From: Streptomyces xiaopingdaonensis
Lineage (GTDB): Bacteria; Actinomycetota; Actinomycetes; Streptomycetales; Streptomycetaceae
Assembly (NCBI RefSeq): GCF_000262345.1
Contig: NZ_AJTQ01000342.1
Location: 1-64,000 of the forward strand
DNA: 64,000 bases
Direction: 5' to 3'
Below are positions 1 through 64,000 of this stretch, piece after piece (within the stretch, counting starts at the first letter, position 1; the number at the start of each line of letters is the position of its first letter). Under the pieces are notes generated by a model. The model was given only the letters and a program-made list of their open reading frames with translations. It was not told the origin of the DNA and did not search any database. Both the position numbers and the translations under genes were made by a program.

Positions 1-1071
1 TGGCAGTGGGACCAGACGGTCGTCCCCCTCTTCACCCCCGCCCTCGCCGACGACGCGATCGTGCCGCTCCCCTGCGACCCCGACCTCCGCCTCGGGCAGC
101 AGTCGATCCGCACCTTCGCCAACACCACCAGCCCGGAGCGGCACACCGTCAAGCTGCCCCTCTCGATCCTCAACACCCTGGTGTGGCGCGGGCTTCCGAC
201 GGAGCGCACCCTCGCCGCGCCAGCCGTGACGGCATGGGTACAGGGAATCAGCGCGCAGGATCGGTTCCTCGCTGAGGAGTGCCGGGTCGTCCTCCTCGGC
301 GAGGTCGCCTCGCTCGCGGTGGCCCACCCCGTGTACGACCGGCTCCCGACCGTCCCGTACCAGTACCGCGAACTCCTCGGCTGCATCTGGCGCGAGCCGC
401 TGCCCCCGCAGCTCGACGCCGGTGAGCGCGCTCGCACCCTCGCCTCGCTCATCCACCTCGACCCGGCCGGCCGCTCCTTCACCGCCGAACTCGTCGCCCT
501 TTCCGGCCTCGAGCCCCGTGTGTGGCTCCGCCGCCTCTTCGCCGCGCTGCTCCCTCCGCTCCTCCACTTCCTCTACCGCTACGGCGTCGTCTTCTCCCCG
601 CACGGCGAGAATGCGATCGTCGTCTTCGACGGGGACGAGGTTCCGGTCCGGCTCGCGGTGAAGGACTTCGTCGACGACGTCAACGTCAGCGCCGAGCCCC
701 TTCCCGAGCTGGAGGCGATGCCGGGGGACGTGCGCTCCGTGCTCCTCTCCGAGCCGCCTGCCTTCCTCACCCAGTTCATCCATTCGGGGCTCTTCGTCGG
801 CGTCCTCCGCTACCTCGCGCCCCAGTGCCGCGAGCAACTCGGCGTCCCCGAGGGGGAGTTCTGGTCCCTGGTGCGCGCCGAGATCGACAGGTACCACCGG
901 CGGTTCCCCGGACTGAAGCACCGCTTCGAGACCTTCGACCTCCTCACGCCGCGGATCGAGCGCCTCTGCCTCAACCGCAACCGCCTCCACCTCGACGGTT
1001 ACCGCGACCGTCCCGACCGTCCGCACGCGGCCGTGCACGGCACCGTGCCCAACCCGCTGCACCAAGCGTGA
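1..1071 (+). CDS. IucA/IucC-family siderophore synthetase, C-terminal part
   Basis: The frame is open from the first base, so the gene begins outside the window and only about 356 C-terminal codons are present. The segment opens with WQWDQ, which matches the HPWQ-type motif in the middle of NRPS-independent siderophore (NIS) synthetases. It continues with KLPLSILNT, then SPHGEN at about 595-612 and VKDFVDD at about 658-678, the positions of the conserved nucleotide and substrate residues of the family. These cytoplasmic enzymes adenylate a carboxylate and join it to an amine or hydroxylamine to build siderophores. The product cannot be told from this fragment. No other siderophore gene follows downstream; partners would lie upstream. 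The gene ends at a TGA 73 bases before dinG. Confidence 0.9.
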   Translation, partial: WQWDQTVVPLFTPALADDAIVPLPCDPDLRLGQQSIRTFANTTSPERHTVKLPLSILNTLVWRGLPTERTLAAPAVTAWVQGISAQDRFLAEECRVVLLGEVASLAVAHPVYDRLPTVPYQYRELLGCIWREPLPPQLDAGERARTLASLIHLDPAGRSFTAELVALSGLEPRVWLRRLFAALLPPLLHFLYRYGVVFSPHGENAIVVFDGDEVPVRLAVKDFVDDVNVSAEPLPELEAMPGDVRSVLLSEPPAFLTQFIHSGLFVGVLRYLAPQCREQLGVPEGEFWSLVRAEIDRYHRRFPGLKHRFETFDLLTPRIERLCLNRNRLHLDGYRDRPDRPHAAVHGTVPNPLHQA

Positions 1072-1144
1072 GGGCGGCCGTCCCGGGGCCGGGTGCGGAG
1101 GGCGGGAGCGCGTTGTCAGTCGTTCCGCGTAAGGTGGCGGAGCT

Positions 1145-3121
1145 ATGAGCAAGCCCGCCCTCACCGAACTCCTGCACGCCGCCGTCACCGCCGTCGGCGG
1201 CACGGAGCGACCGGGCCAGGTCGCCATGGCCGAGGCCGTGGCCCAGGCCGTCGAGGAGGGGCGCCACCTCCTCGTCCAAGCGGGCACCGGCACCGGTAAG
1301 TCCCTCGGCTACCTGGTCCCCGCCCTCGCCCAGGGCGAGCGCGTCGTCGTGGCCACCGCGACGCTCGCGCTCCAACGGCAGCTCGTCGAACGGGACCTGC
1401 CGCGTACGGTCAAGGCGCTGCACCCCCTGCTGCGCCGTCGCCCCGAGTTCGCGATGCTCAAGGGCCGCTCCAACTACCTCTGCCTCCACCGCCTCCACGA
1501 GGGCGTGCCGCAGGAGGAGGAAGAGGGCCTCTTCGACCCCTTCGAGGCGGCCGCCCCCAGCTCCAAGCTCGGCCAGGACCTCCTCCGCCTCCGCGACTGG
1601 TCCGACGACACCGAGACGGGCGACCGCGACGACCTCACCCCCGGCGTCTCCGACCGCGCCTGGGGCCAGGTCTCGGTCTCCTCGCGCGAGTGCCTCGGGG
1701 CCGCCAAGTGCGCCTACGGCATGGAGTGCTTCGCCGAGGCGGCGCGGGAGCGCGCCAAGGTCGCGGACGTCGTCATCACCAACCACGCCCTCCTCGCGAT
1801 CGACGCGATCGACGGTGCCCCCGTCCTTCCGAGCCACGACGTCCTCGTCGTCGACGAGGCGCACGAGCTCGTCTCCCGCGTCACCGGCGTCGCGACGGGC
1901 GAGCTGACGCCCGGCGGCGTGCACCGCGCGGTGCGTCGCGCGAGCAAGCTCGTCAACGAGAAGGCGGCAGACCAACTCCAGTCGGCAGCCGAGGAGTTCG
2001 AGCGGCTCATGGAGCTCGCCCTCCCGGGGCGCCTGGAGGGCGAGCTCCCCGAGGGCCTCGCCCACGGGTTGATGCTCCTGAGGGACGCGGCCCGCACCTG
2101 CCTCACCGCCCTCGGCGACACCAAGGACCGCTCCGTCCAGGACGAGGACGCCGTCCGCAAGCAGGCGACGGCCTCCATCGAGAACGTCCGCGAAGTGGCC
2201 GAGCGCATCCTGGAGACCTCCGAGTACGACGTCCTCTGGTACGAGCGCCACGACCGCTACGGCGCCTCGATCCGCGTCGCCCCCCTCACCGTCTCGGGAC
2301 TCCTCCGTGAGAAGCTCTTCGACGACCGCTCGGTCGTCCTCACCTCGGCGACGCTCAAGCTCGGCGGGGACTTCAACGGCGTCGGCGCCTCCCTCGGCCT
2401 CGCACCCGAGGGGACACGGGAGGACGCGGACGAGTCGGCAGGCCCGCACTGGCGCGGCCTCGACGTCGGTTCACCCTTCGACTACCGCAAGCAGGGCATC
2501 CTCTACGTCGCCAAGCACCTGGCGACCCCGGGCCGCGAGGGTCAACGCACCGACATGCTCGACGAGTTGGCGGAGCTGGTGGAGGCCGCGGGCGGCCGGA
2601 CGCTCGGTCTCTTCTCGTCGATGCGTGCCGCGCAGACGGCGGCCGAGGAACTCCGCGGCCGACTCGACCTTCCCATCCTCCTGCAGGGCGAGGAGACGCT
2701 GGGCGAGCTCATCCGGCGCTTCGCCGACGACGCCGGCACGTGCCTCTTCGGCACCCTCTCCCTGTGGCAGGGCGTGGACGTCCCCGGCGCCAACTGCCAG
2801 CTGGTGGTGATGGACCGGGTTCCCTTCCCCCGCCCCGACGATCCGCTGATGAGCGCCCGTCAGAAGGCCGTCCAGGAGTCGGGCGGCAACGGCTTCATGG
2901 CCGTCGCGGCGACGCACGCCGCCCTGCTGATGGCGCAGGGCGCGGGGCGGCTCGTGCGGGCCTCGGGAGACAGGGGCGTGGTGGCGGTCCTCGATCCGCG
3001 TCTGGAGCGCGCGCGGTACGGCAGCTTCCTGCGGGCTTCGATGCCCGACTTCTGGTACACCACCGACCGCAACCAGGTCCGCCGCTCTCTCGCGGCGATC
3101 GACGCGGCTGCGAAGGGCTGA
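1145..3121 (+). CDS. dinG: DinG/XPD-like ATP-dependent DNA helicase
   Basis: A 658-residue superfamily 2 helicase. Walker A AGTGTGKS lies at residues 46-53 and the DEAH box is in VLVVDEAHEL near residue 236. Between them, cysteines in NYLCLHR, ECLGAAKC and MECF form the four-cysteine pattern that holds a 4Fe-4S cluster in XPD/DinG helicases. The C-terminal motifs FGTLSLWQGVD and AQGAGRLVR are typical. DinG proteins unwind DNA and R-loops during repair and replication. The ATG follows GGTGGCGGAG closely. The gene converges on lexA, the SOS repressor, but no SOS box is visible upstream of dinG itself. The assignment to the DinG/YoaA group is secure; the exact substrate is not. Confidence 0.9.
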   Translation: MSKPALTELLHAAVTAVGGTERPGQVAMAEAVAQAVEEGRHLLVQAGTGTGKSLGYLVPALAQGERVVVATATLALQRQLVERDLPRTVKALHPLLRRRPEFAMLKGRSNYLCLHRLHEGVPQEEEEGLFDPFEAAAPSSKLGQDLLRLRDWSDDTETGDRDDLTPGVSDRAWGQVSVSSRECLGAAKCAYGMECFAEAARERAKVADVVITNHALLAIDAIDGAPVLPSHDVLVVDEAHELVSRVTGVATGELTPGGVHRAVRRASKLVNEKAADQLQSAAEEFERLMELALPGRLEGELPEGLAHGLMLLRDAARTCLTALGDTKDRSVQDEDAVRKQATASIENVREVAERILETSEYDVLWYERHDRYGASIRVAPLTVSGLLREKLFDDRSVVLTSATLKLGGDFNGVGASLGLAPEGTREDADESAGPHWRGLDVGSPFDYRKQGILYVAKHLATPGREGQRTDMLDELAELVEAAGGRTLGLFSSMRAAQTAAEELRGRLDLPILLQGEETLGELIRRFADDAGTCLFGTLSLWQGVDVPGANCQLVVMDRVPFPRPDDPLMSARQKAVQESGGNGFMAVAATHAALLMAQGAGRLVRASGDRGVVAVLDPRLERARYGSFLRASMPDFWYTTDRNQVRRSLAAIDAAAKG

Positions 3122-3185
3122 CGCCCGGGGCCGCCGTCAACTCGCCTTCTGCCGTCGGGATTTCGAGCCCGGAGGGACATGCGCG

Positions 3186-3236
3186 CAGCCCATGGGCCAC
3201 TCCCCGCTCTCTTCCGGGGCTCGGCGCCATGGGCTG
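3186..3236. terminator. Nested hairpin between convergent dinG and lexA
   Basis: Arms CAGCCCATGG (3186-3195) and CCATGGGCTG (3227-3236) are perfectly complementary and enclose a second CCCCG/CGGGG hairpin. It lies in the 132-base gap between two converging genes, so it can terminate both. No U-tract follows, which is usual in Streptomyces. Confidence 0.6.
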
Positions 3237-3253
3237 GCACGGAGGCGGTGTCG

Positions 3254-4105
3254 TCAGACGCGGCGAAGGACGGCGACCACCTTTCCGAGGATGGTGGCGT
3301 CATCGCCCGGGATCGGCTGGTAGGAAGCGTTGTGCGGTACGAGCCAGACGTGGCCGTCCTCGCGGCGGAACCGCTTGACCGTCGCCTCGCCGTCGAGCAT
3401 CGCCGCGACGATGTCGCCGTTCTCGGCGACGGGCTGGCGCCTGACGGTGACCCAGTCGCCGTCGCAGATGGCGGCGTCGAGCATCGAGTCCCCTACGACC
3501 TTGAGGACGAACAGCTCGCCGTCGCCTACGAGTTGGCGGGGGAGAGGAAAGACGTCCTCGACGGACTCCTCCGCGAGGATCGGCCCACCCGCCGCGATCC
3601 GACCGACCAACGGGACGTAGGAGGCGGAGGGCTTGCCTGTGGTGTCGGCTGCCGCCTGGCTCGCGGGGGTGTCGGAGCCGCGTACCTCGTAGGCGCGGGG
3701 GCGGTGCGGGTCGCGCCGCAGGAAGCCCTTGCGTTCGAGCGCCATCAGCTGGTGGGCGACCGACGAGGTGCTGGAGAGCCCCACGGCCTGCCCGATCTCC
3801 CGCATGGACGGCGGGTAGCCGCGCCGCTGCACCGAGTCGCGGATCACCTCGATGACGCGACGCTGGCGGTCGGTGAGTCCGGAGCTGTCCGCCCGGATGC
3901 CGGGAGGTCGTCCAGGGAGCGATCGCTTGGCCTGCGGGTCCTCCGAGGCTCCGGGGGAGGGGACGGCGTCCTCACCCTCCGTGTCGAGCCCCCCCGGGGC
4001 TGCCGAGCTTTCTGCGTCCGCCGAACTCACCTGCTGATTCTGGTCGATCGACTGCGCCTGTCGGCCCTGGGGGGTGATGGTGGCGCTGTCTGCGGTGGTG
4101 GTCAC
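3254..4105 (-). CDS. lexA: SOS-response repressor LexA
   Basis: This codes for 283 residues from a GTG at 4105, preceded by GAGAGGGG; the upstream in-frame ATG at 4216 would overlap the SOS box and is less likely. About 75 low-complexity residues precede a winged helix (residues 76-140, SMREIGQAV...[10 protein letters not shown]). The C-terminal S24 latent protease has the cleavage bond Ala172-Gly173 in IAAGGP, the nucleophile Ser207 in VVGDSML and the general base Lys244 in ATVKRF. LexA represses DNA-repair genes until RecA filaments trigger self-cleavage. The N-terminal extension is long compared with E. coli LexA (about 200 residues), but such tails are seen in Streptomyces. It should be autoregulated through the box at 4169-4182. 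Confidence 0.97.
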
Positions 4106-4168
4106 GTCGGCCCCTCTCGAATGGTTCTCCCTAGTGAGACAACGGTAGTTGGTTTCGAAAGGTTGCGC

Positions 4169-4182
4169 CAAACACACGTTCG
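4169..4182 (-). promoter_or_regulatory. LexA (SOS) box upstream of lexA
   Basis: On the minus strand this reads CGAACGTGTGTTTG. It matches the actinobacterial SOS consensus CGAAC-N4-GTTCG with one mismatch in the second half-site. It lies about 64 bases upstream of the chosen lexA start, as expected for autoregulation. Confidence 0.75.
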
Positions 4183-4424
4183 AGTGAAAATTCGTCGTTC
4201 TCCTGAATTCGCCCACTGCGTAGGTGTATGGATAGCCGTTTATCCGTCATCGCGGACCCCTGCGCACTGCGGGTGCGGTCCTGCTCGACGGGCGGGCCCC
4301 ATTGTGCCCCGCAGTCTTTCAGGTCGTCCCACGGCTCAGCCCCGCGGACCGTCGCTCGCCGGCGCTCGCGTAGGCTCGGCTGCCGTCGGTCGCCGACACG
4401 CAAGGATCGCGTGCTGACGGACCG

Positions 4425-4472
4425 GCACCAGATCTAGTGGTTACATGAGTGCGCGCCACCCACAACTTGTGG
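4425..4472 (+). promoter_or_regulatory. Tandem NrdR boxes
   Basis: Two 16-base near-palindromes align with each other: GCACCAGATCTAGTGG (4425-4440) and CACCCACAACTTGTGG (4457-4472). Their equivalent positions are 32 bases apart, three helical turns, the paired arrangement known for NrdR operators. They sit just upstream of the nrdR -35 element and would let NrdR-(d)ATP repress its own operon. Confidence 0.75.
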
Positions 4473-4481
4473 TCCCCGGTG

Positions 4482-4509
4482 TTGAGTCCGCGGAGCCTTG
4501 GTCTATGCT
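4482..4509 (+). promoter_or_regulatory. Candidate nrdR-nrdJ promoter
   Basis: TTGAGT (4482-4487) and TATGCT (4504-4509) are separated by 16 bases and resemble a sigma-HrdB promoter. The NrdR boxes end 9 bases upstream. A transcript from here would have a leader of roughly 115 bases before the nrdR ATG. Confidence 0.55.
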
Positions 4510-4630
4510 GGTGGCTGCCTTCGGGGATGATCTCAGGCCCGGAAGGTCTTGTTCGTCATGCTTGTTCGTCGTGGCCGTGCGCTGTCGCGTGCCGTGCGGG
4601 CTCCCGGGGGTCCGAGGAGGGTGGGAAACG

Positions 4631-5176
4631 ATGCACTGTCCCTTCTGCAGGCACCCCGACAGCCGCGTGGTCGACAGCAGGACCACCGACGACGGGACAG
4701 CGATCCGTCGCCGCCGTCAGTGTCCCGACTGCTCCCGTCGCTTCACGACGATGGAGAACTCGTCGCTCACGGTGATCAAGCGAAGCGGCGTCACGGAGCC
4801 GTTCAGCCGGGACAAGGTCATCGCCGGCGTCCGCAAGGCATGCCAGGGAAGGCCCGTCACGGAGGATGCCCTGGCGCAGCTGGGCCAGCAGGTCGAGGAG
4901 GCGGTCAGGGCGACGGGTAGCGCCGAGCTCTCCGCGCACGACGTCGGCCTCGCCATACTCGGGCCGCTCCAGGACCTCGACGTGGTCGCCTACCTGCGGT
5001 TCGCGTCCGTCTACCGGGCGTTCGAGTCGCTGGAGGACTTCGAGGCCGCGATAGCCGAGTTGCGTAGCAATCCCGTCGCCGAGGGCGGCGCCGGCGGGGT
5101 GGAAGGGGTCGTGGGGCCCCGGCTCGAAGGGGAGGGCGGGGCAGGCGGCTCCGCAGTGCAGCCCGCGGCGGGCTGA
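4631..5176 (+). CDS. nrdR: Ribonucleotide reductase repressor NrdR
   Basis: This codes for 181 residues from ATG 4631, preceded by GAGGAGGG. The frame is open further upstream, but that region holds the promoter and the NrdR boxes. A zinc ribbon uses Cys3/Cys6 (CPFC) and Cys31/Cys34 (CPDC). An ATP-cone follows ([16 protein letters not shown] and onward), sensing ATP versus dATP. The length is a little over the family norm of 150-160 because of a Gly/Glu-rich tail after residue about 150. NrdR binds paired boxes upstream of RNR genes and represses them. It is followed by nrdJ after 128 bases, the known Streptomyces nrdRJ arrangement. Confidence 0.97.
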
Positions 5177-5304
5177 CCACTCTCCGTTGCTGTGGGGGGC
5201 GGAGTACGTCTGCGCCTCGGCAGAGCCAGACAGACCCAGACAGAGAGAAATCCTCGGGAAGAACCGGGGTGCATCGGGGCGTTATGCCCTGAAAGGGAGG
5301 CGGA

Positions 5305-8175
5305 ATGACAGAGACGACGAGCGGCCCGGCACGCGGCTCCCGCGCGAAGGGCGGCAAGGCGAAGAAGGGGCTGCGGATCGAGCGCATCCACACGACCCCC
5401 GGTGTGCACCCGTACGACGAGGTCACCTGGGAGCGCCGCGACGTCGTCATGACCAACTGGCGCGACGGCTCGGTCAACTTCGAGCAGCGCGGCGTCGAGT
5501 TTCCCGACTTCTGGTCGGTGAACGCGGTCAACATCGTCACCAGCAAGTACTTCAGGGGCGCCGTCGGTACCCCGCAGCGGGAGAACAGCCTCAAGCAGCT
5601 GATCGACCGCGTCGTGAAGACCTACCGCAAGACCGGTGAGGAGAATGGTTACTTCGCCTCGCCGGAGGAAGCGGAGATCTTCGAGCACGAGCTCGCCTAT
5701 GCCGTGCTCCACCAGATCTTCGCCTTCAACTCCCCTGTCTGGTTCAACGTCGGGACGAAGCAGCCGCAGCAGGTCAGCGCCTGCTTCATCCTCTCCGTCG
5801 ACGACTCGATGGAGTCGATCCTCGACTGGTACAAGGAAGAGGGGATGATCTTCAAGGGCGGTTCGGGCGCCGGGCTCAACCTCTCGCGTATCCGCTCCTC
5901 CAAGGAGCTCCTCTCCTCGGGCGGCAACGCCTCGGGCCCCGTCTCCTTCATGCGGGGTGCGGACGCCTCCGCCGGCACCATCAAGTCGGGCGGCGCGACC
6001 CGGCGGGCGGCGAAGATGGTCGTACTCGACGTCGACCACCCGGACATCGAGGCCTTCATCGACACCAAGGTGAAGGAGGAGGAGAAGATCCGCGCCCTGC
6101 GGGACGCGGGCTTCGACATGGACCTCGGAGGCGACGACATCGCCTCCGTGCAGTACCAGAACGCCAACAACTCCGTGCGCGTCAACGACGAGTTCATGAA
6201 GGCCGTCGAGAACGGCACCAAGTTCTCGCTGCGCAGCAGGATGACGGGCGAGCCGTTGGAGGAGGTCGACGCCAAGGAGCTCTTCCGCAAGATGGCGGAG
6301 GCCGCCCACGTCTGCGCCGACCCCGGTGTCCAGTACGACGACACCATCAACCACTGGCACACCTCGCCGGAGTCGGGCCGCATCACCGCGTCCAACCCGT
6401 GCAGCGAGTACATGCACCTGGACAACTCCTCGTGCAATCTCGCGTCGCTGAACCTGATGAAGTTCCTGCGCGACGACGACGAGGGCAACCAGTCCTTCGA
6501 CGCCGAGCGGTTCGCGAAAATCACCGAGCTCGTCATCACGGCGATGGACATCTCCATCTGCTTCGCCGATTTCCCCACCGAGAAGATCGGCGAGACGACC
6601 CGCGCCTTCCGCCAGCTCGGCATCGGCTACGCCAACCTCGGCGCGCTGCTGATGGCCACGGGACACGCCTACGACAGCGACGGCGGGCGTGCCCTCGCGG
6701 GTGCCATCACCTCGCTGATGACCGGCACCTCCTACAAGCGCTCCGCCGAACTCGCCGCTGCTGTCGGCCCGTACGAGGGGTACGCCCGCAACTCCGACGC
6801 ACACCGCCGCGTGATGCGCCAGCACCGCGAGGCGAACGACGCGGCCGTGCGCATGGACGACCTCGACAACCCGGTCTGGGCCGCGGCCACCGAGGCGTGG
6901 CAGGACGTCGAGCGGCTCGGCGAGAAGAACGGCTTCCGGAACGCCCAGGCATCGGTGCTGGCGCCGACCGGGACCATCGGGCTGATGATGGACTGCGACA
7001 CCACGGGTGTCGAGCCCGACCTGGCGCTGGTGAAGTTCAAGAAGCTGGTCGGCGGCGGCTCCATGCAGATCGTCAACAACACCGTGCCGAAGGCGCTCAA
7101 GCGGCTCGGCTACCAGCCGGAGCAGGTCGAGGCGATCGTCGAGCACATCGCCGAGCACGGCAACGTGGTCGACGCTCCCGGGCTGCGCCCCGAGCACTAC
7201 GAGGTCTTCGACTGCGCGATGGGCGAGCGGTCCATCTCCCCGATGGGCCACGTGCGGATGATGGCCGCCGCGCAGCCGTTCCTCTCGGGTGCCATCTCCA
7301 AGACCGTCAACATGCCGGCGTCCAGCACCGTTGAGGACGTCGAGGAGATCTACCTCCAGGGCTGGAAGCTCGGCACCAAGGCGCTCGCCGTCTACGTCGA
7401 GAACAGCAAGGTCGGTCAGCCGCTCTCGGCGAAGCAGAAGGAGGAGCCGAAGACCGAGCAGGTCGTGGAGTACCGTCCGGTGCGCCGTCGCCTGCCGAAG
7501 GGGAGGCCCGGTATCACCACCTCCTTCACCGTGGGCGGGGCCGAGGGGTACATCACGGCCAACTCGTACCCGGACGACGGCCTCGGTGAGGTCTTCCTCA
7601 AGATGTCGAAGCAGGGCTCGACGCTCGCCGGGATGATGGACGCCTTCTCGATCGCGATCTCCGTCGGCCTCCAGTACGGAGTGCCGCTGGAGACGTACGT
7701 CTCGAAGTTCACGAACATGCGGTTCGAGCCGGCCGGGATGACCGACGACTCGGACGTGCGGATGGCGCAGTCGATCGTCGACTACATCTTCCGCCGACTC
7801 GCCCTGGACTTCCTGCCGTTCGAGACACGCTCGGCGCTCGGTATCCACTCGGCCGCGGAGCGCCAGCGCCACCTGGAGACGGGCTCCTACGAGCCGGCCG
7901 ACGACGAGTACGACCTCGACGGGCTCTCCCAGTCGGCGCCCAAGGCCCAGCAGCCGGCGAAGCAGAAGGACCCCGAAGAGGCCGACCGCACCGCTCCGGA
8001 ACCGGAGGCCGCGGCCCCGGCACCGCGCGAGGCGCACAACTCGACGGAGCTCATGGAGATGCAGCTCGGCCTCAACGCCGATGCACCGCTCTGCTTCTCC
8101 TGCGGCACCAAGATGCGCCGCGCGGGCAGCTGCTACCTCTGCGAGGGGTGCGGCTCGACGAGCGGCTGCAGCTGA
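5305..8175 (+). CDS. nrdJ: Adenosylcobalamin-dependent (class II) ribonucleotide reductase
   Basis: A 956-residue enzyme with GGGAGGCGG before the ATG. The radical-site residues lie in NPCSEYMHLDNSSCNLASLN (Asn, Cys and Glu in NPCSE), and a redox-active cysteine is in QVSACFILS. A C-terminal zinc ribbon (CFSCGTKM...CYLCEGCG) ends the protein. Before the ribbon lies an acidic, proline-rich linker of about 60 residues. It reduces ribonucleotides to deoxyribonucleotides using coenzyme B12, independent of oxygen. No cobalamin riboswitch is visible upstream. Control appears to be through NrdR, whose gene is directly upstream. Confidence 0.97.
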   Translation: MTETTSGPARGSRAKGGKAKKGLRIERIHTTPGVHPYDEVTWERRDVVMTNWRDGSVNFEQRGVEFPDFWSVNAVNIVTSKYFRGAVGTPQRENSLKQLIDRVVKTYRKTGEENGYFASPEEAEIFEHELAYAVLHQIFAFNSPVWFNVGTKQPQQVSACFILSVDDSMESILDWYKEEGMIFKGGSGAGLNLSRIRSSKELLSSGGNASGPVSFMRGADASAGTIKSGGATRRAAKMVVLDVDHPDIEAFIDTKVKEEEKIRALRDAGFDMDLGGDDIASVQYQNANNSVRVNDEFMKAVENGTKFSLRSRMTGEPLEEVDAKELFRKMAEAAHVCADPGVQYDDTINHWHTSPESGRITASNPCSEYMHLDNSSCNLASLNLMKFLRDDDEGNQSFDAERFAKITELVITAMDISICFADFPTEKIGETTRAFRQLGIGYANLGALLMATGHAYDSDGGRALAGAITSLMTGTSYKRSAELAAAVGPYEGYARNSDAHRRVMRQHREANDAAVRMDDLDNPVWAAATEAWQDVERLGEKNGFRNAQASVLAPTGTIGLMMDCDTTGVEPDLALVKFKKLVGGGSMQIVNNTVPKALKRLGYQPEQVEAIVEHIAEHGNVVDAPGLRPEHYEVFDCAMGERSISPMGHVRMMAAAQPFLSGAISKTVNMPASSTVEDVEEIYLQGWKLGTKALAVYVENSKVGQPLSAKQKEEPKTEQVVEYRPVRRRLPKGRPGITTSFTVGGAEGYITANSYPDDGLGEVFLKMSKQGSTLAGMMDAFSIAISVGLQYGVPLETYVSKFTNMRFEPAGMTDDSDVRMAQSIVDYIFRRLALDFLPFETRSALGIHSAAERQRHLETGSYEPADDEYDLDGLSQSAPKAQQPAKQKDPEEADRTAPEPEAAAPAPREAHNSTELMEMQLGLNADAPLCFSCGTKMRRAGSCYLCEGCGSTSGCS

Positions 8176-8226
8176 GCGCGGGGATGTGTCCCGTGCGCCG
8201 GTGAGCGTCTGCTGAACCCCGCCTGA

Positions 8227-8259
8227 GAGAGGGCGTCGACCGACGGTCGGCGCCCTCTC
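8227..8259 (+). terminator. Hairpin after nrdJ
   Basis: Perfect arms GAGAGGGCG (8227-8235) and CGCCCTCTC (8251-8259) enclose a further CGACC/GGTCG stem. It lies about 50 bases after the nrdJ stop and fits a terminator of the nrdRJ transcript. Confidence 0.7.
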
Positions 8260-8352
8260 CGCGCTCGGAAGACGGGGGCCGCTGCACCGATTGCACACGC
8301 CGTGACGGTGGGGCCCGCGCCGCATCTTGTCGGTCACCCCGGCGGCGTAGTT

Positions 8353-8366
8353 GTTGCAGGTGCAAC
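8353..8366. promoter_or_regulatory. Perfect palindrome GTTGCA-GG-TGCAAC
   Basis: This perfect inverted repeat lies in the 369-base gap between nrdJ and the broken epimerase gene. Its form (TTGCA-N2-TGCAA) is that of a MarR-family operator. No MarR gene remains nearby. The rest of the gap, apart from the nrdJ terminator, shows no gene. Confidence 0.4.
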
Positions 8367-8544
8367 CATTCCGCCGTCGGCTGCGGCAGTGGAGGCCGCG
8401 CGCGGTCGCGCCTCCGCCGAGTGACCCGTGGCCGGAGCCGACGCGGACCGGGCGCCTCCTCGTAGGACCATGGCTTGCACGACGTCCCGAAGTCCGTTGC
8501 AGGGAGTCACCGGCCGGACGTCTGCGTACGAGGAGGTGTTGCAC

Positions 8545-9354
8545 GTGAGCGGGACTGCGCCGGTACTCGTCACGGGCGGAACCGGAACGTTGGGCAGGGC
8601 TGTCGTGCGCGCCTTCAGCGAAGAGGCGCGTCCCGTAAGGGTGTTGAGCCGACGGGCACGCGGAGCGGGAGACACGCAGGCGACAGGTGGCGACAGCGGC
8701 AACGATCTCCAATAGGCAACAGGGAACCTCGTCACGGGCGAGGGACTGGCCGCGGCGCTCGACGGAGCGGGTTTGATCGTCAACTGCGCCACGACGCTGG
8801 GTCGAAGAGATCTTCGGGCGACCCGCTGTCTCGTCGAAGCGGCCCGGCGCGTCGGAGCACCGCCGCTGATCCACGTGTCCATCGTCGGCGTCGACCGGGT
8901 GCCGCTCGGCTACTACCGGACCAAAGCCGAGACCGAACGGATCGTCCAGGGCTCCGGCCTGCCGTGGACCGTGCAGCGCGCCACTCAGTTCCACGATCTC
9001 GTCGCCCAGTTCACGACGATGCAGCGCCGCGTACCGTTCACCTTCGTTCCCGCGGGAGTACGGTTCCAGCCCATCGACGTCCGTGATGTCGCCCTGCGTC
9101 TCGTGGAACTGGCGGCCCGAGAGCCGTCCGGACACGTGGACGACATCGGTGGGCCCGAGGTGCTCGGCGCCGTGGACCTCGCTCAGCGCACGCTCCGCCG
9201 GGAGGGCGGCGGACGCGTCGTGCCGGTGCGTATTCCAGGCCGAATCTTCGGAGCCTACCGTGCAGGGGGAAACCTCGCCCCTCAACACCGCTACGGACGA
9301 CGGACCTACGACGCCTACCTCGACGAGCGCTTCGGCCCGCCCGGGAGCGCGTAG
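8545..9354 (+). pseudogene. NmrA/SDR-type NAD(P)-binding epimerase, interrupted by TAG
   Basis: A GTG at 8545 behind GAGGAGG starts a Rossmann-type protein: VLVTGGTGTLGRAVVR is the dinucleotide-binding motif. A TAG at 8713-8715 stops the frame after 56 codons. The same frame then continues with LVTGEGLAAAL, IVNCATTLG, HVSIVGVDRVPLGYYR and LPWTVQRATQFHDLVA, all typical of NmrA-like SDR proteins, up to the TAG at 9352. Upstream and downstream halves are in the same phase, so one nonsense codon explains the break. The residues around it look degenerate. Intact relatives are about 250-300 residues and likely act on NAD(P)-linked substrates or as redox sensors. A sequencing error cannot be excluded. 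Confidence 0.75.
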
Positions 9355-9513
9355 TCGGTCCCCTTCCGCAGCGTACGGGCGTCTTCGGAGCGTCCGCCCG
9401 ATGCTCACTGGGCCTCCAGCGACGGCGGAACAGAACTTGGCTCGCAATCCGGGGAGTTGCTGCTCTCCGCGGTATCCGTCAACCCGCAAGCGGTATGGCC
9501 GTACGATGGCGCG

Positions 9514-10122
9514 GTGCTGGTCAAGTGGATGCGCTGCACCGTCGTCGACCGTCCGGGCTTCGAGCGGGGGCAGCGGAAGTGGGCCGGGCTGCTCGGAGAA
9601 CCGGGGTTCCGGGGACAGGGCGGCGGTTGGAGCAGAGCGAGGGAAGGGGTCGCGCACGTCTTCGGATTCTGGGACAGCCGCGCGTTCTACGACTCCTTCA
9701 TGGCGCGCTCGCACGATCGTCTGCACGCCGCCCAGGTCGGTACGTACAAGGATCTCCAGGTGCGGCTCTTCGAGTACCGCTTCGACGTGAAGACGGGCTT
9801 CCGGCCCGTCTTCACCGACGCCGACCTGTTGCGCGTGGCCCACTCGCAGGTGCGCCACGACCGGATCGAGCATTACACGGCGATGCAGGAGAAGGTCTGG
9901 AACCCTGCGATGGCGGGGTCGCCCGGCATGCTGCGCGGCGTGTTCGCGCAGGCACAGACCGAGGACGAGTTCCTCGTGCTGTCCATGTGGGATTCGACGG
10001 CGGAGCACGGTAAGTACCGCGAGGAGCGCATGGAGCGCCTTGCGTTCCGTACCCAGTTCGGTGCGGACGTGAGCAAGGTTGCCGGTGACGTGATCGATCT
10101 CGAGCCGAGCTGGACGGTCTGA
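9514..10122 (+). CDS. YdbC/DUF4937-like conserved protein
   Basis: A 202-residue soluble protein beginning LVKWMRCTV after a GTG. It contains two similar halves resembling dimeric alpha/beta-barrel (monooxygenase-like) folds: GVAHVFGFWDSRAFYDSFM near residue 50 and EFLVLSMWDSTAEHGKY near residue 155. I relate it to the DUF4937/YdbC group on these features. No catalytic residues are known. TACGAT (9502-9507) lies 6 bases before the GTG and there is no Shine-Dalgarno sequence, so the mRNA is probably leaderless. It is followed by the phosphatase gene after 27 bases. Confidence 0.6.
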   Translation: MLVKWMRCTVVDRPGFERGQRKWAGLLGEPGFRGQGGGWSRAREGVAHVFGFWDSRAFYDSFMARSHDRLHAAQVGTYKDLQVRLFEYRFDVKTGFRPVFTDADLLRVAHSQVRHDRIEHYTAMQEKVWNPAMAGSPGMLRGVFAQAQTEDEFLVLSMWDSTAEHGKYREERMERLAFRTQFGADVSKVAGDVIDLEPSWTV

Positions 10123-10149
10123 GCCCGGCTGCTGACCTACGGTGGGCGT

Positions 10150-10809
10150 ATGGCCCGACCGCGCCGCATCGTGCTCCTCCGTCACGGGGAGTCCGAGGGA
10201 AACAACGACGACAGCGTCTACGAGCGCGTCCCCGACCACGCACTGGCGCTCACCGAGCGCGGACAGCAACAGGCGAGGGATGCGGGGAAGCGCCTGCGCG
10301 AGCAGCTCGGCGACGAGGGCGTCTCGGTGTACGTCTCCCCTTACCGACGCACCCACCAGACGCTCACGGCTTTGGGCCTCGACTCGTCGCTCATGCGGGT
10401 ACGGGAGGAGCCGCGCCTGCGCGAACAGGACTGGGGGAACTGGCAGGACCGTCAGGATGTGCGCGACCAGAAGGCGTACCGCGACGCCTACGGGCACTTC
10501 TTCTACCGCTTCGCCCAGGGGGAGTCCGGCGCCGACGTCTACGACCGGGTCGGAGCCTTCCTGGAGAGCTTGTGGCGGAGCTTCGAGAACCCCGATCATC
10601 CGCCCAACGTTCTCCTCGTCACCCATGGGCTGACGATGCGGCTCTTCTGCATGCGCTGGCTGCACTGGAGCGTGGCGGAGTTCGAGTCGCTCTCCAACCC
10701 GGACAACGGCGAGGCCCGATCGCTTCTCCTCGAGCGCGACGGCCGCTACCACCTCGACCGACCCTTCGAGAAATGGCGCACCCCGCGCCCCTACGGACCC
10801 CGTGTATGA
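10150..10809 (+). CDS. Histidine phosphatase (phosphoglycerate mutase-like)
   Basis: A 219-residue protein of the histidine phosphatase superfamily. The catalytic motif is LLRHGESEGN near residues 9-18. A second conserved arginine lies in YVSPYRRTHQT, the acid residue in REEPRLREQDWGNW, and the second histidine in LLVTHGLTMRL. Such enzymes remove phosphate from small metabolites or phosphoproteins; the substrate is unknown. TACGGT lies 6 bases before the ATG without a Shine-Dalgarno sequence, suggesting a leaderless transcript. The 261 bases after it hold no recognisable gene. Confidence 0.85.
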   Translation: MARPRRIVLLRHGESEGNNDDSVYERVPDHALALTERGQQQARDAGKRLREQLGDEGVSVYVSPYRRTHQTLTALGLDSSLMRVREEPRLREQDWGNWQDRQDVRDQKAYRDAYGHFFYRFAQGESGADVYDRVGAFLESLWRSFENPDHPPNVLLVTHGLTMRLFCMRWLHWSVAEFESLSNPDNGEARSLLLERDGRYHLDRPFEKWRTPRPYGPRV

Positions 10810-11070
10810 GGCGGGCACAGCGGCAGGAAGCACAGTGCCGGCCGCTTGCCTGGTCGCCGGCTCGGGACACCCCCTGCGGAAGGTGCAGCCCGCTCTCGTC
10901 GGCCGCTGGGTGCTTTCCCCGCGAGCCAAAACAGGCGGACCAACTCCGCGCTCGAGCTCTCTCCTCAGGGGAACCACGCATGCCGAAGTCCCGTGCCACA
11001 GGCGTCTCCTGGAGAAGATGCGGGGGTGGATGAGCGCGTCGAATCGGGAGCGGATACGCTGACTGCCGCC

Positions 11071-11754
11071 ATGCCGTACGAGCCTCCGACGCACCGCATC
11101 GAACGATCGATCCGTGCCACCTCCCAAGCCAGGATCATCGCGGGAGTCGATGAGGTCGGCCGCGGCGCCTGGGCCGGACCGGTCGCCGTGTGCGCGACGA
11201 TCACGGGACTGCGTCGGCCGCCGGAAGGGCTCACGGACTCCAAGCTGCTCACCGAGAAGCGCCGCACAGCGCTGGCGGACGAGCTGGTGCGGTGGGTCAC
11301 CGCATTCGGCTTGGGGTACGCGTCGGCTGAGGAGATCGACGAACTCGGGATGACGGCGGCCCAGCGCCTCGCCGCCACCCGTGCGCTCGAATCGCTCCCG
11401 GAGCGACCGGAAGCGGTGATCCTCGACGGTAAGCACGACTACCTCGGCCCCGCCTGGAACGTGCGCACCGTCATAAAGGGCGACCAGTCCTGCGTGCCGG
11501 TCGCGGCCGCCTCGGTGATCGCGAAGGTGCGGAGGGACGCGCTGATGGCCCAACTCGGCTCTGCACACCTCGACTTCTGCTTTGCGGACAACGCCGGCTA
11601 CCCCTCGCCCGTGCACCGTGCCGCTCTCGAAGAGCACGGACCCACGCCGTACCACCGATTGTCCTGGTCGTACATGGATGGGCTGCCGCGTTGGAAGCAT
11701 CTGAAGCGGAACAGGATCGAGCCTGAACCATCGGAGCAGATCGGCCTTTTCTGA
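11071..11754 (+). CDS. rnhB: Ribonuclease HII
   Basis: A 227-residue RNase HII. The acidic active-site residues are in [14 protein letters not shown] (Asp and Glu), [10 protein letters not shown] (Asp) and the C-terminal ADNAGYPS. It cleaves RNA in RNA:DNA hybrids and single ribonucleotides left in DNA. The ATG at 11071 was preferred because homologous sequence begins with the following residues ([11 protein letters not shown]). The longer upstream frame is low-complexity. TACGCT (11054-11059) would give a very short leader. Confidence 0.95.
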
Positions 11755-11871
11755 ACTCGAAGAACCCGCAGTATGAAGCCCGACAGCCGCGAACTCAGCG
11801 CCAGGAGTGTGCCGAGAGCCTTGGCCGCCCCGCCCACGCGCCACCTGTCCGCGTTTGATAGACATCACACC

Positions 11872-12492
11872 ATGCCTCTCACCCCTGAGGAGCCACAGAT
11901 TTCCGAGAGTGTTCCGGGCCCCCGCAGCGCAGCAGGGTCCGCCAGTACATCGCAGGTTGCCTCTTCCGCAGCGGTCCCCGGACCCAGGTCGGCCTCGCGT
12001 CCCGCGCCTCACAGTGCAGAGGGCAGGCAGGGGGCTGAACCCCGGCGAACCGGAGGCCGCCAGGGAGGTCGCTCGGCCGGAAAGCCGGCGTCGACCGCCG
12101 CAGACCGGCAGAAGGCCGCACAGATCGACCTGCGGGAGGCCACCGAGGCCACCGCAGTCGAGGTGGCGGACGAGGTGGTCGACTCCCTTCTCGACGAAGG
12201 CCGGTCCCCGGACGACGTTCTCGTTCTCACGACCGGCGAGTCCCACCCCTGGACCCAGCACGAACTCTCCTTCGGGGAGGACGCCTACTGGCGCCAACAG
12301 ACCGAGAGCGAGGACGTGTTCTTCGCCGAGGCGTCCGCTACCGAGCACCTCAGGTCCCGGGGCGTGGTGGTCCTCGCCGTCAACGGAGGTAGCGACGCGC
12401 AGGCGGCTGCTGCGCTGCCTGCAGCTCTGGGGAAGGCCCACGACACCCTGATCGTGTGCGGGGACCCGCAGCGGTTGCGCGCGCTGCTGTGA
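11872..12492 (+). CDS. Hypothetical protein, helicase-tail-like C-terminus
   Basis: About 206 residues from the ATG at 11872. Residues 1-85 are Pro/Arg/Ser-rich and disordered-looking. The structured part (about 86-206) contains DVLVLTTGE, ELSFGEDAYWRQQ, VVVLAVNGG and a terminal DTLIVCGDPQRLR. This final pattern resembles the last strands of UvrD-type helicase C-terminal domains, without any Walker motif. It may be a detached accessory domain. I do not recognise a named family. It converges on the next gene. Confidence 0.55.
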   Translation: MPLTPEEPQISESVPGPRSAAGSASTSQVASSAAVPGPRSASRPAPHSAEGRQGAEPRRTGGRQGGRSAGKPASTAADRQKAAQIDLREATEATAVEVADEVVDSLLDEGRSPDDVLVLTTGESHPWTQHELSFGEDAYWRQQTESEDVFFAEASATEHLRSRGVVVLAVNGGSDAQAAAALPAALGKAHDTLIVCGDPQRLRALL

Positions 12493-12617
12493 TCCGACGG
12501 CGCCCGCCGCTCGGGCAGACCGTGGCGGTGCCTGCTGCTTCGGTCCGCCGCCCGCACCGGCGGGGCCGTGCGGCCCCCGACCCGGCGTGACCGACCGGAA
12601 GGCGGAAGTCAGGCACG

Positions 12618-13220
12618 TCAGCCAGTGTGTTCGCCCGTACATGGTTCGCGGACATCGGCCGGGGCCTGCGCAGGCTCCTTGCCGGCTGTCGTCTCGCCTC
12701 CCGAGGGGACAGTTGCGTGCGGGTGCCGCCCGCCGCGCTCCTCTCCGAAGACCTGCCAACCGCCGGGTGTGACGGTTATGTAGGCGCCGCACCGCAGCCC
12801 GTGCAGCGTGCAGGCGTCGCGGAGCCCCCACATCCACGCGCCGTCCAGCTCGGTCCAGCGATGGTCTCCGCTGCGGTGGCAGACGAGGACCGCGGTCCGT
12901 AAGGGGACGCGTCGGCGCAGGTCGTGCGGTATCACTCGGCGCAACCTGTCGAGCAGAGCGTTGCGGAACTCCCATCCGTCGGGGTGTTCCGTCTGCTGTC
13001 CGAACGACGCGCTGGCCGCGAGTCGTTCGTCCGGGTTCAGCACAGCGACGATCACGGTGGTGAGCGCGGTGCCGTGCCTTTCGCAAAGTTCCCTGATCAT
13101 CTCCCGCGGGTTGCGCAGCAGCGGAATTCCGGCCGACGACCACTCGGCGGGTTCCAGGGCACGACTCAGCCTGGAGGCGGAGTCGGTGGTGGGCGGCGGG
13201 GGAGTGAATCCGAAGGTCAC
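12618..13220 (-). CDS. Hypothetical protein downstream of recQ
   Basis: A 200-residue soluble protein from a GTG at 13220 with GGAGGGAGG 6 bases before it. No motif was recognised. Blocks such as TTVIVAVLNPDERLAASASFG, VPLRTAVLVCHRSG and LRCGAYITVTPGGWQ look like a compact alpha/beta fold. The last 35 residues are low-complexity. It is co-oriented with recQ, 253 bases downstream of it; nothing was seen in that gap. Confidence 0.6.
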   Translation of the reverse strand: MTFGFTPPPPTTDSASRLSRALEPAEWSSAGIPLLRNPREMIRELCERHGTALTTVIVAVLNPDERLAASASFGQQTEHPDGWEFRNALLDRLRRVIPHDLRRRVPLRTAVLVCHRSGDHRWTELDGAWMWGLRDACTLHGLRCGAYITVTPGGWQVFGEERGGRHPHATVPSGGETTAGKEPAQAPADVREPCTGEHTG

Positions 13221-13473
13221 GTTCCTCCCTCCGTCCAGTTGGCGCTACCAATTCTCCTGTGAGCCAAGCCACTCGGCAACGGCGATACTCCGGTTCCGAG
13301 CACTTCCGTGAAGGACGGCGAACACGCATGCGCGCACTGCCACGAACAACTGCCCGCGATGGGCGGTCGGTTGGGGAGCAGTGTCCGATCTCTCGTGCCC
13401 GGTGGAAGACGGCTGCCAGCGTGTGCGCCGCCTGCCGAAGGTTCCTCAACCCCATCCGACTCTTCCTCTCCGC

Positions 13474-15657
13474 TCAGCTCTGGATGCCGAGTACCAGGGG
13501 CAGTACCGCCTCGGCGCCTGCCTTGCGAAGCAGCCTTCCGCCGACTGCCAGCGTCCATCCCGTCTCGGTGTAGTCGTCGACGAGCAGCACGGGGCCTCGG
13601 GCCTGCGTCACGGCTTCGGCCGTCGACGCCGGGAGTTGCATGGCTCCTTCGAGGGTTCGCACTCTCTGTGCGCTGTTGCTCCGTGGTGGGACGCCGGCCT
13701 CGTACGCGGTGGCGACGTTCCCGAGCAGGGGCATCCGACCGATCGCAGCGACGCGCTCCGCGAGCGAGCGCACGAGTTGCGGTCTCGACGTCGACTCGAC
13801 ACCGACCACCCCGACCGGACGCCGAGGGGCCTCTGCCTCCCCGGATGCCCAACCTCCGGGCCCCTTGGCCCACTCGGTGAGCACGGAGACGACGGCCTCG
13901 AGGACGTCGTCGGGCACGGGAGCGTCCGATGCTTGCGGGGCGACCATCGGACGAAGACGGTTACCCCAGCCGATGTCCGAGAGACGGCCCAGGGCTCTGC
14001 CCGCCTCTGTCCTCTCTGTTTCCGGGATCTTGCCCTTCAGCTCGAGGCCGATGGACGGAAGGCCCGTGGGCCACATCTTCCGGGGTTCCACCTCCACGCC
14101 GGGACGGTGGAGTTCTCCGCGTGCCGCGGCGAGCGTCGCCTCGGAGATCTCGGCTGAGAAGCGCGGTGCGGTGCAGTTGTCGCAGCGCCCGCAGGGAGCC
14201 GCGTGATCGTCGTCGAGAAGACGGCGCAGGAATTCCATGCGGCAGGCGGACGTGCGTGCGTACTCCCGCATCGCCTCCTGCTCGGTCTCGCGTTGCCGCG
14301 CGATCCAGGCGTACCGCTCGGCGTCGTAGGTCCAGGGCGCGCCCGTGGAGGTCCAGCCGCCCCGCACCTTCCGCACGGCGCCGTCCACGTCGAGCACCTT
14401 GAGCATCATCTCCAACCTGCCGCGCCGCAGGTCGACTTGCGGTTCGAGAGCCGGGAGGGACATCGGGCCGGGCGCTTCCTCCAGGACACCGAGAGTCCTT
14501 CGGACCTGATCTTCGGGCGGGAAGGCCAGGGAGGCGAAGTACCTCCAGATCGCCTGGTCCTCCTTGCCGGGCAGGAGCAGCACCTCGGCGTGGTCGACGC
14601 CACGTCCGGCCCTGCCCACCTGCTGGTAATAAGCGATGGGGGAGGAGGGAGAGCCGAGGTGGAGGACGAAGCCGAGATCCGGCTTGTCGAAGCCCATTCC
14701 GAGCGCCGAGGTGGCGACGAGTGCTTTGACCCGGTTGGCTAGGAGGTCGGCTTCCGCTGCCTCGCGGTCGGCTCCCTCCGTGCGGCCCGTGTAGGCGGCC
14801 ACCGGGTACCCGCGGCTCCGTAGAAAGGCCGCCACTTCTTCGGCTGCCGAGACGGTGAGCGTGTAGACGATGCCGCTACCGGGAAGTTCGGCGAGGTGGT
14901 CGGCGAGCCACGCCAAACGGTGTGCGGCATCGGGGAGTTCCAGAACGCCGAGACTGAGGCTGTCACGCTCCAGCGTGCCCCTGAGGATCAAGGGGGCGCT
15001 CTCCTCCGAGGAATCGGTGCCCGAGGTGTCGATACCGGTACCGAGTTGCTCCGCGACGTCGGCCGTGACGCGTGAGTTCGCCGTGGCGGTGGTGGCGAGG
15101 ACCGGGACGCCTGCCGGCATCTCGGCGAGGACCGTACGCAGCCTCCGGTAGTCCGGACGGAAGTCGTGGCCCCAGTCGGAGATGCAGTGGGCCTCGTCCA
15201 CGACGAGGAGACCCGTGGACGCGGTGAGCTCGGAGAGGGGGCCGTCGCGGAACTGCGGGTTGTTGAGCCGCTCCGGGCTGATCAGCAGGACGTCGACAGC
15301 GCCCTCGGCGATCTCCGCGTGCACCTCTTCCCATTCCTCGGGGTTGGCGGAGTTGATCGTCCGCGCTGTGATGCCGGCTCGGGCGGCTGCCGCGACCTGA
15401 TCCCTCATGAGTGCGAGGAGAGGCGAGACGAGGACGGTGGGACCGCGGCCACGGCGCCGGAGGAGAGCCGTTGCCACGAAGTAGACGGCGGACTTACCCC
15501 ATCCCGTGCGCTGCACCACGAGGGCCCGTCGCCCCTCTTCCACGAGCGCCCGCACCGCGCGCCACTGGTCCTCTCGCAGGCGGCCCTCGCCCTCGGGTTT
15601 GCCCACGAGCCGGGAAAGCACGGAGTCGGCTTCGTCGCGCAGGTCTGTCTCAGTCAT
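13474..15657 (-). CDS. recQ: RecQ-family helicase with C-terminal phosphoribosyltransferase-like domain
   Basis: A 727-residue protein. Walker A TGWGKS is at residues 51-56, and the RecQ-type DEAH motif is in VVDEAHCISDWGHDFRPDYRRL near 155. Helicase motifs IV-VI end at QQVGRAGRG. A zinc-binding cluster follows (CRMEF...CGRCDNC). The last about 140 residues end in GPVLLVDDYTETGWTLA, the PRPP-binding loop of type I phosphoribosyltransferases (ComF/GntX type). A hydrolytic DNA helicase fused to a PRTase-like module is known in actinobacteria, but the role of the second part is unclear; it may bind DNA-end products or nucleotides. It is divergent from the DUF4192 gene. The start is ATG 15657. 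Confidence 0.92.
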   Translation of the reverse strand: MTETDLRDEADSVLSRLVGKPEGEGRLREDQWRAVRALVEEGRRALVVQRTGWGKSAVYFVATALLRRRGRGPTVLVSPLLALMRDQVAAAARAGITARTINSANPEEWEEVHAEIAEGAVDVLLISPERLNNPQFRDGPLSELTASTGLLVVDEAHCISDWGHDFRPDYRRLRTVLAEMPAGVPVLATTATANSRVTADVAEQLGTGIDTSGTDSSEESAPLILRGTLERDSLSLGVLELPDAAHRLAWLADHLAELPGSGIVYTLTVSAAEEVAAFLRSRGYPVAAYTGRTEGADREAAEADLLANRVKALVATSALGMGFDKPDLGFVLHLGSPSSPIAYYQQVGRAGRGVDHAEVLLLPGKEDQAIWRYFASLAFPPEDQVRRTLGVLEEAPGPMSLPALEPQVDLRRGRLEMMLKVLDVDGAVRKVRGGWTSTGAPWTYDAERYAWIARQRETEQEAMREYARTSACRMEFLRRLLDDDHAAPCGRCDNCTAPRFSAEISEATLAAARGELHRPGVEVEPRKMWPTGLPSIGLELKGKIPETERTEAGRALGRLSDIGWGNRLRPMVAPQASDAPVPDDVLEAVVSVLTEWAKGPGGWASGEAEAPRRPVGVVGVESTSRPQLVRSLAERVAAIGRMPLLGNVATAYEAGVPPRSNSAQRVRTLEGAMQLPASTAEAVTQARGPVLLVDDYTETGWTLAVGGRLLRKAGAEAVLPLVLGIQS

Positions 15658-15716
15658 GGACCCATGGAACCCGAGACGACCGACACTCGCCCAACTGCCC
15701 TTGTGGATAACCGCTG

Positions 15717-15740
15717 ATTGATGCGATCTATACGATCAAT
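15717..15740. promoter_or_regulatory. Inverted repeat ATTGAT-N12-ATCAAT between recQ and DUF4192
   Basis: Perfect 6-base arms at 15717-15722 and 15735-15740 lie in the 130-base divergent intergenic region, an AT-rich spot in GC-rich DNA. TACGAT within it may be a -10 element for the rightward gene. The binding protein is unknown. Confidence 0.35.
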
Positions 15741-15787
15741 GCGGCTTGCTGGGGACAACGCACGACACGGATCTCGCTCTTCGGTGC

Positions 15788-17032
15788 ATGCTGCCGCCCA
15801 TGGACTTCGACCCCTCGACGCCTGCCCCAGCCGCAGGCAACACCGAAGAAGCAGGCCACCGAATCCCCGACCACATCGGCAGCGGAGGCCGAACAGGACT
15901 CCTCACGCTGCCTCAGCTCGCGGAGGTGCTGCCCTACCTGCTCGGCTTCTTCCCCGACGACTCGGTCGTCCTCGTGAGAACAGCATCCGGCGACGGCGGC
16001 ATCGCCGGAGCGCTCAGGGCCGACCTGCCGCCCGAAGACGCCGAACCCCACTTCTTCGCCGCGGCGTTCGCCGAGTCGGTGCTTCCGGAAGAAGCCGGTA
16101 CAGAGGCGTTGACCGGCCGCCTGCCGGAGATCGAAAGCGCCGTCCTCCTCCTCTGCCGCGACCCTGGGAAGGATGAGCCACCGCGTGCGGTACGCCGACG
16201 GCTCAGGCCCCTCGCGGAGGCGTTGAGGCGAGCCTGCGAAGCGCGTGGTGTTGCCGTTGCGGAAGTGGGCGGGGTCTCAGCCGGTCGCTGCTGGTCCTTC
16301 TTCTGCCCCCTTCCGGACTGCTGCCCTCCGGACGGCAACCGCGTTGCGCACCCCGGGACTTCGACGTCCCCCATCGCAGCGGCAGCCGTCTACGAGGGCT
16401 ACCGCGTCCCCGAACGGAGAAGCCGGCTGGAGCTCAGGTTCGCCCCGCTGGCAGCTCCTGCCCTCGAGGCGCAGGAAGCGGCCCTGCGCAAAGCCGGAGC
16501 CGATCGGAGCGCGGCCGCCGCGGACCGGTCGCATTCCGAGGGGGGCGGGGTCGAATCCGTCGGTCTGGGGCTGCGCCTTCTCCACCGTTTCGTCGCTTCG
16601 CCCCCGAAAGCTCTGGCGGACGACCGGGCCGACGCCCATGACGACGTGCTCGTCGCCCCGGACGAGGCGGCACGCCTCATCGTGGGCCTCCAGAACGAGC
16701 CCATGCGCAGGTGCGCAGCCGATTGGGTGGGGGGTTCGATCACGCTCGGCGCCGGTCGACTGTGGAGGGCGCTCGCCAGGCGCTGCGTCGGCCCGTACGC
16801 ACACTTGGCGGTACCGCTGCTGGCGCTCGCAGGGTGGACGTCGTGGCTCTCCGGAGACCTCACGGGTTCACGGATCGCCAGCAGCCTCGCGCTACGGCGC
16901 GATCCCGGTTACCCCTTCGCGGTCCTCGTCCACCAGGTCTGCAACCGGGGCCTCGATCCGGCACCGTTTCTCCGCTCCTGGCCGCAGCCTCCGCACGGCG
17001 ACGGAACCGGGGGAGGGGCGGCCCCGCCCTGA
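15788..17032 (+). CDS. DUF4192 family protein
   Basis: About 414 residues from ATG 15788; a second ATG at 15800 is equally possible, and neither has a clear Shine-Dalgarno sequence. The N-terminal LTLPQLAEVLPYLLGFFPDDSVVLV is the hallmark of DUF4192, an actinobacterial family of unknown function. The middle contains a Cys-rich WSFFCPLPDCCPP, and the C-terminal third is helical (GRLWRALARRC, LLALAGWTSWLSGD). No catalytic motif or membrane segment is evident. It is divergently placed to recQ. Confidence 0.75.
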   Translation: MLPPMDFDPSTPAPAAGNTEEAGHRIPDHIGSGGRTGLLTLPQLAEVLPYLLGFFPDDSVVLVRTASGDGGIAGALRADLPPEDAEPHFFAAAFAESVLPEEAGTEALTGRLPEIESAVLLLCRDPGKDEPPRAVRRRLRPLAEALRRACEARGVAVAEVGGVSAGRCWSFFCPLPDCCPPDGNRVAHPGTSTSPIAAAAVYEGYRVPERRSRLELRFAPLAAPALEAQEAALRKAGADRSAAAADRSHSEGGGVESVGLGLRLLHRFVASPPKALADDRADAHDDVLVAPDEAARLIVGLQNEPMRRCAADWVGGSITLGAGRLWRALARRCVGPYAHLAVPLLALAGWTSWLSGDLTGSRIASSLALRRDPGYPFAVLVHQVCNRGLDPAPFLRSWPQPPHGDGTGGGAAPP

Positions 17033-17291
17033 CCATGCGCAGGTGAGCCGTATGCGGTTCTTGCCGTGACCAACGTCCGTGGTCGGCAGGTGAATCCGCC
17101 GACCAGGCAGACGAGAAGGGCGACTCCGATGTGCGCGCACCCCGTGCAGTCCGTGGAGGCTACGCGACCTCAACAACCGCTGCACACAAGGCATTGCACC
17201 GTCCACGGAACGGAGGCCGCCCACTCCCGGTGCGAGGCCCGGTTGCTGCCGCCGTTCTGGAGTCGATCGGGCGTTCCCAAACGCCTGTTTA

Positions 17292-17313
17292 TCGTCAGTG
17301 CGACGACTAGGAT
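17292..17313 (+). promoter_or_regulatory. Inverted repeat and -10 element of the Nudix regulator gene
   Basis: TCGTC-AGTGC-GACGA (17292-17306) is a perfect inverted repeat directly upstream of TAGGAT (17308-17313), a -10-like hexamer 6 bases before the ATG. The repeat occupies the promoter spacer, a suitable place for autorepression. No other site of this form was noticed in the window. The 287-base gap from 17033 holds nothing else. Confidence 0.45.
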
Positions 17314-17319
17314 CGGGCC

Positions 17320-18111
17320 ATGCCCTTCGAGCCGTCGGTCCAAGCCCCGTTCGCTGTCGCCGTCGACCTGGTCGTGCTCGCCGTGCACAGGTCTGCGCTG
17401 CGCACTCTCGTCGTGCGACGCGGCGAGTCGCCGGATCGAGGACGGTGGGCTCTGCCCGGGGGCTTCGTCGGGGCCCAGGAGGACCTGGAGGCTGCTGCCG
17501 CCCGCGAGCTCAAAGAGAAAACAGGGCTCTCCGTCCACGTCGCCGGCAACGGCGACGGCGCACACCTGGAACAGCTGGCCACGTACGGGGACCCTGGACG
17601 TGACCCGCGGACAAGGGTCGTCAGCGTGGCCCACCTGGTGCTCGTCTCGGGGCTCGGAGAGGGGCAAGAGTCGTATACCGGCGTCGTCAGGGGATCGGTT
17701 CTCGGGGATGTCGCCGGTGGAGAGCCCGAGGTGCGATGGGTACCCGTCGACGAGCTGCTGCCGGGGGACTCCGAAACGCACCGAAGAAGCGCTCCGTCTC
17801 TTCTTGCCTTCGATCACGACCGCATCCTGGCGGAAGGTGTCGATCGGGCCCGGGCAAAGATCGAGTACTCCTCGCTCGCCACCTCCTTCTGTCCGCCGGA
17901 GTTCACGGTGGGGGAGTTGCGCAGGGTCTACGAGGCGGTGTGGGGGGTCGCCCTCGATCCCCGCAACTTCCATCGCAAGGTCACGGGTACGCCGGGCTTC
18001 CTCGTTCCGACCGGCGGCACGACCTCTCGCCAAGGCGGGCGCCCCGCACAGCTGTTCAGGATGGGCGGTGCCACTCTACTCAATCCGCCGATGCTGCGTC
18101 CCGAGGCGTGA
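17320..18111 (+). CDS. Nudix-family transcriptional regulator (NrtR-like)
   Basis: A 263-residue protein. The N-terminal Nudix domain carries the signature at residues 48-70, GFVGAQED...ARELKEKTGL, but the second Glu of the REUxEE core is Lys67, so hydrolysis is doubtful. The C-terminal winged-helix part (FTVGELRRVYEAVWGVALD, RNFHRKV, GFLVPTG) is the NrtR DNA-binding domain. NrtR proteins sense ADP-ribose or NAD metabolites and repress NAD-biosynthesis or sugar genes. No NAD gene is adjacent; the target is unknown. The gene is probably leaderless (TAGGAT, 6 bases, ATG). Confidence 0.85.
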   Translation: MPFEPSVQAPFAVAVDLVVLAVHRSALRTLVVRRGESPDRGRWALPGGFVGAQEDLEAAAARELKEKTGLSVHVAGNGDGAHLEQLATYGDPGRDPRTRVVSVAHLVLVSGLGEGQESYTGVVRGSVLGDVAGGEPEVRWVPVDELLPGDSETHRRSAPSLLAFDHDRILAEGVDRARAKIEYSSLATSFCPPEFTVGELRRVYEAVWGVALDPRNFHRKVTGTPGFLVPTGGTTSRQGGRPAQLFRMGGATLLNPPMLRPEA

Positions 18112-18166
18112 GCGGTGTCTTGCCGAGCGGTGTGAACTGCGGGCCGCGTTGCCAGTAAAGTCGGAC

Positions 18167-18178
18167 ATATCGCGTTAT
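18167..18178. promoter_or_regulatory. ATATCGCGTTAT near-palindrome before the ABC transporter gene
   Basis: It differs by one base pair from the perfect palindrome ATATCGCGATAT, the operator form used by PadR-family regulators of drug-exporter genes in actinobacteria. It lies 41 bases before the transporter ATG, in promoter position. No PadR gene is present in the window. Confidence 0.4.
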
Positions 18179-18218
18179 CTTTCCTGGGTGTGTCCTCCAA
18201 GCGCCCTGCGGAGAATCG

Positions 18219-20201
18219 ATGATCCAGGCCATCGGGCTCACCAGCACCCCTCGTCGCCGGCAGCGGCCGACCGTCGACGACCTCACCTTCGAGGCGCGAC
18301 CAGGCGCCGTCACCGTGCTGTGCGGACCGAAGGGTTCTGGCAAGACGAGCGCGGTAGAGCTGATGTCGCAGCTCCGAGCAGGGCGAGGCGTGGCCCTCTT
18401 TCGCGGACGCCCGATGCACCGAGTACCCCAACCCGCCCGGGAGATCGGACTGCTGCTCGATGAGGTCCCGGGACACCCGGACCGGACAGCCAAGGGGCAC
18501 CTACGGATGATGGCCGCTGTCGCAGGCGTGCCCGCAGCACGCGTCGAGGACGTACTCGCCGTGGTGAACCTGGACGGGATGGCGGGGCAGCGGCTCGGTG
18601 CGTTCTCCCGAGGCATGGGCCGCCGCCTCGGGGTCGCGGTCGCCCTCCTCGGCGATCCGCACACGCTCGTCCTCGACGAGCCGACGGCCGGTCTCCCGCC
18701 GAGAGAGGCGAGTTGGCTGCACGGCATCCTTCGCGGCTTCGCCGATCAGGGCGGCACCGTCTTCGCCACGACCGACGACCCCGAGGAGGCCGCGGCCGTC
18801 GCCGACCGCGTACTCACCCTTCGCCACGGGCGTCTGGTGGGAGACGAGAACGCCTCCGAGTTTGCGCAGACGCGGCTGCGCCCCCGCATCGTCGTCCTCT
18901 CCCCGGACGCCGAGCGGCTGGCCGGCATTCTCGTCACGGAGGCCGAAGCCGGCCAACTCGCCAATGCCGGGGAGCACGTCGAGGTCGTTCGCGAGAGCGA
19001 GGACCGACTCTCCGTGTACGGAGCGAGCTGCGCGTCGGTGGGCGACGCCGCCTTCCGCGCCGGTGTGCTCGTCCACCGTCTCGCCGTGGAGGGGCGCCTG
19101 CCGCGGGAAGAACGGGTCGTCCCTGAGCACCTGTTGCGCATCCCCGACCCGGCCACCGGCGCACGCCGGCCCACCCTCCCCGAGGTGACGATCGAGACGA
19201 GTTCGCCCGGAGCCTCGCGGCGAGCCGTCGCGACTGCGACGCCGCTGCCGACGGCGCCCGAGAACGCCCTGCCGCGTCCCGCGCGAACCGGTCCGGGTCC
19301 GGAGTCCGTCGATGCCGAATGCGAGGCGGACGGGCAGAAGGCCTCCGAGCTTCCGAGCCCTCTTCCGCCGAAGCTGCGCACGGTGCGTCCAGGCCCCGTG
19401 GCACCCGTGCGGTACGAACTCCTCCGGATGTTCGGCGTGCGTACGCCCTGGTTGATCCTTGCGGCCGCGGTGCTCGCGTCGCTCGCGCTCGGTACGGCCG
19501 CCGTCATCTTCGGCGAAGGGCTCCGCACGAGCCCCCTGCCCCCGTTGGTGTCCGTCGTCACGGGATGGGCGGACCCGGCGCTTCTTCTGTTGCCGCCCAC
19601 CGCCATCGCCGCCGGGGTTCTCGGTGCGCTCTCCTTCGGCCAGGAGTTCCGCTTTCCGTCTCTCGCACCCCAGCACCTGCCCGTGCCGCGGAAACTGGGC
19701 CTGTCGACGGCGAAGCTGCTCGTCTCTGCGGCCGTCGCGATCGGTCTCACGCTCGTCGTCGCGCTCGTCAACGCCTCGGTACTGAGCGCCTGTTACGGCC
19801 TCGGGGTGTTGGATACGCGGGCACCAGCGGGAGCCGGAGCCCCCTGGTATGTCCAGCTTCCAGCACTCGCCGCGCTCGCCGTCGGCTGCGCATGGGTGGG
19901 TCTCCTCGCCGCCGGGCTCGCCCGACGGACGGCCGCCGGGCTGCTCGCGCTCGCCGCTGTGCCGCTCGCGGCGACGACTGCACTGCGCAACGTCTTCGCT
20001 GTCGATCCGTTGGCCGCGCTTGCGAGCGTCCCCGGAGAGGTGGAGCGCTGGACCGAAGGTCCCCTGCCCGCCGGGTTGGAGCGCTGGATCGGCGTCCTGC
20101 TGCACGTCGCCGCCCAGCCGCTCGGCCAGGCCGTGGCTCTGGCGCTGACCGCCCTGCTCTGTATCTACGCACTGACGGTTCTCCGTACCCGGACCCGTTG
20201 A
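18219..20201 (+). CDS. ABC transporter: fused ATPase and ABC-2-type membrane domain
   Basis: A 660-residue protein. Residues 1-230 form the nucleotide-binding domain with Walker A GPKGSGKTS, a degenerate signature FSRGMGRR and Walker B LVLDEP. A Pro/Ala-rich linker (about 310-390) leads to a membrane domain of about six helices from residue 405 to the end (for example TPWLILAAAVLASLAL, LLLLPPTAIAAGVLGAL). The fold is that of ABC-2-type exporters. The Q-loop glutamine and the exact LSGGQ are missing, so activity may be weak or regulatory. It lies upstream of whiH, co-oriented, 197 bases apart. Confidence 0.85.
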   Translation: MIQAIGLTSTPRRRQRPTVDDLTFEARPGAVTVLCGPKGSGKTSAVELMSQLRAGRGVALFRGRPMHRVPQPAREIGLLLDEVPGHPDRTAKGHLRMMAAVAGVPAARVEDVLAVVNLDGMAGQRLGAFSRGMGRRLGVAVALLGDPHTLVLDEPTAGLPPREASWLHGILRGFADQGGTVFATTDDPEEAAAVADRVLTLRHGRLVGDENASEFAQTRLRPRIVVLSPDAERLAGILVTEAEAGQLANAGEHVEVVRESEDRLSVYGASCASVGDAAFRAGVLVHRLAVEGRLPREERVVPEHLLRIPDPATGARRPTLPEVTIETSSPGASRRAVATATPLPTAPENALPRPARTGPGPESVDAECEADGQKASELPSPLPPKLRTVRPGPVAPVRYELLRMFGVRTPWLILAAAVLASLALGTAAVIFGEGLRTSPLPPLVSVVTGWADPALLLLPPTAIAAGVLGALSFGQEFRFPSLAPQHLPVPRKLGLSTAKLLVSAAVAIGLTLVVALVNASVLSACYGLGVLDTRAPAGAGAPWYVQLPALAALAVGCAWVGLLAAGLARRTAAGLLALAAVPLAATTALRNVFAVDPLAALASVPGEVERWTEGPLPAGLERWIGVLLHVAAQPLGQAVALALTALLCIYALTVLRTRTR

Positions 20202-20363
20202 GAAGTCCGACGAGGGCCCGCCGGAGAAGTCGCGGCGGGCCCCAACGGCCTTGCCGGCGCGCGGAGATGGCGGCGGACCGTCCCTTCCCCGATCGGCGTC
20301 AATCGAACGAAACCCAGCGATCACCCTTTCGTGTGCTTTTCACCAAAGCCCTCAAGACAGCCC

Positions 20364-20391
20364 TCAAGCCCGTCCCACAGGCGGCCGACAA
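20364..20391 (+). promoter_or_regulatory. Sigma-WhiG-type promoter of whiH
   Basis: TCAA (20364-20367) and GCCGACAA (20384-20391), 16 bases apart, match the sigma-WhiG consensus TAAA-N15-GCCGATAA with one mismatch in each half and one extra spacer base. whiH is an established sigma-WhiG target in S. coelicolor. The predicted start point falls at or a few bases before the whiH GTG, implying a leaderless or almost leaderless mRNA. Confidence 0.75.
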
Positions 20392-20398
20392 AGGATGC

Positions 20399-21355
20399 GT
20401 GACTACCCTTGCGCACTCCACGATGACCTCGGCTCGCCACACCAACACCGGCCTCGTCGGTCCAGGCGAGCTCGACCGCTACGCGTACGCCGAATCCTCC
20501 GGAGCGGCCCGTGCCACCACCAACGCGCCCGCATGGGACGGCGCGGAGGCAGACGTCAACCGAGTCGGCCGGCGCACCGCCGGAAGCCGCGGACGTGGCC
20601 TCCACGGCCAACTCGTCCAGCAGTTGGGGCAGATGATCGTCTCCGGCGACCTGGGTGCGGACCGCCCGCTCGTTCCCGAGGAGATCGGCCAGCGCTTCGA
20701 GGTCTCCCGGACCGTCGTCCGCGAGTCCCTCCGGGTCCTCGAGGCGAAGGGGCTCGTCAGCGCCAGGCCCAACGTCGGTACCCGCGTGCGCCCGGTGAGC
20801 GACTGGAACCTCCTCGACCCGGACATCATCGAGTGGCGGGCCTTCGGCCCCCAGCGCGACAGTCAGCGCCGCGAACTCTGCGAACTGCGGTGGGCGATCG
20901 AGCCGTTGGCCGCACGCCTCGCCGCCGGCCGCACCAGGGACGAGACCCAGCAGCGGCTCGCCGACATGGTCGAGATCATGACCCAGACCCTTGCCCAGGG
21001 CGACACCCTCACCTTCTCGCGTGCAGACGCGGAGTTCCACACGCTCGTGCTCCAGGCCGCGGGGAACCGCATGCTGGAGCACCTCTCCGGCATCGTCTCC
21101 TCGGCGCTCCAGGTCTCGGGCGGTCCGTCGAGCGGCGGCTGCGACGTCTTGACGGAGGGGGCGCTCGCTCAGCATCAGCGCGTCGTCGAGGCGTTGGGCG
21201 CCGGCGAGGGTGCCGTCGCGGAGAGCGAGATGCGCCAACTCCTCGGCGGGCGGGCCGAAAAGGCCGAGGAGGCAGGCGTGCAGCCGGAGGCGGCGAGGCA
21301 GGCCGCAGGGCAGCCCGGCCCCGACCACGTGGTTCCGCCGCCCCGCGAGCACTGA
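20399..21355 (+). CDS. whiH: Sporulation regulator WhiH (GntR/FadR family)
   Basis: A 318-residue protein from the GTG at 20399. The winged helix-turn-helix spans about residues 64-130 (GRGLHGQLVQQLGQMIVSGD, PEEIGQRFEVSRTVVRESLR) and is followed by an FCD-type effector domain with metal-binding histidines (ADAEFHTLVLQ, LAQHQRVVEAL). The N-terminal 60 residues are the WhiH-specific leader. WhiH acts in aerial hyphae at sporulation septation, depending on sigma-WhiG. The last 35 residues are a low-complexity tail. Its position directly upstream of hrdB is the conserved Streptomyces arrangement. Confidence 0.95.
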   Translation: MTTLAHSTMTSARHTNTGLVGPGELDRYAYAESSGAARATTNAPAWDGAEADVNRVGRRTAGSRGRGLHGQLVQQLGQMIVSGDLGADRPLVPEEIGQRFEVSRTVVRESLRVLEAKGLVSARPNVGTRVRPVSDWNLLDPDIIEWRAFGPQRDSQRRELCELRWAIEPLAARLAAGRTRDETQQRLADMVEIMTQTLAQGDTLTFSRADAEFHTLVLQAAGNRMLEHLSGIVSSALQVSGGPSSGGCDVLTEGALAQHQRVVEALGAGEGAVAESEMRQLLGGRAEKAEEAGVQPEAARQAAGQPGPDHVVPPPREH

Positions 21356-21449
21356 GCACCACCACGTCCGGCGGATCGGCCCGCGGCAGCCGCCCGGGCC
21401 CGACTCCGCGGGAGCGGGCACCGCTCCGTGCCGGAGCGCACGGTGCCCC

Positions 21450-21479
21450 CGGCCGCCCCACCGCGCGGTGGGGCGGCCG
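21450..21479 (+). terminator. Perfect hairpin after whiH
   Basis: A 13-base perfect stem, CGGCCGCCCCACC paired with GGTGGGGCGGCCG, closes a GCGC loop 95 bases after the whiH stop. It should separate whiH from hrdB transcription. Confidence 0.8.
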
Positions 21480-21850
21480 ATCTGCGCCCGGCGCGCGAAA
21501 GTGCGCCAAATCTCCTCAGTGCGCGCCCCGCGGCATGAGGCGGGAGAGGCACCATGGAGCCGTTCCGCCTGATGCGGTCAGGCACTCGGAGACGGGTGAG
21601 GTGGGATCGCGAGGTGCTTTCTTCCCTTGTGACCGCATCTGTTGGGGTATGGAGTGTGACTCGCGCCACGTGAATTGGGCGTAACGCTTTGCGTGCCAGC
21701 GCGATGACTCAAGAGGTGACAGCCGCGGAAGGAATAAGAGGCCCCCGCAGGGGGCTTCGGTCTGAAGACTCATCCCTCCACTGCTCAGCCCGCGCCGTCG
21801 GTTGATCCCCGCCGACGGCCCGCCGTTTCCATCGTTCCGAGAGGTTGTTC
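21480..21850 (+). promoter_or_regulatory. hrdB upstream region and leader
   Basis: These 371 bases have no gene. They must contain the hrdB promoters, which I could not place with confidence. In the probable leader are two hairpins: GCCCCC-GCA-GGGGGC (21741-21755) and CCGTCGG/CCGACGG (21795-21801 with 21812-21818). The first could act as an attenuator or a stabilising structure. Confidence 0.4.
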
Positions 21851-23419
21851 GTGTCGGCCAGCACATCCCGTACGCTCCCTGCGGAGATCGCCGAGTCCGA
21901 GTCCGTGATGGCGCTCATCGAGCGGGGAAAGGCTGAGGGGCAGATCGCCGGCGATGACGTACGTCGGGCCTTCGAGGCTGACCAGATTCCGCCAACCCAG
22001 TGGAAGAACGTTCTGCGCAGCCTCAACCAGATCCTCGACGAGGAGGGCGTGACGCTGATGGTGAGTGCCGCAGAGGCGCCCAAGCGCACCCGCAAGAGCG
22101 TCGCAGCGAAGACCCCGGCCAAGCGCACCGCTACCAAACCCGTCCCTGCCAAGAAGAAGGTCAGCCCGACCCCGGCGGCGACGTCCGAGGCTCCCGCTGT
22201 GTCGGCCCCGGCCGACAGCGAGCCCTCGGTGGAACCTGCCGAGAAGAAGGCCACGGCGAAGAAGACCACGGCGAAGAAGGCCACCGCCACCAAGAAGACG
22301 GCGGCGAAGAAGACCGCGACGAAGAAGTCCGTGGTCGAGGAGCTCCTCGAAGGAGCCGAGGAGGTCATCGAGGAGCAGCCCCCGATCAAGCCCGGAAAGC
22401 CCGGAGCCGAGGACGGCCCCACCGCGGAGCTGAAGAACGAGAACGAGGGCTTCGTCCTCTCCGACGACGACGAGGACGACGCCCCGGCGCAGCAGGTCGC
22501 CGCCGCCGGCGCGACCGCCGACCCGGTCAAGGACTACCTCAAGCAGATCGGCAAGGTCCCCCTCCTCAACGCCGAGCAGGAGGTGGAGCTCGCCAAGCGG
22601 ATCGAGGCCGGCCTCTTCGCCGAGGACAAGCTGGCTGCGGAGGACAAGCTCGCGCCGAAGCTCCAGCGCGAGATGGAGATCATCGCCGAGGACGGTCGGC
22701 GGGCGAAGAACCACCTCCTGGAGGCCAACCTCCGTCTCGTGGTCTCCCTCGCCAAGCGGTACACCGGGCGCGGGATGCTCTTCCTCGACCTGATCCAGGA
22801 AGGCAACCTCGGCCTGATCCGCGCCGTGGAGAAGTTCGACTACACCAAGGGCTACAAGTTCTCCACTTACGCGACGTGGTGGATCCGCCAGGCGATCACC
22901 CGGGCCATGGCCGACCAGGCACGGACGATCCGCATCCCGGTGCACATGGTGGAGGTCATCAACAAGCTGGCGCGCGTCCAGCGGCAGATGCTCCAGGATC
23001 TCGGCCGCGAGCCCACGCCGGAGGAGCTCGCCAAGGAGCTCGACATGACCCCGGAGAAGGTCGTCGAGGTCCAGAAGTACGGCCGGGAGCCGATCTCGCT
23101 GCACACGCCTCTCGGTGAGGACGGGGACAGCGAGTTCGGTGACCTGATCGAGGACTCCGAGGCCGTCGTCCCCGCGGACGCGGTGAGCTTCACGCTCCTC
23201 CAGGAGCAGCTCCACTCGGTGCTCGACACCCTCAGCGAGCGCGAGGCCGGCGTCGTCTCGATGCGCTTCGGCCTCACCGACGGGCAGCCGAAGACGCTCG
23301 ACGAGATCGGCAAGGTCTACGGCGTGACGCGTGAGCGCATCCGGCAGATCGAGTCGAAGACGATGTCGAAGCTCCGTCACCCGTCTCGCTCCCAGGTGCT
23401 CCGCGACTACCTGGACTGA
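21851..23419 (+). CDS. hrdB: Principal RNA polymerase sigma factor HrdB
   Basis: A 522-residue group 1 sigma-70 factor from GTG 21851 (SASTSRTL), with GAGAGG 5 bases upstream. Region 1.1 is followed by a long Lys/Ala/Thr-rich repeat segment (about residues 75-160) and an acidic stretch, as in Streptomyces HrdB. Region 1.2 starts at [12 protein letters not shown]. Region 2 has RFIR-equivalent [20 protein letters not shown], with the tryptophans used in -10 recognition. Region 4 has the helix-turn-helix [17 protein letters not shown]. It directs housekeeping transcription and is essential. Confidence 0.98.
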
Positions 23420-23434
23420 GCGCCGAACAGCCGT

Positions 23435-23466
23435 GTGGGGGCCGGAGGGACACCTCCGGCCCCCAC
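23435..23466 (+). terminator. Perfect hairpin after hrdB
   Basis: A 14-base perfect stem, GTGGGGGCCGGAGG with CCTCCGGCCCCCAC, around a GACA loop. It begins 16 bases after the hrdB stop. Confidence 0.85.
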
Positions 23467-23554
23467 GTGTGTGCGGTCTCCGGATGCGGTGAACGCGACG
23501 GAGTATGACCCTGGGTGTTCACAGAGCTCCGTACAGTCAGGAGGCCGTGGCTCT

Positions 23555-24403
23555 ATGCGCACCTTCCGCCCTCACCGCCCCCGCCGGCCGCTGTCGGCCG
23601 CCCCGCTACTGGCCGCATTGACCGGCGCGCTCCTCATACCGCAGACGGGCGAGGCGATCGCCAAGGACCGCGTCGTGGTCGGAGGCCAGGCGGTGAGCAC
23701 GGCGCAGCACCCCTGGGTGGTGGCTCTGTCGAGCCGCTCGGTCTTCGGGCCCAAGCGTTCGGGGCAGTTCTGCGGCGGCGCCGTCGTGGACGCCCACACC
23801 GTCGTCACGGCGGCCCACTGCCTGAGCACCAAGGTCCTGGGCGTCGAGCACTCCAAGGTCGGTGACCTCAAAGTGATCAGCGGACGAACCGAGATCAACG
23901 GTTCCGCGGGGGAGGAGCTGCCGGTGCGCAAGGTCTGGGTCAACCCCGAGTTCAACGGCAGCAGCGACGTGGGGGATCTCGCGGTGCTCACCGTCGACAA
24001 GGCGTTCTCGAAGAATTCCGCGGTCCCGATGGCCGCGGAGGGGGACGCTGCATATGCGCCGGGCACCGACGCCAGGGTGTACGGCTGGGGGGACACGACG
24101 GGGCAGGCGGACTACTCCTCCTCGCTCCGCGCCTCGGACGTACAGGTCCTCTCGGACCGCACCTGCGAGCGCGCCTACACGAGCGGCGGAGAGGCCCGGT
24201 ACAAGGCGGAGTCGATGCTCTGCGCCGGTGTCACGGGCGGCGGTCGGGATGCGTGCCAGGGGGACAGCGGTGGTCCGCTCGTCGCCAAGGGGCGGCTCGT
24301 CGGGCTGGTCTCCTGGGGAGCCGGGTGCGGGGAGGCCGGTCAGCCCGGCGTCTACACGCGGATCTCCGCCGTGCTGGCGAAGATCAAGGAGCAGAGCTCC
24401 TAG
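23555..24403 (+). CDS. Secreted trypsin-like serine protease
   Basis: A 282-residue S1-family protease. The ATG follows CAGGAGG. An Arg-rich N-terminus and hydrophobic core (PLLAALTGALLIPQTGEA) form a signal peptide, possibly Tat-type given the multiple arginines. The mature part starts near VVVGGQAV. The catalytic triad is His in TAAHC, Asp in DVGDLAVL and Ser in CQGDSGGP. The Asp six residues before that Ser indicates trypsin-like cleavage after Arg/Lys. Six cysteines suit extracellular disulfides. It lies between hrdB and parE as a monocistronic gene. Confidence 0.93.
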   Translation: MRTFRPHRPRRPLSAAPLLAALTGALLIPQTGEAIAKDRVVVGGQAVSTAQHPWVVALSSRSVFGPKRSGQFCGGAVVDAHTVVTAAHCLSTKVLGVEHSKVGDLKVISGRTEINGSAGEELPVRKVWVNPEFNGSSDVGDLAVLTVDKAFSKNSAVPMAAEGDAAYAPGTDARVYGWGDTTGQADYSSSLRASDVQVLSDRTCERAYTSGGEARYKAESMLCAGVTGGGRDACQGDSGGPLVAKGRLVGLVSWGAGCGEAGQPGVYTRISAVLAKIKEQSS

Positions 24404-24417
24404 CGGCCGGACGCGCT

Positions 24418-24456
24418 ACGGGCGGCCGCCCCCGGTGGCTGGGGGTGGCCGCCCGT
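24418..24456. terminator. Bidirectional hairpin
   Basis: Arms ACGGGCGGCC (24418-24427) and GGCCGCCCGT (24447-24456) with inner GCCCCC/GGGGG pairing lie between the protease gene and a converging small gene. Confidence 0.7.
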
Positions 24457-24539
24457 GTGGCCGGCTGTGCCGGTCCGAGCTCGTCGGATGCGCGGTCACG
24501 GACGTGCGGGGCACGCCGCACGTCCGGTCGGGAGGAGCC

Positions 24540-24770
24540 TCAGCGCTCCTCTTCGCCTGCGGTGGAGGGAGTCGCGGTGAGCTTCTCCGTCTCGTCCTGT
24601 ATCTCCGCGGCGACCTTCTTGAGCTCGGGCTCGAACTTACGTCCGTGGTGGGCGCAGAAGAGGAGCTCGCCGCCGCTCGTGAGCACCACGCGCAGGTAGG
24701 CCTGGGCGTTGCAGCGGTCGCAGCGGTCTTCGGCCGTCAGCGGGGTCGCGGGGGTCAGAACTGTAGTCAC
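24540..24770 (-). CDS. Small zinc-ribbon-like protein (DUF7455 type)
   Basis: A 76-residue protein from a GTG at 24770 with GAAGAGG upstream. CDRCNAQAYLRV and LLFCAHHGRKFEPEL provide a likely Cys2-CysHis zinc site. The acidic helical tail (LKKVAAEIQDETEKL) follows. This small actinobacterial family has no known function; I assign it by motif only. It is divergent from parE across a 428-base region. Confidence 0.75.
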   Translation of the reverse strand: MTTVLTPATPLTAEDRCDRCNAQAYLRVVLTSGGELLFCAHHGRKFEPELKKVAAEIQDETEKLTATPSTAGEEER

Positions 24771-25198
24771 GTCGCCTCTTCTCTAGCTCGACGAGCTGTC
24801 GTACCTGGGTCAACATCCAACCAGGCCGAAAACGTTCCCGGTGTGGCGCAGATTCCCGAGATTTTTCCCGGGCGGCCGGGATGTTGCCGGGTGGCGGCGA
24901 ATGGCCGTTGTGCAGGTGGGTCCGTATTCACACTGTGTGCGGTTGTCGTGCTGCGTGCAGTTGTCCGCCTCGGAACCACGACGTCGTCGTTCATGAGGAC
25001 GTGCCCGGAGCCTAAACGGTTCATGCCCCCTTGGGAACGTGATGTACGCGTCACGAGACGGGTTCTTCGAACAGGTTATCGAGGTTGGGCTAGCATGGCG
25101 TCTTCCTGGGTGGCGTATCACGCAGTGTTCAGGGGCTCGGTACCCTCTGACCCGGTAATCCAGCCACCACGAACAGAATTCAGCGAGGAGCGAACCGC
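24771..25198. promoter_or_regulatory. Divergent intergenic region between the zinc-ribbon gene and parE
   Basis: No gene is seen in this region. TAGCAT (25091-25096) is the best -10 candidate for parE, about 100 bases before its GTG; no good -35 accompanies it. A short palindrome CACAC-T-GTGTG lies at 24929-24939. The region is less GC-rich than its neighbours, as expected for promoters. Confidence 0.35.
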
Positions 25199-27391
25199 GT
25201 GACCGCCGACACTCCCGTAGCTTCCGGGGACCCCGTCATGGCCTCCGGCACGGGGAGTTCCGCCCGGGCCTCCGGGGGAAACTCCACGTCGTCCACCGCA
25301 CTGCTGAGCGGGGCAGAGCGGGAGGGCGGCTCCAATTACACAGCGCGGCACCTGCTCGTCCTCGAGGGGCTCGAAGCGGTCCGCAAGCGGCCCGGCATGT
25401 ACATCGGCTCGACCGACAGCCGCGGCCTGATGCACTGCCTCTGGGAGATCATCGACAATTCGGTCGACGAGGCGCTCGGCGGCTACTGCGACCGCATCGA
25501 GATCCACCTGCACGACGACGGTTCCGTCGAGGTCAGGGACAACGGGCGCGGCATCCCCGTCGATGTCGAGCCGAAGACGGGGCTGAGCGGCGTCGAGGTG
25601 GTGATGACCAAGCTGCACGCCGGCGGGAAGTTCGGCGGCGGCTCGTACGCGGCCTCCGGTGGGCTGCACGGTGTGGGCGCCTCGGTGGTGAACGCGCTCT
25701 CCTCGCGGCTCGACGTCGAGGTCGACCGGGGCAGCCGTACGCATTCCATCAGCTTCCGCAGGGGCGTCCCCGGTATCTTCACGGAGTCCGGTCCCGACGC
25801 CCCCTTCGACCCCGCGACGGGGATGTTGAAGGGGAAGAAGCTCCCCAAGACGCGCACGGGCACACGCGTGCGCTACTGGGCGGACCGGCAGATCTTCCTC
25901 AAGGACGCGAAGCTCTCGCTGGAGACGCTCCATGCGCGCGCCCGGCAGACGGCGTTCCTCGTCCCCGGGCTCACGCTCCTCGTGCGCGACGAGCGCGGGA
26001 CCGACGGGGCGGAGCCGAGCGAGGAGGTCTTCCGCTACGACGGCGGGATCAGCGAGTTCTGCGAGTACCTCGCGCAGGACCGGGCGGTCTGCGACGTCGT
26101 CCGCCTGCAGGGCGAGGGCAGCTTCAAGGAGACGGTGCCGGTCCTCGACGACCGGGGGCACATGATCCCGACGGAGGTGCAGCGGAGCCTCGGCGTCGAC
26201 ATCGCGCTCCGTTGGGGCACGGGGTACGACACCACGGTCCGGTCGTTCGTCAACATCATCGCGACGCCCAAGGGCGGAACGCATGTCTCCGGTTTCGAGC
26301 GGTCGCTCACCAGGACGGTGAACGAGGCGCTGCGGGCCGGCAAGCTGCTGCGCGTCGCCGACGACGACGTCGTCAAGGACGACGCGACCGAGGGGCTGAC
26401 GGCCGTGGTGACGGTGCGTCTCGCGGAGCCGCAGTTCGAGGGGCAGACCAAGGAGGTCCTCGGCACCTCGGCCGCGTCGCGGATCGTCGGGCAGGTGGTG
26501 GCGAAGGAGCTGAAGAAGTTCCTCACCTCCACGAAGCGCGACGCCAAGGCGCAGGCGCGCGCCGTCCTGGAGAAGATCGCGGCGGCCGCGCGCACGCGGA
26601 TCGCCGCGCGGCAGCACAAGGAGGCGCAGCGGAGGAAGACGGCGCTGGAGTCCTCCGCGCTTCCGGCGAAGCTCGCCGACTGCCGCAGCGACGACGTCGA
26701 GCGCGGCGAACTCTTCATCGTCGAGGGGGACTCGGCGCTCGGCACGGCCAAGCTCGCCCGCAACAGTGAGTTCCAGGCGCTGCTGCCGATCCGGGGGAAG
26801 ATCCTCAACGTGCAGAAGTCCTCGGTGTCGGACATGCTGAAGAACGCCGAGTGCGGGTCGATCATCCAGGTCATAGGGGCGGGTTCGGGGCGTTCCTTCG
26901 ACATCGACCAGGCCCGCTACGGCAAGGTGATCTTCCTCGCCGACGCGGACGTCGACGGCGCGCACATCCGCTGCCTGCTGCTGACGCTCTTCCAGCGGTA
27001 CATGCGGCCGATGGTCGAGCAGGGCCGGGTCTTCTCCGCCGTGCCGCCGCTCCACCGGATCGAGCTGACCCGTCCGAAGAAGGGCGAGGAGAAGTACATC
27101 TACACCTATTCGGACAACGAACTCCACCAGAAGCTGCTGGAGTTGGAGCGCACAGGTACGGCGTACAAGGAGTCGATCCAGCGGTACAAGGGCCTGGGTG
27201 AGATGGACGCCGACCAGCTGGCCGAGACGACCATGGACCCGCACAAGCGCACGCTGCGGCGCATCAACATCAGCGATCTGGAGGCTGCCGAGAAGGCGTT
27301 CGATCTGCTGATGGGGAGCGACGTCACGCCGCGCAGGGAGTTCATCAGTTCCTCGGCCGCGACGCTCGACCGCTCGCGCATCGACATCTGA
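25199..27391 (+). CDS. parE: DNA topoisomerase IV subunit B (GyrB-like)
   Basis: A 730-residue type IIA topoisomerase ATPase subunit from a GTG preceded by GAGGAG. GHKL ATPase motifs are EIIDNSVDEAL, DNGRGIPVDVEPKTG and the glycine-rich ASGGLHGVGASVVN. The transducer domain lies in the middle. The Toprim motifs are IVEGDSALGTAK and ADADVDGAHI, and the C-terminal QRYKGLGEMDADQLAETTMD is typical. An N-terminal 45-residue Ser/Gly-rich extension is unusual. Its partner parC lies 4.5 kb downstream on the other strand. Streptomyces gyrase genes are elsewhere near oriC, so this pair is taken to be topoisomerase IV, which decatenates chromosomes. Confidence 0.92.
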   Translation: MTADTPVASGDPVMASGTGSSARASGGNSTSSTALLSGAEREGGSNYTARHLLVLEGLEAVRKRPGMYIGSTDSRGLMHCLWEIIDNSVDEALGGYCDRIEIHLHDDGSVEVRDNGRGIPVDVEPKTGLSGVEVVMTKLHAGGKFGGGSYAASGGLHGVGASVVNALSSRLDVEVDRGSRTHSISFRRGVPGIFTESGPDAPFDPATGMLKGKKLPKTRTGTRVRYWADRQIFLKDAKLSLETLHARARQTAFLVPGLTLLVRDERGTDGAEPSEEVFRYDGGISEFCEYLAQDRAVCDVVRLQGEGSFKETVPVLDDRGHMIPTEVQRSLGVDIALRWGTGYDTTVRSFVNIIATPKGGTHVSGFERSLTRTVNEALRAGKLLRVADDDVVKDDATEGLTAVVTVRLAEPQFEGQTKEVLGTSAASRIVGQVVAKELKKFLTSTKRDAKAQARAVLEKIAAAARTRIAARQHKEAQRRKTALESSALPAKLADCRSDDVERGELFIVEGDSALGTAKLARNSEFQALLPIRGKILNVQKSSVSDMLKNAECGSIIQVIGAGSGRSFDIDQARYGKVIFLADADVDGAHIRCLLLTLFQRYMRPMVEQGRVFSAVPPLHRIELTRPKKGEEKYIYTYSDNELHQKLLELERTGTAYKESIQRYKGLGEMDADQLAETTMDPHKRTLRRINISDLEAAEKAFDLLMGSDVTPRREFISSSAATLDRSRIDI

Positions 27392-27425
27392 CGAGGCAAC
27401 GGGCCGCCCCCGCACAGGGGTCGGC

Positions 27426-27470
27426 CGGCACCGAGCCGTGCGTCGCGTCGGGGTGTACGGCTCGGTGCCG
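27426..27470 (+). terminator. Hairpin after parE
   Basis: A perfect 14-base stem, CGGCACCGAGCCGT (27426-27439) with ACGGCTCGGTGCCG (27457-27470), around a 17-base loop and 34 bases after the stop. Confidence 0.8.
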
Positions 27471-27510
27471 CGTGCCGATCGGTCGGAGCGAGCGCTCCCG
27501 TGCATGCAAG

Positions 27511-27526
27511 TCACCTGAAGAGGTGA
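27511..27526. promoter_or_regulatory. Inverted repeat TCACCT-GAAG-AGGTGA
   Basis: A perfect 6-4-6 palindrome 52 bases before the DUF485 gene, in the right place to control the symporter operon. The cognate regulator is not apparent. Confidence 0.4.
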
Positions 27527-27578
27527 ATGATCGGGGATTGTCCTGCCGGCGATCTCGCACTTACGGCAATGCTGGGGC

Positions 27579-28133
27579 ATGCGCATCGAAGACCCCTGGC
27601 ACGACTCGTTCGCCTCCGACCGGTGCGACCAGGCGCCGCCGACGTCCGCCGGTTCCGGGCGTATCGAGGCGGACGGCAGGCACTCCGTCGAGCCGCCTGC
27701 CGACGAGCGAGCGCGGGCCGCGCGCGTCACGGGCCCCCAGGCCGCGGGCACGCAACTTCCGTCACCGGCAGGGGAGTCGGAGCGCGAGCGCCGCGCGCGG
27801 GAGGCGGTGTACCTCACCGTGCAGCGGAGTCCGGCGTTCCGGCAGGTGCGGAGCCGGTACCGCGGGTTCGCACTGCCGGCCGGTGCGGCCTTCCTGCTCT
27901 GGTACCTCTCCTACGTCGTCGCGGCGACGAGCGCGCCCGAGGTGATGGCGAGACCGATCGCCGGCGTCTTCAACGTGGGGATGGCCGCCGGGCTCGCCCA
28001 GTTCGCCACCACCTTCCTGCTCACCTGGGCGTACGTCAGGCACGCAACGCGCCGCAGGGATCCGCTCGCCCTCGAACTCCGGTGGGAGACGCAGGAGATG
28101 ACCCGCACCGCTGTCCGGGGAGGCGCGCGGTGA
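27579..28133 (+). CDS. DUF485 small membrane protein
   Basis: A 184-residue protein. About 75 polar residues precede a DUF485 core: two transmembrane helices at about residues 92-113 (FALPAGAAFLLWYLSYVVAA) and 125-150. In bacteria DUF485 proteins (such as YjcH) are encoded with acetate/sodium symporters. Here its stop overlaps the symporter start (GTGA), so the two are translationally coupled. The N-terminal extension is longer than in YjcH. Confidence 0.85.
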   Translation: MRIEDPWHDSFASDRCDQAPPTSAGSGRIEADGRHSVEPPADERARAARVTGPQAAGTQLPSPAGESERERRAREAVYLTVQRSPAFRQVRSRYRGFALPAGAAFLLWYLSYVVAATSAPEVMARPIAGVFNVGMAAGLAQFATTFLLTWAYVRHATRRRDPLALELRWETQEMTRTAVRGGAR

Positions 28134-29728
28134 GCGGCGGCCACCCGATGTCTACGCTGCTCCTCTTCTGCGCGGTCGTCGCCGCCACGCTCGCCATCAC
28201 CACTTGGGCGAGCCGTCGCCGCCAGGGTTCCCCGGAGGAGTTCTACGCCGGCGGACGGCTCTTCTCGCCTATGGAGAACGGTTTCGCCCTCGCGGGCGAC
28301 TACATGTCCGCCGCCTCCTTCCTCGGCGTCGCGGGGCTCATCGCGCTCTACGGCTACGACGGCATGCTCTACTCCGTGGGGTTCCTCGTCGCCTGGTTGG
28401 TCGTGCTGCTCCTCGTCGCCGAACTCGTCCGCAACTGCGGGCGGTTCACCCTCGCCGACGTCGTCGCGGCGCGGCTGGGAGCACCTGCGGTGCGCGTGGC
28501 GCTCGGCGTCTCCTCGGTGACCGTCTCCGTGCTCTACCTCGTCGCGCAGATGGTCGGCGCCGGAAGCATCGTCGCGCTGCTCGTCGGGCGGACGGGCGCC
28601 GCCGAGACGTGGACGGTGCTCGGGGTCGGCGCGCTGATGATCGTCTACGTCTGCTGCGGCGGGATGCGGGCGACGACGTGGATTCAGATCGTCAAGGCCG
28701 TGCTGCTGACGGGCGGCGCCGTCACGCTCACGGTCATGGTCCTCGCGCGGTTCGGCGGCGACCTCGGGGCCCTCCTCGCCTCCGCAGCCGAACACAGCGG
28801 CCACGGCGCCGAGTTCCTCGCGCCCGGCCTGCTCTACGGCGGCGGATGGGCCGCGCGCCTCGACTTCGTCAGCCTGGGGCTCGCGCTCGTGCTCGGCACC
28901 GCGGGCCTCCCGCACATCCTCGCGCGCTTCCACACGGTGCCGACGGCGCGGGCGGCAAGGCGCTCGGTCGTCTGGTCGATCGGGCTCATCGGCGGCTTCT
29001 ACCTGATGACGATCGTCCTCGGGGCCGGAGCCGCCGCGCTCGTCGGCAGCGGAGCGGTGCGCGCCGACAACGCGGCAGGGAACACGGCGATCCCGCTCCT
29101 CTCCGTCGAGTTGGGCGGTGGCGCGGGCTCGACGGGAGGGGCGGCGCTCTCGGCGATCGTCGCGGCCCTCGCCTTCGCGACGATCCTCGCGGTGGTCGCC
29201 GGCATCACCCTCGCCGCCTCGGCCGCCGTCGCGCACGACCTGTGCTCCTCGCTCCGGCGCGCACGGCGCACCGCACGCAGCGGTGCCGCCGAGGTCCGGA
29301 CGGCGAAGGCCGCAGCCGCCGGCACGGGAGCGGTGGCGGTCGCCCTGGGGCTGCTCGCCAAGGACCTCAACGTCGCCTCGCTCGTGGGGCTCGCCTTCGC
29401 CGTGGCGGCGTCGGCGAACCTGCCCGCCCTCCTCTATGCGCTCTTCTGGAGCCGCTTCACGACGCGCGGCGCACTCTGGTCGGTCTACGGCGGCCTCGTC
29501 CCCGCGCTGCTCCTCGTCGTGCTCTCACCGGTGGTCTCCGGTAGTGCGCACTCGCTCTTCCCGGGCGTGCACTTCGCGTACTTTCCGCTGGAGAACCCCG
29601 GGTTGGTCTCCATCCCGATCGGCTTCCTCGCCGGCTGGCTCGGCACCGTCACCGCGCGGGAGCCGTGCGATCCGGCGCGGCACGCGGAGACGGAGGTGCG
29701 GGCGCTCACCGGTGCGGGTGCGGCGTAG
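28130..29728 (+). CDS. Sodium:solute symporter, ActP-like
   Basis: A 532-residue, highly hydrophobic protein with about 13 predicted helices. The family signatures are TWASRRRQGSPEEFYAGGR near residue 25, NGFALAGDYMSAASFLGVAG near 50 and LPHILARFHTVPTARAARRS near 265. ActP-type members take up acetate and other short monocarboxylates with sodium. The GTG at 28130 overlaps the upstream stop and has GGGGAGG before it; an ATG at 28148 is an alternative. Coupling to DUF485 supports the monocarboxylate assignment; the substrate is inferred. It converges on the next gene with only 6 bases between stops. Confidence 0.9.
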   Translation: MSGGHPMSTLLLFCAVVAATLAITTWASRRRQGSPEEFYAGGRLFSPMENGFALAGDYMSAASFLGVAGLIALYGYDGMLYSVGFLVAWLVVLLLVAELVRNCGRFTLADVVAARLGAPAVRVALGVSSVTVSVLYLVAQMVGAGSIVALLVGRTGAAETWTVLGVGALMIVYVCCGGMRATTWIQIVKAVLLTGGAVTLTVMVLARFGGDLGALLASAAEHSGHGAEFLAPGLLYGGGWAARLDFVSLGLALVLGTAGLPHILARFHTVPTARAARRSVVWSIGLIGGFYLMTIVLGAGAAALVGSGAVRADNAAGNTAIPLLSVELGGGAGSTGGAALSAIVAALAFATILAVVAGITLAASAAVAHDLCSSLRRARRTARSGAAEVRTAKAAAAGTGAVAVALGLLAKDLNVASLVGLAFAVAASANLPALLYALFWSRFTTRGALWSVYGGLVPALLLVVLSPVVSGSAHSLFPGVHFAYFPLENPGLVSIPIGFLAGWLGTVTAREPCDPARHAETEVRALTGAGAA

Positions 29729-29734
29729 CCGGGC

Positions 29735-30664
29735 TCAGACGGCCGTCGGCGTCGGTTCGCCGCTCCGCGCCTGCGGCTCGATCCGGAGGACCTCCTGGCG
29801 CACGCCCGGTTCGGGGACGCTCCCGCAGCTCGCGGGGGACGGCGCCCCCTGCCCCGTCGCGCCGTGCACCAACCACCGCTCGCCGCACGCGTGTTCCACG
29901 GTCGCGGTCCAGCGGGTGCCGTCGTCGCCGGTCTCCAGGACGTCGACGGCATCCTCGCGCTCCTCGCCGAGGTGCGAGCGGAGCGCGAGGTCCGCCGCCT
30001 GACCGGTCCGGTCCCAGGCCGAGCGTCCGCGGCACCCCTCGCCGAGCACCCGGCCGCGGCGAGCGGCCGCCAGCACCCGTCGTGCGGAGTCCGCGGTGGC
30101 GCGGCCGTAGGCGTAGCCGTACGGGAGCACCAGCAGTGTCGGTGCGAAGCGGTGCCCGCCGAGGTGGCTGACCTCCCACACCTCCGCGTCGGCTGTCGCG
30201 GAGAGCTCCTCGGCGTGCGGGCGCCCGAGTCGGGCGCAGCAGAGGTCCCGGCGTCCGTTGGTGCACACCAGGGCGAGCGGCGCGGCGGTGGTGCGCGGTT
30301 CCCACAGCCCCTCGTGGCGGCCCGCGCCCAGCGCCGCGAAGTCGAGTGCGGTGAGGCGGTGCGGGGAAGCCAGCGTGGTCGTGCGCACCCACGAGGCGCC
30401 GGGCGCGGTGTGGGCGAGGAAGGCACGGCGCGGTGCCTCCGTCGCGGCGTGCCGTCCGGTGCTGCGGATCAGTGCGACCCGTACGCCGTGGGGGGCTCCG
30501 GCCGATTCGAGGAGGGCGCCGAGCGCCGGGTCCAAGCGGCTCTCGGTGAGGGCCTTCGCGCCCCAGGGGCCCGGTTGTTCGAGGAGCAGCCAGGTCCGCG
30601 CGTGAGCCGCGGTGGCGGCGAGCGGCTCGGCGAGGGCGTCGGCCGCGCTCGTACACGTCATCAC
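29735..30664 (-). CDS. Sucrase/ferredoxin-like (thioredoxin-fold) protein
   Basis: A 309-residue protein starting GTG-ATG at 30664. CTNGRRDLCCARLGRP and HLGGHRFAPTLLVLPYGYAYGR are the two signature blocks of the sucrase/ferredoxin-like family, with cysteines and histidines suited to a 2Fe-2S cluster in a thioredoxin-like fold. The biochemical role in bacteria is unknown; it could be electron transfer. TAGGGT lies 6 bases before the GTG with no Shine-Dalgarno sequence, suggesting a leaderless mRNA. It is divergent from the CobW gene. Confidence 0.85.
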   Translation of the reverse strand: MMTCTSAADALAEPLAATAAHARTWLLLEQPGPWGAKALTESRLDPALGALLESAGAPHGVRVALIRSTGRHAATEAPRRAFLAHTAPGASWVRTTTLASPHRLTALDFAALGAGRHEGLWEPRTTAAPLALVCTNGRRDLCCARLGRPHAEELSATADAEVWEVSHLGGHRFAPTLLVLPYGYAYGRATADSARRVLAAARRGRVLGEGCRGRSAWDRTGQAADLALRSHLGEEREDAVDVLETGDDGTRWTATVEHACGERWLVHGATGQGAPSPASCGSVPEPGVRQEVLRIEPQARSGEPTPTAV

Positions 30665-30773
30665 GGGGTGACCCTAGCCTCTCTCGCACCGCTCCTCCCG
30701 CCTGTCGCAACGGATGCCGGCCGATACGATCGGACGGGTCGCCACGCTGCAAGGGCACAAAAGGAAGGCACAA

Positions 30774-31889
30774 GTGACCGCACGACGCGTACCCGTCCTC
30801 GTCCTCGCGGGTTTCCTCGGCGCGGGGAAGACGACGCTCCTCAACCACCTGCTGCGGCGCAGCAGGGGCACGAGGATCGGGGCCGTCGTCAACGACTTCG
30901 GAAGCATCGAGATCGACGCGATGGCCGTGAGCGGTCAGGTGGACGCGATGGTCTCGCTCGGCGACGGCTGCCTGTGCTGCGCCGTCGACACCAATGAACT
31001 CGACGGCGTCCTGGAGCGGTTGGCCAGGCCGGAGGCGCGGATGGACGTGCTCGTCGTCGAGGCGAGCGGCCTCGCCGAGCCGGAGACGGTGATCCGTATG
31101 ATCCTCGCGAGCCGCAGTCCGCACCTCAGGTACGCCGGGCTCGTCGAGGTCGTCGACGCGGTCGAGTTCCCTGCCGCGCTGGAGCGGCACCCGGAGTTGG
31201 GGCGGCACGTCACCGCTGCCGATCTCGTCGTCCTGAACAAGACGGACCGCGTGGGGGAGGACGAGGCGGAACGGTTGCGCACCGGGTTGCAGCGGCTCTC
31301 GGGCGGCCCCGTCGTCCGGGCCTCGCACGGTCGCGTCGATCCCGAGCTCCTCTTCGACGCACCCGAGCGGGACCGCCCCGCCGTGCAGCAACTCTCCTTC
31401 GACGAGGTGCTCTACGGGGACGAGGGATGCGAAGCGCCCGGGGCCCACGACGGGCACCTGCACGCCGCGTACCGTTCCGTCGAGTTCACCGCGGGGGAGC
31501 CGCTCGACCCGGGAGCGCTCCTCGCCTTCCTCGACGCCCGGCCGGTGGGCCTGTACCGGATCAAGGGGAGCGTCGACTTCGGTCCTGCCGATCCCGGGCG
31601 GCGGTACGGCGTCCACGCCGTCGGCGGATTCCTACGGTTCACGCCCGAGCGCTGGGGTACCGGCGAGGAGCGGGCGACCCGTCTCGTGCTGATCGGCACC
31701 GATCTCGACGAGGAACGGCTCCTCTCCGGGCTCCGCGCCTGCGTCGCCGGACCCGACGCGGCACCCGGGGCGTCGGCTCTGTGGGGCGTCCTCCGCCACA
31801 CCGACGCCCGGCTCGCCGACGGCGGTGAAGACCCCGACTGGAGCGCGGAGTTCGCCGAACCGCCCGAGCTCGACGCGCCGGCGCCCTAG
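30774..31889 (+). CDS. CobW/COG0523 metal-chaperone GTPase
   Basis: A 371-residue G3E-family GTPase from a GTG after AAGGAAGG. Walker A is GFLGAGKTT near residues 13-21. The metal-binding GCLCC motif is in SLGDGCLCCAVDTNE near 70, and the guanine motif is NKTD. A His-rich stretch GAHDGHLHAAY sits between the GTPase and the CobW_C domain. Such proteins deliver Zn or Co to client enzymes. No Zur-type operator is visible, so the metal remains open. It converges on parC. Confidence 0.9.
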   Translation: MTARRVPVLVLAGFLGAGKTTLLNHLLRRSRGTRIGAVVNDFGSIEIDAMAVSGQVDAMVSLGDGCLCCAVDTNELDGVLERLARPEARMDVLVVEASGLAEPETVIRMILASRSPHLRYAGLVEVVDAVEFPAALERHPELGRHVTAADLVVLNKTDRVGEDEAERLRTGLQRLSGGPVVRASHGRVDPELLFDAPERDRPAVQQLSFDEVLYGDEGCEAPGAHDGHLHAAYRSVEFTAGEPLDPGALLAFLDARPVGLYRIKGSVDFGPADPGRRYGVHAVGGFLRFTPERWGTGEERATRLVLIGTDLDEERLLSGLRACVAGPDAAPGASALWGVLRHTDARLADGGEDPDWSAEFAEPPELDAPAP

Positions 31890-31903
31890 GGGCGCGCACG
31901 CGC

Positions 31904-31929
31904 GGCGCCCGCGGTCTCCCGCGGGCGCC
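31904..31929. terminator. Bidirectional hairpin between cobW-like gene and parC
   Basis: A perfect 11-base stem, GGCGCCCGCGG with CCGCGGGCGCC, around a TCTC loop between convergent stops. Confidence 0.75.
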
Positions 31930-31937
31930 GGTGCGGA

Positions 31938-34415
31938 TCAGACGGGCCCGGCCACGGCGGCGACGGGCTTGGCGAGCGGCACACCCGAGCCGTCGCGGCG
32001 CGGGTCGGGCTCGGGGAGTTCGGCCGGTGCGCCGGAGGCGGTCGCGGCGCGGGCCGGGGACGGGCCGACCCAGGCGAAGGTGAGCCGGTCCTCGCCCTTG
32101 AGGAAGCGCTGGCAGCGCACGCCGCCCGTGGCGCGCCCCTTGCGCGGGTACTGGTCGAAGGGCGTGAGCTTGGTCGTGCCGAGGGAATCGGCGAGCGTGC
32201 CCTCCGTCCCTGCGACGGTGAAGACCGAGGCGTCGGCCGAGGGGTCGACGGCGCCGAAGAAGAGCGCCCGCGAGCCCTCCGCCAGTTTCACGCCGGCGAC
32301 ACCTCCGGCCGGCCGCCCCTGCGGACGCACCTGGCCCGCCTGGTACCGCAGCAGGTGCGCGTTCTCGGTGACGAAGACGAGGTCCTCCTCACCCGTGCGC
32401 AGCTCGACGGCGCCGACGATCCGGTCGTCGCCCTTGAGTGTGATGACCTCCAACTCCTCCTTGTTCGACGGGTAGTCGGGGACGACCCGTTTCACGATCC
32501 CCTGCTCGGTGCCGAGAGCGATGCCGGGCGACGACTCGTCGAGGGTGGTGAGGCAGACGAGGCTCTCGCCCTCCTCCAGGGTGAGGAACTCGCTGACCTG
32601 GGCGCCGCCCGAGAGGTTCGGCGTGCTCGCCTTCTCCGGGAGCTGCGGGAGGTCGACGACGGAGACGCGCAGCAGGCGCCCGGACGAGGTGACGGCGCCG
32701 ACCTCGCCGCGCGTCGTGGCGGGGACGGCCGAGACGACGACGTCGTGCTTGCTGCGCTTCGCCGACTCAGCGAACGAGGTTTCCCCGTTGGCGGTGCGCG
32801 CGAGCAGCCCCGTCGAGGAGAGGAGCACGCGGCACGGGTCGTCGGACACCTCGAGCGGTACCGAGACGACGGGCGCCTCCGCCGAGTCCAGCAGTTCGGT
32901 GCGGCGGGGCGTGCCGAATTTCTTGGCCACGGCGGACAGTTCGGAGGAGACGACCTTGCGCAGCTCCTTGTCGGATTCGAGGATCTCGGTGAGGCGGGCG
33001 ATCTCGCCGGTGAGCTTCTCCCGCTCGTCCTCCAGCTCCAGGCGGTCGAACTTGGTGAGCCTGCGCAGCGGGGTGTCGAGAATGTACTGGGTCTGTACGT
33101 CGCTGAGCGAGAAGCGCTCGATCAGGGTCGTCTTGGCCTCGGCCGCGTTCTCGCTGGAGCGGATGATCCGGATCACCTCGTCGATGTCGACGAGCGCCAC
33201 GAGCAGCCCCTCGACGAGATGGAGCCGGTCCCTCCGCTTGGTCCGGCGGAACTCGCTGCGCCTGCGCACGACTTCGAAGCGGTGGTCGACGTAGACCTGG
33301 AGCAGCTCGCGCAGGCCGAGCGTGAGCGGCTGGCCGTCGACGAGTGCCACGTTGTTGATGCCGAAGGAGTCCTCCATCGGCGTCAGCTTGTAGAGCTGCC
33401 CCAGCACGGCCTCGGGGTTGAAGCCGTTCTTCACCTCGATCACCAGGCGCAGGCCGTGTTCCCGGTCGGTGAGGTCCTTGACGTCGGCGATGCCCTGAAG
33501 TCGCTTGCCGTTGACGAGGTCCTTGATCTTGGAGATGACCTTCTCCGGCCCGACGGTGAACGGGAGTTGGGTGACGACGAGGCCCTTGCGGCGCGCCGTG
33601 ACCTGCTCGACGGAGACGGTGGCGCGGATCTTGAAGGTGCCGCGGCCCTTGGTGTAGGCGTCCTTGATCCCGTCGAGACCCACGATCCGACCGCCGGTGG
33701 GCAGGTCGGGGCCGGGGACGAAACCCATGAGGGTTTCCAGGTCGGCGTTGGGGTGCTTGATCAAGTGCCGTGCCGCCGCGATGACTTCGCCGAGGTTGTG
33801 CGGCGGCATGTTCGTCGCCATGCCGACGGCGATGCCGGACGCCCCGTTGACGAGGAGGTTGGGGTACGCGGCCGGGAGCGTGCCGGGTTCGTTCTGGCTG
33901 CCGTCGTAGTTCGGCGCGAAGTCGACCGTCTCCTCGTCGATCGACTCCGTCATGAGGCCCGCGGCCGGAGCCGAACGGCACTCGGTGTACCGCATCGCGG
34001 CGGGCGGGTCGTCGTTGCCGAGGGAGCCGAAGTTGCCGTGGCCGTCGACGAGGGGCAGGCGCATCGTGAACGACTGGGCGAGGCGCACCAGCGCGTCGTA
34101 GATGGCGCTGTCGCCGTGCGGGTGCAGACGGCCCATCACTTCGCCGACCACGCGGGCGCACTTGACGTACGAGCGCTCCGGGCGAAGCCCCATCTCGTGC
34201 ATCTGGTAGAGGATGCGGCGCTGCACCGGCTTCATGCCGTCCCTGGCGTCGGGGAGCGCGCGCGAGTAGATGACCGAGTACGCGTACTCCAGGTAGGAAG
34301 CCTGCATCTCGTCGACGACGTCGATGTCGAGGATGCGCTCCTCGAGATCCACGTCTCCTTGGGAGTTGCTCCCCGAGGCGCCTGCGGGTGCGGGGGATGT
34401 GCTGCGGCGGGCCAT
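31938..34415 (-). CDS. parC: DNA topoisomerase IV subunit A (GyrA-like)
   Basis: An 825-residue protein from the ATG at 34415, with AAGGAG 9 bases before it. The frame stays open another 2 kb upstream, but that is antisense to a peptidase gene. The catalytic tyrosine is Tyr143 in AAMRYTECR; the quinolone-resistance region is HPHGDSAIYDALVRLAQ. The C-terminal beta-propeller is present, but I see no QRRGGRG GyrA-box, which fits ParC rather than GyrA. It cuts and rejoins DNA with ParE to decatenate chromosomes. The last 40 residues are a Pro/Ala-rich tail. Confidence 0.92.
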   Translation of the reverse strand: MARRSTSPAPAGASGSNSQGDVDLEERILDIDVVDEMQASYLEYAYSVIYSRALPDARDGMKPVQRRILYQMHEMGLRPERSYVKCARVVGEVMGRLHPHGDSAIYDALVRLAQSFTMRLPLVDGHGNFGSLGNDDPPAAMRYTECRSAPAAGLMTESIDEETVDFAPNYDGSQNEPGTLPAAYPNLLVNGASGIAVGMATNMPPHNLGEVIAAARHLIKHPNADLETLMGFVPGPDLPTGGRIVGLDGIKDAYTKGRGTFKIRATVSVEQVTARRKGLVVTQLPFTVGPEKVISKIKDLVNGKRLQGIADVKDLTDREHGLRLVIEVKNGFNPEAVLGQLYKLTPMEDSFGINNVALVDGQPLTLGLRELLQVYVDHRFEVVRRRSEFRRTKRRDRLHLVEGLLVALVDIDEVIRIIRSSENAAEAKTTLIERFSLSDVQTQYILDTPLRRLTKFDRLELEDEREKLTGEIARLTEILESDKELRKVVSSELSAVAKKFGTPRRTELLDSAEAPVVSVPLEVSDDPCRVLLSSTGLLARTANGETSFAESAKRSKHDVVVSAVPATTRGEVGAVTSSGRLLRVSVVDLPQLPEKASTPNLSGGAQVSEFLTLEEGESLVCLTTLDESSPGIALGTEQGIVKRVVPDYPSNKEELEVITLKGDDRIVGAVELRTGEEDLVFVTENAHLLRYQAGQVRPQGRPAGGVAGVKLAEGSRALFFGAVDPSADASVFTVAGTEGTLADSLGTTKLTPFDQYPRKGRATGGVRCQRFLKGEDRLTFAWVGPSPARAATASGAPAELPEPDPRRDGSGVPLAKPVAAVAGPV

Positions 34416-34922
34416 CGCGGCTGCGGCTCCTTCGTTCTGCGTTCGTCTGCTTCTGTTCGGCGGTGTGCGGGGTGGTGCGCGGCGTCGGACACGGGGCACC
34501 TGTCTGGCGGCGGGTGTGCCTGCGGTGCCGGCGGCGCGGCGGTGCCCTCGCGCCGGGTGCGGGTGTGCGACGCCGACCATTGTGGCCCGCGCCGCCGACA
34601 GTCGGCCCGCCGACCCGGCACACGCGCCCCCCGAGCGGCCCTCGCGGGCCCCGCGCACGCTCCGCGCGCCCTGCCGTGGACGTGCGCCCGCGGTTCGTCG
34701 CACGGCCCGCGTTGTCGTACCCGGCACGTACGTTGGTGATCTGCGCGGCGCACGGCTGAAGGCTGGCCGGTAACCGTCGGGGGAGTTCAGGGGGAACTTC
34801 GCATCTCTCCCAGGTGGTTGCCTAGAGTGACAGCATCGTCCGCTGCTACGCAGGCGACGTACGCGACAGCGGTGCACGCGATCCCCAGCGTGTTCTTCAG
34901 CGAGCGAAGGGACTCCACGCCC
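34416..34922. promoter_or_regulatory. Divergent region between parC and the M16 peptidase operon
   Basis: This holds 507 bases with no supported gene. The part next to parC is extremely GC-rich and repetitive (CGGCGGTG-like runs). TAGAGT (34823-34828) is a possible -10 element for the peptidase operon, about 95 bases before its ATG. Confidence 0.35.
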
Positions 34923-36287
34923 ATGGGCCACACGCCCCCGCCCTCCTCCGCGCAGCAGGCGCCGACGGGTGGGCTCAGCGCCACCGAGCACCGACTCCCC
35001 AACGGACTGCGGGTGGTGCTCTCCGAGGACCACCAGACCCCGGTCGCCGCCGTCTGCCTCTGGTACGACGTCGGTTCCCGGCACGAGGTGGAGGGCCGCA
35101 CCGGCCTCGCTCACCTCTTCGAGCACCTGATGTTCCAGGGCTCCGCACAGGTGGCGGGGAACGGCCACTTCGAGCTGGTCCAGGGCGCCGGCGGCTCGCT
35201 CAACGGCACCACCAGCTTCGAGCGCACCAACTACTTCGAGACGATGCCGGCGCACGAGCTCGAACTCGCCCTGTGGCTCGAAGCCGACCGCATGGGTTCG
35301 CTCCTCACCGCGCTCGACGAGGAGTCGATGGAGAACCAGCGCGACGTGGTCAAGAACGAGCGCCGCCAGCGCTACGACAACGTCCCCTACGGCACCGCCT
35401 TCGAGCGCCTGACGGCGATGGCCTACCCCGAGGGCCACCCTTACCACCACACCCCGATCGGCTCCATGGCCGACCTCGACGCCGCCTCCCTGGAGGACGC
35501 CCGGGCCTTCTTCCGGACCTACTACGCGCCGAGCAACGCCGTCCTCTCGGTCGTCGGCGACATCGACCCGGAGCAGACGCTCGCCTGGGTCGAGAAGTAC
35601 TTCGGCACCATCCCGTCGCACTCCGGCAAGCAGCCGCCGCGCGACGGCTCGCTCCCCGAGGTGATCGGCGCCGAGCAGCGGCAGTTGATCGAGGAGGACG
35701 TCCCCTCCCGGGCGCTCATGGCCGCCTACCGCCTGCCCGCCGACGGCACCCGCGCGGGCGACGCCGCCGACCTCGCGTTGACGGTGCTCGGCGGCGGCGA
35801 GTCCTCGCGCCTCCACAACCGCCTCGTCCGCCACGACCGCACGGCCGTCGCCGCCGGCTTCGGGATGCTCCGCCTCGCCGGCGCTCCCTCCCTCGGCTGG
35901 CTCGACGTCAAGGCGTCGGGCGGCGCGGAGATCGCCGAGATCGAGTCCGCCGTCGACGAGGAGCTGCGCCGCTTCGCCGAGGAGGGGCCGACCCCGGAGG
36001 AAATGGAGCGCGCCCAGGCGCAGTTGGAGCGCGAGTGGCTCGACCAGCTCGCCACGGTGGGCGGCCGCGCCGACGAACTCTGCCGCTACGCCGTCCTCTT
36101 CGGGGACCCCCAGCTCGCCCTCACCGCGACCGCGCGCGTCCTCGCCGTCACGGCGGAGGAGGTCCGCGAGGTCGCGGCCGCGCGCCTGCGGCCCGACAAC
36201 CGCGCGGTCCTCGTCTACGAGCCGACCGAGGCCCCCGCAGCGGACGCCGAAGCGACCGCGCACGACCAGGAGGAGACCGCCCAGTGA
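34923..36287 (+). CDS. Zinc peptidase, M16 family (catalytic subunit)
   Basis: A 454-residue pitrilysin-type peptidase. The inverted zinc motif HLFEH is at residues 64-68 and the third ligand Glu lies in VVKNERRQRYDN near 144. The second half-domain is present. Start ATG 34923 gives the usual N-terminus; GAAGGGA lies upstream. It is coupled by a GTGA overlap to a second M16 gene that lacks the zinc motif. Bacterial M16B enzymes work as heterodimers of one catalytic and one non-catalytic chain, degrading peptides in the cytoplasm. No signal peptide is present. Confidence 0.93.
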   Translation: MGHTPPPSSAQQAPTGGLSATEHRLPNGLRVVLSEDHQTPVAAVCLWYDVGSRHEVEGRTGLAHLFEHLMFQGSAQVAGNGHFELVQGAGGSLNGTTSFERTNYFETMPAHELELALWLEADRMGSLLTALDEESMENQRDVVKNERRQRYDNVPYGTAFERLTAMAYPEGHPYHHTPIGSMADLDAASLEDARAFFRTYYAPSNAVLSVVGDIDPEQTLAWVEKYFGTIPSHSGKQPPRDGSLPEVIGAEQRQLIEEDVPSRALMAAYRLPADGTRAGDAADLALTVLGGGESSRLHNRLVRHDRTAVAAGFGMLRLAGAPSLGWLDVKASGGAEIAEIESAVDEELRRFAEEGPTPEEMERAQAQLEREWLDQLATVGGRADELCRYAVLFGDPQLALTATARVLAVTAEEVREVAAARLRPDNRAVLVYEPTEAPAADAEATAHDQEETAQ

Positions 36288-37696
36288 GCGAGGCAGCAGG
36301 CACCGCGGGTGCCACGATGGAGTTCCACCCGCAGCCGCAGAGCGGCCGCCCCCAGCCGTGGGCCTTCCCGGCACCCGAGCGGACCCGACTCGCCAACGGG
36401 CTCACGCTGTTGCACTGCCCGCGGCCCGGCCAGCAGGTCGTGGCGGTCGAGGTGAACCTCCCCGCCCCCCTCGACACCGAGCCCGAGGACCTCGACGGCG
36501 TCGCCACGATCATGGCCCGCGCCCTGAGCGAGGGCACGGACAAGCACGACGCGGAGGAGTTCGCGGCCGAGCTGGAGCGGTGCGGCGCCACCCTCGACGC
36601 CTTCGCCGACCATCCCGGCGTCCGCGTCTCGTTGGAGGTCCCCGCCTCTCGCCTGCCGAAGGCACTCGGCCTCCTCGCCGATGCGCTGCGCGCCCCCGCC
36701 TTCCCCGACGCGGAGATCGAGCGCCTCGTCGCCAACCGGCTCGACGAGATCCCGCACGAGCTCGCGAGCCCGGCCCGGCGCGCGGCGAAGGAGCTCTCGC
36801 GTCAGCTCTTCCCGGTCGGGTCGCGCATGTCGAGGCCGCGGCAGGGCACCGAGGAAAGCATCGCGCGGATCGACGCGGCGGCCGTCCGCGCCTTCTACGA
36901 GGCCCACGTCACCCCGCACACCGCGACGGTCGTCGCCGTCGGGGACTTCGGCGACCTCGACCCGGAGGCCGTCTTCGCCGACACGCTCGGCGCCTGGACG
37001 GGCCGGGTGATCGAGCCGCCGCCGATGCCGCCGATCACCGCGGACGACCGCGGACGCGTCGTGATCGTCAACCGCCCGGGGGCGGTGCAGACGCAGCTGC
37101 TCCTGGGGCGCGTCGGTCCCGATCGGCACGACAGCGTCTGGCCCGCGCAGGTCCTCGGCGTCTACTGCCTCGGCGGCACCCTCACGTCGCGCCTCGACCG
37201 CGTGCTGCGCGAGGAGAAGGGATACACGTACGGGGTCCGCGCGTTCGGGCAGGTGCTGCGGTCGGGGCCGGCGTCCGGCGAGGGCGTCTCGGCCGGCGCC
37301 TCCCTCCTGGCGATCAGCGGTTCGGTGGCGACGGACGTCACAAAGCCCGCCCTCGCCGATCTGTGGGAGGTGCTCCGCACCCTCGCGGCCGAGGGCCTCA
37401 CCGACGAGGAGCGCGACACCGCGGTGCGCAACCTCGTCGGTGTCGCCCCGCTGCGGTACGAGACGGCCGCGGCCGTCGCCGGCACCCTCGCCGACCAGGT
37501 GGAGCAGCACCTTCCGGACGACTACCAGTCCCAGCTGTACACCCGCCTCGCGGAGACGGGGACAGTCGAGGCGACGGCGGCCGCGGTGAGCGCCTTCCCC
37601 GCGGACCGTCTCGTGGCGGTGCTCGTCGGGGACGCGGAGCAGATCGCCGACGACGTCCGCGAGTTGGGGATCGGCGACGTCGAGATCGTCGACTGA
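36284..37696 (+). CDS. M16-family protein without zinc motif (non-catalytic subunit)
   Basis: A 470-residue M16-fold protein from a GTG that overlaps the preceding stop. At the place of HxxEH it has VATIMARALSEGT, so it cannot bind zinc. It keeps the substrate-binding R/Y region (LDRVLREEKGYTYGV). This is the expected partner for the upstream catalytic subunit, supplying the second half of the closed chamber. Translational coupling would give equal amounts. Confidence 0.9.
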   Translation: MSEAAGTAGATMEFHPQPQSGRPQPWAFPAPERTRLANGLTLLHCPRPGQQVVAVEVNLPAPLDTEPEDLDGVATIMARALSEGTDKHDAEEFAAELERCGATLDAFADHPGVRVSLEVPASRLPKALGLLADALRAPAFPDAEIERLVANRLDEIPHELASPARRAAKELSRQLFPVGSRMSRPRQGTEESIARIDAAAVRAFYEAHVTPHTATVVAVGDFGDLDPEAVFADTLGAWTGRVIEPPPMPPITADDRGRVVIVNRPGAVQTQLLLGRVGPDRHDSVWPAQVLGVYCLGGTLTSRLDRVLREEKGYTYGVRAFGQVLRSGPASGEGVSAGASLLAISGSVATDVTKPALADLWEVLRTLAAEGLTDEERDTAVRNLVGVAPLRYETAAAVAGTLADQVEQHLPDDYQSQLYTRLAETGTVEATAAAVSAFPADRLVAVLVGDAEQIADDVRELGIGDVEIVD

Positions 37697-37711
37697 GCCG
37701 CAGACCGCGCC

Positions 37712-37747
37712 GAGGCGGTGGACGGGCACCGGCCCGGCCACCGCCTC
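37712..37747 (+). terminator. Hairpin after the M16 operon
   Basis: Arms GAGGCGGTGG (37712-37721) and CCACCGCCTC (37738-37747) pair perfectly, starting 16 bases after the stop. Confidence 0.75.
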
Positions 37748-37899
37748 CGTCGTTCTCGGCGCTGCGCCGTGCGCGCGTCCGTGCCCGCGAAAGGAATGAC
37801 CGGTAGAACTCCCGCACGCCGGCGGTCTTTTCACGTCGTATTCACACGGACGGAACATGCGGTCCCCGAATCGGCCGTTCGCTGCCCTACAGTTCCCTC

Positions 37900-38547
37900 A
37901 TGCGAATCTCCGCGCACTCGGTCTGCACAGCGATACGCGACGAGATCATCGCGGGCGCGCTGCCACCCGGCAGCAGGCTCACGGAGGACCTGCTCGCGCG
38001 CCGGTACGGCGTCTCCCGGGTCCCGGTGCGCGAGGCGCTGCGGACGCTCGACTCCGAAGGCTTCGTGACGATCCGGCCGCACGCCGGCGCCTTCGTCGCC
38101 GAGCTGACCTCCCGCGAGGCGGCCGACCTGCTGGACGTGCGCCTGCTCTTGGAGCCGCTCGGCGCCGCGCGTGCGGCGCACCGCCGGACCGAGGCGCACC
38201 TGCGCGTGCTGCGCGGACTCGTCCGCCTCGGCCGCCGCCGCGTCGCCCAGGGCCACCTCTCCGACCTGCGCCAACTCGGAGAGTGGTTCCAGGAAACGCT
38301 GACACAGGCCGCCGACAGCAAGGGCCTCGCCGACCTCCTCACGCAGCTGCGGAGAAAGGTCGCCTGGCTCTACGCGGTGGAGCCCGCCGCACGGGCGACC
38401 GACTGGCAGGAGCGCGGCGCCCTCGTCGACGCAGTGGCGAGAGGCGACGCCGAGCGCGCCCGTGCACTAGCGGCCCGTGAGGCCGAACACAGCGCGGCGT
38501 TCCACCGGTTGCGGCGCGCCGCGCCACTGCGACCCGAAGGTGTGTGA
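37900..38547 (+). CDS. GntR-family transcriptional regulator (FCD type)
   Basis: A 215-residue regulator. The winged helix-turn-helix occupies residues 8-70 (IRDEIIAGALPPGSRLTED, RRYGVSRVPVREALRTL), followed by a helical FCD effector domain (SREAADLLDVRLLLEPLGA and onward). The usual metal-binding histidines of FCD domains are sparse. TACAGT (37888-37893) lies 6 bases before the ATG and there is no Shine-Dalgarno sequence, so it is probably leaderless. It converges on ptsH; target genes are unknown. Confidence 0.9.
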   Translation: MRISAHSVCTAIRDEIIAGALPPGSRLTEDLLARRYGVSRVPVREALRTLDSEGFVTIRPHAGAFVAELTSREAADLLDVRLLLEPLGAARAAHRRTEAHLRVLRGLVRLGRRRVAQGHLSDLRQLGEWFQETLTQAADSKGLADLLTQLRRKVAWLYAVEPAARATDWQERGALVDAVARGDAERARALAAREAEHSAAFHRLRRAAPLRPEGV

Positions 38548-38682
38548 CCGCGCGAAACCTGCCGTCGACACGGTGCGCGCGCCTCCGTGACACGGTCCGT
38601 ACACAAAGACGGAGTAATTCCACTCACGCGGTTCGCGCAAGTCTCACGCCTGTGATTTCGCACCCGAAATGCAACGCAATCC

Positions 38683-38979
38683 TCAGACGGCTTCGGGCAG
38701 TTCGTCGAGCCCCTCGGAGACGAGCGTGGCGAGCCGGTCGAGAGCGGATTCCGCCTCCGCTGCGTCGGCATCCCCACCGGCGGCGAGAACGATCTCGTCA
38801 CCGCCCTCGGCGCCGAGCGCGAGCACCCCCAGCATCGAAGCGGCGTTGACCGGATCGCCCCCCTCCTTCTTGCGGACGGTGACGGGGATGCCGGACGCAG
38901 CGGCGGCACGGCAGAAGATCGAGGCGGGACGGGCGTGCAGCCCTTCGGCCCAGCCGATGATGACGTGACGCTCGGCCAT
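38683..38979 (-). CDS. ptsH: Phosphocarrier protein HPr
   Basis: A 98-residue protein from ATG 38979 with AAGGGG upstream; the longer frame adds no family sequence. His15 in GLHARPAS is the phosphorylated residue, and Ser48 in AASMLGVLAL corresponds to the regulatory serine. It carries phosphate from enzyme I to the EIIA components of the sugar phosphotransferase system. It is monocistronic here, divergent from the GNAT-synthetase gene. Confidence 0.97.
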   Translation of the reverse strand: MAERHVIIGWAEGLHARPASIFCRAAAASGIPVTVRKKEGGDPVNAASMLGVLALGAEGGDEIVLAAGGDADAAEAESALDRLATLVSEGLDELPEAV

Positions 38980-39158
38980 GGTGTTCCCCTTCGTGCGGCG
39001 GTCGGTTCCTGGACGTGCCGGATGCGGCCGGCGGCGACGGCGCACCGCCGCCCGCCAAGTCTGGCACGTGCACCTCTGCCCACCGGAGCCGTTCGGCCAT
39101 GCCCCACGGGTGCCGCAAGGCCCGCTCCCCGAGCCGGCGTCGGACATACCCTTGGATC

Positions 39159-42014
39159 ATGCAGAGCGATGCGGAGGCCGGCGCGCGCCGAGGAACGCAG
39201 GAACCGCAGACGTCCGTCTACCCGAGCCACTGGGAGGCCGACGTGGTCCTGCGCGACGGCGGCACCGCCAGGATCAGGCCGATCACGCCGGAGGACGCCG
39301 ACCGCCTCGTCAGCTTCTACGAGCAGGTCTCGGACGAGTCGAAGTACTACCGTTTCTTCGCGCCCTATCCCCGCCTCTCCGACCGCGACGTCTGGCGCTT
39401 CACGCACCACGACTACGTCGACCGGGTCGGCCTCGCCGCCACGGTGGGCGGCGAGTTCATCGCGACGGTGCGCTACGACCGCATCGACGCGACGGGCCGC
39501 CCGGCGATGGCCCCCGCCGAAGAGGCCGAGGTCGCCTTCCTCGTCCGCGACGACCAGCAGGGCAGAGGCGTCGCCTCGACGCTCCTCGAGCACATCGGCG
39601 CCGTCGCCGGGGAGCGCGGCGTCCGCAGGTTCGCAGCCGAGGTGCTCCCCGCCAACAGCAAAATGATCAAGGTCTTCACCGACGCCGGCTACTCGCAGCG
39701 CCGCAGTTTCGAGGACGGCTCCGTCCATCTCACCCTCGACCTGGAGCCGACGGAGCACTCCCTCGCCGTGATGCGAGCGCGTGAGCAGCGCGCCGAGAGC
39801 CGCTCGGTGCACCGGCTCCTCGCGCCGGGCTCCGTCGCTGTGGTCGGCGTCAGCCGCAGCGGCGAGGGCGCGGGGCACACGGTGCTGGAGAGCCTGCGCA
39901 CCGCGGGTTTCACGGGTCGACTCCACGCGGTCAACCGCGAGTTGGAGCCCGCCCGTGCGGCGGATGCCGAACCGCGGCGCCTCGGCGGAGTCCCCGCGTA
40001 CCGCTCGGTCGAGGAGGTCCCGGAGCAGGTCGACCTCGCCGTGCTCGCGGTGCCCGCCGCCTCGGCGGCGTCCGTCGTCGCCGAGTGCGGGCGCGCCGGC
40101 GTCCAGGGGCTCAGCGTCCTCTCCGGCGACTTCGGCCGCGGGGAGCAGCGCGAACTCGTGCGGCTCGCACGGTCGTACGGGATGCGCCTCGTGGGGCCCG
40201 ACGCCTTCGGGCTGATCAACACGGACCCGGAGGTGCGGCTCAACGCCACGCTTTCGAGGGAGATGCCGCGAGGCGGCCGCATCGGCCTCTTCACCCAGTC
40301 CGGAGCGATCGGCATCGCCCTGCTCGAAGCCCTGCACGGCCGCGGCACGGGCCTCTCCTCCTTCGTGTCGGCAGGGAACCGCGCCGACGTCTCCGGCAAC
40401 GACGTCCTCCAGTACTGGGACGAGGACGACGCGACCACCGTCGCCCTCATGTACCTCGAATCGATCGGCAATCCGCGGAAGTTCACGCGGCTCGCCAAGC
40501 GCACCGCAGCCCGCAAACCGGTCGTCGTCGTCAAGGGAGCGCGGCACAGCGGCAGCGCGCCCCCGCCGGGGCACGCGGTCCCCGTGTCGCGGACGCCGGA
40601 CGCGACGGCGACGGCCCTGCTCCGCCAGGCAGGCGTGATCATGGCCGAGAGCTACACCGAACTCCTCGACGTCGGCGTCCTCCTCGCCTGCCAGCCGCTG
40701 CCGGCAGGGCCGCGGGTCGCCATCCTCGGCAACACGCAGGCGCTGGGCCTCCTCACCTACGACGCCTGCCTCCTCGACGGCCTGCGTCCGGGCGCGGTCG
40801 TCGAACTCGCCGCCGACGCGGGTCCCGCGGACTTCGGCACCGCCCTTCGCGAGGCCCTCCGCGACCCGGAGTCCGACGCCGTCGTCGTCACCGCGATCCC
40901 CTCGGTCGCGACGGGCGTCCCCGGCGATCCGCGCGGCGCCTCCGCCGAGTTGGCCGACGCGCTCGCCGAGGCGGCGGAGGGCGCGGGTAAGCCGGTCGCC
41001 GTCGTCCACCTCGCCTTGGAAGGGCTCGACGAGTCGCTCGCCGAGCGCTCCTTCCCCTCCTACCCGACGCCCGAGCGCGCGGCGCACGCGCTGGCGGAGG
41101 CGGTGGGGCACGCGCGCTGGCGTCGCACCGCGTCCGGCGCCGGACGCGTCCCCGAGTACGACGTGGACGAGGCGGAGGCAGCCCGCATTCTCCGCGGCGC
41201 CGTGGAGCGGTTCCAGGCGCACGCCCCGGCCGCCGCGCCCCCCGAGCCGCTCGGCCAGGGCGCCCCCGGCGCCGAGGCGCCCTCCCGTCCGGACCCCGGC
41301 CGCCCGGGGCCCGGATTCCCCAGCCGCAGCCACCCGCTCGAACCGGCCGAGACCGCACGGCTGTTGGACGCGTACGGCATCCCCGTCCGCACCGCGCTCC
41401 CGGCCCCGGACCCCGATGCGGCAGCAGCGGCCGCCCGCACGCTCGGCTACCCCGTCGCGCTGAAGACGACGGCGCCGCACCTGCGCCACCGCTCCGACCT
41501 CGGCGGCGTCCGCCTCGACCTCGCCGACGAGGACGACCTGCGCCGCGCCTACGCCGAACTCACCGAGGCGCTCGGCGGCCCGGCCGAACTCCGGCCCGTG
41601 ATCCAGCAGATGGCGCCCAGGGGCGTCGACACCGTCGTCCGCGCCGTCCTCGACCCCTCGATCGGCGCCGTCCTCTCCTTCGGCCTCGCGGGACCGCCCT
41701 CCGAGCTCCTCGGCGACGTCGGCTACCGCCTCGTGCCCGTCACCGACACCGAGGCGGCGGATCTGGTGCGCACGATCAAGTCCGCGCCGATCCTCTTCGG
41801 CTGGCGCGGTGCCCAGCCCGTCGACACCGCGGCGTTGGAGGAGCTGCTCCTGCGCGTCTCGCGGCTCCTCGACGACCACGCGGAGATCGTCGGCGTCGAC
41901 CTGGACCCGGTGGTCGTCGCCCCCAGGGGCCTCACCGTCCTCGGCGCCGCCGTGCGCTTCGCGCCCCCCGAGCCCAGCGCCGACCTCGGTCCGCGGCGTC
42001 TCCCGACGTATTGA
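39159..42014 (+). CDS. GNAT acetyltransferase fused to acyl-CoA-synthetase-like domain (Pat type)
   Basis: A 951-residue protein. Residues 20-205 are a GNAT domain (VAFLVRDDQQGRGVASTLL binds acetyl-CoA). The rest resembles ADP-forming acyl-CoA synthetases: CoA-binding (SVAVVGVSRSGEGAGH), succinyl-CoA-ligase-like (GRIGLFTQSGAIGIALLE) and a C-terminal ATP-grasp part. The active-site histidine region reads RHSGSAPPPGHAVPVSR and lacks the SHTGA-type motif, so synthetase activity is doubtful. A GNAT-first arrangement is known from the Streptomyces PatA lysine acetyltransferase that inactivates acetyl-CoA synthetase. TACCCT, 6 bases and ATG suggest a leaderless mRNA. Confidence 0.88.
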   Translation: MQSDAEAGARRGTQEPQTSVYPSHWEADVVLRDGGTARIRPITPEDADRLVSFYEQVSDESKYYRFFAPYPRLSDRDVWRFTHHDYVDRVGLAATVGGEFIATVRYDRIDATGRPAMAPAEEAEVAFLVRDDQQGRGVASTLLEHIGAVAGERGVRRFAAEVLPANSKMIKVFTDAGYSQRRSFEDGSVHLTLDLEPTEHSLAVMRAREQRAESRSVHRLLAPGSVAVVGVSRSGEGAGHTVLESLRTAGFTGRLHAVNRELEPARAADAEPRRLGGVPAYRSVEEVPEQVDLAVLAVPAASAASVVAECGRAGVQGLSVLSGDFGRGEQRELVRLARSYGMRLVGPDAFGLINTDPEVRLNATLSREMPRGGRIGLFTQSGAIGIALLEALHGRGTGLSSFVSAGNRADVSGNDVLQYWDEDDATTVALMYLESIGNPRKFTRLAKRTAARKPVVVVKGARHSGSAPPPGHAVPVSRTPDATATALLRQAGVIMAESYTELLDVGVLLACQPLPAGPRVAILGNTQALGLLTYDACLLDGLRPGAVVELAADAGPADFGTALREALRDPESDAVVVTAIPSVATGVPGDPRGASAELADALAEAAEGAGKPVAVVHLALEGLDESLAERSFPSYPTPERAAHALAEAVGHARWRRTASGAGRVPEYDVDEAEAARILRGAVERFQAHAPAAAPPEPLGQGAPGAEAPSRPDPGRPGPGFPSRSHPLEPAETARLLDAYGIPVRTALPAPDPDAAAAAARTLGYPVALKTTAPHLRHRSDLGGVRLDLADEDDLRRAYAELTEALGGPAELRPVIQQMAPRGVDTVVRAVLDPSIGAVLSFGLAGPPSELLGDVGYRLVPVTDTEAADLVRTIKSAPILFGWRGAQPVDTAALEELLLRVSRLLDDHAEIVGVDLDPVVVAPRGLTVLGAAVRFAPPEPSADLGPRRLPTY

Positions 42015-42094
42015 ACCGGGCGCTCCGCACGAGCCGGCGGACGGTCGCCAACCGGGAGCTTTCGGCACCCGCTGTGGGCCGTAGGATGGCCCAC

Positions 42095-42694
42095 ATGGCG
42101 AAGACCGGTACGACGACGCAGGGGCTGCGCGCGGCGATCGAGCGCAGCGGCTACTACCCGGCCCTCGTAGCCGAGGCAGTCGAGGCTGCGGTGGGCGGCG
42201 AGGCGGTTGCCTCGTTCCTCGTCCACCAGGAGACGACCTTCGATTCCAACGAGGTCCGACGCCACGTCACCGTGCTCGTACTCACCGGCACGCGCTTCCT
42301 CGTCAGCCACACCGACGAGCAGGCCGCCGACGGCACCTCGCCCTCGCCCTACGCCACCACCTCGACCGAGTCGGTGAAGCTGGAGCGGATCTCCTCGGTC
42401 GTGCTCTCCAGGGTCGTCGCCAACCCCGAGTCGTACACTCCGCGCACCCTGCCGCGCGAGGTCGTCCTCACCATCGGCTGGGGCGCCGTCTCGCGCCTCG
42501 ACCTGGAGCCGGCGACCTGCGGCGACCCCAACTGCGAGGCCGACCACGGCTACACGGGCTCCTCCACGGCCGACGACCTCTCGCTCCGGGTGAGCGAGGC
42601 CGGCGACGGTCCCGACACCGTCCGGCAGACACTCGACTTCGCGCAGGCGCTCTCCGAAGCCACCGCCGGGACCCACGGCGGCACCGGCCGGTGA
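42095..42694 (+). CDS. DUF5998 family protein
   Basis: A 199-residue actinobacterial conserved protein of unknown function. It begins LRAAIERSGYYPALVAEAV, followed by a PH-like sequence (VASFLVHQETTF, VTVLVLTGTRFLVSHTDE). A CGDPNCEADHGYTG segment near residue 145 may bind metal. TAGGAT lies 7 bases before the ATG (leaderless pattern). It is translationally coupled by GTGA to the phosphodiesterase gene. Confidence 0.75.
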   Translation: MAKTGTTTQGLRAAIERSGYYPALVAEAVEAAVGGEAVASFLVHQETTFDSNEVRRHVTVLVLTGTRFLVSHTDEQAADGTSPSPYATTSTESVKLERISSVVLSRVVANPESYTPRTLPREVVLTIGWGAVSRLDLEPATCGDPNCEADHGYTGSSTADDLSLRVSEAGDGPDTVRQTLDFAQALSEATAGTHGGTGR

Positions 42695-43878
42695 TCGACC
42701 CCGCCGCCCCCCACGACCCGGTACCGCTCGACCCGGCCACCGTCCCCGTCCCGCGGTACGGCACCGCCTCCCTCGCCGACCTGCTGCCCACCGCGGCGGC
42801 GGGATTGGACGTCCCCGGCTTCGCGCCGAGCCTGCCCGTCGAACCGGCCGACCGCGTCTGCGTCTTCCTCGTCGACGGCATGGGCTGGGAGCTGCTGCGC
42901 CGGCACCCGGCGGAGGCCCCCTTCCTCACCTCGCTCCTCGACACCTCGCTCGGCTCCACCGGTACCCCCCTCACCGCCGGCTTCCCGTCGACGACCGCCA
43001 CCTCGCTCGCCTCCGTCGGCACCGGCCTCCCGCCCGGCGTCCACGGCCTCCCCGGGTACACGGTCCTCGACCCGGAGGAGAACCGGCTGATGAACCAGCT
43101 CCGCTGGCAGCCGTGGACCGACCCGTACCGCTGGCAGCCCCACCCGACGGTCTTCCAGCGCGCGGCGGCCGCGGGCGTCGCCACCTGCCAGGTGACGGCA
43201 CCGCACTTCGAGGAGACGCCGCTCACCCGGATCGCGCTCTCCGGCGGCGAGTTCCTCGGCCGCCTCTCCGCCGAGGACCGCATGGACGTCGCGGCCGAGC
43301 AGCTCGCCGCGGGCGACCGCTCCCTCGTCTACACCTACTACGCCGACCTCGACGGCAACGGGCACCGCTACGGCGTCGACTCGGACGCCTGGCGCGGCCA
43401 GCTCCAGTACGTCGACCGCCTCGCCGAGCGCCTCGCCGAGCAACTCCCGCCCCGCTCGGTCCTGTACGTCACCGCCGACCACGGCATGGTCGACGTCCCC
43501 CGCACCCCCGAGGCGCGCCACGACTTCGACGAGGACTGGGAGCTGAGCGCGGGCGTCGCCCACCTCGGGGGCGAGGGCCGGATGCGGCACATCTACGCGG
43601 TGCCGGGCGCCGCGGGCGACGTGCACGCCGTCTGGCGCGAGGTGCTCGCAGGCGACGCGTGGGTCGCCACCCGCGAGGAGGCCGTGGCGCTGGGCTGGTT
43701 CGGTCCTGCCGTCGAGGAGCGGGTGCTGCCGCGGCTGGGGGACGTGCTGGTGGTGATGAGCGGTGTCGGTGCGGTCGTCGCGAGCGAGCGCGAGCCGAAG
43801 GAGTCGGCGCTCGTGGGCATGCACGGTTCCGCCACCCCCGCGGAACAGCTTGTTCCGCTCCTTGAGGTGCGGAGCTGA
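42691..43878 (+). CDS. Alkaline phosphatase superfamily nucleotide pyrophosphatase/phosphodiesterase
   Basis: A 395-residue enzyme beginning at a GTG that overlaps the previous stop. The metal and nucleophile motifs of the family are VFLVDGMGWELL (Asp), GFPSTTATSLASVGTG (Thr nucleophile), YADLDGNGHRYG and VTADHGMVDVP. It hydrolyses phosphodiester or pyrophosphate bonds in nucleotides or related compounds. No signal peptide is present, so it is probably cytoplasmic. It ends 7 bases before the converging VOC gene. Confidence 0.9.
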   Translation: MIDPAAPHDPVPLDPATVPVPRYGTASLADLLPTAAAGLDVPGFAPSLPVEPADRVCVFLVDGMGWELLRRHPAEAPFLTSLLDTSLGSTGTPLTAGFPSTTATSLASVGTGLPPGVHGLPGYTVLDPEENRLMNQLRWQPWTDPYRWQPHPTVFQRAAAAGVATCQVTAPHFEETPLTRIALSGGEFLGRLSAEDRMDVAAEQLAAGDRSLVYTYYADLDGNGHRYGVDSDAWRGQLQYVDRLAERLAEQLPPRSVLYVTADHGMVDVPRTPEARHDFDEDWELSAGVAHLGGEGRMRHIYAVPGAAGDVHAVWREVLAGDAWVATREEAVALGWFGPAVEERVLPRLGDVLVVMSGVGAVVASEREPKESALVGMHGSATPAEQLVPLLEVRS

Positions 43879-43885
43879 GGCAGGC

Positions 43886-44674
43886 TCACAGCAGCCGGCG
43901 GCTGATCACGCTGAAGTGGGCGCCCTCCGGGTCGGCGAGCGTCGCCGTCCGCCCGTACGGCGACTCGTGCGGTGGCCGGACCGTGCGGCCGCCGAGGCGC
44001 ACGGCCGTGCTGACGGCCGCATCCGGGTCCTCCACGGCGAAGTACGTTTTCCAGTGCGGCCCGCGGTCCCGTGGCAGCCGGTCGCCCACGCCGAGGACGT
44101 CCGCGATCGGCTGCCCTTCGAGGCGGAGCGTCAGGTAGTCGGGCGCGGATTCCTCGGCGAGCGCGTCGTGGCCGAAGACCTCCCGGTAGAACGCCTCCGC
44201 CGACCACGCCTCGCGGACGATCAGTTCGTACCAGACGGGGATTCCCGTGACGCCGACCTCCGCGACCCGCCACCCGAACCTCCGCGTCCCCTCCCAGACC
44301 CCGAAGGCGGCGCCCGCGGTGTCCGAGGCGATCACCACGCGCCCCTCCGCCTCCCATTCGACCGGGCCCACCGCGACCGTGCCGCCGTGATCGCGGACCT
44401 CAGCGGCCGTGGCGCCGGCGTCGCCGCTCGCCCAGAACGGCAGCCAGGTCACACGCAGCTGCTCGGTGCCGGCCTGCCGCTCGCTCATGCCGGCGACCGG
44501 CTCCCCCTTCACGTAGGCACGTACGTACGGGCCGAGCCCGCCGGGACCCGACTCGAACTCCCAGCCGAAGAGCCCTCCGTAGAACTCCTGTGCCGCCGCG
44601 AGCCCGCGGACCGGGAGGCTCACCCAGCAGGGGGCGCCCGGCGCGGGGGTGGGATGGTCGGCAGCCTCGCTCAT
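43886..44674 (-). CDS. VOC (glyoxalase/bleomycin resistance) superfamily protein
   Basis: A 262-residue protein from ATG 44674 after GAGGAG. It holds two VOC modules: PCWVSLPVRGLAAAQEFYGGLFGWE near residue 15 and VGVTGIPVWYELIVREAWSAEAFYREVFG near 135. Two-module hydroxylase-like VOC proteins are common in Streptomyces, often near antibiotic or stress genes. The expected metal ligands are not clear, so the function is unknown. It is divergent from the sulfurtransferase gene. Confidence 0.82.
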   Translation of the reverse strand: MSEAADHPTPAPGAPCWVSLPVRGLAAAQEFYGGLFGWEFESGPGGLGPYVRAYVKGEPVAGMSERQAGTEQLRVTWLPFWASGDAGATAAEVRDHGGTVAVGPVEWEAEGRVVIASDTAGAAFGVWEGTRRFGWRVAEVGVTGIPVWYELIVREAWSAEAFYREVFGHDALAEESAPDYLTLRLEGQPIADVLGVGDRLPRDRGPHWKTYFAVEDPDAAVSTAVRLGGRTVRPPHESPYGRTATLADPEGAHFSVISRRLL

Positions 44675-44799
44675 GCTTTGCTCCTCATCACGTGTGCTGT
44701 GCAAACTCGACTCCGGTGGTTCCTGCGGGTGTTGCCGGTATCGGCCGGGGCCCGGCCGTACGGAAGAGCGGCCCTGCGACCGTGCCGTGGTGCGCGAAG

Positions 44800-45657
44800 A
44801 TGAGCGGCATGAGAGACATCATCTCCGCAGCCGAACTCGCCGGCGACCTGAAGGCCGGGGAGTCGCCGACGCTCCTCGACGTCCGCTGGCAACTGGGCGG
44901 TCCGCCGGGACGCCCCGAGTACGCCGCAGGCCACCTGCCCGGCGCCGTCTACGTCGATCTGGAGACCGAACTCGCCGGCCCGCAGCAACCGGGCACCGGC
45001 CGTCATCCGCTGCCTTCCGCCGAGCAGTTCGGCGAGGCGATGCGCCGCGCAGGCGTACGGCAGGACCGGCCGGTCGTCACCTACGACGCAGGCGGGCCCA
45101 GCGGCGGCTGGGCCGCGGCGCGCGCCTGGTGGCTGCTGGGGTGGGCGGGGCACCAGCAGGTCAGCGTCCTCGACGGCGGGCTCGCCGCATGGTGCGCGGC
45201 CGACCTGCCCCTCACGACGGAGGAACCGCAGCCCGCCGAGGGCGACTTCCTCCCCCTCCCCGGCACCTTCTCCGTGCTCGACCCGTCGAGCGCCGCGTCC
45301 CTCGCCCGGCGCGGAGTGCTGCTCGACGCGAGGGCGGCCGAGCGGTACCGAGGGGACGTCGAGCCGATGGATCCCGCGGCCGGGCACATCCCGGGGGCCG
45401 TCTCCGCGCCCACCACGGAGAACCTCACGGACGCCGGAACCTTTCGCACGCCCGAGGCGCTGGCGGAACGCTTCGAAGCGCTGGGGGTGCGGCCGGGGGC
45501 CGAGGTCGGCGTCTACTGCGGCTCCGGTGTTTCCGCCGCCCACGAGGTGCTCGCGCTCCGGCTCGCGGGGATCGGTGCGCGGCTCTTCCCCGGCTCGTGG
45601 AGCGAGTGGTCCGCCGACCCCGCGCGGCCGGTGGCGACCGGGCCCGAGCGCGGCTGA
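44800..45657 (+). CDS. sseA: Thiosulfate/3-mercaptopyruvate sulfurtransferase (rhodanese)
   Basis: A 285-residue protein of two rhodanese domains. The N-terminal inactive one runs from ISAAELAGDL (active-site region YDAGGPSGG). The C-terminal one has the catalytic cysteine in VYCGSGVSAAHEVLAL. It transfers sulfur from thiosulfate or 3-mercaptopyruvate to a thiophilic acceptor. The CGSGVSA loop is closest to 3-mercaptopyruvate sulfurtransferases. Two in-frame ATGs (44800 and 44809) are possible starts; neither has a strong Shine-Dalgarno sequence. Confidence 0.88.
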   Translation: MSGMRDIISAAELAGDLKAGESPTLLDVRWQLGGPPGRPEYAAGHLPGAVYVDLETELAGPQQPGTGRHPLPSAEQFGEAMRRAGVRQDRPVVTYDAGGPSGGWAAARAWWLLGWAGHQQVSVLDGGLAAWCAADLPLTTEEPQPAEGDFLPLPGTFSVLDPSSAASLARRGVLLDARAAERYRGDVEPMDPAAGHIPGAVSAPTTENLTDAGTFRTPEALAERFEALGVRPGAEVGVYCGSGVSAAHEVLALRLAGIGARLFPGSWSEWSADPARPVATGPERG

Positions 45658-45660
45658 ACC

Positions 45661-45715
45661 GCGCCGGGCCCGACCGCGGACCCGGCGGACGGGTCTGCGC
45701 GGTCGGGCCCGGCGC
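45661..45715. terminator. Very strong bidirectional hairpin between sseA and sepH
   Basis: An 18-base perfect stem, GCGCCGGGCCCGACCGCG (45661-45678) with its exact complement at 45698-45715, around a 19-base loop between convergent genes. Confidence 0.85.
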
Positions 45716-45755
45716 ACTGATTCAGCCATCGAAGGGTCGGCTCCGGGAGCCGGGT

Positions 45756-46832
45756 TCACTCCTTCTTGCGACGCGTCCCGAAGACGATCTCGTCCCAACT
45801 CGGTACCGCAGCCCGGCGACCGGGGCGTACGCCGTCGGCCTCGGCCTGGCGGTCCGTGCTGCCCTTGAGGCGGTCCCTGTGGGCGGCGACCGAGCGCGGC
45901 ATCAGGACGTCGGCGTAGGCGGAACCGGCGCTCGCCGCCGGTGCCGGCGGCTCGACCTCCTCCGGCTCCTCGACCTCCGCGCTTTCCGGCTCCTCCTGCT
46001 CGGTCTCGACGGGTGGCGCACTCGCCGACGCCGCCGGGGGAGCGGACTGCTGCTCGGGGACGACCATGTCGCCGCGGAAGCTCGGCACCGCCTCCAGGAG
46101 GCTGGTCAGCGAATCACGTTCGCCGTCGCCCGCGGTCTCGACCATGTCGTCGACGGGCAGGGCCTCCGACTCCGGCTCGGTCTCACGGGGTTGGCCGCTC
46201 TCGCGCTCCCGCGGCAGCCGTGCGATCCGCGGCACGAACGGGAAGCTCGGCTCCGGGGTGTCGTCGGCCTCGCCGATGAGGGAGCGTGCCCCCTCGTCGA
46301 CGGCCTGGACGAGACGGCGCGGTGGGTCGTAGGTCCACGTCGCGGAGTGCGCCTGGGCGGCCACGCGGTAGGCGAGCAGCACTTCCCAAGTGCCGTCGTC
46401 CCTGCGCCAGGAGTCCCAGTGCACGGTGTCCCGGTCGGCGCCGCGGAGGAGCAGGCGTTCGCTCACCGCTTCTCCGAGCTGCGGTCCCGAGTTCTCTCCG
46501 GGGCGGCGCACGGGCGTCTTCCGTGCCCGTTCGGCCATGAATGCCCGCTCCGCCAGCACCGGCCCTTCGAAGCGGCGTACCCGGTCGACCGGGATGCCCG
46601 CCATGGATGCGACCTCCTCGGCGGAGGCACCGGCTCGTATACGAGCCTGGATGTCCCGCGGGCGGAGGTGGCTCTCCACCTCGATCTCGATCTGGCCGAG
46701 CCGCGCACGGTCGTTGCGGACCGCGGCGCGCAGCCGCTCATCGATCGGAAGGGTGTATTCCGTGCTGTCGGCAGCTTTCAGCACCAGCCGTGTGCCGTCG
46801 TTGCTGACGGCCACGACACGCAGTTCGGGCAT
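45756..46832 (-). CDS. sepH: Cell-division regulator SepH (DUF3071)
   Basis: A 358-residue protein from ATG 46832 with GGGAGG 6 bases upstream. The N-terminal DUF3071 domain starts PELRVVAVSNDGTRLVL. It includes the helix-turn-helix SAEEVASMAGIPVDRVRRFEG near residue 80. The C-terminal half is acidic and proline-rich, ending with a conserved basic segment (RRAAVPSWDEIVFGTRRKKE). SepH binds FtsZ, promotes filament assembly and is needed for regular septation in Streptomyces. A perfect palindrome lies about 170 bases upstream. Confidence 0.93.
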   Translation of the reverse strand: MPELRVVAVSNDGTRLVLKAADSTEYTLPIDERLRAAVRNDRARLGQIEIEVESHLRPRDIQARIRAGASAEEVASMAGIPVDRVRRFEGPVLAERAFMAERARKTPVRRPGENSGPQLGEAVSERLLLRGADRDTVHWDSWRRDDGTWEVLLAYRVAAQAHSATWTYDPPRRLVQAVDEGARSLIGEADDTPEPSFPFVPRIARLPRERESGQPRETEPESEALPVDDMVETAGDGERDSLTSLLEAVPSFRGDMVVPEQQSAPPAASASAPPVETEQEEPESAEVEEPEEVEPPAPAASAGSAYADVLMPRSVAAHRDRLKGSTDRQAEADGVRPGRRAAVPSWDEIVFGTRRKKE

Positions 46833-46997
46833 GGGAACCTCCCGGGTGGTGCCTGCCGACGTCACGTGCGTCGCTGCTCCCACTAGACGAGTGTGGCCTG
46901 CCCGGGCGCAGCCTGCCACAACCTTGCCGACTTGCCCGACGTACCGAGCGAGTGCCCGAAGCCGCCGTTATGGCACGGTTACCTCCTTGCAACCCAT

Positions 46998-47014
46998 GGT
47001 GACCGTCGGTCACC
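46998..47014. promoter_or_regulatory. Perfect palindrome GGTGACC-GTC-GGTCACC
   Basis: It lies in the 447-base divergent gap between sepH and a membrane-protein gene. It contains GGTGA and TCACC half-sites like those of the BldD box (AGTGA-Nm-TCACC). Nothing else is recognised in the gap. BldD control is an inference. Confidence 0.4.
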
Positions 47015-47279
47015 CTGTGCAGCCTGCGCCGGTCAGTCCGAGACCAGGGCTCGCCACACTACTCCATTGGGCCACCCGGGTGGACCGCCTCGCCGCCGAA
47101 GTTGCTCCCCGGCAAGGGAGTTGGCACCCCGAGTCTCGCCGATCCCGGACGGCCTCGGACGGGGAACAGGGTAAGCGGGTGGGGAGCCTCACAGAAACCG
47201 CTTAAGCGGAACCATTGCCTTCGCCTGAAAGTCCCTTAGTCGTGCACAGTGGCTGAGAGTGTGCCAACAGGGGCGGTAA

Positions 47280-48389
47280 ATGGACAGAAGAGACCCAGCG
47301 GACCCTCCGAGCGACGAGGAGCAGCAGCAGGAGAAGGCGAAGCGGATCGACGTCAGCCCTGCGCAGGTGATGGGCAGCGCCGTCGCCGCGGTGATCGCGG
47401 CCTTCGCGGCCGGCCAACTCGGCGTCTACGGAACCTTCATAGGCGCCGGCGTGATGAGCCTCGTCGCCACCAGCGGTGGCCCGCTCTTCCAGCACTTCTT
47501 CCGCCGCACCGGCGAGCAGATCAAGGTCGTCACGGTCCAGCAGCGGCCGAGGACGCGTCGTCCCGCGCCGGAGGGGGCACCCTCCGCGCAGCACGACGAG
47601 GCGCGGGCAACCACAATTCTCCCCACGGTCCACCAGGCGGACGAGACGGTGGTGTTGCGTCCGGGCGAGGCGCCGAGGCTCCCGGTCACGGACGAGGCAA
47701 CGGCGGTGCACCGGGTTGACCCCGACGAGACCGTCGCGCTCCGCAAAAGCGCCGACCCGGACGCCACGACGGTCCTGCGCCCCGGCGAAGACCCCGAGGC
47801 GACGCGGCTGTTCGCCGCCGTGCCGCAGGCGCCGAACCGGCGGGAGCCGACCGAAGAGCCCTCGGAGGAGTTCACCGAGTCGAGCGTCCACGGGACCAAG
47901 TGGCGCGGCTGGAAGCGGACGCTGCTCCCCGCCGTGCTCGTCTTTGGCCTCGCCATCGGCGGCGTCACCCTCTACGAGGCGATCTCGGGACACAACGTCT
48001 CGGGCGGCAAGGGGACGTCGGTCAGCGACGTCTTCGGAGGCGGCGGTTCCTCCGACGGGAAGGACCCGGGCGACGCGGACGAGCCCGCGCAGGCGCCGGG
48101 CGAGACCGAGGAGGAGGACGGCGACGGCGGAGCCACTCCGCACGATCCGAGCCCCGAGGAGACCCGCGAGGGCGACACCGCCCCGCACACCCCCGCGCCC
48201 GACCCGACCGGCGAGACCGGAACCGGCGACGGCGAGACGGGTGCCGACCCGGGCCGGAGCGAGGCGCCGAGGGGAACCGGCCCGACGGAGACGGACCCGG
48301 ATGCCGACGAGCAGTCGGACCAGGACTCGTACCCGGAGGAGCAGCCCTCCGTCGGCGAGCCGGAGCAGGAGGCGCCCTCCGCGGAGTGA
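47280..48389 (+). CDS. Two-segment membrane protein, disordered
   Basis: A 369-residue protein. Hydrophobic segments are at about residues 30-65 (MGSAVAAVIAAFAAGQLGVYGTFIGAGVMSL in pieces) and 215-235 (LLPAVLVFGLAIGGVTLYEA). Between them lies a charged region with repeated TVVLRPGE-type phrases (ETVVLRPGE, TTVLRPGED). After the second helix the chain is a long acidic Pro/Gly/Thr/Glu-rich tail. The topology suggests a cytoplasmic loop and an extracellular disordered tail. The family is unrecognised. It is divergent from sepH and ends at a strong terminator. Confidence 0.75.
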   Translation: MDRRDPADPPSDEEQQQEKAKRIDVSPAQVMGSAVAAVIAAFAAGQLGVYGTFIGAGVMSLVATSGGPLFQHFFRRTGEQIKVVTVQQRPRTRRPAPEGAPSAQHDEARATTILPTVHQADETVVLRPGEAPRLPVTDEATAVHRVDPDETVALRKSADPDATTVLRPGEDPEATRLFAAVPQAPNRREPTEEPSEEFTESSVHGTKWRGWKRTLLPAVLVFGLAIGGVTLYEAISGHNVSGGKGTSVSDVFGGGGSSDGKDPGDADEPAQAPGETEEEDGDGGATPHDPSPEETREGDTAPHTPAPDPTGETGTGDGETGADPGRSEAPRGTGPTETDPDADEQSDQDSYPEEQPSVGEPEQEAPSAE

Positions 48390-48407
48390 TCCGGAGCGGA
48401 AGGGCGG

Positions 48408-48441
48408 CGAGGGCCGGACGGCAGAGGCTGTCCGGCCCTCG
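48408..48441. terminator. Bidirectional hairpin
   Basis: A perfect 12-base stem, CGAGGGCCGGAC with GTCCGGCCCTCG, lies between converging genes. Confidence 0.8.
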
Positions 48442-48450
48442 TGCGTGCGT

Positions 48451-49779
48451 TCAGTCGCCGAGGACGCGGCGGAGGTAGGCGTTGCCGAAGAGGCGGTCGG
48501 GGTCGAGGCGGTCGCGCAGCGAGCGGAACTCCTCGAAGCGCGGGTAGTTCTCGGCGAGGTAGGCGGCGTCCCTGGTGTGCAGCTTGCCCCAGTGCGGGCG
48601 CCCGCCGTGCGCCGTCATGATCGCCTCGACGGCCGTGAAGTACGGCTCGTAGCGCGTGCCGCGGTACATGTGCACCGCGACGTAGGCGGTCTCGCGGCCG
48701 CTCGCGGTGGAGAGCGCGATGTCGTCGGCCGGCGCCGTGCGGATCTCGACGGGGAAGCAGACGCGGAAGTCGCTGCGGTCGACCGCTTCGCGCACCTCGC
48801 GCAGGGCCGCCATCGCCGCCTCGCGCGGGAGGGCGTACTCCATCTCCACGAAGCGGACCCGGCGCGGGCTTGTGAAGACTTTGTAAGGGATGTCGGTGTA
48901 GCTGCGGGTCGAGAGCGCGCGGCTGGATATTCGGGCCATTCCGGGCACTGTCGCGGGTGCCGCCTTGCCGAGCGAACAGACCGCCTGGAAGACGCCGTTG
49001 GAGAGGAACTCGTCGTCTATCCAGCCGCGCACCCGCGGCAGCGGCCTGGCAGGTCCCTGGCTCCGGTTGTTCCGCTTGGTGTTGCACCCGTCCGTGTGCG
49101 GAAACCAGTAGAACTCGAAGTGCTCGTTGGTGGCGACGAGTTGGTCGAACTCCTCGGTGACCCGCGCGAACGGCATCGGCTCCTCGCGCGCGGTGAGCAG
49201 GAACTCCGGCTCGACGGCGAAGGTGATCTCGGTGACGACGCCGAGCGCGCCGAGCCCGACGCGGGCCGCGGCGAAGACCTCGGGGTTCTCCGTCCGCGAG
49301 CAGCGCAGGACGGCGCCGTCGGCGGTGACCAGCTCCAGGCCGACGATCTGCGCGGCGATGGCGGCGGAGTCGCGGCCCGTGCCGTGGGTGCCGGTGCTCA
49401 CCGCGCCCGAGACGGTCTGTTCCATGATGTCGCCCATGTTGGTGAGCGAGAGGCCGAGTTCGGCGAGTTCGCGGTTGAGCTGCTTGAGCGGGGTGCCCGC
49501 CGCGACGGTGACCGTCCCCTCCTCCCGGTCGACGCGGCGGATGCCCGTGAGCCGGTCGGGCCTGAGCATCAGGCCCTCGGTCTGCGCGGCCGCCGTGAAC
49601 GAGTGCCCCGTGCCGACGGCCTTCACGCGCAGCCCGTCCGCCGCGGCCTGCCGCACCGCGTCGGCGACCTCGTCCGTCGAGGCGGGCGCAGCCGTCCGCG
49701 CCGGGGAGGCGGTGACCGTTCCGGCCCAGTTGTGCCACCCCGCCCGCGCCGTGCGGTCGCTCGTCGCCTGCGCGCCCAT
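48451..49779 (-). CDS. FAD-linked D-arabinono-1,4-lactone oxidase-like protein
   Basis: A 442-residue flavoprotein. The N-terminal FAD-binding (PCMH-type) domain has VKAVGTGHSF, whose His is the usual covalent flavin site, then GTPLKQLNRELAELGLSL and SGAVSTGTHGTG. The C-terminal ALO domain contains YVAVHMYRGT and HWGKLHT. Members oxidise aldonolactones or sugar alcohols with oxygen. Start ATG 49779 gives the typical N-terminus. It is divergent from hemH over 316 bases in which no gene was found. Confidence 0.9.
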   Translation of the reverse strand: MGAQATSDRTARAGWHNWAGTVTASPARTAAPASTDEVADAVRQAAADGLRVKAVGTGHSFTAAAQTEGLMLRPDRLTGIRRVDREEGTVTVAAGTPLKQLNRELAELGLSLTNMGDIMEQTVSGAVSTGTHGTGRDSAAIAAQIVGLELVTADGAVLRCSRTENPEVFAAARVGLGALGVVTEITFAVEPEFLLTAREEPMPFARVTEEFDQLVATNEHFEFYWFPHTDGCNTKRNNRSQGPARPLPRVRGWIDDEFLSNGVFQAVCSLGKAAPATVPGMARISSRALSTRSYTDIPYKVFTSPRRVRFVEMEYALPREAAMAALREVREAVDRSDFRVCFPVEIRTAPADDIALSTASGRETAYVAVHMYRGTRYEPYFTAVEAIMTAHGGRPHWGKLHTRDAAYLAENYPRFEEFRSLRDRLDPDRLFGNAYLRRVLGD

Positions 49780-50095
49780 GTGATCCGTCCCCTCTCGCCG
49801 CGGTGCCGGCCGGATGTCCGGTCGGCGAGGCTGGGGGCGCGCACCGCCCCTCGACCGCGACGGTCCGGCGACGGACCGAGGGTGCGCGCCGGACGGGCCC
49901 GGCCCCGCGGCCAAGAGCGGTGTGCTCCCCGTCAGTTGGGGGAGGATCATACTCATGGTCGCGGTACCGGCCACCCGTACGGGCGGCCCCTTCGTGCGGG
50001 GCCTCCGGCCTTCGTGCGCCCGGGCGGCAAAGAGCCCGCGTACGCCCGCGGGCCCTGGGCGCGGCTCGCGTGCGCCGGATGGCAGGATCGGAGCT

Positions 50096-51253
50096 ATGTC
50101 CGATCCGCTGCCCCTCGACACCGCGCCCCCCGGGGACGGCTCCGCCGCTCCGTACGACGCCCTCCTCCTACTCTCCTTCGGCGGTCCCGAAGGCCCCGAC
50201 GACGTCGTCCCGTTCCTGGAGAACGTCACTCGCGGTCGCGGCATCCCGAGGGAGCGGCTGGAGGAGGTCGGCGCCCACTACTACCTCTTCGGCGGCGTCA
50301 GCCCCATCAACGAGCAGAACCGCAGGCTCCTCGACGCGCTCCGCAGCGACTTCGCCGAGCACGGCCTCGACCTGCCCGTCTTCTGGGGGAACCGCAACTG
50401 GGCGCCGTACCTCACGGACACGCTCCGCGAACTCTCCAAGGCCGGCTACCGCCGCGTCCTCACCTTCGCGACGAGCGCCTACGCGTCCTACTCGGGCTGC
50501 CGCCAGTACCGCGAGGACCTCGCCGCCGCCCTCGCCGTCCTGGAGGAGGAAGGACACCCGCTGCCGCACGTCGACAAGCTGCGGCACTACTTCAACCACC
50601 CGGGGTTCGTCGAGCCGGTCGTCGACGGCGTGCTCGCGGCCCTGGAGCAACTCCCCGCCGGAGTACGCGAGACCGCGCACCTGGCGTTCACCACGCACTC
50701 GATCCCGGACGCGGCAGCCGACACCTCGGGACCGCCGGCCGCGCACGGCCCGGGAGGCGCGTACGTCGCCGAACACCTCGACGTGGCACGGGTGATCGTG
50801 GACGCGGTGCGGGAGCGGACCGGCGTGGAGCACCCCTGGAACCTCGTCTACCAGTCGCGGAGCGGGCCGCCCTCGGTTCCGTGGCTCGAACCGGACATCT
50901 GCGACCACCTGGAGGAGCTGAAGGCGTCCGGCGCGTCGGCGGCCGTCATGGTGCCCGTGGGATTCGTCTCGGACCACATGGAGGTCAAGTACGACCTCGA
51001 CACCGAGGCGACGGCGAAGGCAGCCGAACTCGGGCTGCCCGTCGCCCGCTCGGCGACGGTCGGCGCCGACCCGCGCTTCGCGGCGGCCGTGCGTGACCTC
51101 GTCGAGGAGCGCGCAGCGGCGGAGCGCGGCGGCAGCCCCCAGCGCTGCGCCCTCGGCGCCCTCGGCCCCAGCCACGACGTCTGCCCCGTCGGCTGCTGCC
51201 CCGCGCGCACCCCCAAGCCGGCGGCCGCGGGCGCGGACAGCCCGTACTCCTGA
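50096..51253 (+). CDS. hemH: Ferrochelatase (coproporphyrin III type)
   Basis: A 385-residue class II chelatase. Signature residues are [23 protein letters not shown] at the start, the catalytic His in [10 protein letters not shown] and Glu in VPWLEPDI. The tail has CALGALG...DVCPVGCCP: cysteines suited to the 2Fe-2S cluster found in actinobacterial ferrochelatases. It inserts iron into coproporphyrin III in the Gram-positive haem pathway (protein also called CpfC). CAGGAT lies 7 bases before the ATG with no Shine-Dalgarno sequence. It probably forms an operon with the downstream phosphatase (26-base gap). Confidence 0.94.
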
Positions 51254-51279
51254 GCCGTACGCCAGCACGAAGGAGCGAA

Positions 51280-52098
51280 GTGACCGAAGCACCCGAACCG
51301 GACGAGCGGCTCAGGACCGAGCTGCTCGAACTCGCCCTGGAGGCGGCCGAGCGGGCCGGCGCCCTGCTGCGCGACGGCAGACCGGCGGACCTCGGGGTGG
51401 CCGCGACGAAGTCGAGCCCGATCGACGTCGTCACGGAGATGGACATCGCCTCGGAGAAGCTCGTCACGAGCTTCCTCGGCGAACGCCGCCCCGACGACGG
51501 CTTCCTCGGCGAGGAGGGCTCCGACAGCGCCGGGACCTCGGGCGTGCGCTGGGTCCTCGACCCGCTCGACGGCACCGTCAACTACCTCTACGGCCTGCCG
51601 GGCTGGGCGGTGTCGATCGCCGCCGAGTACCACGGGGAGGCCGTCGTGGGCGTGGTCTTCGCGCCGCTGCGCGAGGAGACGTTCCACGCGGTGCGCGGCG
51701 AGGGCGCCTTCCTGCGGGGACACCGGCTCGCCTGCCGGGCGGCGCCGCCGCTCGACCAGGCGCTCGTGGGCACCGGGTTCAACTACGTACAGCAGCGCCG
51801 TACGAGGCAGGCCGCGCTCGCCGCGCAGGTCCTGCCGCTGCTGCGGGACATCCGCCGGTCCGGCTCGGCGGCGATCGACCTCTGCGACGTCGCCGCGGGC
51901 CGCCTCGACGGCTTCTACGAACGGGGCCTGCATGCCTGGGACTTCGCAGCGGGCGACCTGATCGCCCGCGAGGCGGGCGCGCGCACCGGAGGCCGCCCCG
52001 GTGCGCCCCCCGGCAACGACCTCATGGTCGCGGGCTCGCCCGGCGTCTTCGACGCGCTCCAGCCGCTGCTGGACGAACTCGGCGCCTGGCACGACTAG
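51280..52098 (+). CDS. Inositol monophosphatase-family phosphatase
   Basis: A 272-residue enzyme from a GTG after AAGGAG. The metal-site motifs are VVTEMDIASEK, FLGEEGSD, WVLDPLDGTVNY and HAWDFAAGDLI. Members dephosphorylate inositol-1-phosphate, histidinol phosphate or fructose-1,6-bisphosphate; the sequence does not decide which. It is in an operon with hemH and ends at a strong terminator. Confidence 0.92.
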   Translation: MTEAPEPDERLRTELLELALEAAERAGALLRDGRPADLGVAATKSSPIDVVTEMDIASEKLVTSFLGERRPDDGFLGEEGSDSAGTSGVRWVLDPLDGTVNYLYGLPGWAVSIAAEYHGEAVVGVVFAPLREETFHAVRGEGAFLRGHRLACRAAPPLDQALVGTGFNYVQQRRTRQAALAAQVLPLLRDIRRSGSAAIDLCDVAAGRLDGFYERGLHAWDFAAGDLIAREAGARTGGRPGAPPGNDLMVAGSPGVFDALQPLLDELGAWHD

Positions 52099-52106
52099 TA
52101 CGCACA

Positions 52107-52141
52107 GATCGGCCGGCCTCCCGGGAGGAGGCCGGCCGATC
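52107..52141. terminator. Hairpin after the hemH operon
   Basis: A perfect 15-base stem, GATCGGCCGGCCTCC with GGAGGCCGGCCGATC, around a CGGGA loop. It lies between converging genes. Confidence 0.85.
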
Positions 52142-52164
52142 CCCGTGCGGACGTCACCGGGGTG

Positions 52165-52338
52165 TCAGTTGTGGACGGGGCCGAGCTCGACTCCGTGCTC
52201 GGCGGCGAGGCGCTGGAGGTCCTCCAGCTCCTCCTGTTCGACGTCCACGAGGAACTCGTCCCCCGTTTCGCGGGCGTGGCGCAGGTCGGTCTCGGTGCTC
52301 CTTATGCGTTGCAGGAGTCCTGCGGTGAACGCGTCCAT
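52165..52338 (-). CDS. Small 57-residue protein
   Basis: An ATG at 52338 preceded by GAGGGGG opens a 57-codon frame ending TGA at 52165. The product begins MDAFTAGLLQRI and ends EHGVELGPVHN. It is acidic and strongly helical (TETDLRHARETGDEF, EQEELEDLQRLAAE), compatible with a coiled-coil hairpin. Codons are normal for the genome (almost all end in G or C), and the gene has its own converging terminator. I know of similar short proteins at this place in Streptomyces but no function. Confidence 0.7.
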   Translation of the reverse strand: MDAFTAGLLQRIRSTETDLRHARETGDEFLVDVEQEELEDLQRLAAEHGVELGPVHN

Positions 52339-52589
52339 GAGTGCGCCCCCTCGTCATGGGTCGGCGGCACGGGGATGTGCCGAGGGTTGATGTGCTCACT
52401 CAGATCACCGTGGCCTTCGGGGAGCGTCAGCAGCTCGGGGTGGCTTGCCGCGCACGGGGGGTGATCGTGGGTGTTCTCTGGTACTCCCCAGGCGCTTCCC
52501 GGTGGAAACCTCAACGACACCGAAAAATCGGCTAGTAGTGCGCCCGCGTGCTTCCGTGCGCCTGTCGTGCGCCGGGGCCCCGGGCGGTC

Positions 52590-52606
52590 TTACCGCTGGT
52601 TTACCG
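52590..52606 (+). promoter_or_regulatory. 11-bp phased direct repeat TTACCG upstream of cutR
   Basis: TTACCG occurs at 52590-52595 and 52601-52606, one helical turn apart, the layout recognised by OmpR/PhoB-type response regulators. It lies about 160 bases before the cutR start. Autoregulation by CutR is inferred. The rest of the 425-base gap shows only a 6-6-6 palindrome, CGGCAC-GGGGAT-GTGCCG, at about 52366-52383. Confidence 0.4.
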
Positions 52607-52763
52607 GCGTTCAGGCACGATGGTGGGGTCGGTACCCGTGCTCCTCGCCTGCGCCCTCACCGCGCGCCGGAGAGCGGCCCCCCGCACATCCCGCCCGCCC
52701 GGTGTGCGGCGGCGCACGCGGTGCCCGGGGCGGGGAGCAGAGCACGAAGGGAAGGAAAGCGCC

Positions 52764-53417
52764 GTGCGCGTACTCGTCGTGGAGGACGAGCAACTCCTCG
52801 CGGACGCCGTCGCCACCGGCCTGCGCCGCGAGGCGATGGCCGTCGACGTGGTCTACGACGGGGCCGCGGCCGAGGAGCGCATCGACGTCAACGACTACGA
52901 CGTCGTCGTGCTCGACCGGGACCTCCCCGTGGTCCACGGTGACGACGTCTGCCGCCGCATCGTAGACCTCGGCCTGCCGACGAGGGTCCTGATGCTCACC
53001 GCCTCCGGCGACGTCAGCGACCGCGTGGAGGGCCTCGAACTCGGCGCCGACGACTACCTCCCCAAGCCCTTCGCCTTCTCCGAACTCACCGCGCGCGTAC
53101 GCGCGCTGGGCCGACGGACGACGGCGGCCCTGCCACCGGTCCTGGAGCGCGCCGGCATCACGCTCGACCCCAACAGGCGCGAGGTCCACAGGGACGGCGA
53201 GCCGGTGCAGCTCGCGCCGAAGGAGTTCGCCGTCCTCGAGGTCCTGCTGCGGAGCGAGGGCACGGTCGTCTCGGCCGAGCAGCTCCTGGAGAAGGCGTGG
53301 GACGAGAACACCGACCCCTTCACCAACGTCGTCCGCGTCACCGTGATGACCCTGCGCCGGAAGCTCGGTGAGCCTCCCGTGATCGTCACGGTGCCCGGCG
53401 CCGGCTACCGGATCTGA
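52764..53417 (+). CDS. cutR: Response regulator CutR (OmpR family)
   Basis: A 217-residue regulator from GTG 52764 after GAAGGGAAGGA. The receiver domain has the acidic pocket EDE (residues 7-9), phospho-acceptor Asp51 in VVLDRDLP, Thr in MLTASG and Lys in YLPKPF. The winged-helix DNA-binding domain follows (residues about 125-217, ending VTVPGAGYRI). It forms an operon with cutS, 4 bases apart. In Streptomyces CutRS responds to secretion or redox stress and influences antibiotic production. Confidence 0.95.
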   Translation: MRVLVVEDEQLLADAVATGLRREAMAVDVVYDGAAAEERIDVNDYDVVVLDRDLPVVHGDDVCRRIVDLGLPTRVLMLTASGDVSDRVEGLELGADDYLPKPFAFSELTARVRALGRRTTAALPPVLERAGITLDPNRREVHRDGEPVQLAPKEFAVLEVLLRSEGTVVSAEQLLEKAWDENTDPFTNVVRVTVMTLRRKLGEPPVIVTVPGAGYRI

Positions 53418-53421
53418 CCCC

Positions 53422-54663
53422 GTGAGCGCCGCACCGCCGCCGTCCGCGCCGCCGAAGCCCACCTGGGACCCGCCCTCGCCGCCCAAGTCCCCGCCGTGGC
53501 TGCGCCCGACGATCCGGATAAGGCTGACGCTGCTCTACGGCGGCATGTTCCTCATCGCCGGGATGCTGCTGCTCACCATCATCTACCTGCTCGCCGCGCA
53601 GGCGCTGCGGGACGGCAGTCAGCTCCCCTTCCGCCTCCTCGACGGCAGCGCACAGCTCACCTCGGACAACTGTCCGGGGCTCGCCGACGGCCGGCTCACG
53701 AGCGACGTCTTCATGCAGCGCCTCGCCGAGTGCACGGACGAGCAGCGCCGCCTCGCGCTCGACCAGCTCCTCCAGCGCTCGCTCATGGCGCTGCTCGGTC
53801 TCGCCGTCGCCGCGTTCGCCTTCGGGTACGTCATGGCGGGACGCGTCCTCTCGCCGCTCGGCCGGATCACCCGGACCGCGCGGCAGGTCGCCGGCTCGGA
53901 CCTGCACAAGCGGATCGAACTGGAGGGTCCCGACGACGAGTTGAAGGAGCTCTCCGACACCTTCGACGACATGCTCGACCGCCTCGACCGCGCCTTCGAG
54001 GCGCAGCGCAGGTTCGTCGCCAACGCCTCGCACGAGCTGCGCACCCCCCTGGCGATCAACCGCACGCTCCTGGAGGTCCAGCTCGCCGACCCCGAGTCCT
54101 CGCCCGAGCTGCACCAGTTGGGCAAGACGCTCCTCGCCACCAATGAGCGCAGCGAGCAGCTCGTCGAGGGGCTTCTGCTGCTCGCGCGGAGCGAGAACGA
54201 GATCGTCGACCGCAAACCGGTCGATCTCGCCGAGGTCGCGGGGCAGGCCGTGGAGCAGGCGCGCGGTGAGGCGGAGACGGCAGGAGTCGAGCTGCGCGGC
54301 GTCCGTCACCCCGCGTACGTACAGGGGAACGGAGTGCTGCTGGAGCGCGTCGCGTTGAACCTCGTGCAGAACGCCGTGCGGTACAACCTCCCCGAGGACG
54401 GCTGGGTTTCGGTGGACACCGAGGTACTGCCGGGGCAGGCGGTGCTCGTCGTGGAGAACACCGGACCGGCCGTGCCCGCGTACGAAGTCGACAACCTCTT
54501 CGAGCCGTTCCGGCGTCTCCGCTCGGAGCGGACGGGAAGCGACCGGGGTGTCGGGCTCGGTCTGTCGATCGTGCGGTCCGTGGCACGGGCGCACGGGGGC
54601 GTGGTGACCGCCGAGCCGCGGGAGGAAGGGGGGCTGAGGTTGAGGGTCGCGCTGCCCGTCTGA
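53422..54663 (+). CDS. cutS: Sensor histidine kinase CutS
   Basis: A 413-residue kinase from a GTG. A Pro-rich N-terminus leads to TM1 (about residues 33-58), an extracellular loop (59-115), TM2 (118-139), HAMP, the HisKA box NASHELRTPLAIN and an HATPase domain (NLVQNAVRYN, DRGVGLGLSIV). The loop has exactly two cysteines, Cys84 (SDNCPG) and Cys104 (AECTDE). These are the residues reported to sense disulfide-bond formation outside the cell. It phosphorylates CutR. Confidence 0.95.
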   Translation: MSAAPPPSAPPKPTWDPPSPPKSPPWLRPTIRIRLTLLYGGMFLIAGMLLLTIIYLLAAQALRDGSQLPFRLLDGSAQLTSDNCPGLADGRLTSDVFMQRLAECTDEQRRLALDQLLQRSLMALLGLAVAAFAFGYVMAGRVLSPLGRITRTARQVAGSDLHKRIELEGPDDELKELSDTFDDMLDRLDRAFEAQRRFVANASHELRTPLAINRTLLEVQLADPESSPELHQLGKTLLATNERSEQLVEGLLLLARSENEIVDRKPVDLAEVAGQAVEQARGEAETAGVELRGVRHPAYVQGNGVLLERVALNLVQNAVRYNLPEDGWVSVDTEVLPGQAVLVVENTGPAVPAYEVDNLFEPFRRLRSERTGSDRGVGLGLSIVRSVARAHGGVVTAEPREEGGLRLRVALPV

Positions 54664-54706
54664 GTCTCTCGACGGTGCCGGACGGGCGGGAGGCCGGGTG
54701 TGAAAT

Positions 54707-54734
54707 CCGGTCGGATTCCGGTCTGTTTCCGGTC
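54707..54734 (+). promoter_or_regulatory. Three CCGGTC direct repeats at 11-bp spacing
   Basis: CCGGTC occurs at 54707-54712, 54718-54723 and 54729-54734, each exactly 11 bases apart, starting 43 bases after the cutS stop. This is a response-regulator-like array in non-coding DNA. What it controls is unknown. Confidence 0.45.
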
Positions 54735-55248
54735 GGATGCGGCTCGTGGCGGCCGGGGGCTTCCCGGACCGGTCGGCCGTGGCCGTAACCGGAATACGGA
54801 ACAGGGCAGTTGGGTTCGGATGCGGAGAGTGCGGGAGAGGTGACAGTGCGTGGGATTCCTGCGGGGTAAGGCAGTTCGCCGACCGCGGAATCGGGGCGAC
54901 GGAAGATCGTTTCCGGGGGCGTGGAAGGTGGTGTGAGGGATCGCACAGCGATTTCTCCCGAGTCCACGCACTGTGGCCGATGAGCGGGAAGAAATCCCGG
55001 AAAATCCAGGTTTCCGCAGGCGGAGAACGTGGCAGTACCGGGGATGGCGTGCGCGAAGCGCTACCCGGGACCGTCTATGGTCCTCCTCGGCATCCGGCGC
55101 GATCACCTCTTCAGGGGTGCGGTTGGGTGTCGATTGAGTAACAGACCTTGATGTGAGGCAAAATCTCCGCCTCAGGTCGGGCACAAGTCCGGCCTCTCAT
55201 GCGTTACGTGCGCTGAGACACCGCAGATACCCAGAGGGGGAGAGCGAG
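54735..55248. other. Long intergenic region between cutS and DUF4193
   Basis: These 514 bases have no supported gene. They have lower GC content than the flanking genes and several short palindromes (for example GGACC-GTCTAT-GGTCC at 55068-55083). TTGAGT (55134-55139) and CAAAAT (55159-55164) could be a promoter for DUF4193, although the spacer of 19 is long. A 134-codon frame at 54737-55141 lacks the usual codon bias. The region could encode a small RNA or a long 5' leader. Confidence 0.35.
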
Positions 55249-55548
55249 ATGGCAACGGATTACGACACTCCACGCAAGACCGATGACGACGTCAACGAGG
55301 ACAGCCTCGAGGAGCTGAAGGCCCGGCGAAACGACAAGTCCGCCTCCAACGTGGATGTGGACGAGTTCGAGCAGGCCGAAGGACTCGAGCTGCCGGGCGC
55401 CGACCTCTCCAACGAGGAGCTGTCCGTCCGCGTGCTGCCGCGCCAGGCCGACGAGTTCACGTGCATGAGCTGCTTCCTCGTGCACCACCGCTCGCAGCTT
55501 GCCGCGGAGAAGAACGGCCAGCCGATCTGCCGCGACTGCGCGGCCTGA
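55249..55548 (+). CDS. DUF4193 family protein
   Basis: A 99-residue acidic protein from the ATG at 55249 behind GAGGGGGAGAG. The N-terminal half is highly charged (DDDVNEDSLEELKARR). The C-terminal half has FTCMSCFLVHHRSQL and ICRDCAA, a four-cysteine zinc ribbon. DUF4193 is conserved in actinobacteria, often near dut. It may be an RNA-polymerase- or ribosome-associated factor, but the function is unknown. Confidence 0.88.
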   Translation: MATDYDTPRKTDDDVNEDSLEELKARRNDKSASNVDVDEFEQAEGLELPGADLSNEELSVRVLPRQADEFTCMSCFLVHHRSQLAAEKNGQPICRDCAA

Positions 55549-55552
55549 TCCG

Positions 55553-56350
55553 ATGCCGTCGAGGGGGGACCCGTCGGCGCAAGGAGGCGACGGGGAAGAG
55601 CACGACGCACGTAGCGAGGACGAGCGAGGCCCCGACGCAGCGGCCTCGCTCGCGCCATGTGCGGGCGGCCCGCGGCGCCGCCGCGGTCTTGCGTACAGGC
55701 GCCGCCGCGCCTCCGCAGCCGCCCGCGAGGGCGCGGCGGACGCCCCAACCCCCGTCCGGCGCGGGCGAATCGCAGCGTTCTCGGGCGCCGTCGCGGACCG
55801 GATCACGGACACCGCTCCGCGTATCCCCGTCAGGGACGCCGAGACGCTCCGTGCGCAGTTCCCCGGCCTCGGGATCGAGGAGATCGCCGATCGGCTCGTC
55901 TCGGGCGCCGTCAAGGGCTCGGCCGCCGTGGGCGCGGGCGTCGGGGCGGCCGCGATGCTGCCCGTGCCGCCCGCCATGCCGGCCGAGCTCGCCGCGGAGC
56001 TGGCGGGGGTCGCCTCCGTCGAGTTGAAGCTCGTCGCCGAACTCCACGAGATCTACGGGCGACCCGCGCTCGGCAGCCCGGCGCAGCGCGCCCGCGTCTA
56101 CCTGATGGCGTGGACGGAGCAGCGCGGGATCGACCCCTTCAGACCCGGCACGCTCTCCGCGGCGAGCGGGGGGCTCAGCAGCGGTCTGCGGAGCCGGCTG
56201 CGCAAGGAGGTCGCGCGTCGCACGCTCCGCAACCTGCCCAACCTGGCGCCGATGCTGGCGGGGGCTGCGCTCGGCGCCGCGTTCAACCGCAGGGAGACGG
56301 CACGGCTCGCCGGGCGTGTGCGCGCGGATCTGCGCGACGGCAGCCGCTGA
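55553..56350 (+). CDS. Hypothetical protein, EcsC-like
   Basis: About 265 residues from ATG 55553, four bases after the DUF4193 stop, so co-transcribed. The first 80 residues are Arg/Ala-rich and disordered. The core (IPVRDAETLRAQFPGLGIEEIADRLV, AVGAGVGAAAMLPVPPAMPAELAAELAG, VELKLVAELHEIYGR) has a glycine/alanine-rich amphipathic segment like EcsC-type proteins. No catalytic motif is apparent. It converges on the DUF3093 gene with 6 bases between stops. Confidence 0.65.
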   Translation: MPSRGDPSAQGGDGEEHDARSEDERGPDAAASLAPCAGGPRRRRGLAYRRRRASAAAREGAADAPTPVRRGRIAAFSGAVADRITDTAPRIPVRDAETLRAQFPGLGIEEIADRLVSGAVKGSAAVGAGVGAAAMLPVPPAMPAELAAELAGVASVELKLVAELHEIYGRPALGSPAQRARVYLMAWTEQRGIDPFRPGTLSAASGGLSSGLRSRLRKEVARRTLRNLPNLAPMLAGAALGAAFNRRETARLAGRVRADLRDGSR

Positions 56351-56356
56351 CGGCTG

Positions 56357-56830
56357 TCAGCCCGCCTGTGCCGAGTTCCGCGCGGCGGCGAGTGCGGCGG
56401 TCAACTCCTGCGGGTGACGGGTCGATACGTAGACGTAAGGCGTCGGGTCCTCGGGGTCGGTGACCTTCACGCGGACCGCCGTGGGGATGTAGGCGCGCAG
56501 CAGCATGTGCGCCCTGGTGTCGGCCCGGTGGCTCCGCCACGCCCGCGCCTCCTCCGCGTCGAGCGCTTCCCCGTCGCCGAGCGCGGAGACGGGGATGCGT
56601 GCCTCGCCCGCGACGAGCGCCCCGCCGACGATCCGCACCCGTACCGAGCCGTACGCGCTGACGGCGACCGCGGCGAGCGCCCCGCCGACGACGAAGCCGC
56701 CGAGCGCGGCGAGCGTGCCCAACGGCAGCATCGCCATGGCGGCTCCGAACCCCAGCGCGGCGGCGATCAGCCACCAGGAGCGCGGGGCGGTGAGGCGTTC
56801 GTCGAACGTCGTCGGCGTCGGTTCATCCAT
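56357..56830 (-). CDS. DUF3093 membrane protein
   Basis: A 157-residue protein. Two hydrophobic helices (about residues 20-60: WWLIAAALGFGAAMAMLPLG, LGGFVVGGALAAVAVSAYG) precede a PH-like cytoplasmic domain (VRIVGGALVAGEARIPVSAL, YVYVSTRHPQELTAAL). This fits DUF3093, an actinobacterial family of unknown role that is usually next to dut. It is divergent from dut across 125 bases. Confidence 0.85.
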   Translation of the reverse strand: MDEPTPTTFDERLTAPRSWWLIAAALGFGAAMAMLPLGTLAALGGFVVGGALAAVAVSAYGSVRVRIVGGALVAGEARIPVSALGDGEALDAEEARAWRSHRADTRAHMLLRAYIPTAVRVKVTDPEDPTPYVYVSTRHPQELTAALAAARNSAQAG

Positions 56831-56955
56831 GGTTCCCAGCTTTGCACGCGCGCCCGCGGACCGTGGACGGCGGTAAGGTCTGCACCCGTGAGTGCTGCCC
56901 AACCAACCAGTCCCCGCACCGGTCTCGCGGTCCGCTCCGCCTCGGAGGTGCACCG

Positions 56956-57465
56956 GTGAGCACACCCGTCGACATCCTGCTGCGGCGCCTCGACCCCGAG
57001 GTGCCCGTCCCGTCGTACGCGCATCCCGGTGATGCGGGCTGCGACCTGGTGACCACGGAGAGTGCCGAACTCGCCCCCGGGGAACGGAGACTGCTCCCCA
57101 CGGGGGTGTCGATCGCGCTGCCGGACGGGTATGCCGCCTTCGTGCACCCCCGGTCCGGGCTGGCGGCCCGTTGCGGCGTCTCGCTGCTGAACGCTCCGGG
57201 GACCGTCGATGCCGGGTACCGTGGGGAGATCAAGGTGATTGTGGCGAACCTCGATCCGCACGAGAGCGTCCGCTTCGAACGGTTCGACCGGATCGCCCAA
57301 CTCGTAGTCCAGCGCGTGGAGAAGGTCCGCTTCCACGAGGTGGCCGAGTTGCCGGGGTCGGCCCGCGCCGAAGGCGGATTCGGCTCCACGGGGGGCCACA
57401 CCGCACAGCAGAGTGGTTACGTTGCGGTCGGTGCCGAACGGCACACAGACCTGAGAGGACAGTGA
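56956..57465 (+). CDS. dut: Deoxyuridine 5'-triphosphate nucleotidohydrolase
   Basis: A 169-residue trimeric dUTPase from GTG 56956 after GGAGGTG. The five motifs are present: GDAGCDL, PRSGLAAR, GTVDAGYRGEI (catalytic Asp), RIAQLVV and the C-terminal GGFGSTGGH arm. It hydrolyses dUTP to dUMP, keeping uracil out of DNA and feeding dTMP synthesis. It is followed after 1 base by DUF3710. Confidence 0.97.
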   Translation: MSTPVDILLRRLDPEVPVPSYAHPGDAGCDLVTTESAELAPGERRLLPTGVSIALPDGYAAFVHPRSGLAARCGVSLLNAPGTVDAGYRGEIKVIVANLDPHESVRFERFDRIAQLVVQRVEKVRFHEVAELPGSARAEGGFGSTGGHTAQQSGYVAVGAERHTDLRGQ

Positions 57466-57466
57466 C

Positions 57467-58246
57467 GTGTTCGGACGTCGTCGCAAGAAGAGCGAAAAGC
57501 CTGAGGGCGCCTCGGACGAGTTCGAGACGGAACAGGACGCCTCGGACGAATCCGCGGGCGACGCTGCCGACGAGACCTCGGCCGCCCGCGTCAAGCTGCC
57601 GCCGGCGCCCCGCCCCGACGGCCCCTGGGACCTCGACGAGGTGACGGACCCCGAGACGGGCCGGGTCAACCTCGGCGGCATCTACGTCCCCGGCGTCGAG
57701 GGCATGGAGCTCCGTGTCGAGGTCGCGGGCGACGCGATCGTCGCGGCGACGATCGTGCTCCAGGACAGCGCCGTGCAGTTGCAGGCGTTCGCGGCCCCGA
57801 AGCGGGAGGGTCTCTGGGACGAGGTGCGCGAGGAGATCGGCTCGGGCATCACCAAGCAGGGCGGCGTCGTCGATGAGGTCGAGGGGGCGCTCGGCTGGGA
57901 GTTGAGGGCCCAGGTTCCGGTTCAGTTGCCGGACGGCAAGAACGGCGTGCAGGTCGTGCGCTTCGTCGGCGTCGACGGCAAGCGCTGGTTCCTGCGCGGT
58001 GTGATCTCCGGGCAGGGCGCCGTGCAGCCGGAGGCCGCGGGCCTGTTGGAGCAGATCTTCCGGGACACCGTGGTCGTCCGTGGCGACCAGCCGATGGCGC
58101 CTCGCGACCCGATCACCCTGAAGCTGCCGGACGACGCGCAGATGGTTCCCGAGGGCGTGCAGCAGGAGACCGTCGAGGAGGGCTCCCGGTTCGCGGGCGG
58201 CCTCGACAAGCTCCAGCGCGGCCCGGAGATCACCGAGGTGCGCTGA
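57467..58246 (+). CDS. DUF3710 family protein
   Basis: A 259-residue cytoplasmic protein from a GTG one base after the dut stop. A charged, disordered N-terminus (about 50 residues) is followed by the DUF3710 core (GPWDLDEV, RVNLGGIYVPG, ELRAQVPVQLPDG, VRFVGVDGKRWFLRGVISG). The family is restricted to actinobacteria and consistently linked to dut; its function is unknown. It ends at a terminator. Confidence 0.88.
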   Translation: MFGRRRKKSEKPEGASDEFETEQDASDESAGDAADETSAARVKLPPAPRPDGPWDLDEVTDPETGRVNLGGIYVPGVEGMELRVEVAGDAIVAATIVLQDSAVQLQAFAAPKREGLWDEVREEIGSGITKQGGVVDEVEGALGWELRAQVPVQLPDGKNGVQVVRFVGVDGKRWFLRGVISGQGAVQPEAAGLLEQIFRDTVVVRGDQPMAPRDPITLKLPDDAQMVPEGVQQETVEEGSRFAGGLDKLQRGPEITEVR

Positions 58247-58277
58247 GCGGCTGCGGATCTTCCGCGCGACGCAAGGA

Positions 58278-58299
58278 CCCGGAGGGCGACCCCTCCGGG
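58278..58299 (+). terminator. Hairpin after DUF3710
   Basis: A perfect 9-base stem, CCCGGAGGG with CCCTCCGGG, around a CGAC loop, 31 bases after the stop. Confidence 0.75.
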
Positions 58300-58402
58300 C
58301 CCTCTGCTTGTCGGCTTCGTCTTTCCGGGGGCGGTGCTTCGTCGCTGTGTCGTGGCCGCGGTGTTTGCGTCAACTCGCTCCGGGTGCGGGCCCGTCGGCG
58401 GC

Positions 58403-58639
58403 TCACGAGGTGTCGTCGCCCGCGTGCGCCGCCGCCTCCGGACGGGCGCACACATGCACGATCGCCGCGCGGGCCGCGGGTTCGCTGCCGGCGAGGGCCA
58501 GGGCGACACGGCGGGTGTGTTCCCGCGCGACAGCGACCCTGGTCCGGCTGCGCAGCCAGGCGCACGTGACGGTCGTCGCCGCCGAGACGAGCGCGAGGGC
58601 GGCGAGCAGGAGCGGTGGGGCGGCGACGAGCGACGACAT
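58403..58639 (-). CDS. 78-residue single-span membrane protein, divergent to the NACHT gene
   Basis: An ATG at 58639 with CCGGAGG 5 bases before it opens a 78-codon gene. Residues 5-28 (VAAPPLLLAALALVSAATTV) form a transmembrane helix. The remainder is a basic then helical cytoplasmic segment (RSRTRVAVAREHTRRVALAL...ARAAIVHVCARPEA). The family is unrecognised. It is head-to-head with the NACHT NTPase gene (108 bases apart), so the two may be co-regulated. That they form a functional pair is inference. Confidence 0.6.
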   Translation of the reverse strand: MSSLVAAPPLLLAALALVSAATTVTCAWLRSRTRVAVAREHTRRVALALAGSEPAARAAIVHVCARPEAAAHAGDDTS

Positions 58640-58711
58640 GGCGGCCTCCGGGGCTCGGCGGTGTGAGTCGCTCCAACTCTCCGACGTACAAGGGATTTCG
58701 CCATAGGCTGA

Positions 58712-58731
58712 GGAAACTCCGGGAAATTCCG
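58712..58731 (+). promoter_or_regulatory. Tandem 10-bp repeat at the NACHT gene promoter
   Basis: GGAAACTCCG and GGAAATTCCG stand directly in tandem, just downstream of a -10-like TAGGCT (58704-58709). The second copy holds the palindrome GGAA-A-TTCC. This is where an operator for the NACHT gene would lie. Confidence 0.4.
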
Positions 58732-58747
58732 TAGTCGGGAGTGACGC

Positions 58748-61700
58748 ATGCCAGGAGGCCGACCCGGGCGCCCGCGCAGCGAGGGAAGCGAGCCCTACGC
58801 CGAATTGCAGGACTTGGCGCGGTGGTTCCGCCGCGCCCTCGCCGACGCCGGGTACGAGAACCCGAACGCCGTCGTGCGCGACGAGTTGGCGCACAAGAAC
58901 GTCGTCTACGGCCTCTGCAACGGGGACAGGTTCGTCAGGGAGCGGGCGGCTCTCGGCCTCGCCAGGGCGCTCAACGCCGACGTGGAGGAGGCGGGGCGGC
59001 TCTGGCGGTTGGCGAAGGAGGCGATGGACCGCGCGGCCGAGGCGAGAATCGCCGCGCGTGCACCCCAGTTGACCTCCTGGTCGCAGTTGCCCAAGCCGCT
59101 GCTGGCCGTCAGGCAGTTGGTCACGGCGCAGGCGAAGGCCGTCGAGCGGCTCCCGTACGGCCTGCTCGGCGTCGAGGAACCCCCGCTCTCCGCCGTCTAC
59201 GTACGCCAGCAGGTACGCTCGGCCGCGGAGAGCAGCCCCGCCGACCGGGAGGCCCGTGGGGAGAGTCCGTCGGCGCGCAGCCCGGACGGGCACGCGGAGC
59301 AGCCGCGCGCCACCGCCGAGGTCACCCTGCCTGCGGCGGACGTGCTCGCCCGGCACGAGCACCTGCTCCTCACGGGCGAGCCAGGAGCCGGCAAGTCGAC
59401 GCTCTCCAGCCACCTCGCGTGGACGCTCGCCCGCATCTGGACGCGAGAGGAGACGAGCTACGACGCGCCCCTCAGCGAGCCGGTGGTGCCCGTGCGGGTG
59501 GCGGCCCGCTCGCTCGCAGGGGCGACGGGCTCGTGGAGCGAGACGCTGTGCAGGTCCGTCGCGTCGACGCTCGGAAGCGCACTCGTCGCCGAACCGCCCG
59601 CCGAACTCTTCGCCGCCCGTATCCAGGGCGCCCGCTGGCTCGTCCTCGTGGACGGCCTCGACGAGATCGCCGACCCCGAGGCGCGCACCGCGGTGATCCG
59701 GACTCTCGCCCAACACGCCAGGGACGGGAGCGACTACCGGTTCGTCGTGACGAGCAGGCCGCTGCCGGAGGCCGAACTCGCGCCGCTGCGGAGCGCGTCG
59801 ATGGGCGCTTATACTGTCGAGCCCTTCGGCCAGGAGGAGTTGCGGGACTTCGCGCACAGGTGGTTCGCGGCCCAGCACGGTACCGGCGAGGAGGCGAAGG
59901 CCGCCGCCGAGCGCTTCCTGACCGAGACAGCGGACGGCCGGCTCAGGGAACTCGTCCGCAACCCGCTCCTCGCCACGATCGCCGCCGTCAACGCGACGCT
60001 CGCCCCCGCCAAGCCGCTGCCGACGAGCCGCCTCACCCTCTACGAGGACTTCTGCGAACGGCTCCTCACCCGCGGCCTGAGCGAGCGGACGGCCCGCGAC
60101 GAGTTGCGCCGCCGCTGGGGCGACGACGAGCAGCGGTACGCCTTCCACCTGCGGCTGGAGAGCGAGAAGCGCCAACTCCTCGGAGAGCTGGGCAGGTTGC
60201 GGCTGGAGGAGGAGGCGTCGCTCTGGAAGGCGGCCGAGGACCGGATCGTCTCGGGCGGCGCCCCCGAGCTCCCCGGCTGGCAGGTCGACCTGCGCGAGTT
60301 CCTCTCGGCCACCGGCCTCCTCGTCGCGGAGGACGGGGACTTCCGCTTCCTCCACCACTCCTTCGCCGAGTTCATCGCGGCGCAGTCGTACGCCGAGCTG
60401 ATCGCTCCCGACTTTCCCGACATGGAGGAGTGGATGCGCCGCGCCCTCGCGGGGGAGCGGCGGAACCTGGGCGTTTTCGTCTTCTGCATGTGGGGGGCGC
60501 GGGACGGGTGCGATGCGGACGTCGTGGCGGACAGACTGCTGCTCGGGGGGCACGAACGAGTGCTTCTGGCGGGGCAGTTGATGGCGGAGGGGGTGGCGTT
60601 CTCGGAGGGGCGGAGGGGCGCGGTCGTCGGGAGACTGGAGGCGCTGGCGCGGAACGTGGAGGACACCGGGCGCTGCGACCGCGCCTTCGAGGTGCTCGGT
60701 GCGCTGGGAGGAGAGCCCGGGGTGCTCGCGCTGCTCGAAGAGTTGACGCGGTCCGAAGTCGTCGCGGCCGGACGGCGGTTGGGCGCCCTGGAAGCGCTCG
60801 CCGGCGCGGGCGCCGCCCAGCAGGCCAGGTCTCTTCTCCCCTCCCTGCTGGACTCGGTGTACGAGACGATGCCCCGGGCCGCCCGGCTCGCCTGCTCGCT
60901 CGGCGAGGCCGCCCGCCAGGCCGTGAGGCAGCGCCTCGACGGGATGGTGCGTGAGCCCGACGCCGACTGGTTCGAGTGTTCCTTCGCGGCCGAGGCCGCC
61001 CAGGTGCTCGGAGACGCCGAGAAGACGGCACACCTGGCGCGTGAGGTCCTCGCCGACCCGCTGGCACGGCGCTCCTGGCTGAAGCGTGCGGCCGAGGCGT
61101 GGCTGAGAGCCGCGGGCGAAGCCGCCGTACCCGAGATCGTCCAACTCGCCGAGCAGCGGCCCGCGTCGGACCAGGTGGCCCGGCTGGCGCTCGCGGAGGC
61201 GATGGAGCACCTCGGCGGACAGCAGCAGGCGGCCCGGATCGCCTCGGAGGTGCTCGTGTCCCCGCACGCAGGCGGCGGGGAGCTGCGCGCGGCGGCGGAG
61301 CTGTGCACACGGGTGCGCGGGCGCGACGCGTGGGAGCAGGTGGCGGCCGCAGTGGATCGCACCGCCTCGGACCCCGCGCACTACACGTTCGTCCCCGGCC
61401 ACCTTCTGCACACGGTGGCGCTCCTCGACCCGCCGCGGGTGGCCGAGCGGGCGTCCGCACTCGTGCCGGCGTCCCGGTGCGCTCTGGGGACCGGGGCCTC
61501 GGTCTGCGCCGTGTGGTGTCCCGGAGGGGGAACCTGCGCGTGCAGCGGACCTGCGTGTACGCCGTCGCAAGGAACTCGCCGCACTGGGCGAGCGCGAGGC
61601 GGCACTGGAAGTGTGGCGTGCCGAGATACGCGAACCCCGCACGCACCAGTTGTTCAGCACCAAGCTCCTCACGGACCTCGAAGAAGCCCGAACCACCCAC

Positions 61701-61865
61701 GAGGCCACGACCTGGCTCCGCGACCTCCTGGCCGACCCCGACCTCCACCCGCCCCGCCGCCTCCGCCTGCGGCAGATGCTCGCCTGGCTCTCCGTCCACG
61801 AGGGCGAGATCCCGGCCACCGCACCCCGACAGACCGCCGGGCCGCAACCCCATACGCGATCCTGA
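58748..61865 (+). CDS. NACHT-domain STAND NTPase with HTH-like N-terminus; frameshifted near its 3' end
   Basis: ATG 58748 after GGGAG opens about 905 codons of clear coding sequence. Residues 10-95 (LQDLARWFRRALADAGYEN, KNVVYGLCNGDRFVRER) resemble an HTH domain. The NACHT module has Walker A GEPGAGKS with Lys216 and Walker B VLVDGLDE with Asp302. FLHHSFAEFIAAQSYAE ends the winged-helix region, then HEAT/TPR-like helices follow. Such proteins are NLR-like switches; bacterial members include antiphage bNACHTs. Near 61460-61560 coding shifts to the next frame, which continues as KELAALGEREAALEVWRAE and ends RLRQMLAWLS... at TGA 61865. A natural frameshift, small deletion or sequence error could explain this. 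Confidence 0.78.
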
Positions 61866-61921
61866 CGCCCACCGCCGCCCGCGGCGCAGGCGGCGGTGCG
61901 GGCACCGGTCACAATGAGGGC

Positions 61922-64000
61922 ATGTCGTCAGCACCCCGGACCCGCGGTCAACTGCGGATCTACCTCGGAGCAGCACCCGGCGTGGGGAAGACGTACGCCA
62001 TGCTCTCCGAGGCCGGCCGGCGCCGGGAGCGCGGCACCGACATCGTCGTCGGGTACGTCGAGCCCCACGACCGGCCGCGTACCGCTGAGTTGCTGCGCGG
62101 GCTGGAGGTCGTGCCGCGGCTGCCGGCCGAGGGCGGGGGCCCCGGCGAGATGGACACCGAGGCGCTCCTCGCGCGGGCCCCCGCCGTGGCCGTCGTCGAC
62201 GAGCTGGCGCACACCAACGCACCCGGCTCCGCGCGCGAGAAGCGCTGGCAGGACGTGGAGGCGCTGCTGGCCGCCGGTATCGACGTCATATCGACGGTCA
62301 ACATCCAGCACCTGGAGTCCCTCGTCGGTGTCGTGGAGTCCATCACGGGCACACGGCAGCAGGAGACGGTCCCCGACGAGGTGGTGCGCAGGGCGGAGCA
62401 GATCGAGCTGGTGGACATGACGCCGCAGGCGCTCCGCCGCCGCCTCGCCCACGGCAACGTCTACTCCTCCGACAAGATCGACGCGGCGCTCTCGCACTAC
62501 TTCCGCGTCGGCAACCTCACGGCCCTGCGCGAGCTTGCGCTGCTGTGGACGGCCGACCGCGTCGACGAGTACCTCCAGAAGTACCGCACCGAGCACCGCA
62601 TCAAGTCGCCCTGGCAGGCCCGCGAACGGATCGTCGTCGGCCTCAGCGGCGGGCCGGAGGGCCGTACGCTCATCCGCCGCGCCGCGCGGATGGCCGCCAA
62701 GGGGTCGGGGAGCCAGGTCCTCGCCGTCTCGGTGGTCTCCGCCGACGAGCTGCGGCCGGCGGCCGCGCGTGAACTCGCCGTCCAGCGGACCCTCGTCGAG
62801 GACCTGGGCGGCACCTACCACCAGGTGATCGGGGACGAGATCCCCGCGGCCCTGCTGGACTTCGCCCGCGGCGTCAACGCGACGCAGATCGTGCTCGGCT
62901 CCTCGCGGCGCAAGCCGTGGCAGTACGTCTTCGGCCCTGGCGTCGGGGCGCTGGTGGCGAGCGAGGCCGGACCCGACCTCGACGTCCACATCGTCACGCA
63001 CCGCGAGAACGCGCACGTGCGGGGGCTGCCTGTGGCGCGGGGGACGACCCGGCTCGGCCGGGCACGCGTGATCGCCGGGTGGCTCGCGGCCGTCGTGGGC
63101 CCGGTGCTGCTCGGCGTCCTGATGAGCTCCGTCGACCCGAGGCTCGGGTTCGCCAACGACGTCCTCCTCTTCCTCGTGGTGACGGTCGCGGCCGGGCTCG
63201 TCGGCGGGCTCCTCCCCGCGCTCGCCTCCGCCGCGCTCTGCTCGCTGCTGCTCAACTACTTCTTCACGGTGCCGACGCACACCTGGACGGTGAGCAGTCC
63301 GCGCAGCGTCGTCTCGATCGCGATCTTCTTCGGGGTGGCGGTCGCCGTCGCCTCCGTCGTCGACCTCGCCGCGCGCCGCACCGAGCAGGCGCAGCGCCTG
63401 CGCGCCGAGTCCGAGATCCTCTCCGTCCTCGCAGGCAGCGTGCTGCGGGGCGAGGACACCCTGGAGGTCCTCCTGGAGCGGGTGCGCGAGACCTTCGGCA
63501 CGGAGTCCGTCGCACTGCTGGAGAGGGAGGACGAGCGGGGCCCGTGGACCTGCGCCGCGAGCGTGGGGGAGGGGCGGCAGCTCGTCCGCCCCGAGGACGG
63601 GGACGTGGACATGCCGGTCGGCGACCACATGATGCTCGTCCTCTCCGGACGGGTGCTCCCCGCCGAGGACCGCAGGGTGCTCGCCGCCTTCGCCGCCCAG
63701 GCGGCCCGCGTCCTCGACCGCGAGCGGCTCCTCGGCGAGGCCGAGCGCGCCCGGGACCTCGCCGAGGGCAACCGGATCAGGACCGCGCTCCTCGCCGCGG
63801 TCTCCCACGATCTGCGGACGCCGCTCGCGGCGATCAAGGCGTCGGTCTCCTCGCTGCGTTCGGCCGACGTCGAGTGGTCGCCCGAGGACGAGGCGGAGCT
63901 GCTCCTCGCGATCGAGGAGGGCGCGGACCGGCTCGACAACCTCGTCGGCAACCTGCTCGACATGTCCCGTCTCAACACCGGCACCGTGGCGCCGCTGATC
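61922..64000 (+). CDS. kdpD: Osmosensitive K+ channel sensor kinase KdpD, N-terminal part
   Basis: The gene runs off the window after about 693 codons. The KdpD N-terminal ATP-binding domain has GAAPGVGKT (residues 16-24) and VVDELAHTN. A USP-like domain follows (RIVVGLSGGPEGRTLIRRA). Four hydrophobic helices span about 375-475. A GAF-like domain then leads to the HisKA box with His629 in AVSHDLRTPLAAIK. It senses potassium limitation or turgor and phosphorylates KdpE; kdpE should lie just beyond the window. CACAAT lies 6 bases before the ATG with no Shine-Dalgarno sequence, so kdpD appears to have its own leaderless promoter rather than depending on the NACHT gene. Confidence 0.96.
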   Translation, partial: MSSAPRTRGQLRIYLGAAPGVGKTYAMLSEAGRRRERGTDIVVGYVEPHDRPRTAELLRGLEVVPRLPAEGGGPGEMDTEALLARAPAVAVVDELAHTNAPGSAREKRWQDVEALLAAGIDVISTVNIQHLESLVGVVESITGTRQQETVPDEVVRRAEQIELVDMTPQALRRRLAHGNVYSSDKIDAALSHYFRVGNLTALRELALLWTADRVDEYLQKYRTEHRIKSPWQARERIVVGLSGGPEGRTLIRRAARMAAKGSGSQVLAVSVVSADELRPAAARELAVQRTLVEDLGGTYHQVIGDEIPAALLDFARGVNATQIVLGSSRRKPWQYVFGPGVGALVASEAGPDLDVHIVTHRENAHVRGLPVARGTTRLGRARVIAGWLAAVVGPVLLGVLMSSVDPRLGFANDVLLFLVVTVAAGLVGGLLPALASAALCSLLLNYFFTVPTHTWTVSSPRSVVSIAIFFGVAVAVASVVDLAARRTEQAQRLRAESEILSVLAGSVLRGEDTLEVLLERVRETFGTESVALLEREDERGPWTCAASVGEGRQLVRPEDGDVDMPVGDHMMLVLSGRVLPAEDRRVLAAFAAQAARVLDRERLLGEAERARDLAEGNRIRTALLAAVSHDLRTPLAAIKASVSSLRSADVEWSPEDEAELLLAIEEGADRLDNLVGNLLDMSRLNTGTVAPLI

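What the first reader, a model, noticed from the sequence alone, without database searches (positions are those of the whole stretch)
58748..61865. Large NACHT NTPase wedged between core genes
Seen: HTH-like N-terminus, Walker A GEPGAGKS, NACHT Walker B VLVDGLDE and a long helical-repeat C-terminus. Known: bacterial NACHT (bNACHT) and other STAND proteins include antiphage sensors, and Streptomyces has many uncharacterised ones. Inferred: this is an inserted accessory gene, since the flanking DUF3710 and kdpD belong to a conserved block. The combination with a divergent mini membrane protein is not one I recognise as a described defence system.
Basis: partly seen in the sequence, partly recalled or inferred. 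Interest (0 to 1): 0.7.

Follow-up and report, generated by a model that had tools for sequence, protein, structure and literature searches.

The report
Self-regulated bacterial immune-type sensor with membrane partner
A Streptomyces gene that resembles human inflammasome sensors turns out to belong to a conserved two-gene set, with its own probable DNA-binding domain, its own control site and a tiny membrane-protein partner, although the copy in this genome looks damaged; if it works as inferred, it would be an immune-type sensor that also acts as its own gene switch.

Summary
The NACHT gene is real and accessory, but 58748-61865 is not one reading frame. About 0.45 kb (165-195 residues) near its 3' end is missing against 15 intact orthologues, and the end resumes in another frame. 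The sister genome keeps only a deletion scar, so this copy is probably decaying. Their shared gap holds a 31-bp inverted-repeat site found once in the 6.5-Mb assembly. The N-terminus is a probable Xre/lambda-repressor-type HTH, by fold and by sub-threshold Pfam matches in orthologues. The whole is NLR-like (best PDB matches NLRP3 and Avs4). A subclade without the HTH also lacks mini and site. Best reading: a self-contained NLR-type switch whose HTH binds the shared operator, whose repeats sense a trigger, and whose NACHT step releases the HTH and engages the membrane partner, most likely for defence or cell death. Module and site are well supported by comparison; DNA binding, membrane action and defence are inferred. 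The DUF3710-kdpD interval is a variable slot that often holds kdpABC.

The parts
57467..58246 (+). DUF3710 gene, left flank
   Evidence: Pfam DUF3710 215 bits; present in 59 of 61 genus genomes
58403..58639 (-). mini: 78-aa protein with one predicted N-terminal membrane helix and a conserved charged tail, divergent from the NACHT gene
   Evidence: tblastn of the window mini alone finds 11 of 80 NACHT loci, each just upstream and divergent; family profile finds L108 at 1.6e-10 without having been trained on it; alignment A4
58696..58726 (+). 31-bp operator-like site: inverted repeat TTTCC..GGAAA around a TAnnnT, plus a third GGAAA half-site
   Evidence: alignment of 17 upstream regions; pattern in 14 of 16 orthologues and L108; unique in own genome with up to 1 mismatch; matrix trained without the window scores it 35.9 bits against -0.7 for the next best in the window
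58748..61477 (+). open first-frame part of the HTH-NACHT-helical-repeat gene (910 codons; homology to family positions 3-891)
58799..59059 (+). probable Xre/lambda-repressor-type helix-turn-helix domain (residues 18-104)
   Evidence: five-helix model and PDB fold matches; sub-threshold Pfam HTH_3/HTH_31 in 5 of 10 orthologues; none in the window protein
59090..59218 (+). conserved linker LPY..LSAVYVRQ (residues 115-157), shared with caspase-bearing relatives L109, L110 and L112
   Evidence: alignments A1 and A2; caspase domains
59363..59872 (+). NACHT NTPase domain; Walker A at 59375-59398, Walker B at 59642-59665
   Evidence: Pfam PF05729 residues 206-375; invariant residues in A2
60347..60373 (+). 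FLHHSFAEF motif, likely winged-helix part of the NACHT module
   Evidence: invariant F534, L535, H536, A540, E541 in A2; the winged-helix label is from general knowledge
60422..61426 (+). TPR/HEAT-like helical repeats, presumed sensor, part that is still in frame
   Evidence: AlphaFold2 model, helices 559-905
61427..61553 (+). broken junction: net loss of about 0.45 kb against the family and a change of frame
   Evidence: profile gap 891-1085; codon scores leave the first frame here, favour a third frame for about 75 bp, then the last frame
61554..61865 (+).
   Evidence: profile positions 1085-1167, 54 bits; 46-48% identity to the C-termini of L176, L178 and L179
61922..64000 (+). kdpD, right flank (runs past the window end); 877 aa
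   Evidence: Pfam KdpD 299 bits; length

Best explanation
This is a (probably decaying) copy of a conserved actinobacterial two-gene module: a single-pass mini membrane protein and, head-to-head with it, an HTH-NACHT-helical-repeat protein, sharing one intergenic operator. At rest, the HTH at the N-terminus (where some relatives carry a protease) binds the operator across the NACHT promoter and keeps both genes low. When the C-terminal repeats sense a trigger, most likely an invader, the NACHT domain takes up nucleotide and oligomerises, which moves the HTH off or re-sets it and engages the mini at the membrane to stop growth or kill the cell. Shown by comparison: the module, the conserved site, the NACHT and repeat domains, accessory status and the broken C-terminus here; the HTH is probable. 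Inferred: HTH-operator binding, repression, membrane action and defence.
For: Module: mini head-to-head in 14 of 16 near-full-length orthologues (11 found with the window mini alone; the rest by alignment), weakly in L187, and in L108, which was not in the profile (E 1.6e-10). Site: pattern in 14 of 16 plus L108, L180 missing it by one base; no other match in 99 loci and the 64-kb window; one site in the own genome, reversed control 0; matrix test. HTH: fold, sub-threshold Pfam. NLR-like fold: NLRP3 E 4.9e-8, Avs4 E 4.6e-4. Linkage: 11 Pseudonocardiaceae members without the HTH also lack mini and site. A second HTH-NACHT clade shows a different inverted repeat ahead of the start (48 bp in L111), which fits an HTH that reads its own promoter (by eye). 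Effector position: of 9 relatives scanned, caspase domains pass the Pfam cut-off in L109, L110, L112 and Trypsin_2 in L142, L143, L147, all before the NACHT. Decay.
Against: No experiment. L197 keeps an HTH-like N-terminus but has neither mini nor site. L187's mini match covers only the membrane helix. A mini-like stretch also lies upstream of L247, outside the group (E 1.2e-4, better than L187), with no good site, so mini and site are not strictly tied. No orthologue N-terminus of the 10 re-scanned passes a Pfam HTH cut-off, 5 of 10 show no HTH match, and no PDB fold match has E at or below 0.001 (best 0.12). Called neighbours show no defence island: in the lists shown, mostly transporters, regulators and enzymes, 3 integrases, and single PADLOC matches (79 of 87 called proteins given; gene calling was incomplete). 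No relative in phages or in a pattern scan of viral contigs. The charged tail of the mini looks more like an interaction surface than a pore former. Two other order genomes have strong mini matches without a NACHT relative or site in the fetched stretch; the one in G108 has an in-frame stop.
Confidence: 0.5

Rival explanations
1. Dedicated STAND transcription regulator that is not defence: it senses a metabolite or membrane state through its repeats and controls only itself and the mini, which acts in membrane or envelope physiology (in the manner of MalT or AfsR, recalled).
For: [quoted passage not shown] single site in the genome; no defence-island context seen.
Against: Patchy, accessory distribution and decay in this lineage; NLRP3 and Avs4 among the best folds; some relatives carry protease domains in place of the HTH, usual in conflict proteins.
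Confidence: 0.25
2. The mini is not an effector but the membrane anchor, receptor or inhibitor of the NACHT protein; the output is the HTH alone or the oligomer itself.
For: The tail of the mini is the conserved part (T42 and R57 invariant, W28, R32, R44, A63 nearly so); EACC1, a single-TM partner of other conflict proteins, was proposed as a membrane sensor (PMC7159879, section 33).
Against: Nothing direct; no structure of the pair could be computed here.
Confidence: 0.35
3. The C-terminal break in the window is an assembly or sequencing error and the gene is intact in the living strain.
For: Draft of 384 contigs; the first 910 codons are open; the mini and site look intact.
Against: About 0.45 kb is missing, not one base, and the junction does not align to the family; the sister genome also lost the gene, leaving a scar.
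Confidence: 0.15
4. A plain single-gene bNACHT protein with a chance ORF beside it.
For: The mini is short and matches no Pfam family above cut-off.
Against: Protein-level conservation of the mini at one position in 14 of 16 orthologues and L108, and the shared site.
Confidence: 0.02

Closest known systems
bNACHT proteins (bacterial NLR-related antiphage proteins, e.g. bNACHT25; PMC12169576, passages read)
   Same: Central NACHT module, N-terminal output part, C-terminal sensing part
   Different: N-terminal part is a probable Xre-type HTH, not a nuclease; paired divergently with a mini membrane protein through a shared site; clade not assignable here
EACC1 membrane-associated two-gene system (eLife 2020, PMC7159879, section 33 read)
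   Same: Small single-TM protein paired with a larger conflict-type protein, common in actinobacteria; second components can include STAND NTPases
   Different: EACC1 is the 5' gene of a pair whose second protein often begins with a caspase; the mini here is not EACC1 by Pfam, is divergent, and its partner is HTH-NACHT
Avs / AVAST STAND sensors (Avs4, PDB 8dgf)
   Same: STAND NTPase with repeat C-terminus; fold match E 4.6e-4
   Different: No HTH known in these (recalled); Pfam NACHT here
NLRP3-type NLRs
   Same: Best PDB fold match
   Different: Low TM-score (0.32) and 12% identity; helical repeats, no leucine-rich repeat family found by Pfam
LypABC CARD-NLR-like system with Xre repressor CdxB (PMC13236601, passages read)
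   Same: NLR-like system held down by an Xre-family repressor
   Different: There the repressor is a separate protein; here the HTH is part of the NLR-like protein
STAND transcription regulators such as MalT and AfsR (recalled)
   Same: HTH plus STAND NTPase plus TPR-like repeats
   Different: Different NTPase clade and HTH type; divergent mini partner

Membership tests
NACHT STAND NTPase | NACHT domain above Pfam cut-off with Walker A and B | tested here: met
   32.3 bits against 26.7, NPHP3_N close (31.3 against 24.8); in orthologues L176 and L179 and in L108 only NPHP3_N passes its cut-off
NACHT STAND NTPase | NLR-like overall fold | tested here: met
   Top seven PDB rows are NLRP3, best E 4.9e-8, TM 0.32
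bNACHT antiphage clades | Placement in a described clade | not testable with these tools
   No clade models held; NCBIfam EruA only 30.4 of 1000 bits; the 4 PADLOC matches are weak and none is named NACHT
bNACHT antiphage clades | Protection from phage | not tested
   Bench work
Xre-family HTH regulator | Pfam HTH match in the window protein | tested here: not met
   0 families for the window N-terminus at E up to 1
Xre-family HTH regulator | Pfam HTH match in orthologues | tested here: inconclusive
   HTH_3 and/or HTH_31 at E 1.6e-4 to 0.02 in 5 of 10, all under the cut-offs; the strong matches (to 1e-12) are not from these 10
Xre-family HTH regulator | Xre/lambda-repressor fold | tested here: met
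   Foldseek probability to 1.00, e.g. C.AhdI TM(target) 0.80 and BldD 0.78; but no E at or below 0.001
EACC1 two-gene system | Mini matches EACC1 above cut-off | tested here: not met
   1 of 15 minis at E 0.016; window mini none
EACC1 two-gene system | Caspase or cyclase at the N-terminus of the partner | tested here: not met
   Pfam shows neither in the window protein

The most novel reading that the evidence does not exclude
An NLR-type sensor that is its own transcriptional repressor: one polypeptide joins a lambda-repressor-like HTH to an inflammasome-type NTPase, holds a dedicated operator shut, and on sensing an invader both de-represses itself and fires a membrane-acting mini protein, giving a feed-forward immune or death switch.
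Probability: 0.33. Interest if true: 0.85.

Novelty: new variant of a known kind. Interest (0 to 1): 0.6.

Why it matters
How bacteria keep immune sensors silent until infection is an open question. This module offers a compact answer that can be tested with one DNA-binding assay: the sensor would carry its own repressor domain. It also gives a concrete actinobacterial family (Streptomyces, Kitasatospora, Micromonospora, Actinoplanes, Actinomadura, Kibdelosporangium, Streptosporangiaceae) with a diagnostic intergenic site and a membrane partner of unknown type.

Tried and rejected
Core gene: rejected; absent from 55 other DUF3710-kdpD intervals. Intact single ORF: rejected. Programmed frameshift: rejected, because a whole stretch of family positions is missing, not a base. 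Deliberate NACHT-KdpD fusion: the first frame runs open into kdpD, but codon scores there are poor, tblastn finds no KdpD, DUF3710 or dut relative in the 16 orthologue loci at E up to 1e-5, and KdpD aligns from its own residue 1 in the sister genome; I take it as chance. Defence island around orthologues: not seen, in incomplete gene calls. Phage carriage: none found. Solved relatives by sequence: none at E up to 0.1. tRNA-linked insertion: tRNA genes in 3 of 16 orthologue loci. Mini as a known family: no Pfam match above cut-off; PHROGs only weak (best E 0.013; a holin family, phrog_1350, in 1 of 15 at 0.059). The DNA search of genus genomes with the 3' half gave mostly short chance-like matches (157 of 199 genomes at E up to 1e-3) and was not used for counts; its one longer foreign match, 320 bp at 67% in G258, was not followed. 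The single-sequence scan of genome contigs found nothing; the alignment scan did.

Full report
Observation. Pfam places NACHT at residues 206-375 (32.3 bits, cut-off 26.7), with NPHP3_N close behind. The frame does not end at 61865: the span 58748-61865 is 3118 nt, the first frame stays open into kdpD, and the stop at 61863-61865 is in another frame. Codon scores support the first frame to about 61480, a third frame for roughly 75 bp, and the last frame from about 61550.

The break. A scan of genome contigs with a 9-sequence alignment found 266 relatives and kept 80 loci. Sixteen of the 80 begin to match by residue 19 and are read here as near-full-length orthologues; 15 of them are 32-53% identical to the window's open part. 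As read from their likely starts, the 16 are 1125-1220 aa long in one frame. A profile of 15 (L197 left out; 1175 positions) aligns to the window at 3-891 in the first frame (weakly to 922) and at 1085-1167 in the other. The 127 bp between should hold about 193 codons, so about 0.45 kb is gone. Genome G224 has DUF3710 at 99.6% and KdpD at 98.7% identity to the window's. Its interval is about 670 bp, with a 132-bp piece of the gene at 77% identity and roughly its last 100 bp; the mini is lost too. The lineage is losing the gene. The assembly is a 384-contig draft, so an error in the window cannot be ruled out.

The slot. DUF3710 was found in 59 of 61 genus genomes. Intervals were fetched for all 59. 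In 56 of 59, the own one included, kdpD lies on the same strand 150-8577 bp downstream; two have none within the 12.1 and 10.9 kb fetched, and one contig ends 52 bp on. Twelve of 56 hold three ORFs of KdpA, KdpB and KdpC size; one representative set matched KdpA, E1-E2 ATPase and KdpC. Twenty hold a member of an ABC-ATPase cluster and eleven a member of an alginate-lyase-like cluster (one representative of each checked). The own genome has no close KdpB; the best match is 35% identical. So the module sits in a slot where kdpABC often lies, next to a kdpD without its pump.

The partner. The mini (58403-58639, minus strand) matched no other DUF3710-kdpD interval at E up to 1e-3. Its sequence alone found 11 of the 80 NACHT loci by tblastn with E below 0.02, every one immediately upstream and divergent. 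Reading the same place by eye gave candidates in 15 of the 16 orthologues. A profile built from 15 minis (window plus 14) re-finds those 14 by construction; beyond them it finds L108, a Nonomuraea relative, divergent upstream (E 1.6e-10), L247 (1.2e-4, a mini-like stretch upstream of a NACHT outside the group) and L187 (7e-4, membrane helix only), and a few weaker ones; L197 has none. The proteins have one membrane helix near the N-terminus and a tail with invariant T42 and R57. No Pfam family fits. Among 197 order genomes, 6 have a match at E 0.001 or better; besides the own one, two are strong (G108, G166). Neither fetched stretch shows a NACHT relative or the site, and the G108 copy has an in-frame stop.

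The site. Aligning the upstream regions showed one conserved block, in outline TTTCC-N3-CTAnnnT-N2-GGAAAC-N5-GGAAA. A pattern made from it matches the window, 14 of 16 orthologues and L108 once each, in the gap, and nothing else in 99 loci and the window, both strands. L180 misses by one base, and L197 lacks both site and mini. Since the pattern came from these loci, the independent tests are L108, the own genome (one site allowing one mismatch, reversed control 0) and a matrix trained on 12 sites without the window: 35.9 bits at 58696, next best in the window -0.7. Also outside training: L183 33.3, L200 26.4, L108 24.9, L186 13.5; the best scores at other places in the 14 loci scanned, or in those without a mini, reach about 7. 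The two arms flank a TAnnnT that could be a -10 element of the NACHT gene (inference; the sigma-70 scan found no promoter).

The HTH. The window N-terminus has no Pfam match. HTH_3 and HTH_31 match 8 and 7 of 20 wider-family N-termini at E up to 1, but of 10 orthologues re-scanned only L180, L182, L183, L184 and L186 show them, at E 1.6e-4 to 0.02 and under the cut-offs. A model of residues 1-114 (pLDDT 86.2) gives, by their titles, mostly Xre and lambda-repressor-type proteins in PDB, such as C.AhdI and BldD, with probabilities up to 1.00 but no E-value at or below 0.001. A second HTH-NACHT clade (L111, L209, L204, L203) has no mini by the profile, yet these four show a different inverted repeat (GTGTCCC/GGGACAC-like) ahead of the start, 48 bp in L111 (read by eye). 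Xre regulators often autoregulate through palindromes (PMC12565409, start of abstract in the search listing).

Family. In a tree of 94 NACHT cores (quick method, SH-aLRT support only; two mini rows have odd composition), all 17 rows labelled mini, L187 among them, lie in one 29-row group (support 94); the label needs 3 changes against a shuffled mean of 15.8, 0 of 500 shuffles as low. Inside it, 11 Pseudonocardiaceae rows lack the HTH; several of their N-termini read NEISGG..GPVVQAG, others differ, and they have neither mini upstream nor site. L197, also inside, keeps an HTH-like N-terminus without mini or site, and L247, outside, has a mini-like stretch without a good site, so the link is strong but not strict. 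Of 9 more distant relatives scanned, a caspase domain passes the Pfam cut-off in L109, L110 and L112 and Trypsin_2 in L142, L143 and L147; L144 is under the cut-off, L141 and L145 show neither. The caspase-bearing ones share the LPY..YVRQ linker.

Fold and function. The model of the 910 residues (pLDDT 84.8) matches NLRP3 best (E 4.9e-8, TM 0.32) and then Avs4 (E 4.6e-4). The anatomy is a sensor (repeats), a switch (NACHT), an output domain that probably binds DNA (HTH), and a membrane partner. My reading is an invader-sensing switch. The called neighbours do not prove it: 79 of 87 were scanned, with 25 of 39 PADLOC and 25 of 110 Pfam families shown. No match was found in phages or, by a pattern scan, in viral contigs.

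Known and new. Literature searches (several lists were capped at 10-20 rows) listed no paper that by title or start of abstract describes this pairing. I read section 33 and passages of PMC7159879, and passages of PMC12169576, PMC13236601, PMC13092281, PMC8195603 and PMC8086366. The founding bNACHT paper (Kibby et al. 2023, recalled) was not seen. The library lacks most subscription papers, so the claim of novelty is limited to these searches.

Noticed in passing
window 58246-61922 and 55 other genomes: The DUF3710-kdpD interval is a variable slot (150-8577 bp): kdpABC-size ORFs in 12 of 56, an ABC-ATPase cluster member in 20, an alginate-lyase-like cluster member in 11, others singly.
   Followed up: partly
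window 58748-64000: As sequenced, the NACHT frame runs without a stop into kdpD, giving an open frame of about 1936 aa; probably chance in GC-rich DNA.
   Followed up: partly
L189, L191-L196, L198, L199, L201, L202: Pseudonocardiaceae relatives have a short N-terminus in place of the HTH, often NEISGG..GPVVQAG, which recalls amyloid-type signalling motifs (recalled, not tested).
   Followed up: no
L111, L209, L204, L203 upstream of the NACHT start: A second HTH-NACHT clade without mini has its own inverted repeat, GTGTCCC/GGGACAC-like, near the same position (by eye).
   Followed up: partly
L247 about 5545-5698 (-): A mini-like stretch divergent from an HTH-NACHT gene of Actinoplanes italicus outside the main group (E 1.2e-4); the partner may be wider spread than the tree shows.
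   Followed up: partly
L109, L110, L112; L142, L143, L147: Relatives carry caspase (first three) or trypsin-like (last three) domains ahead of the NACHT.
   Followed up: partly
L263 about 7169-7345 (G108): A mini without NACHT in the fetched stretch and with an in-frame TAG, perhaps the relic of a lost module.
   Followed up: partly
G258:C759:3128-3447: A 320-bp stretch 67% identical to window 60677-60996, the longest foreign DNA match.
   Followed up: no
window 45618-45693 (-): A tRNA-Sec gene was called by ARAGORN.
   Followed up: no
own genome: kdpD is kept although no close KdpB was found (best 35%), so the sensor kinase lacks its usual pump genes.
   Followed up: partly
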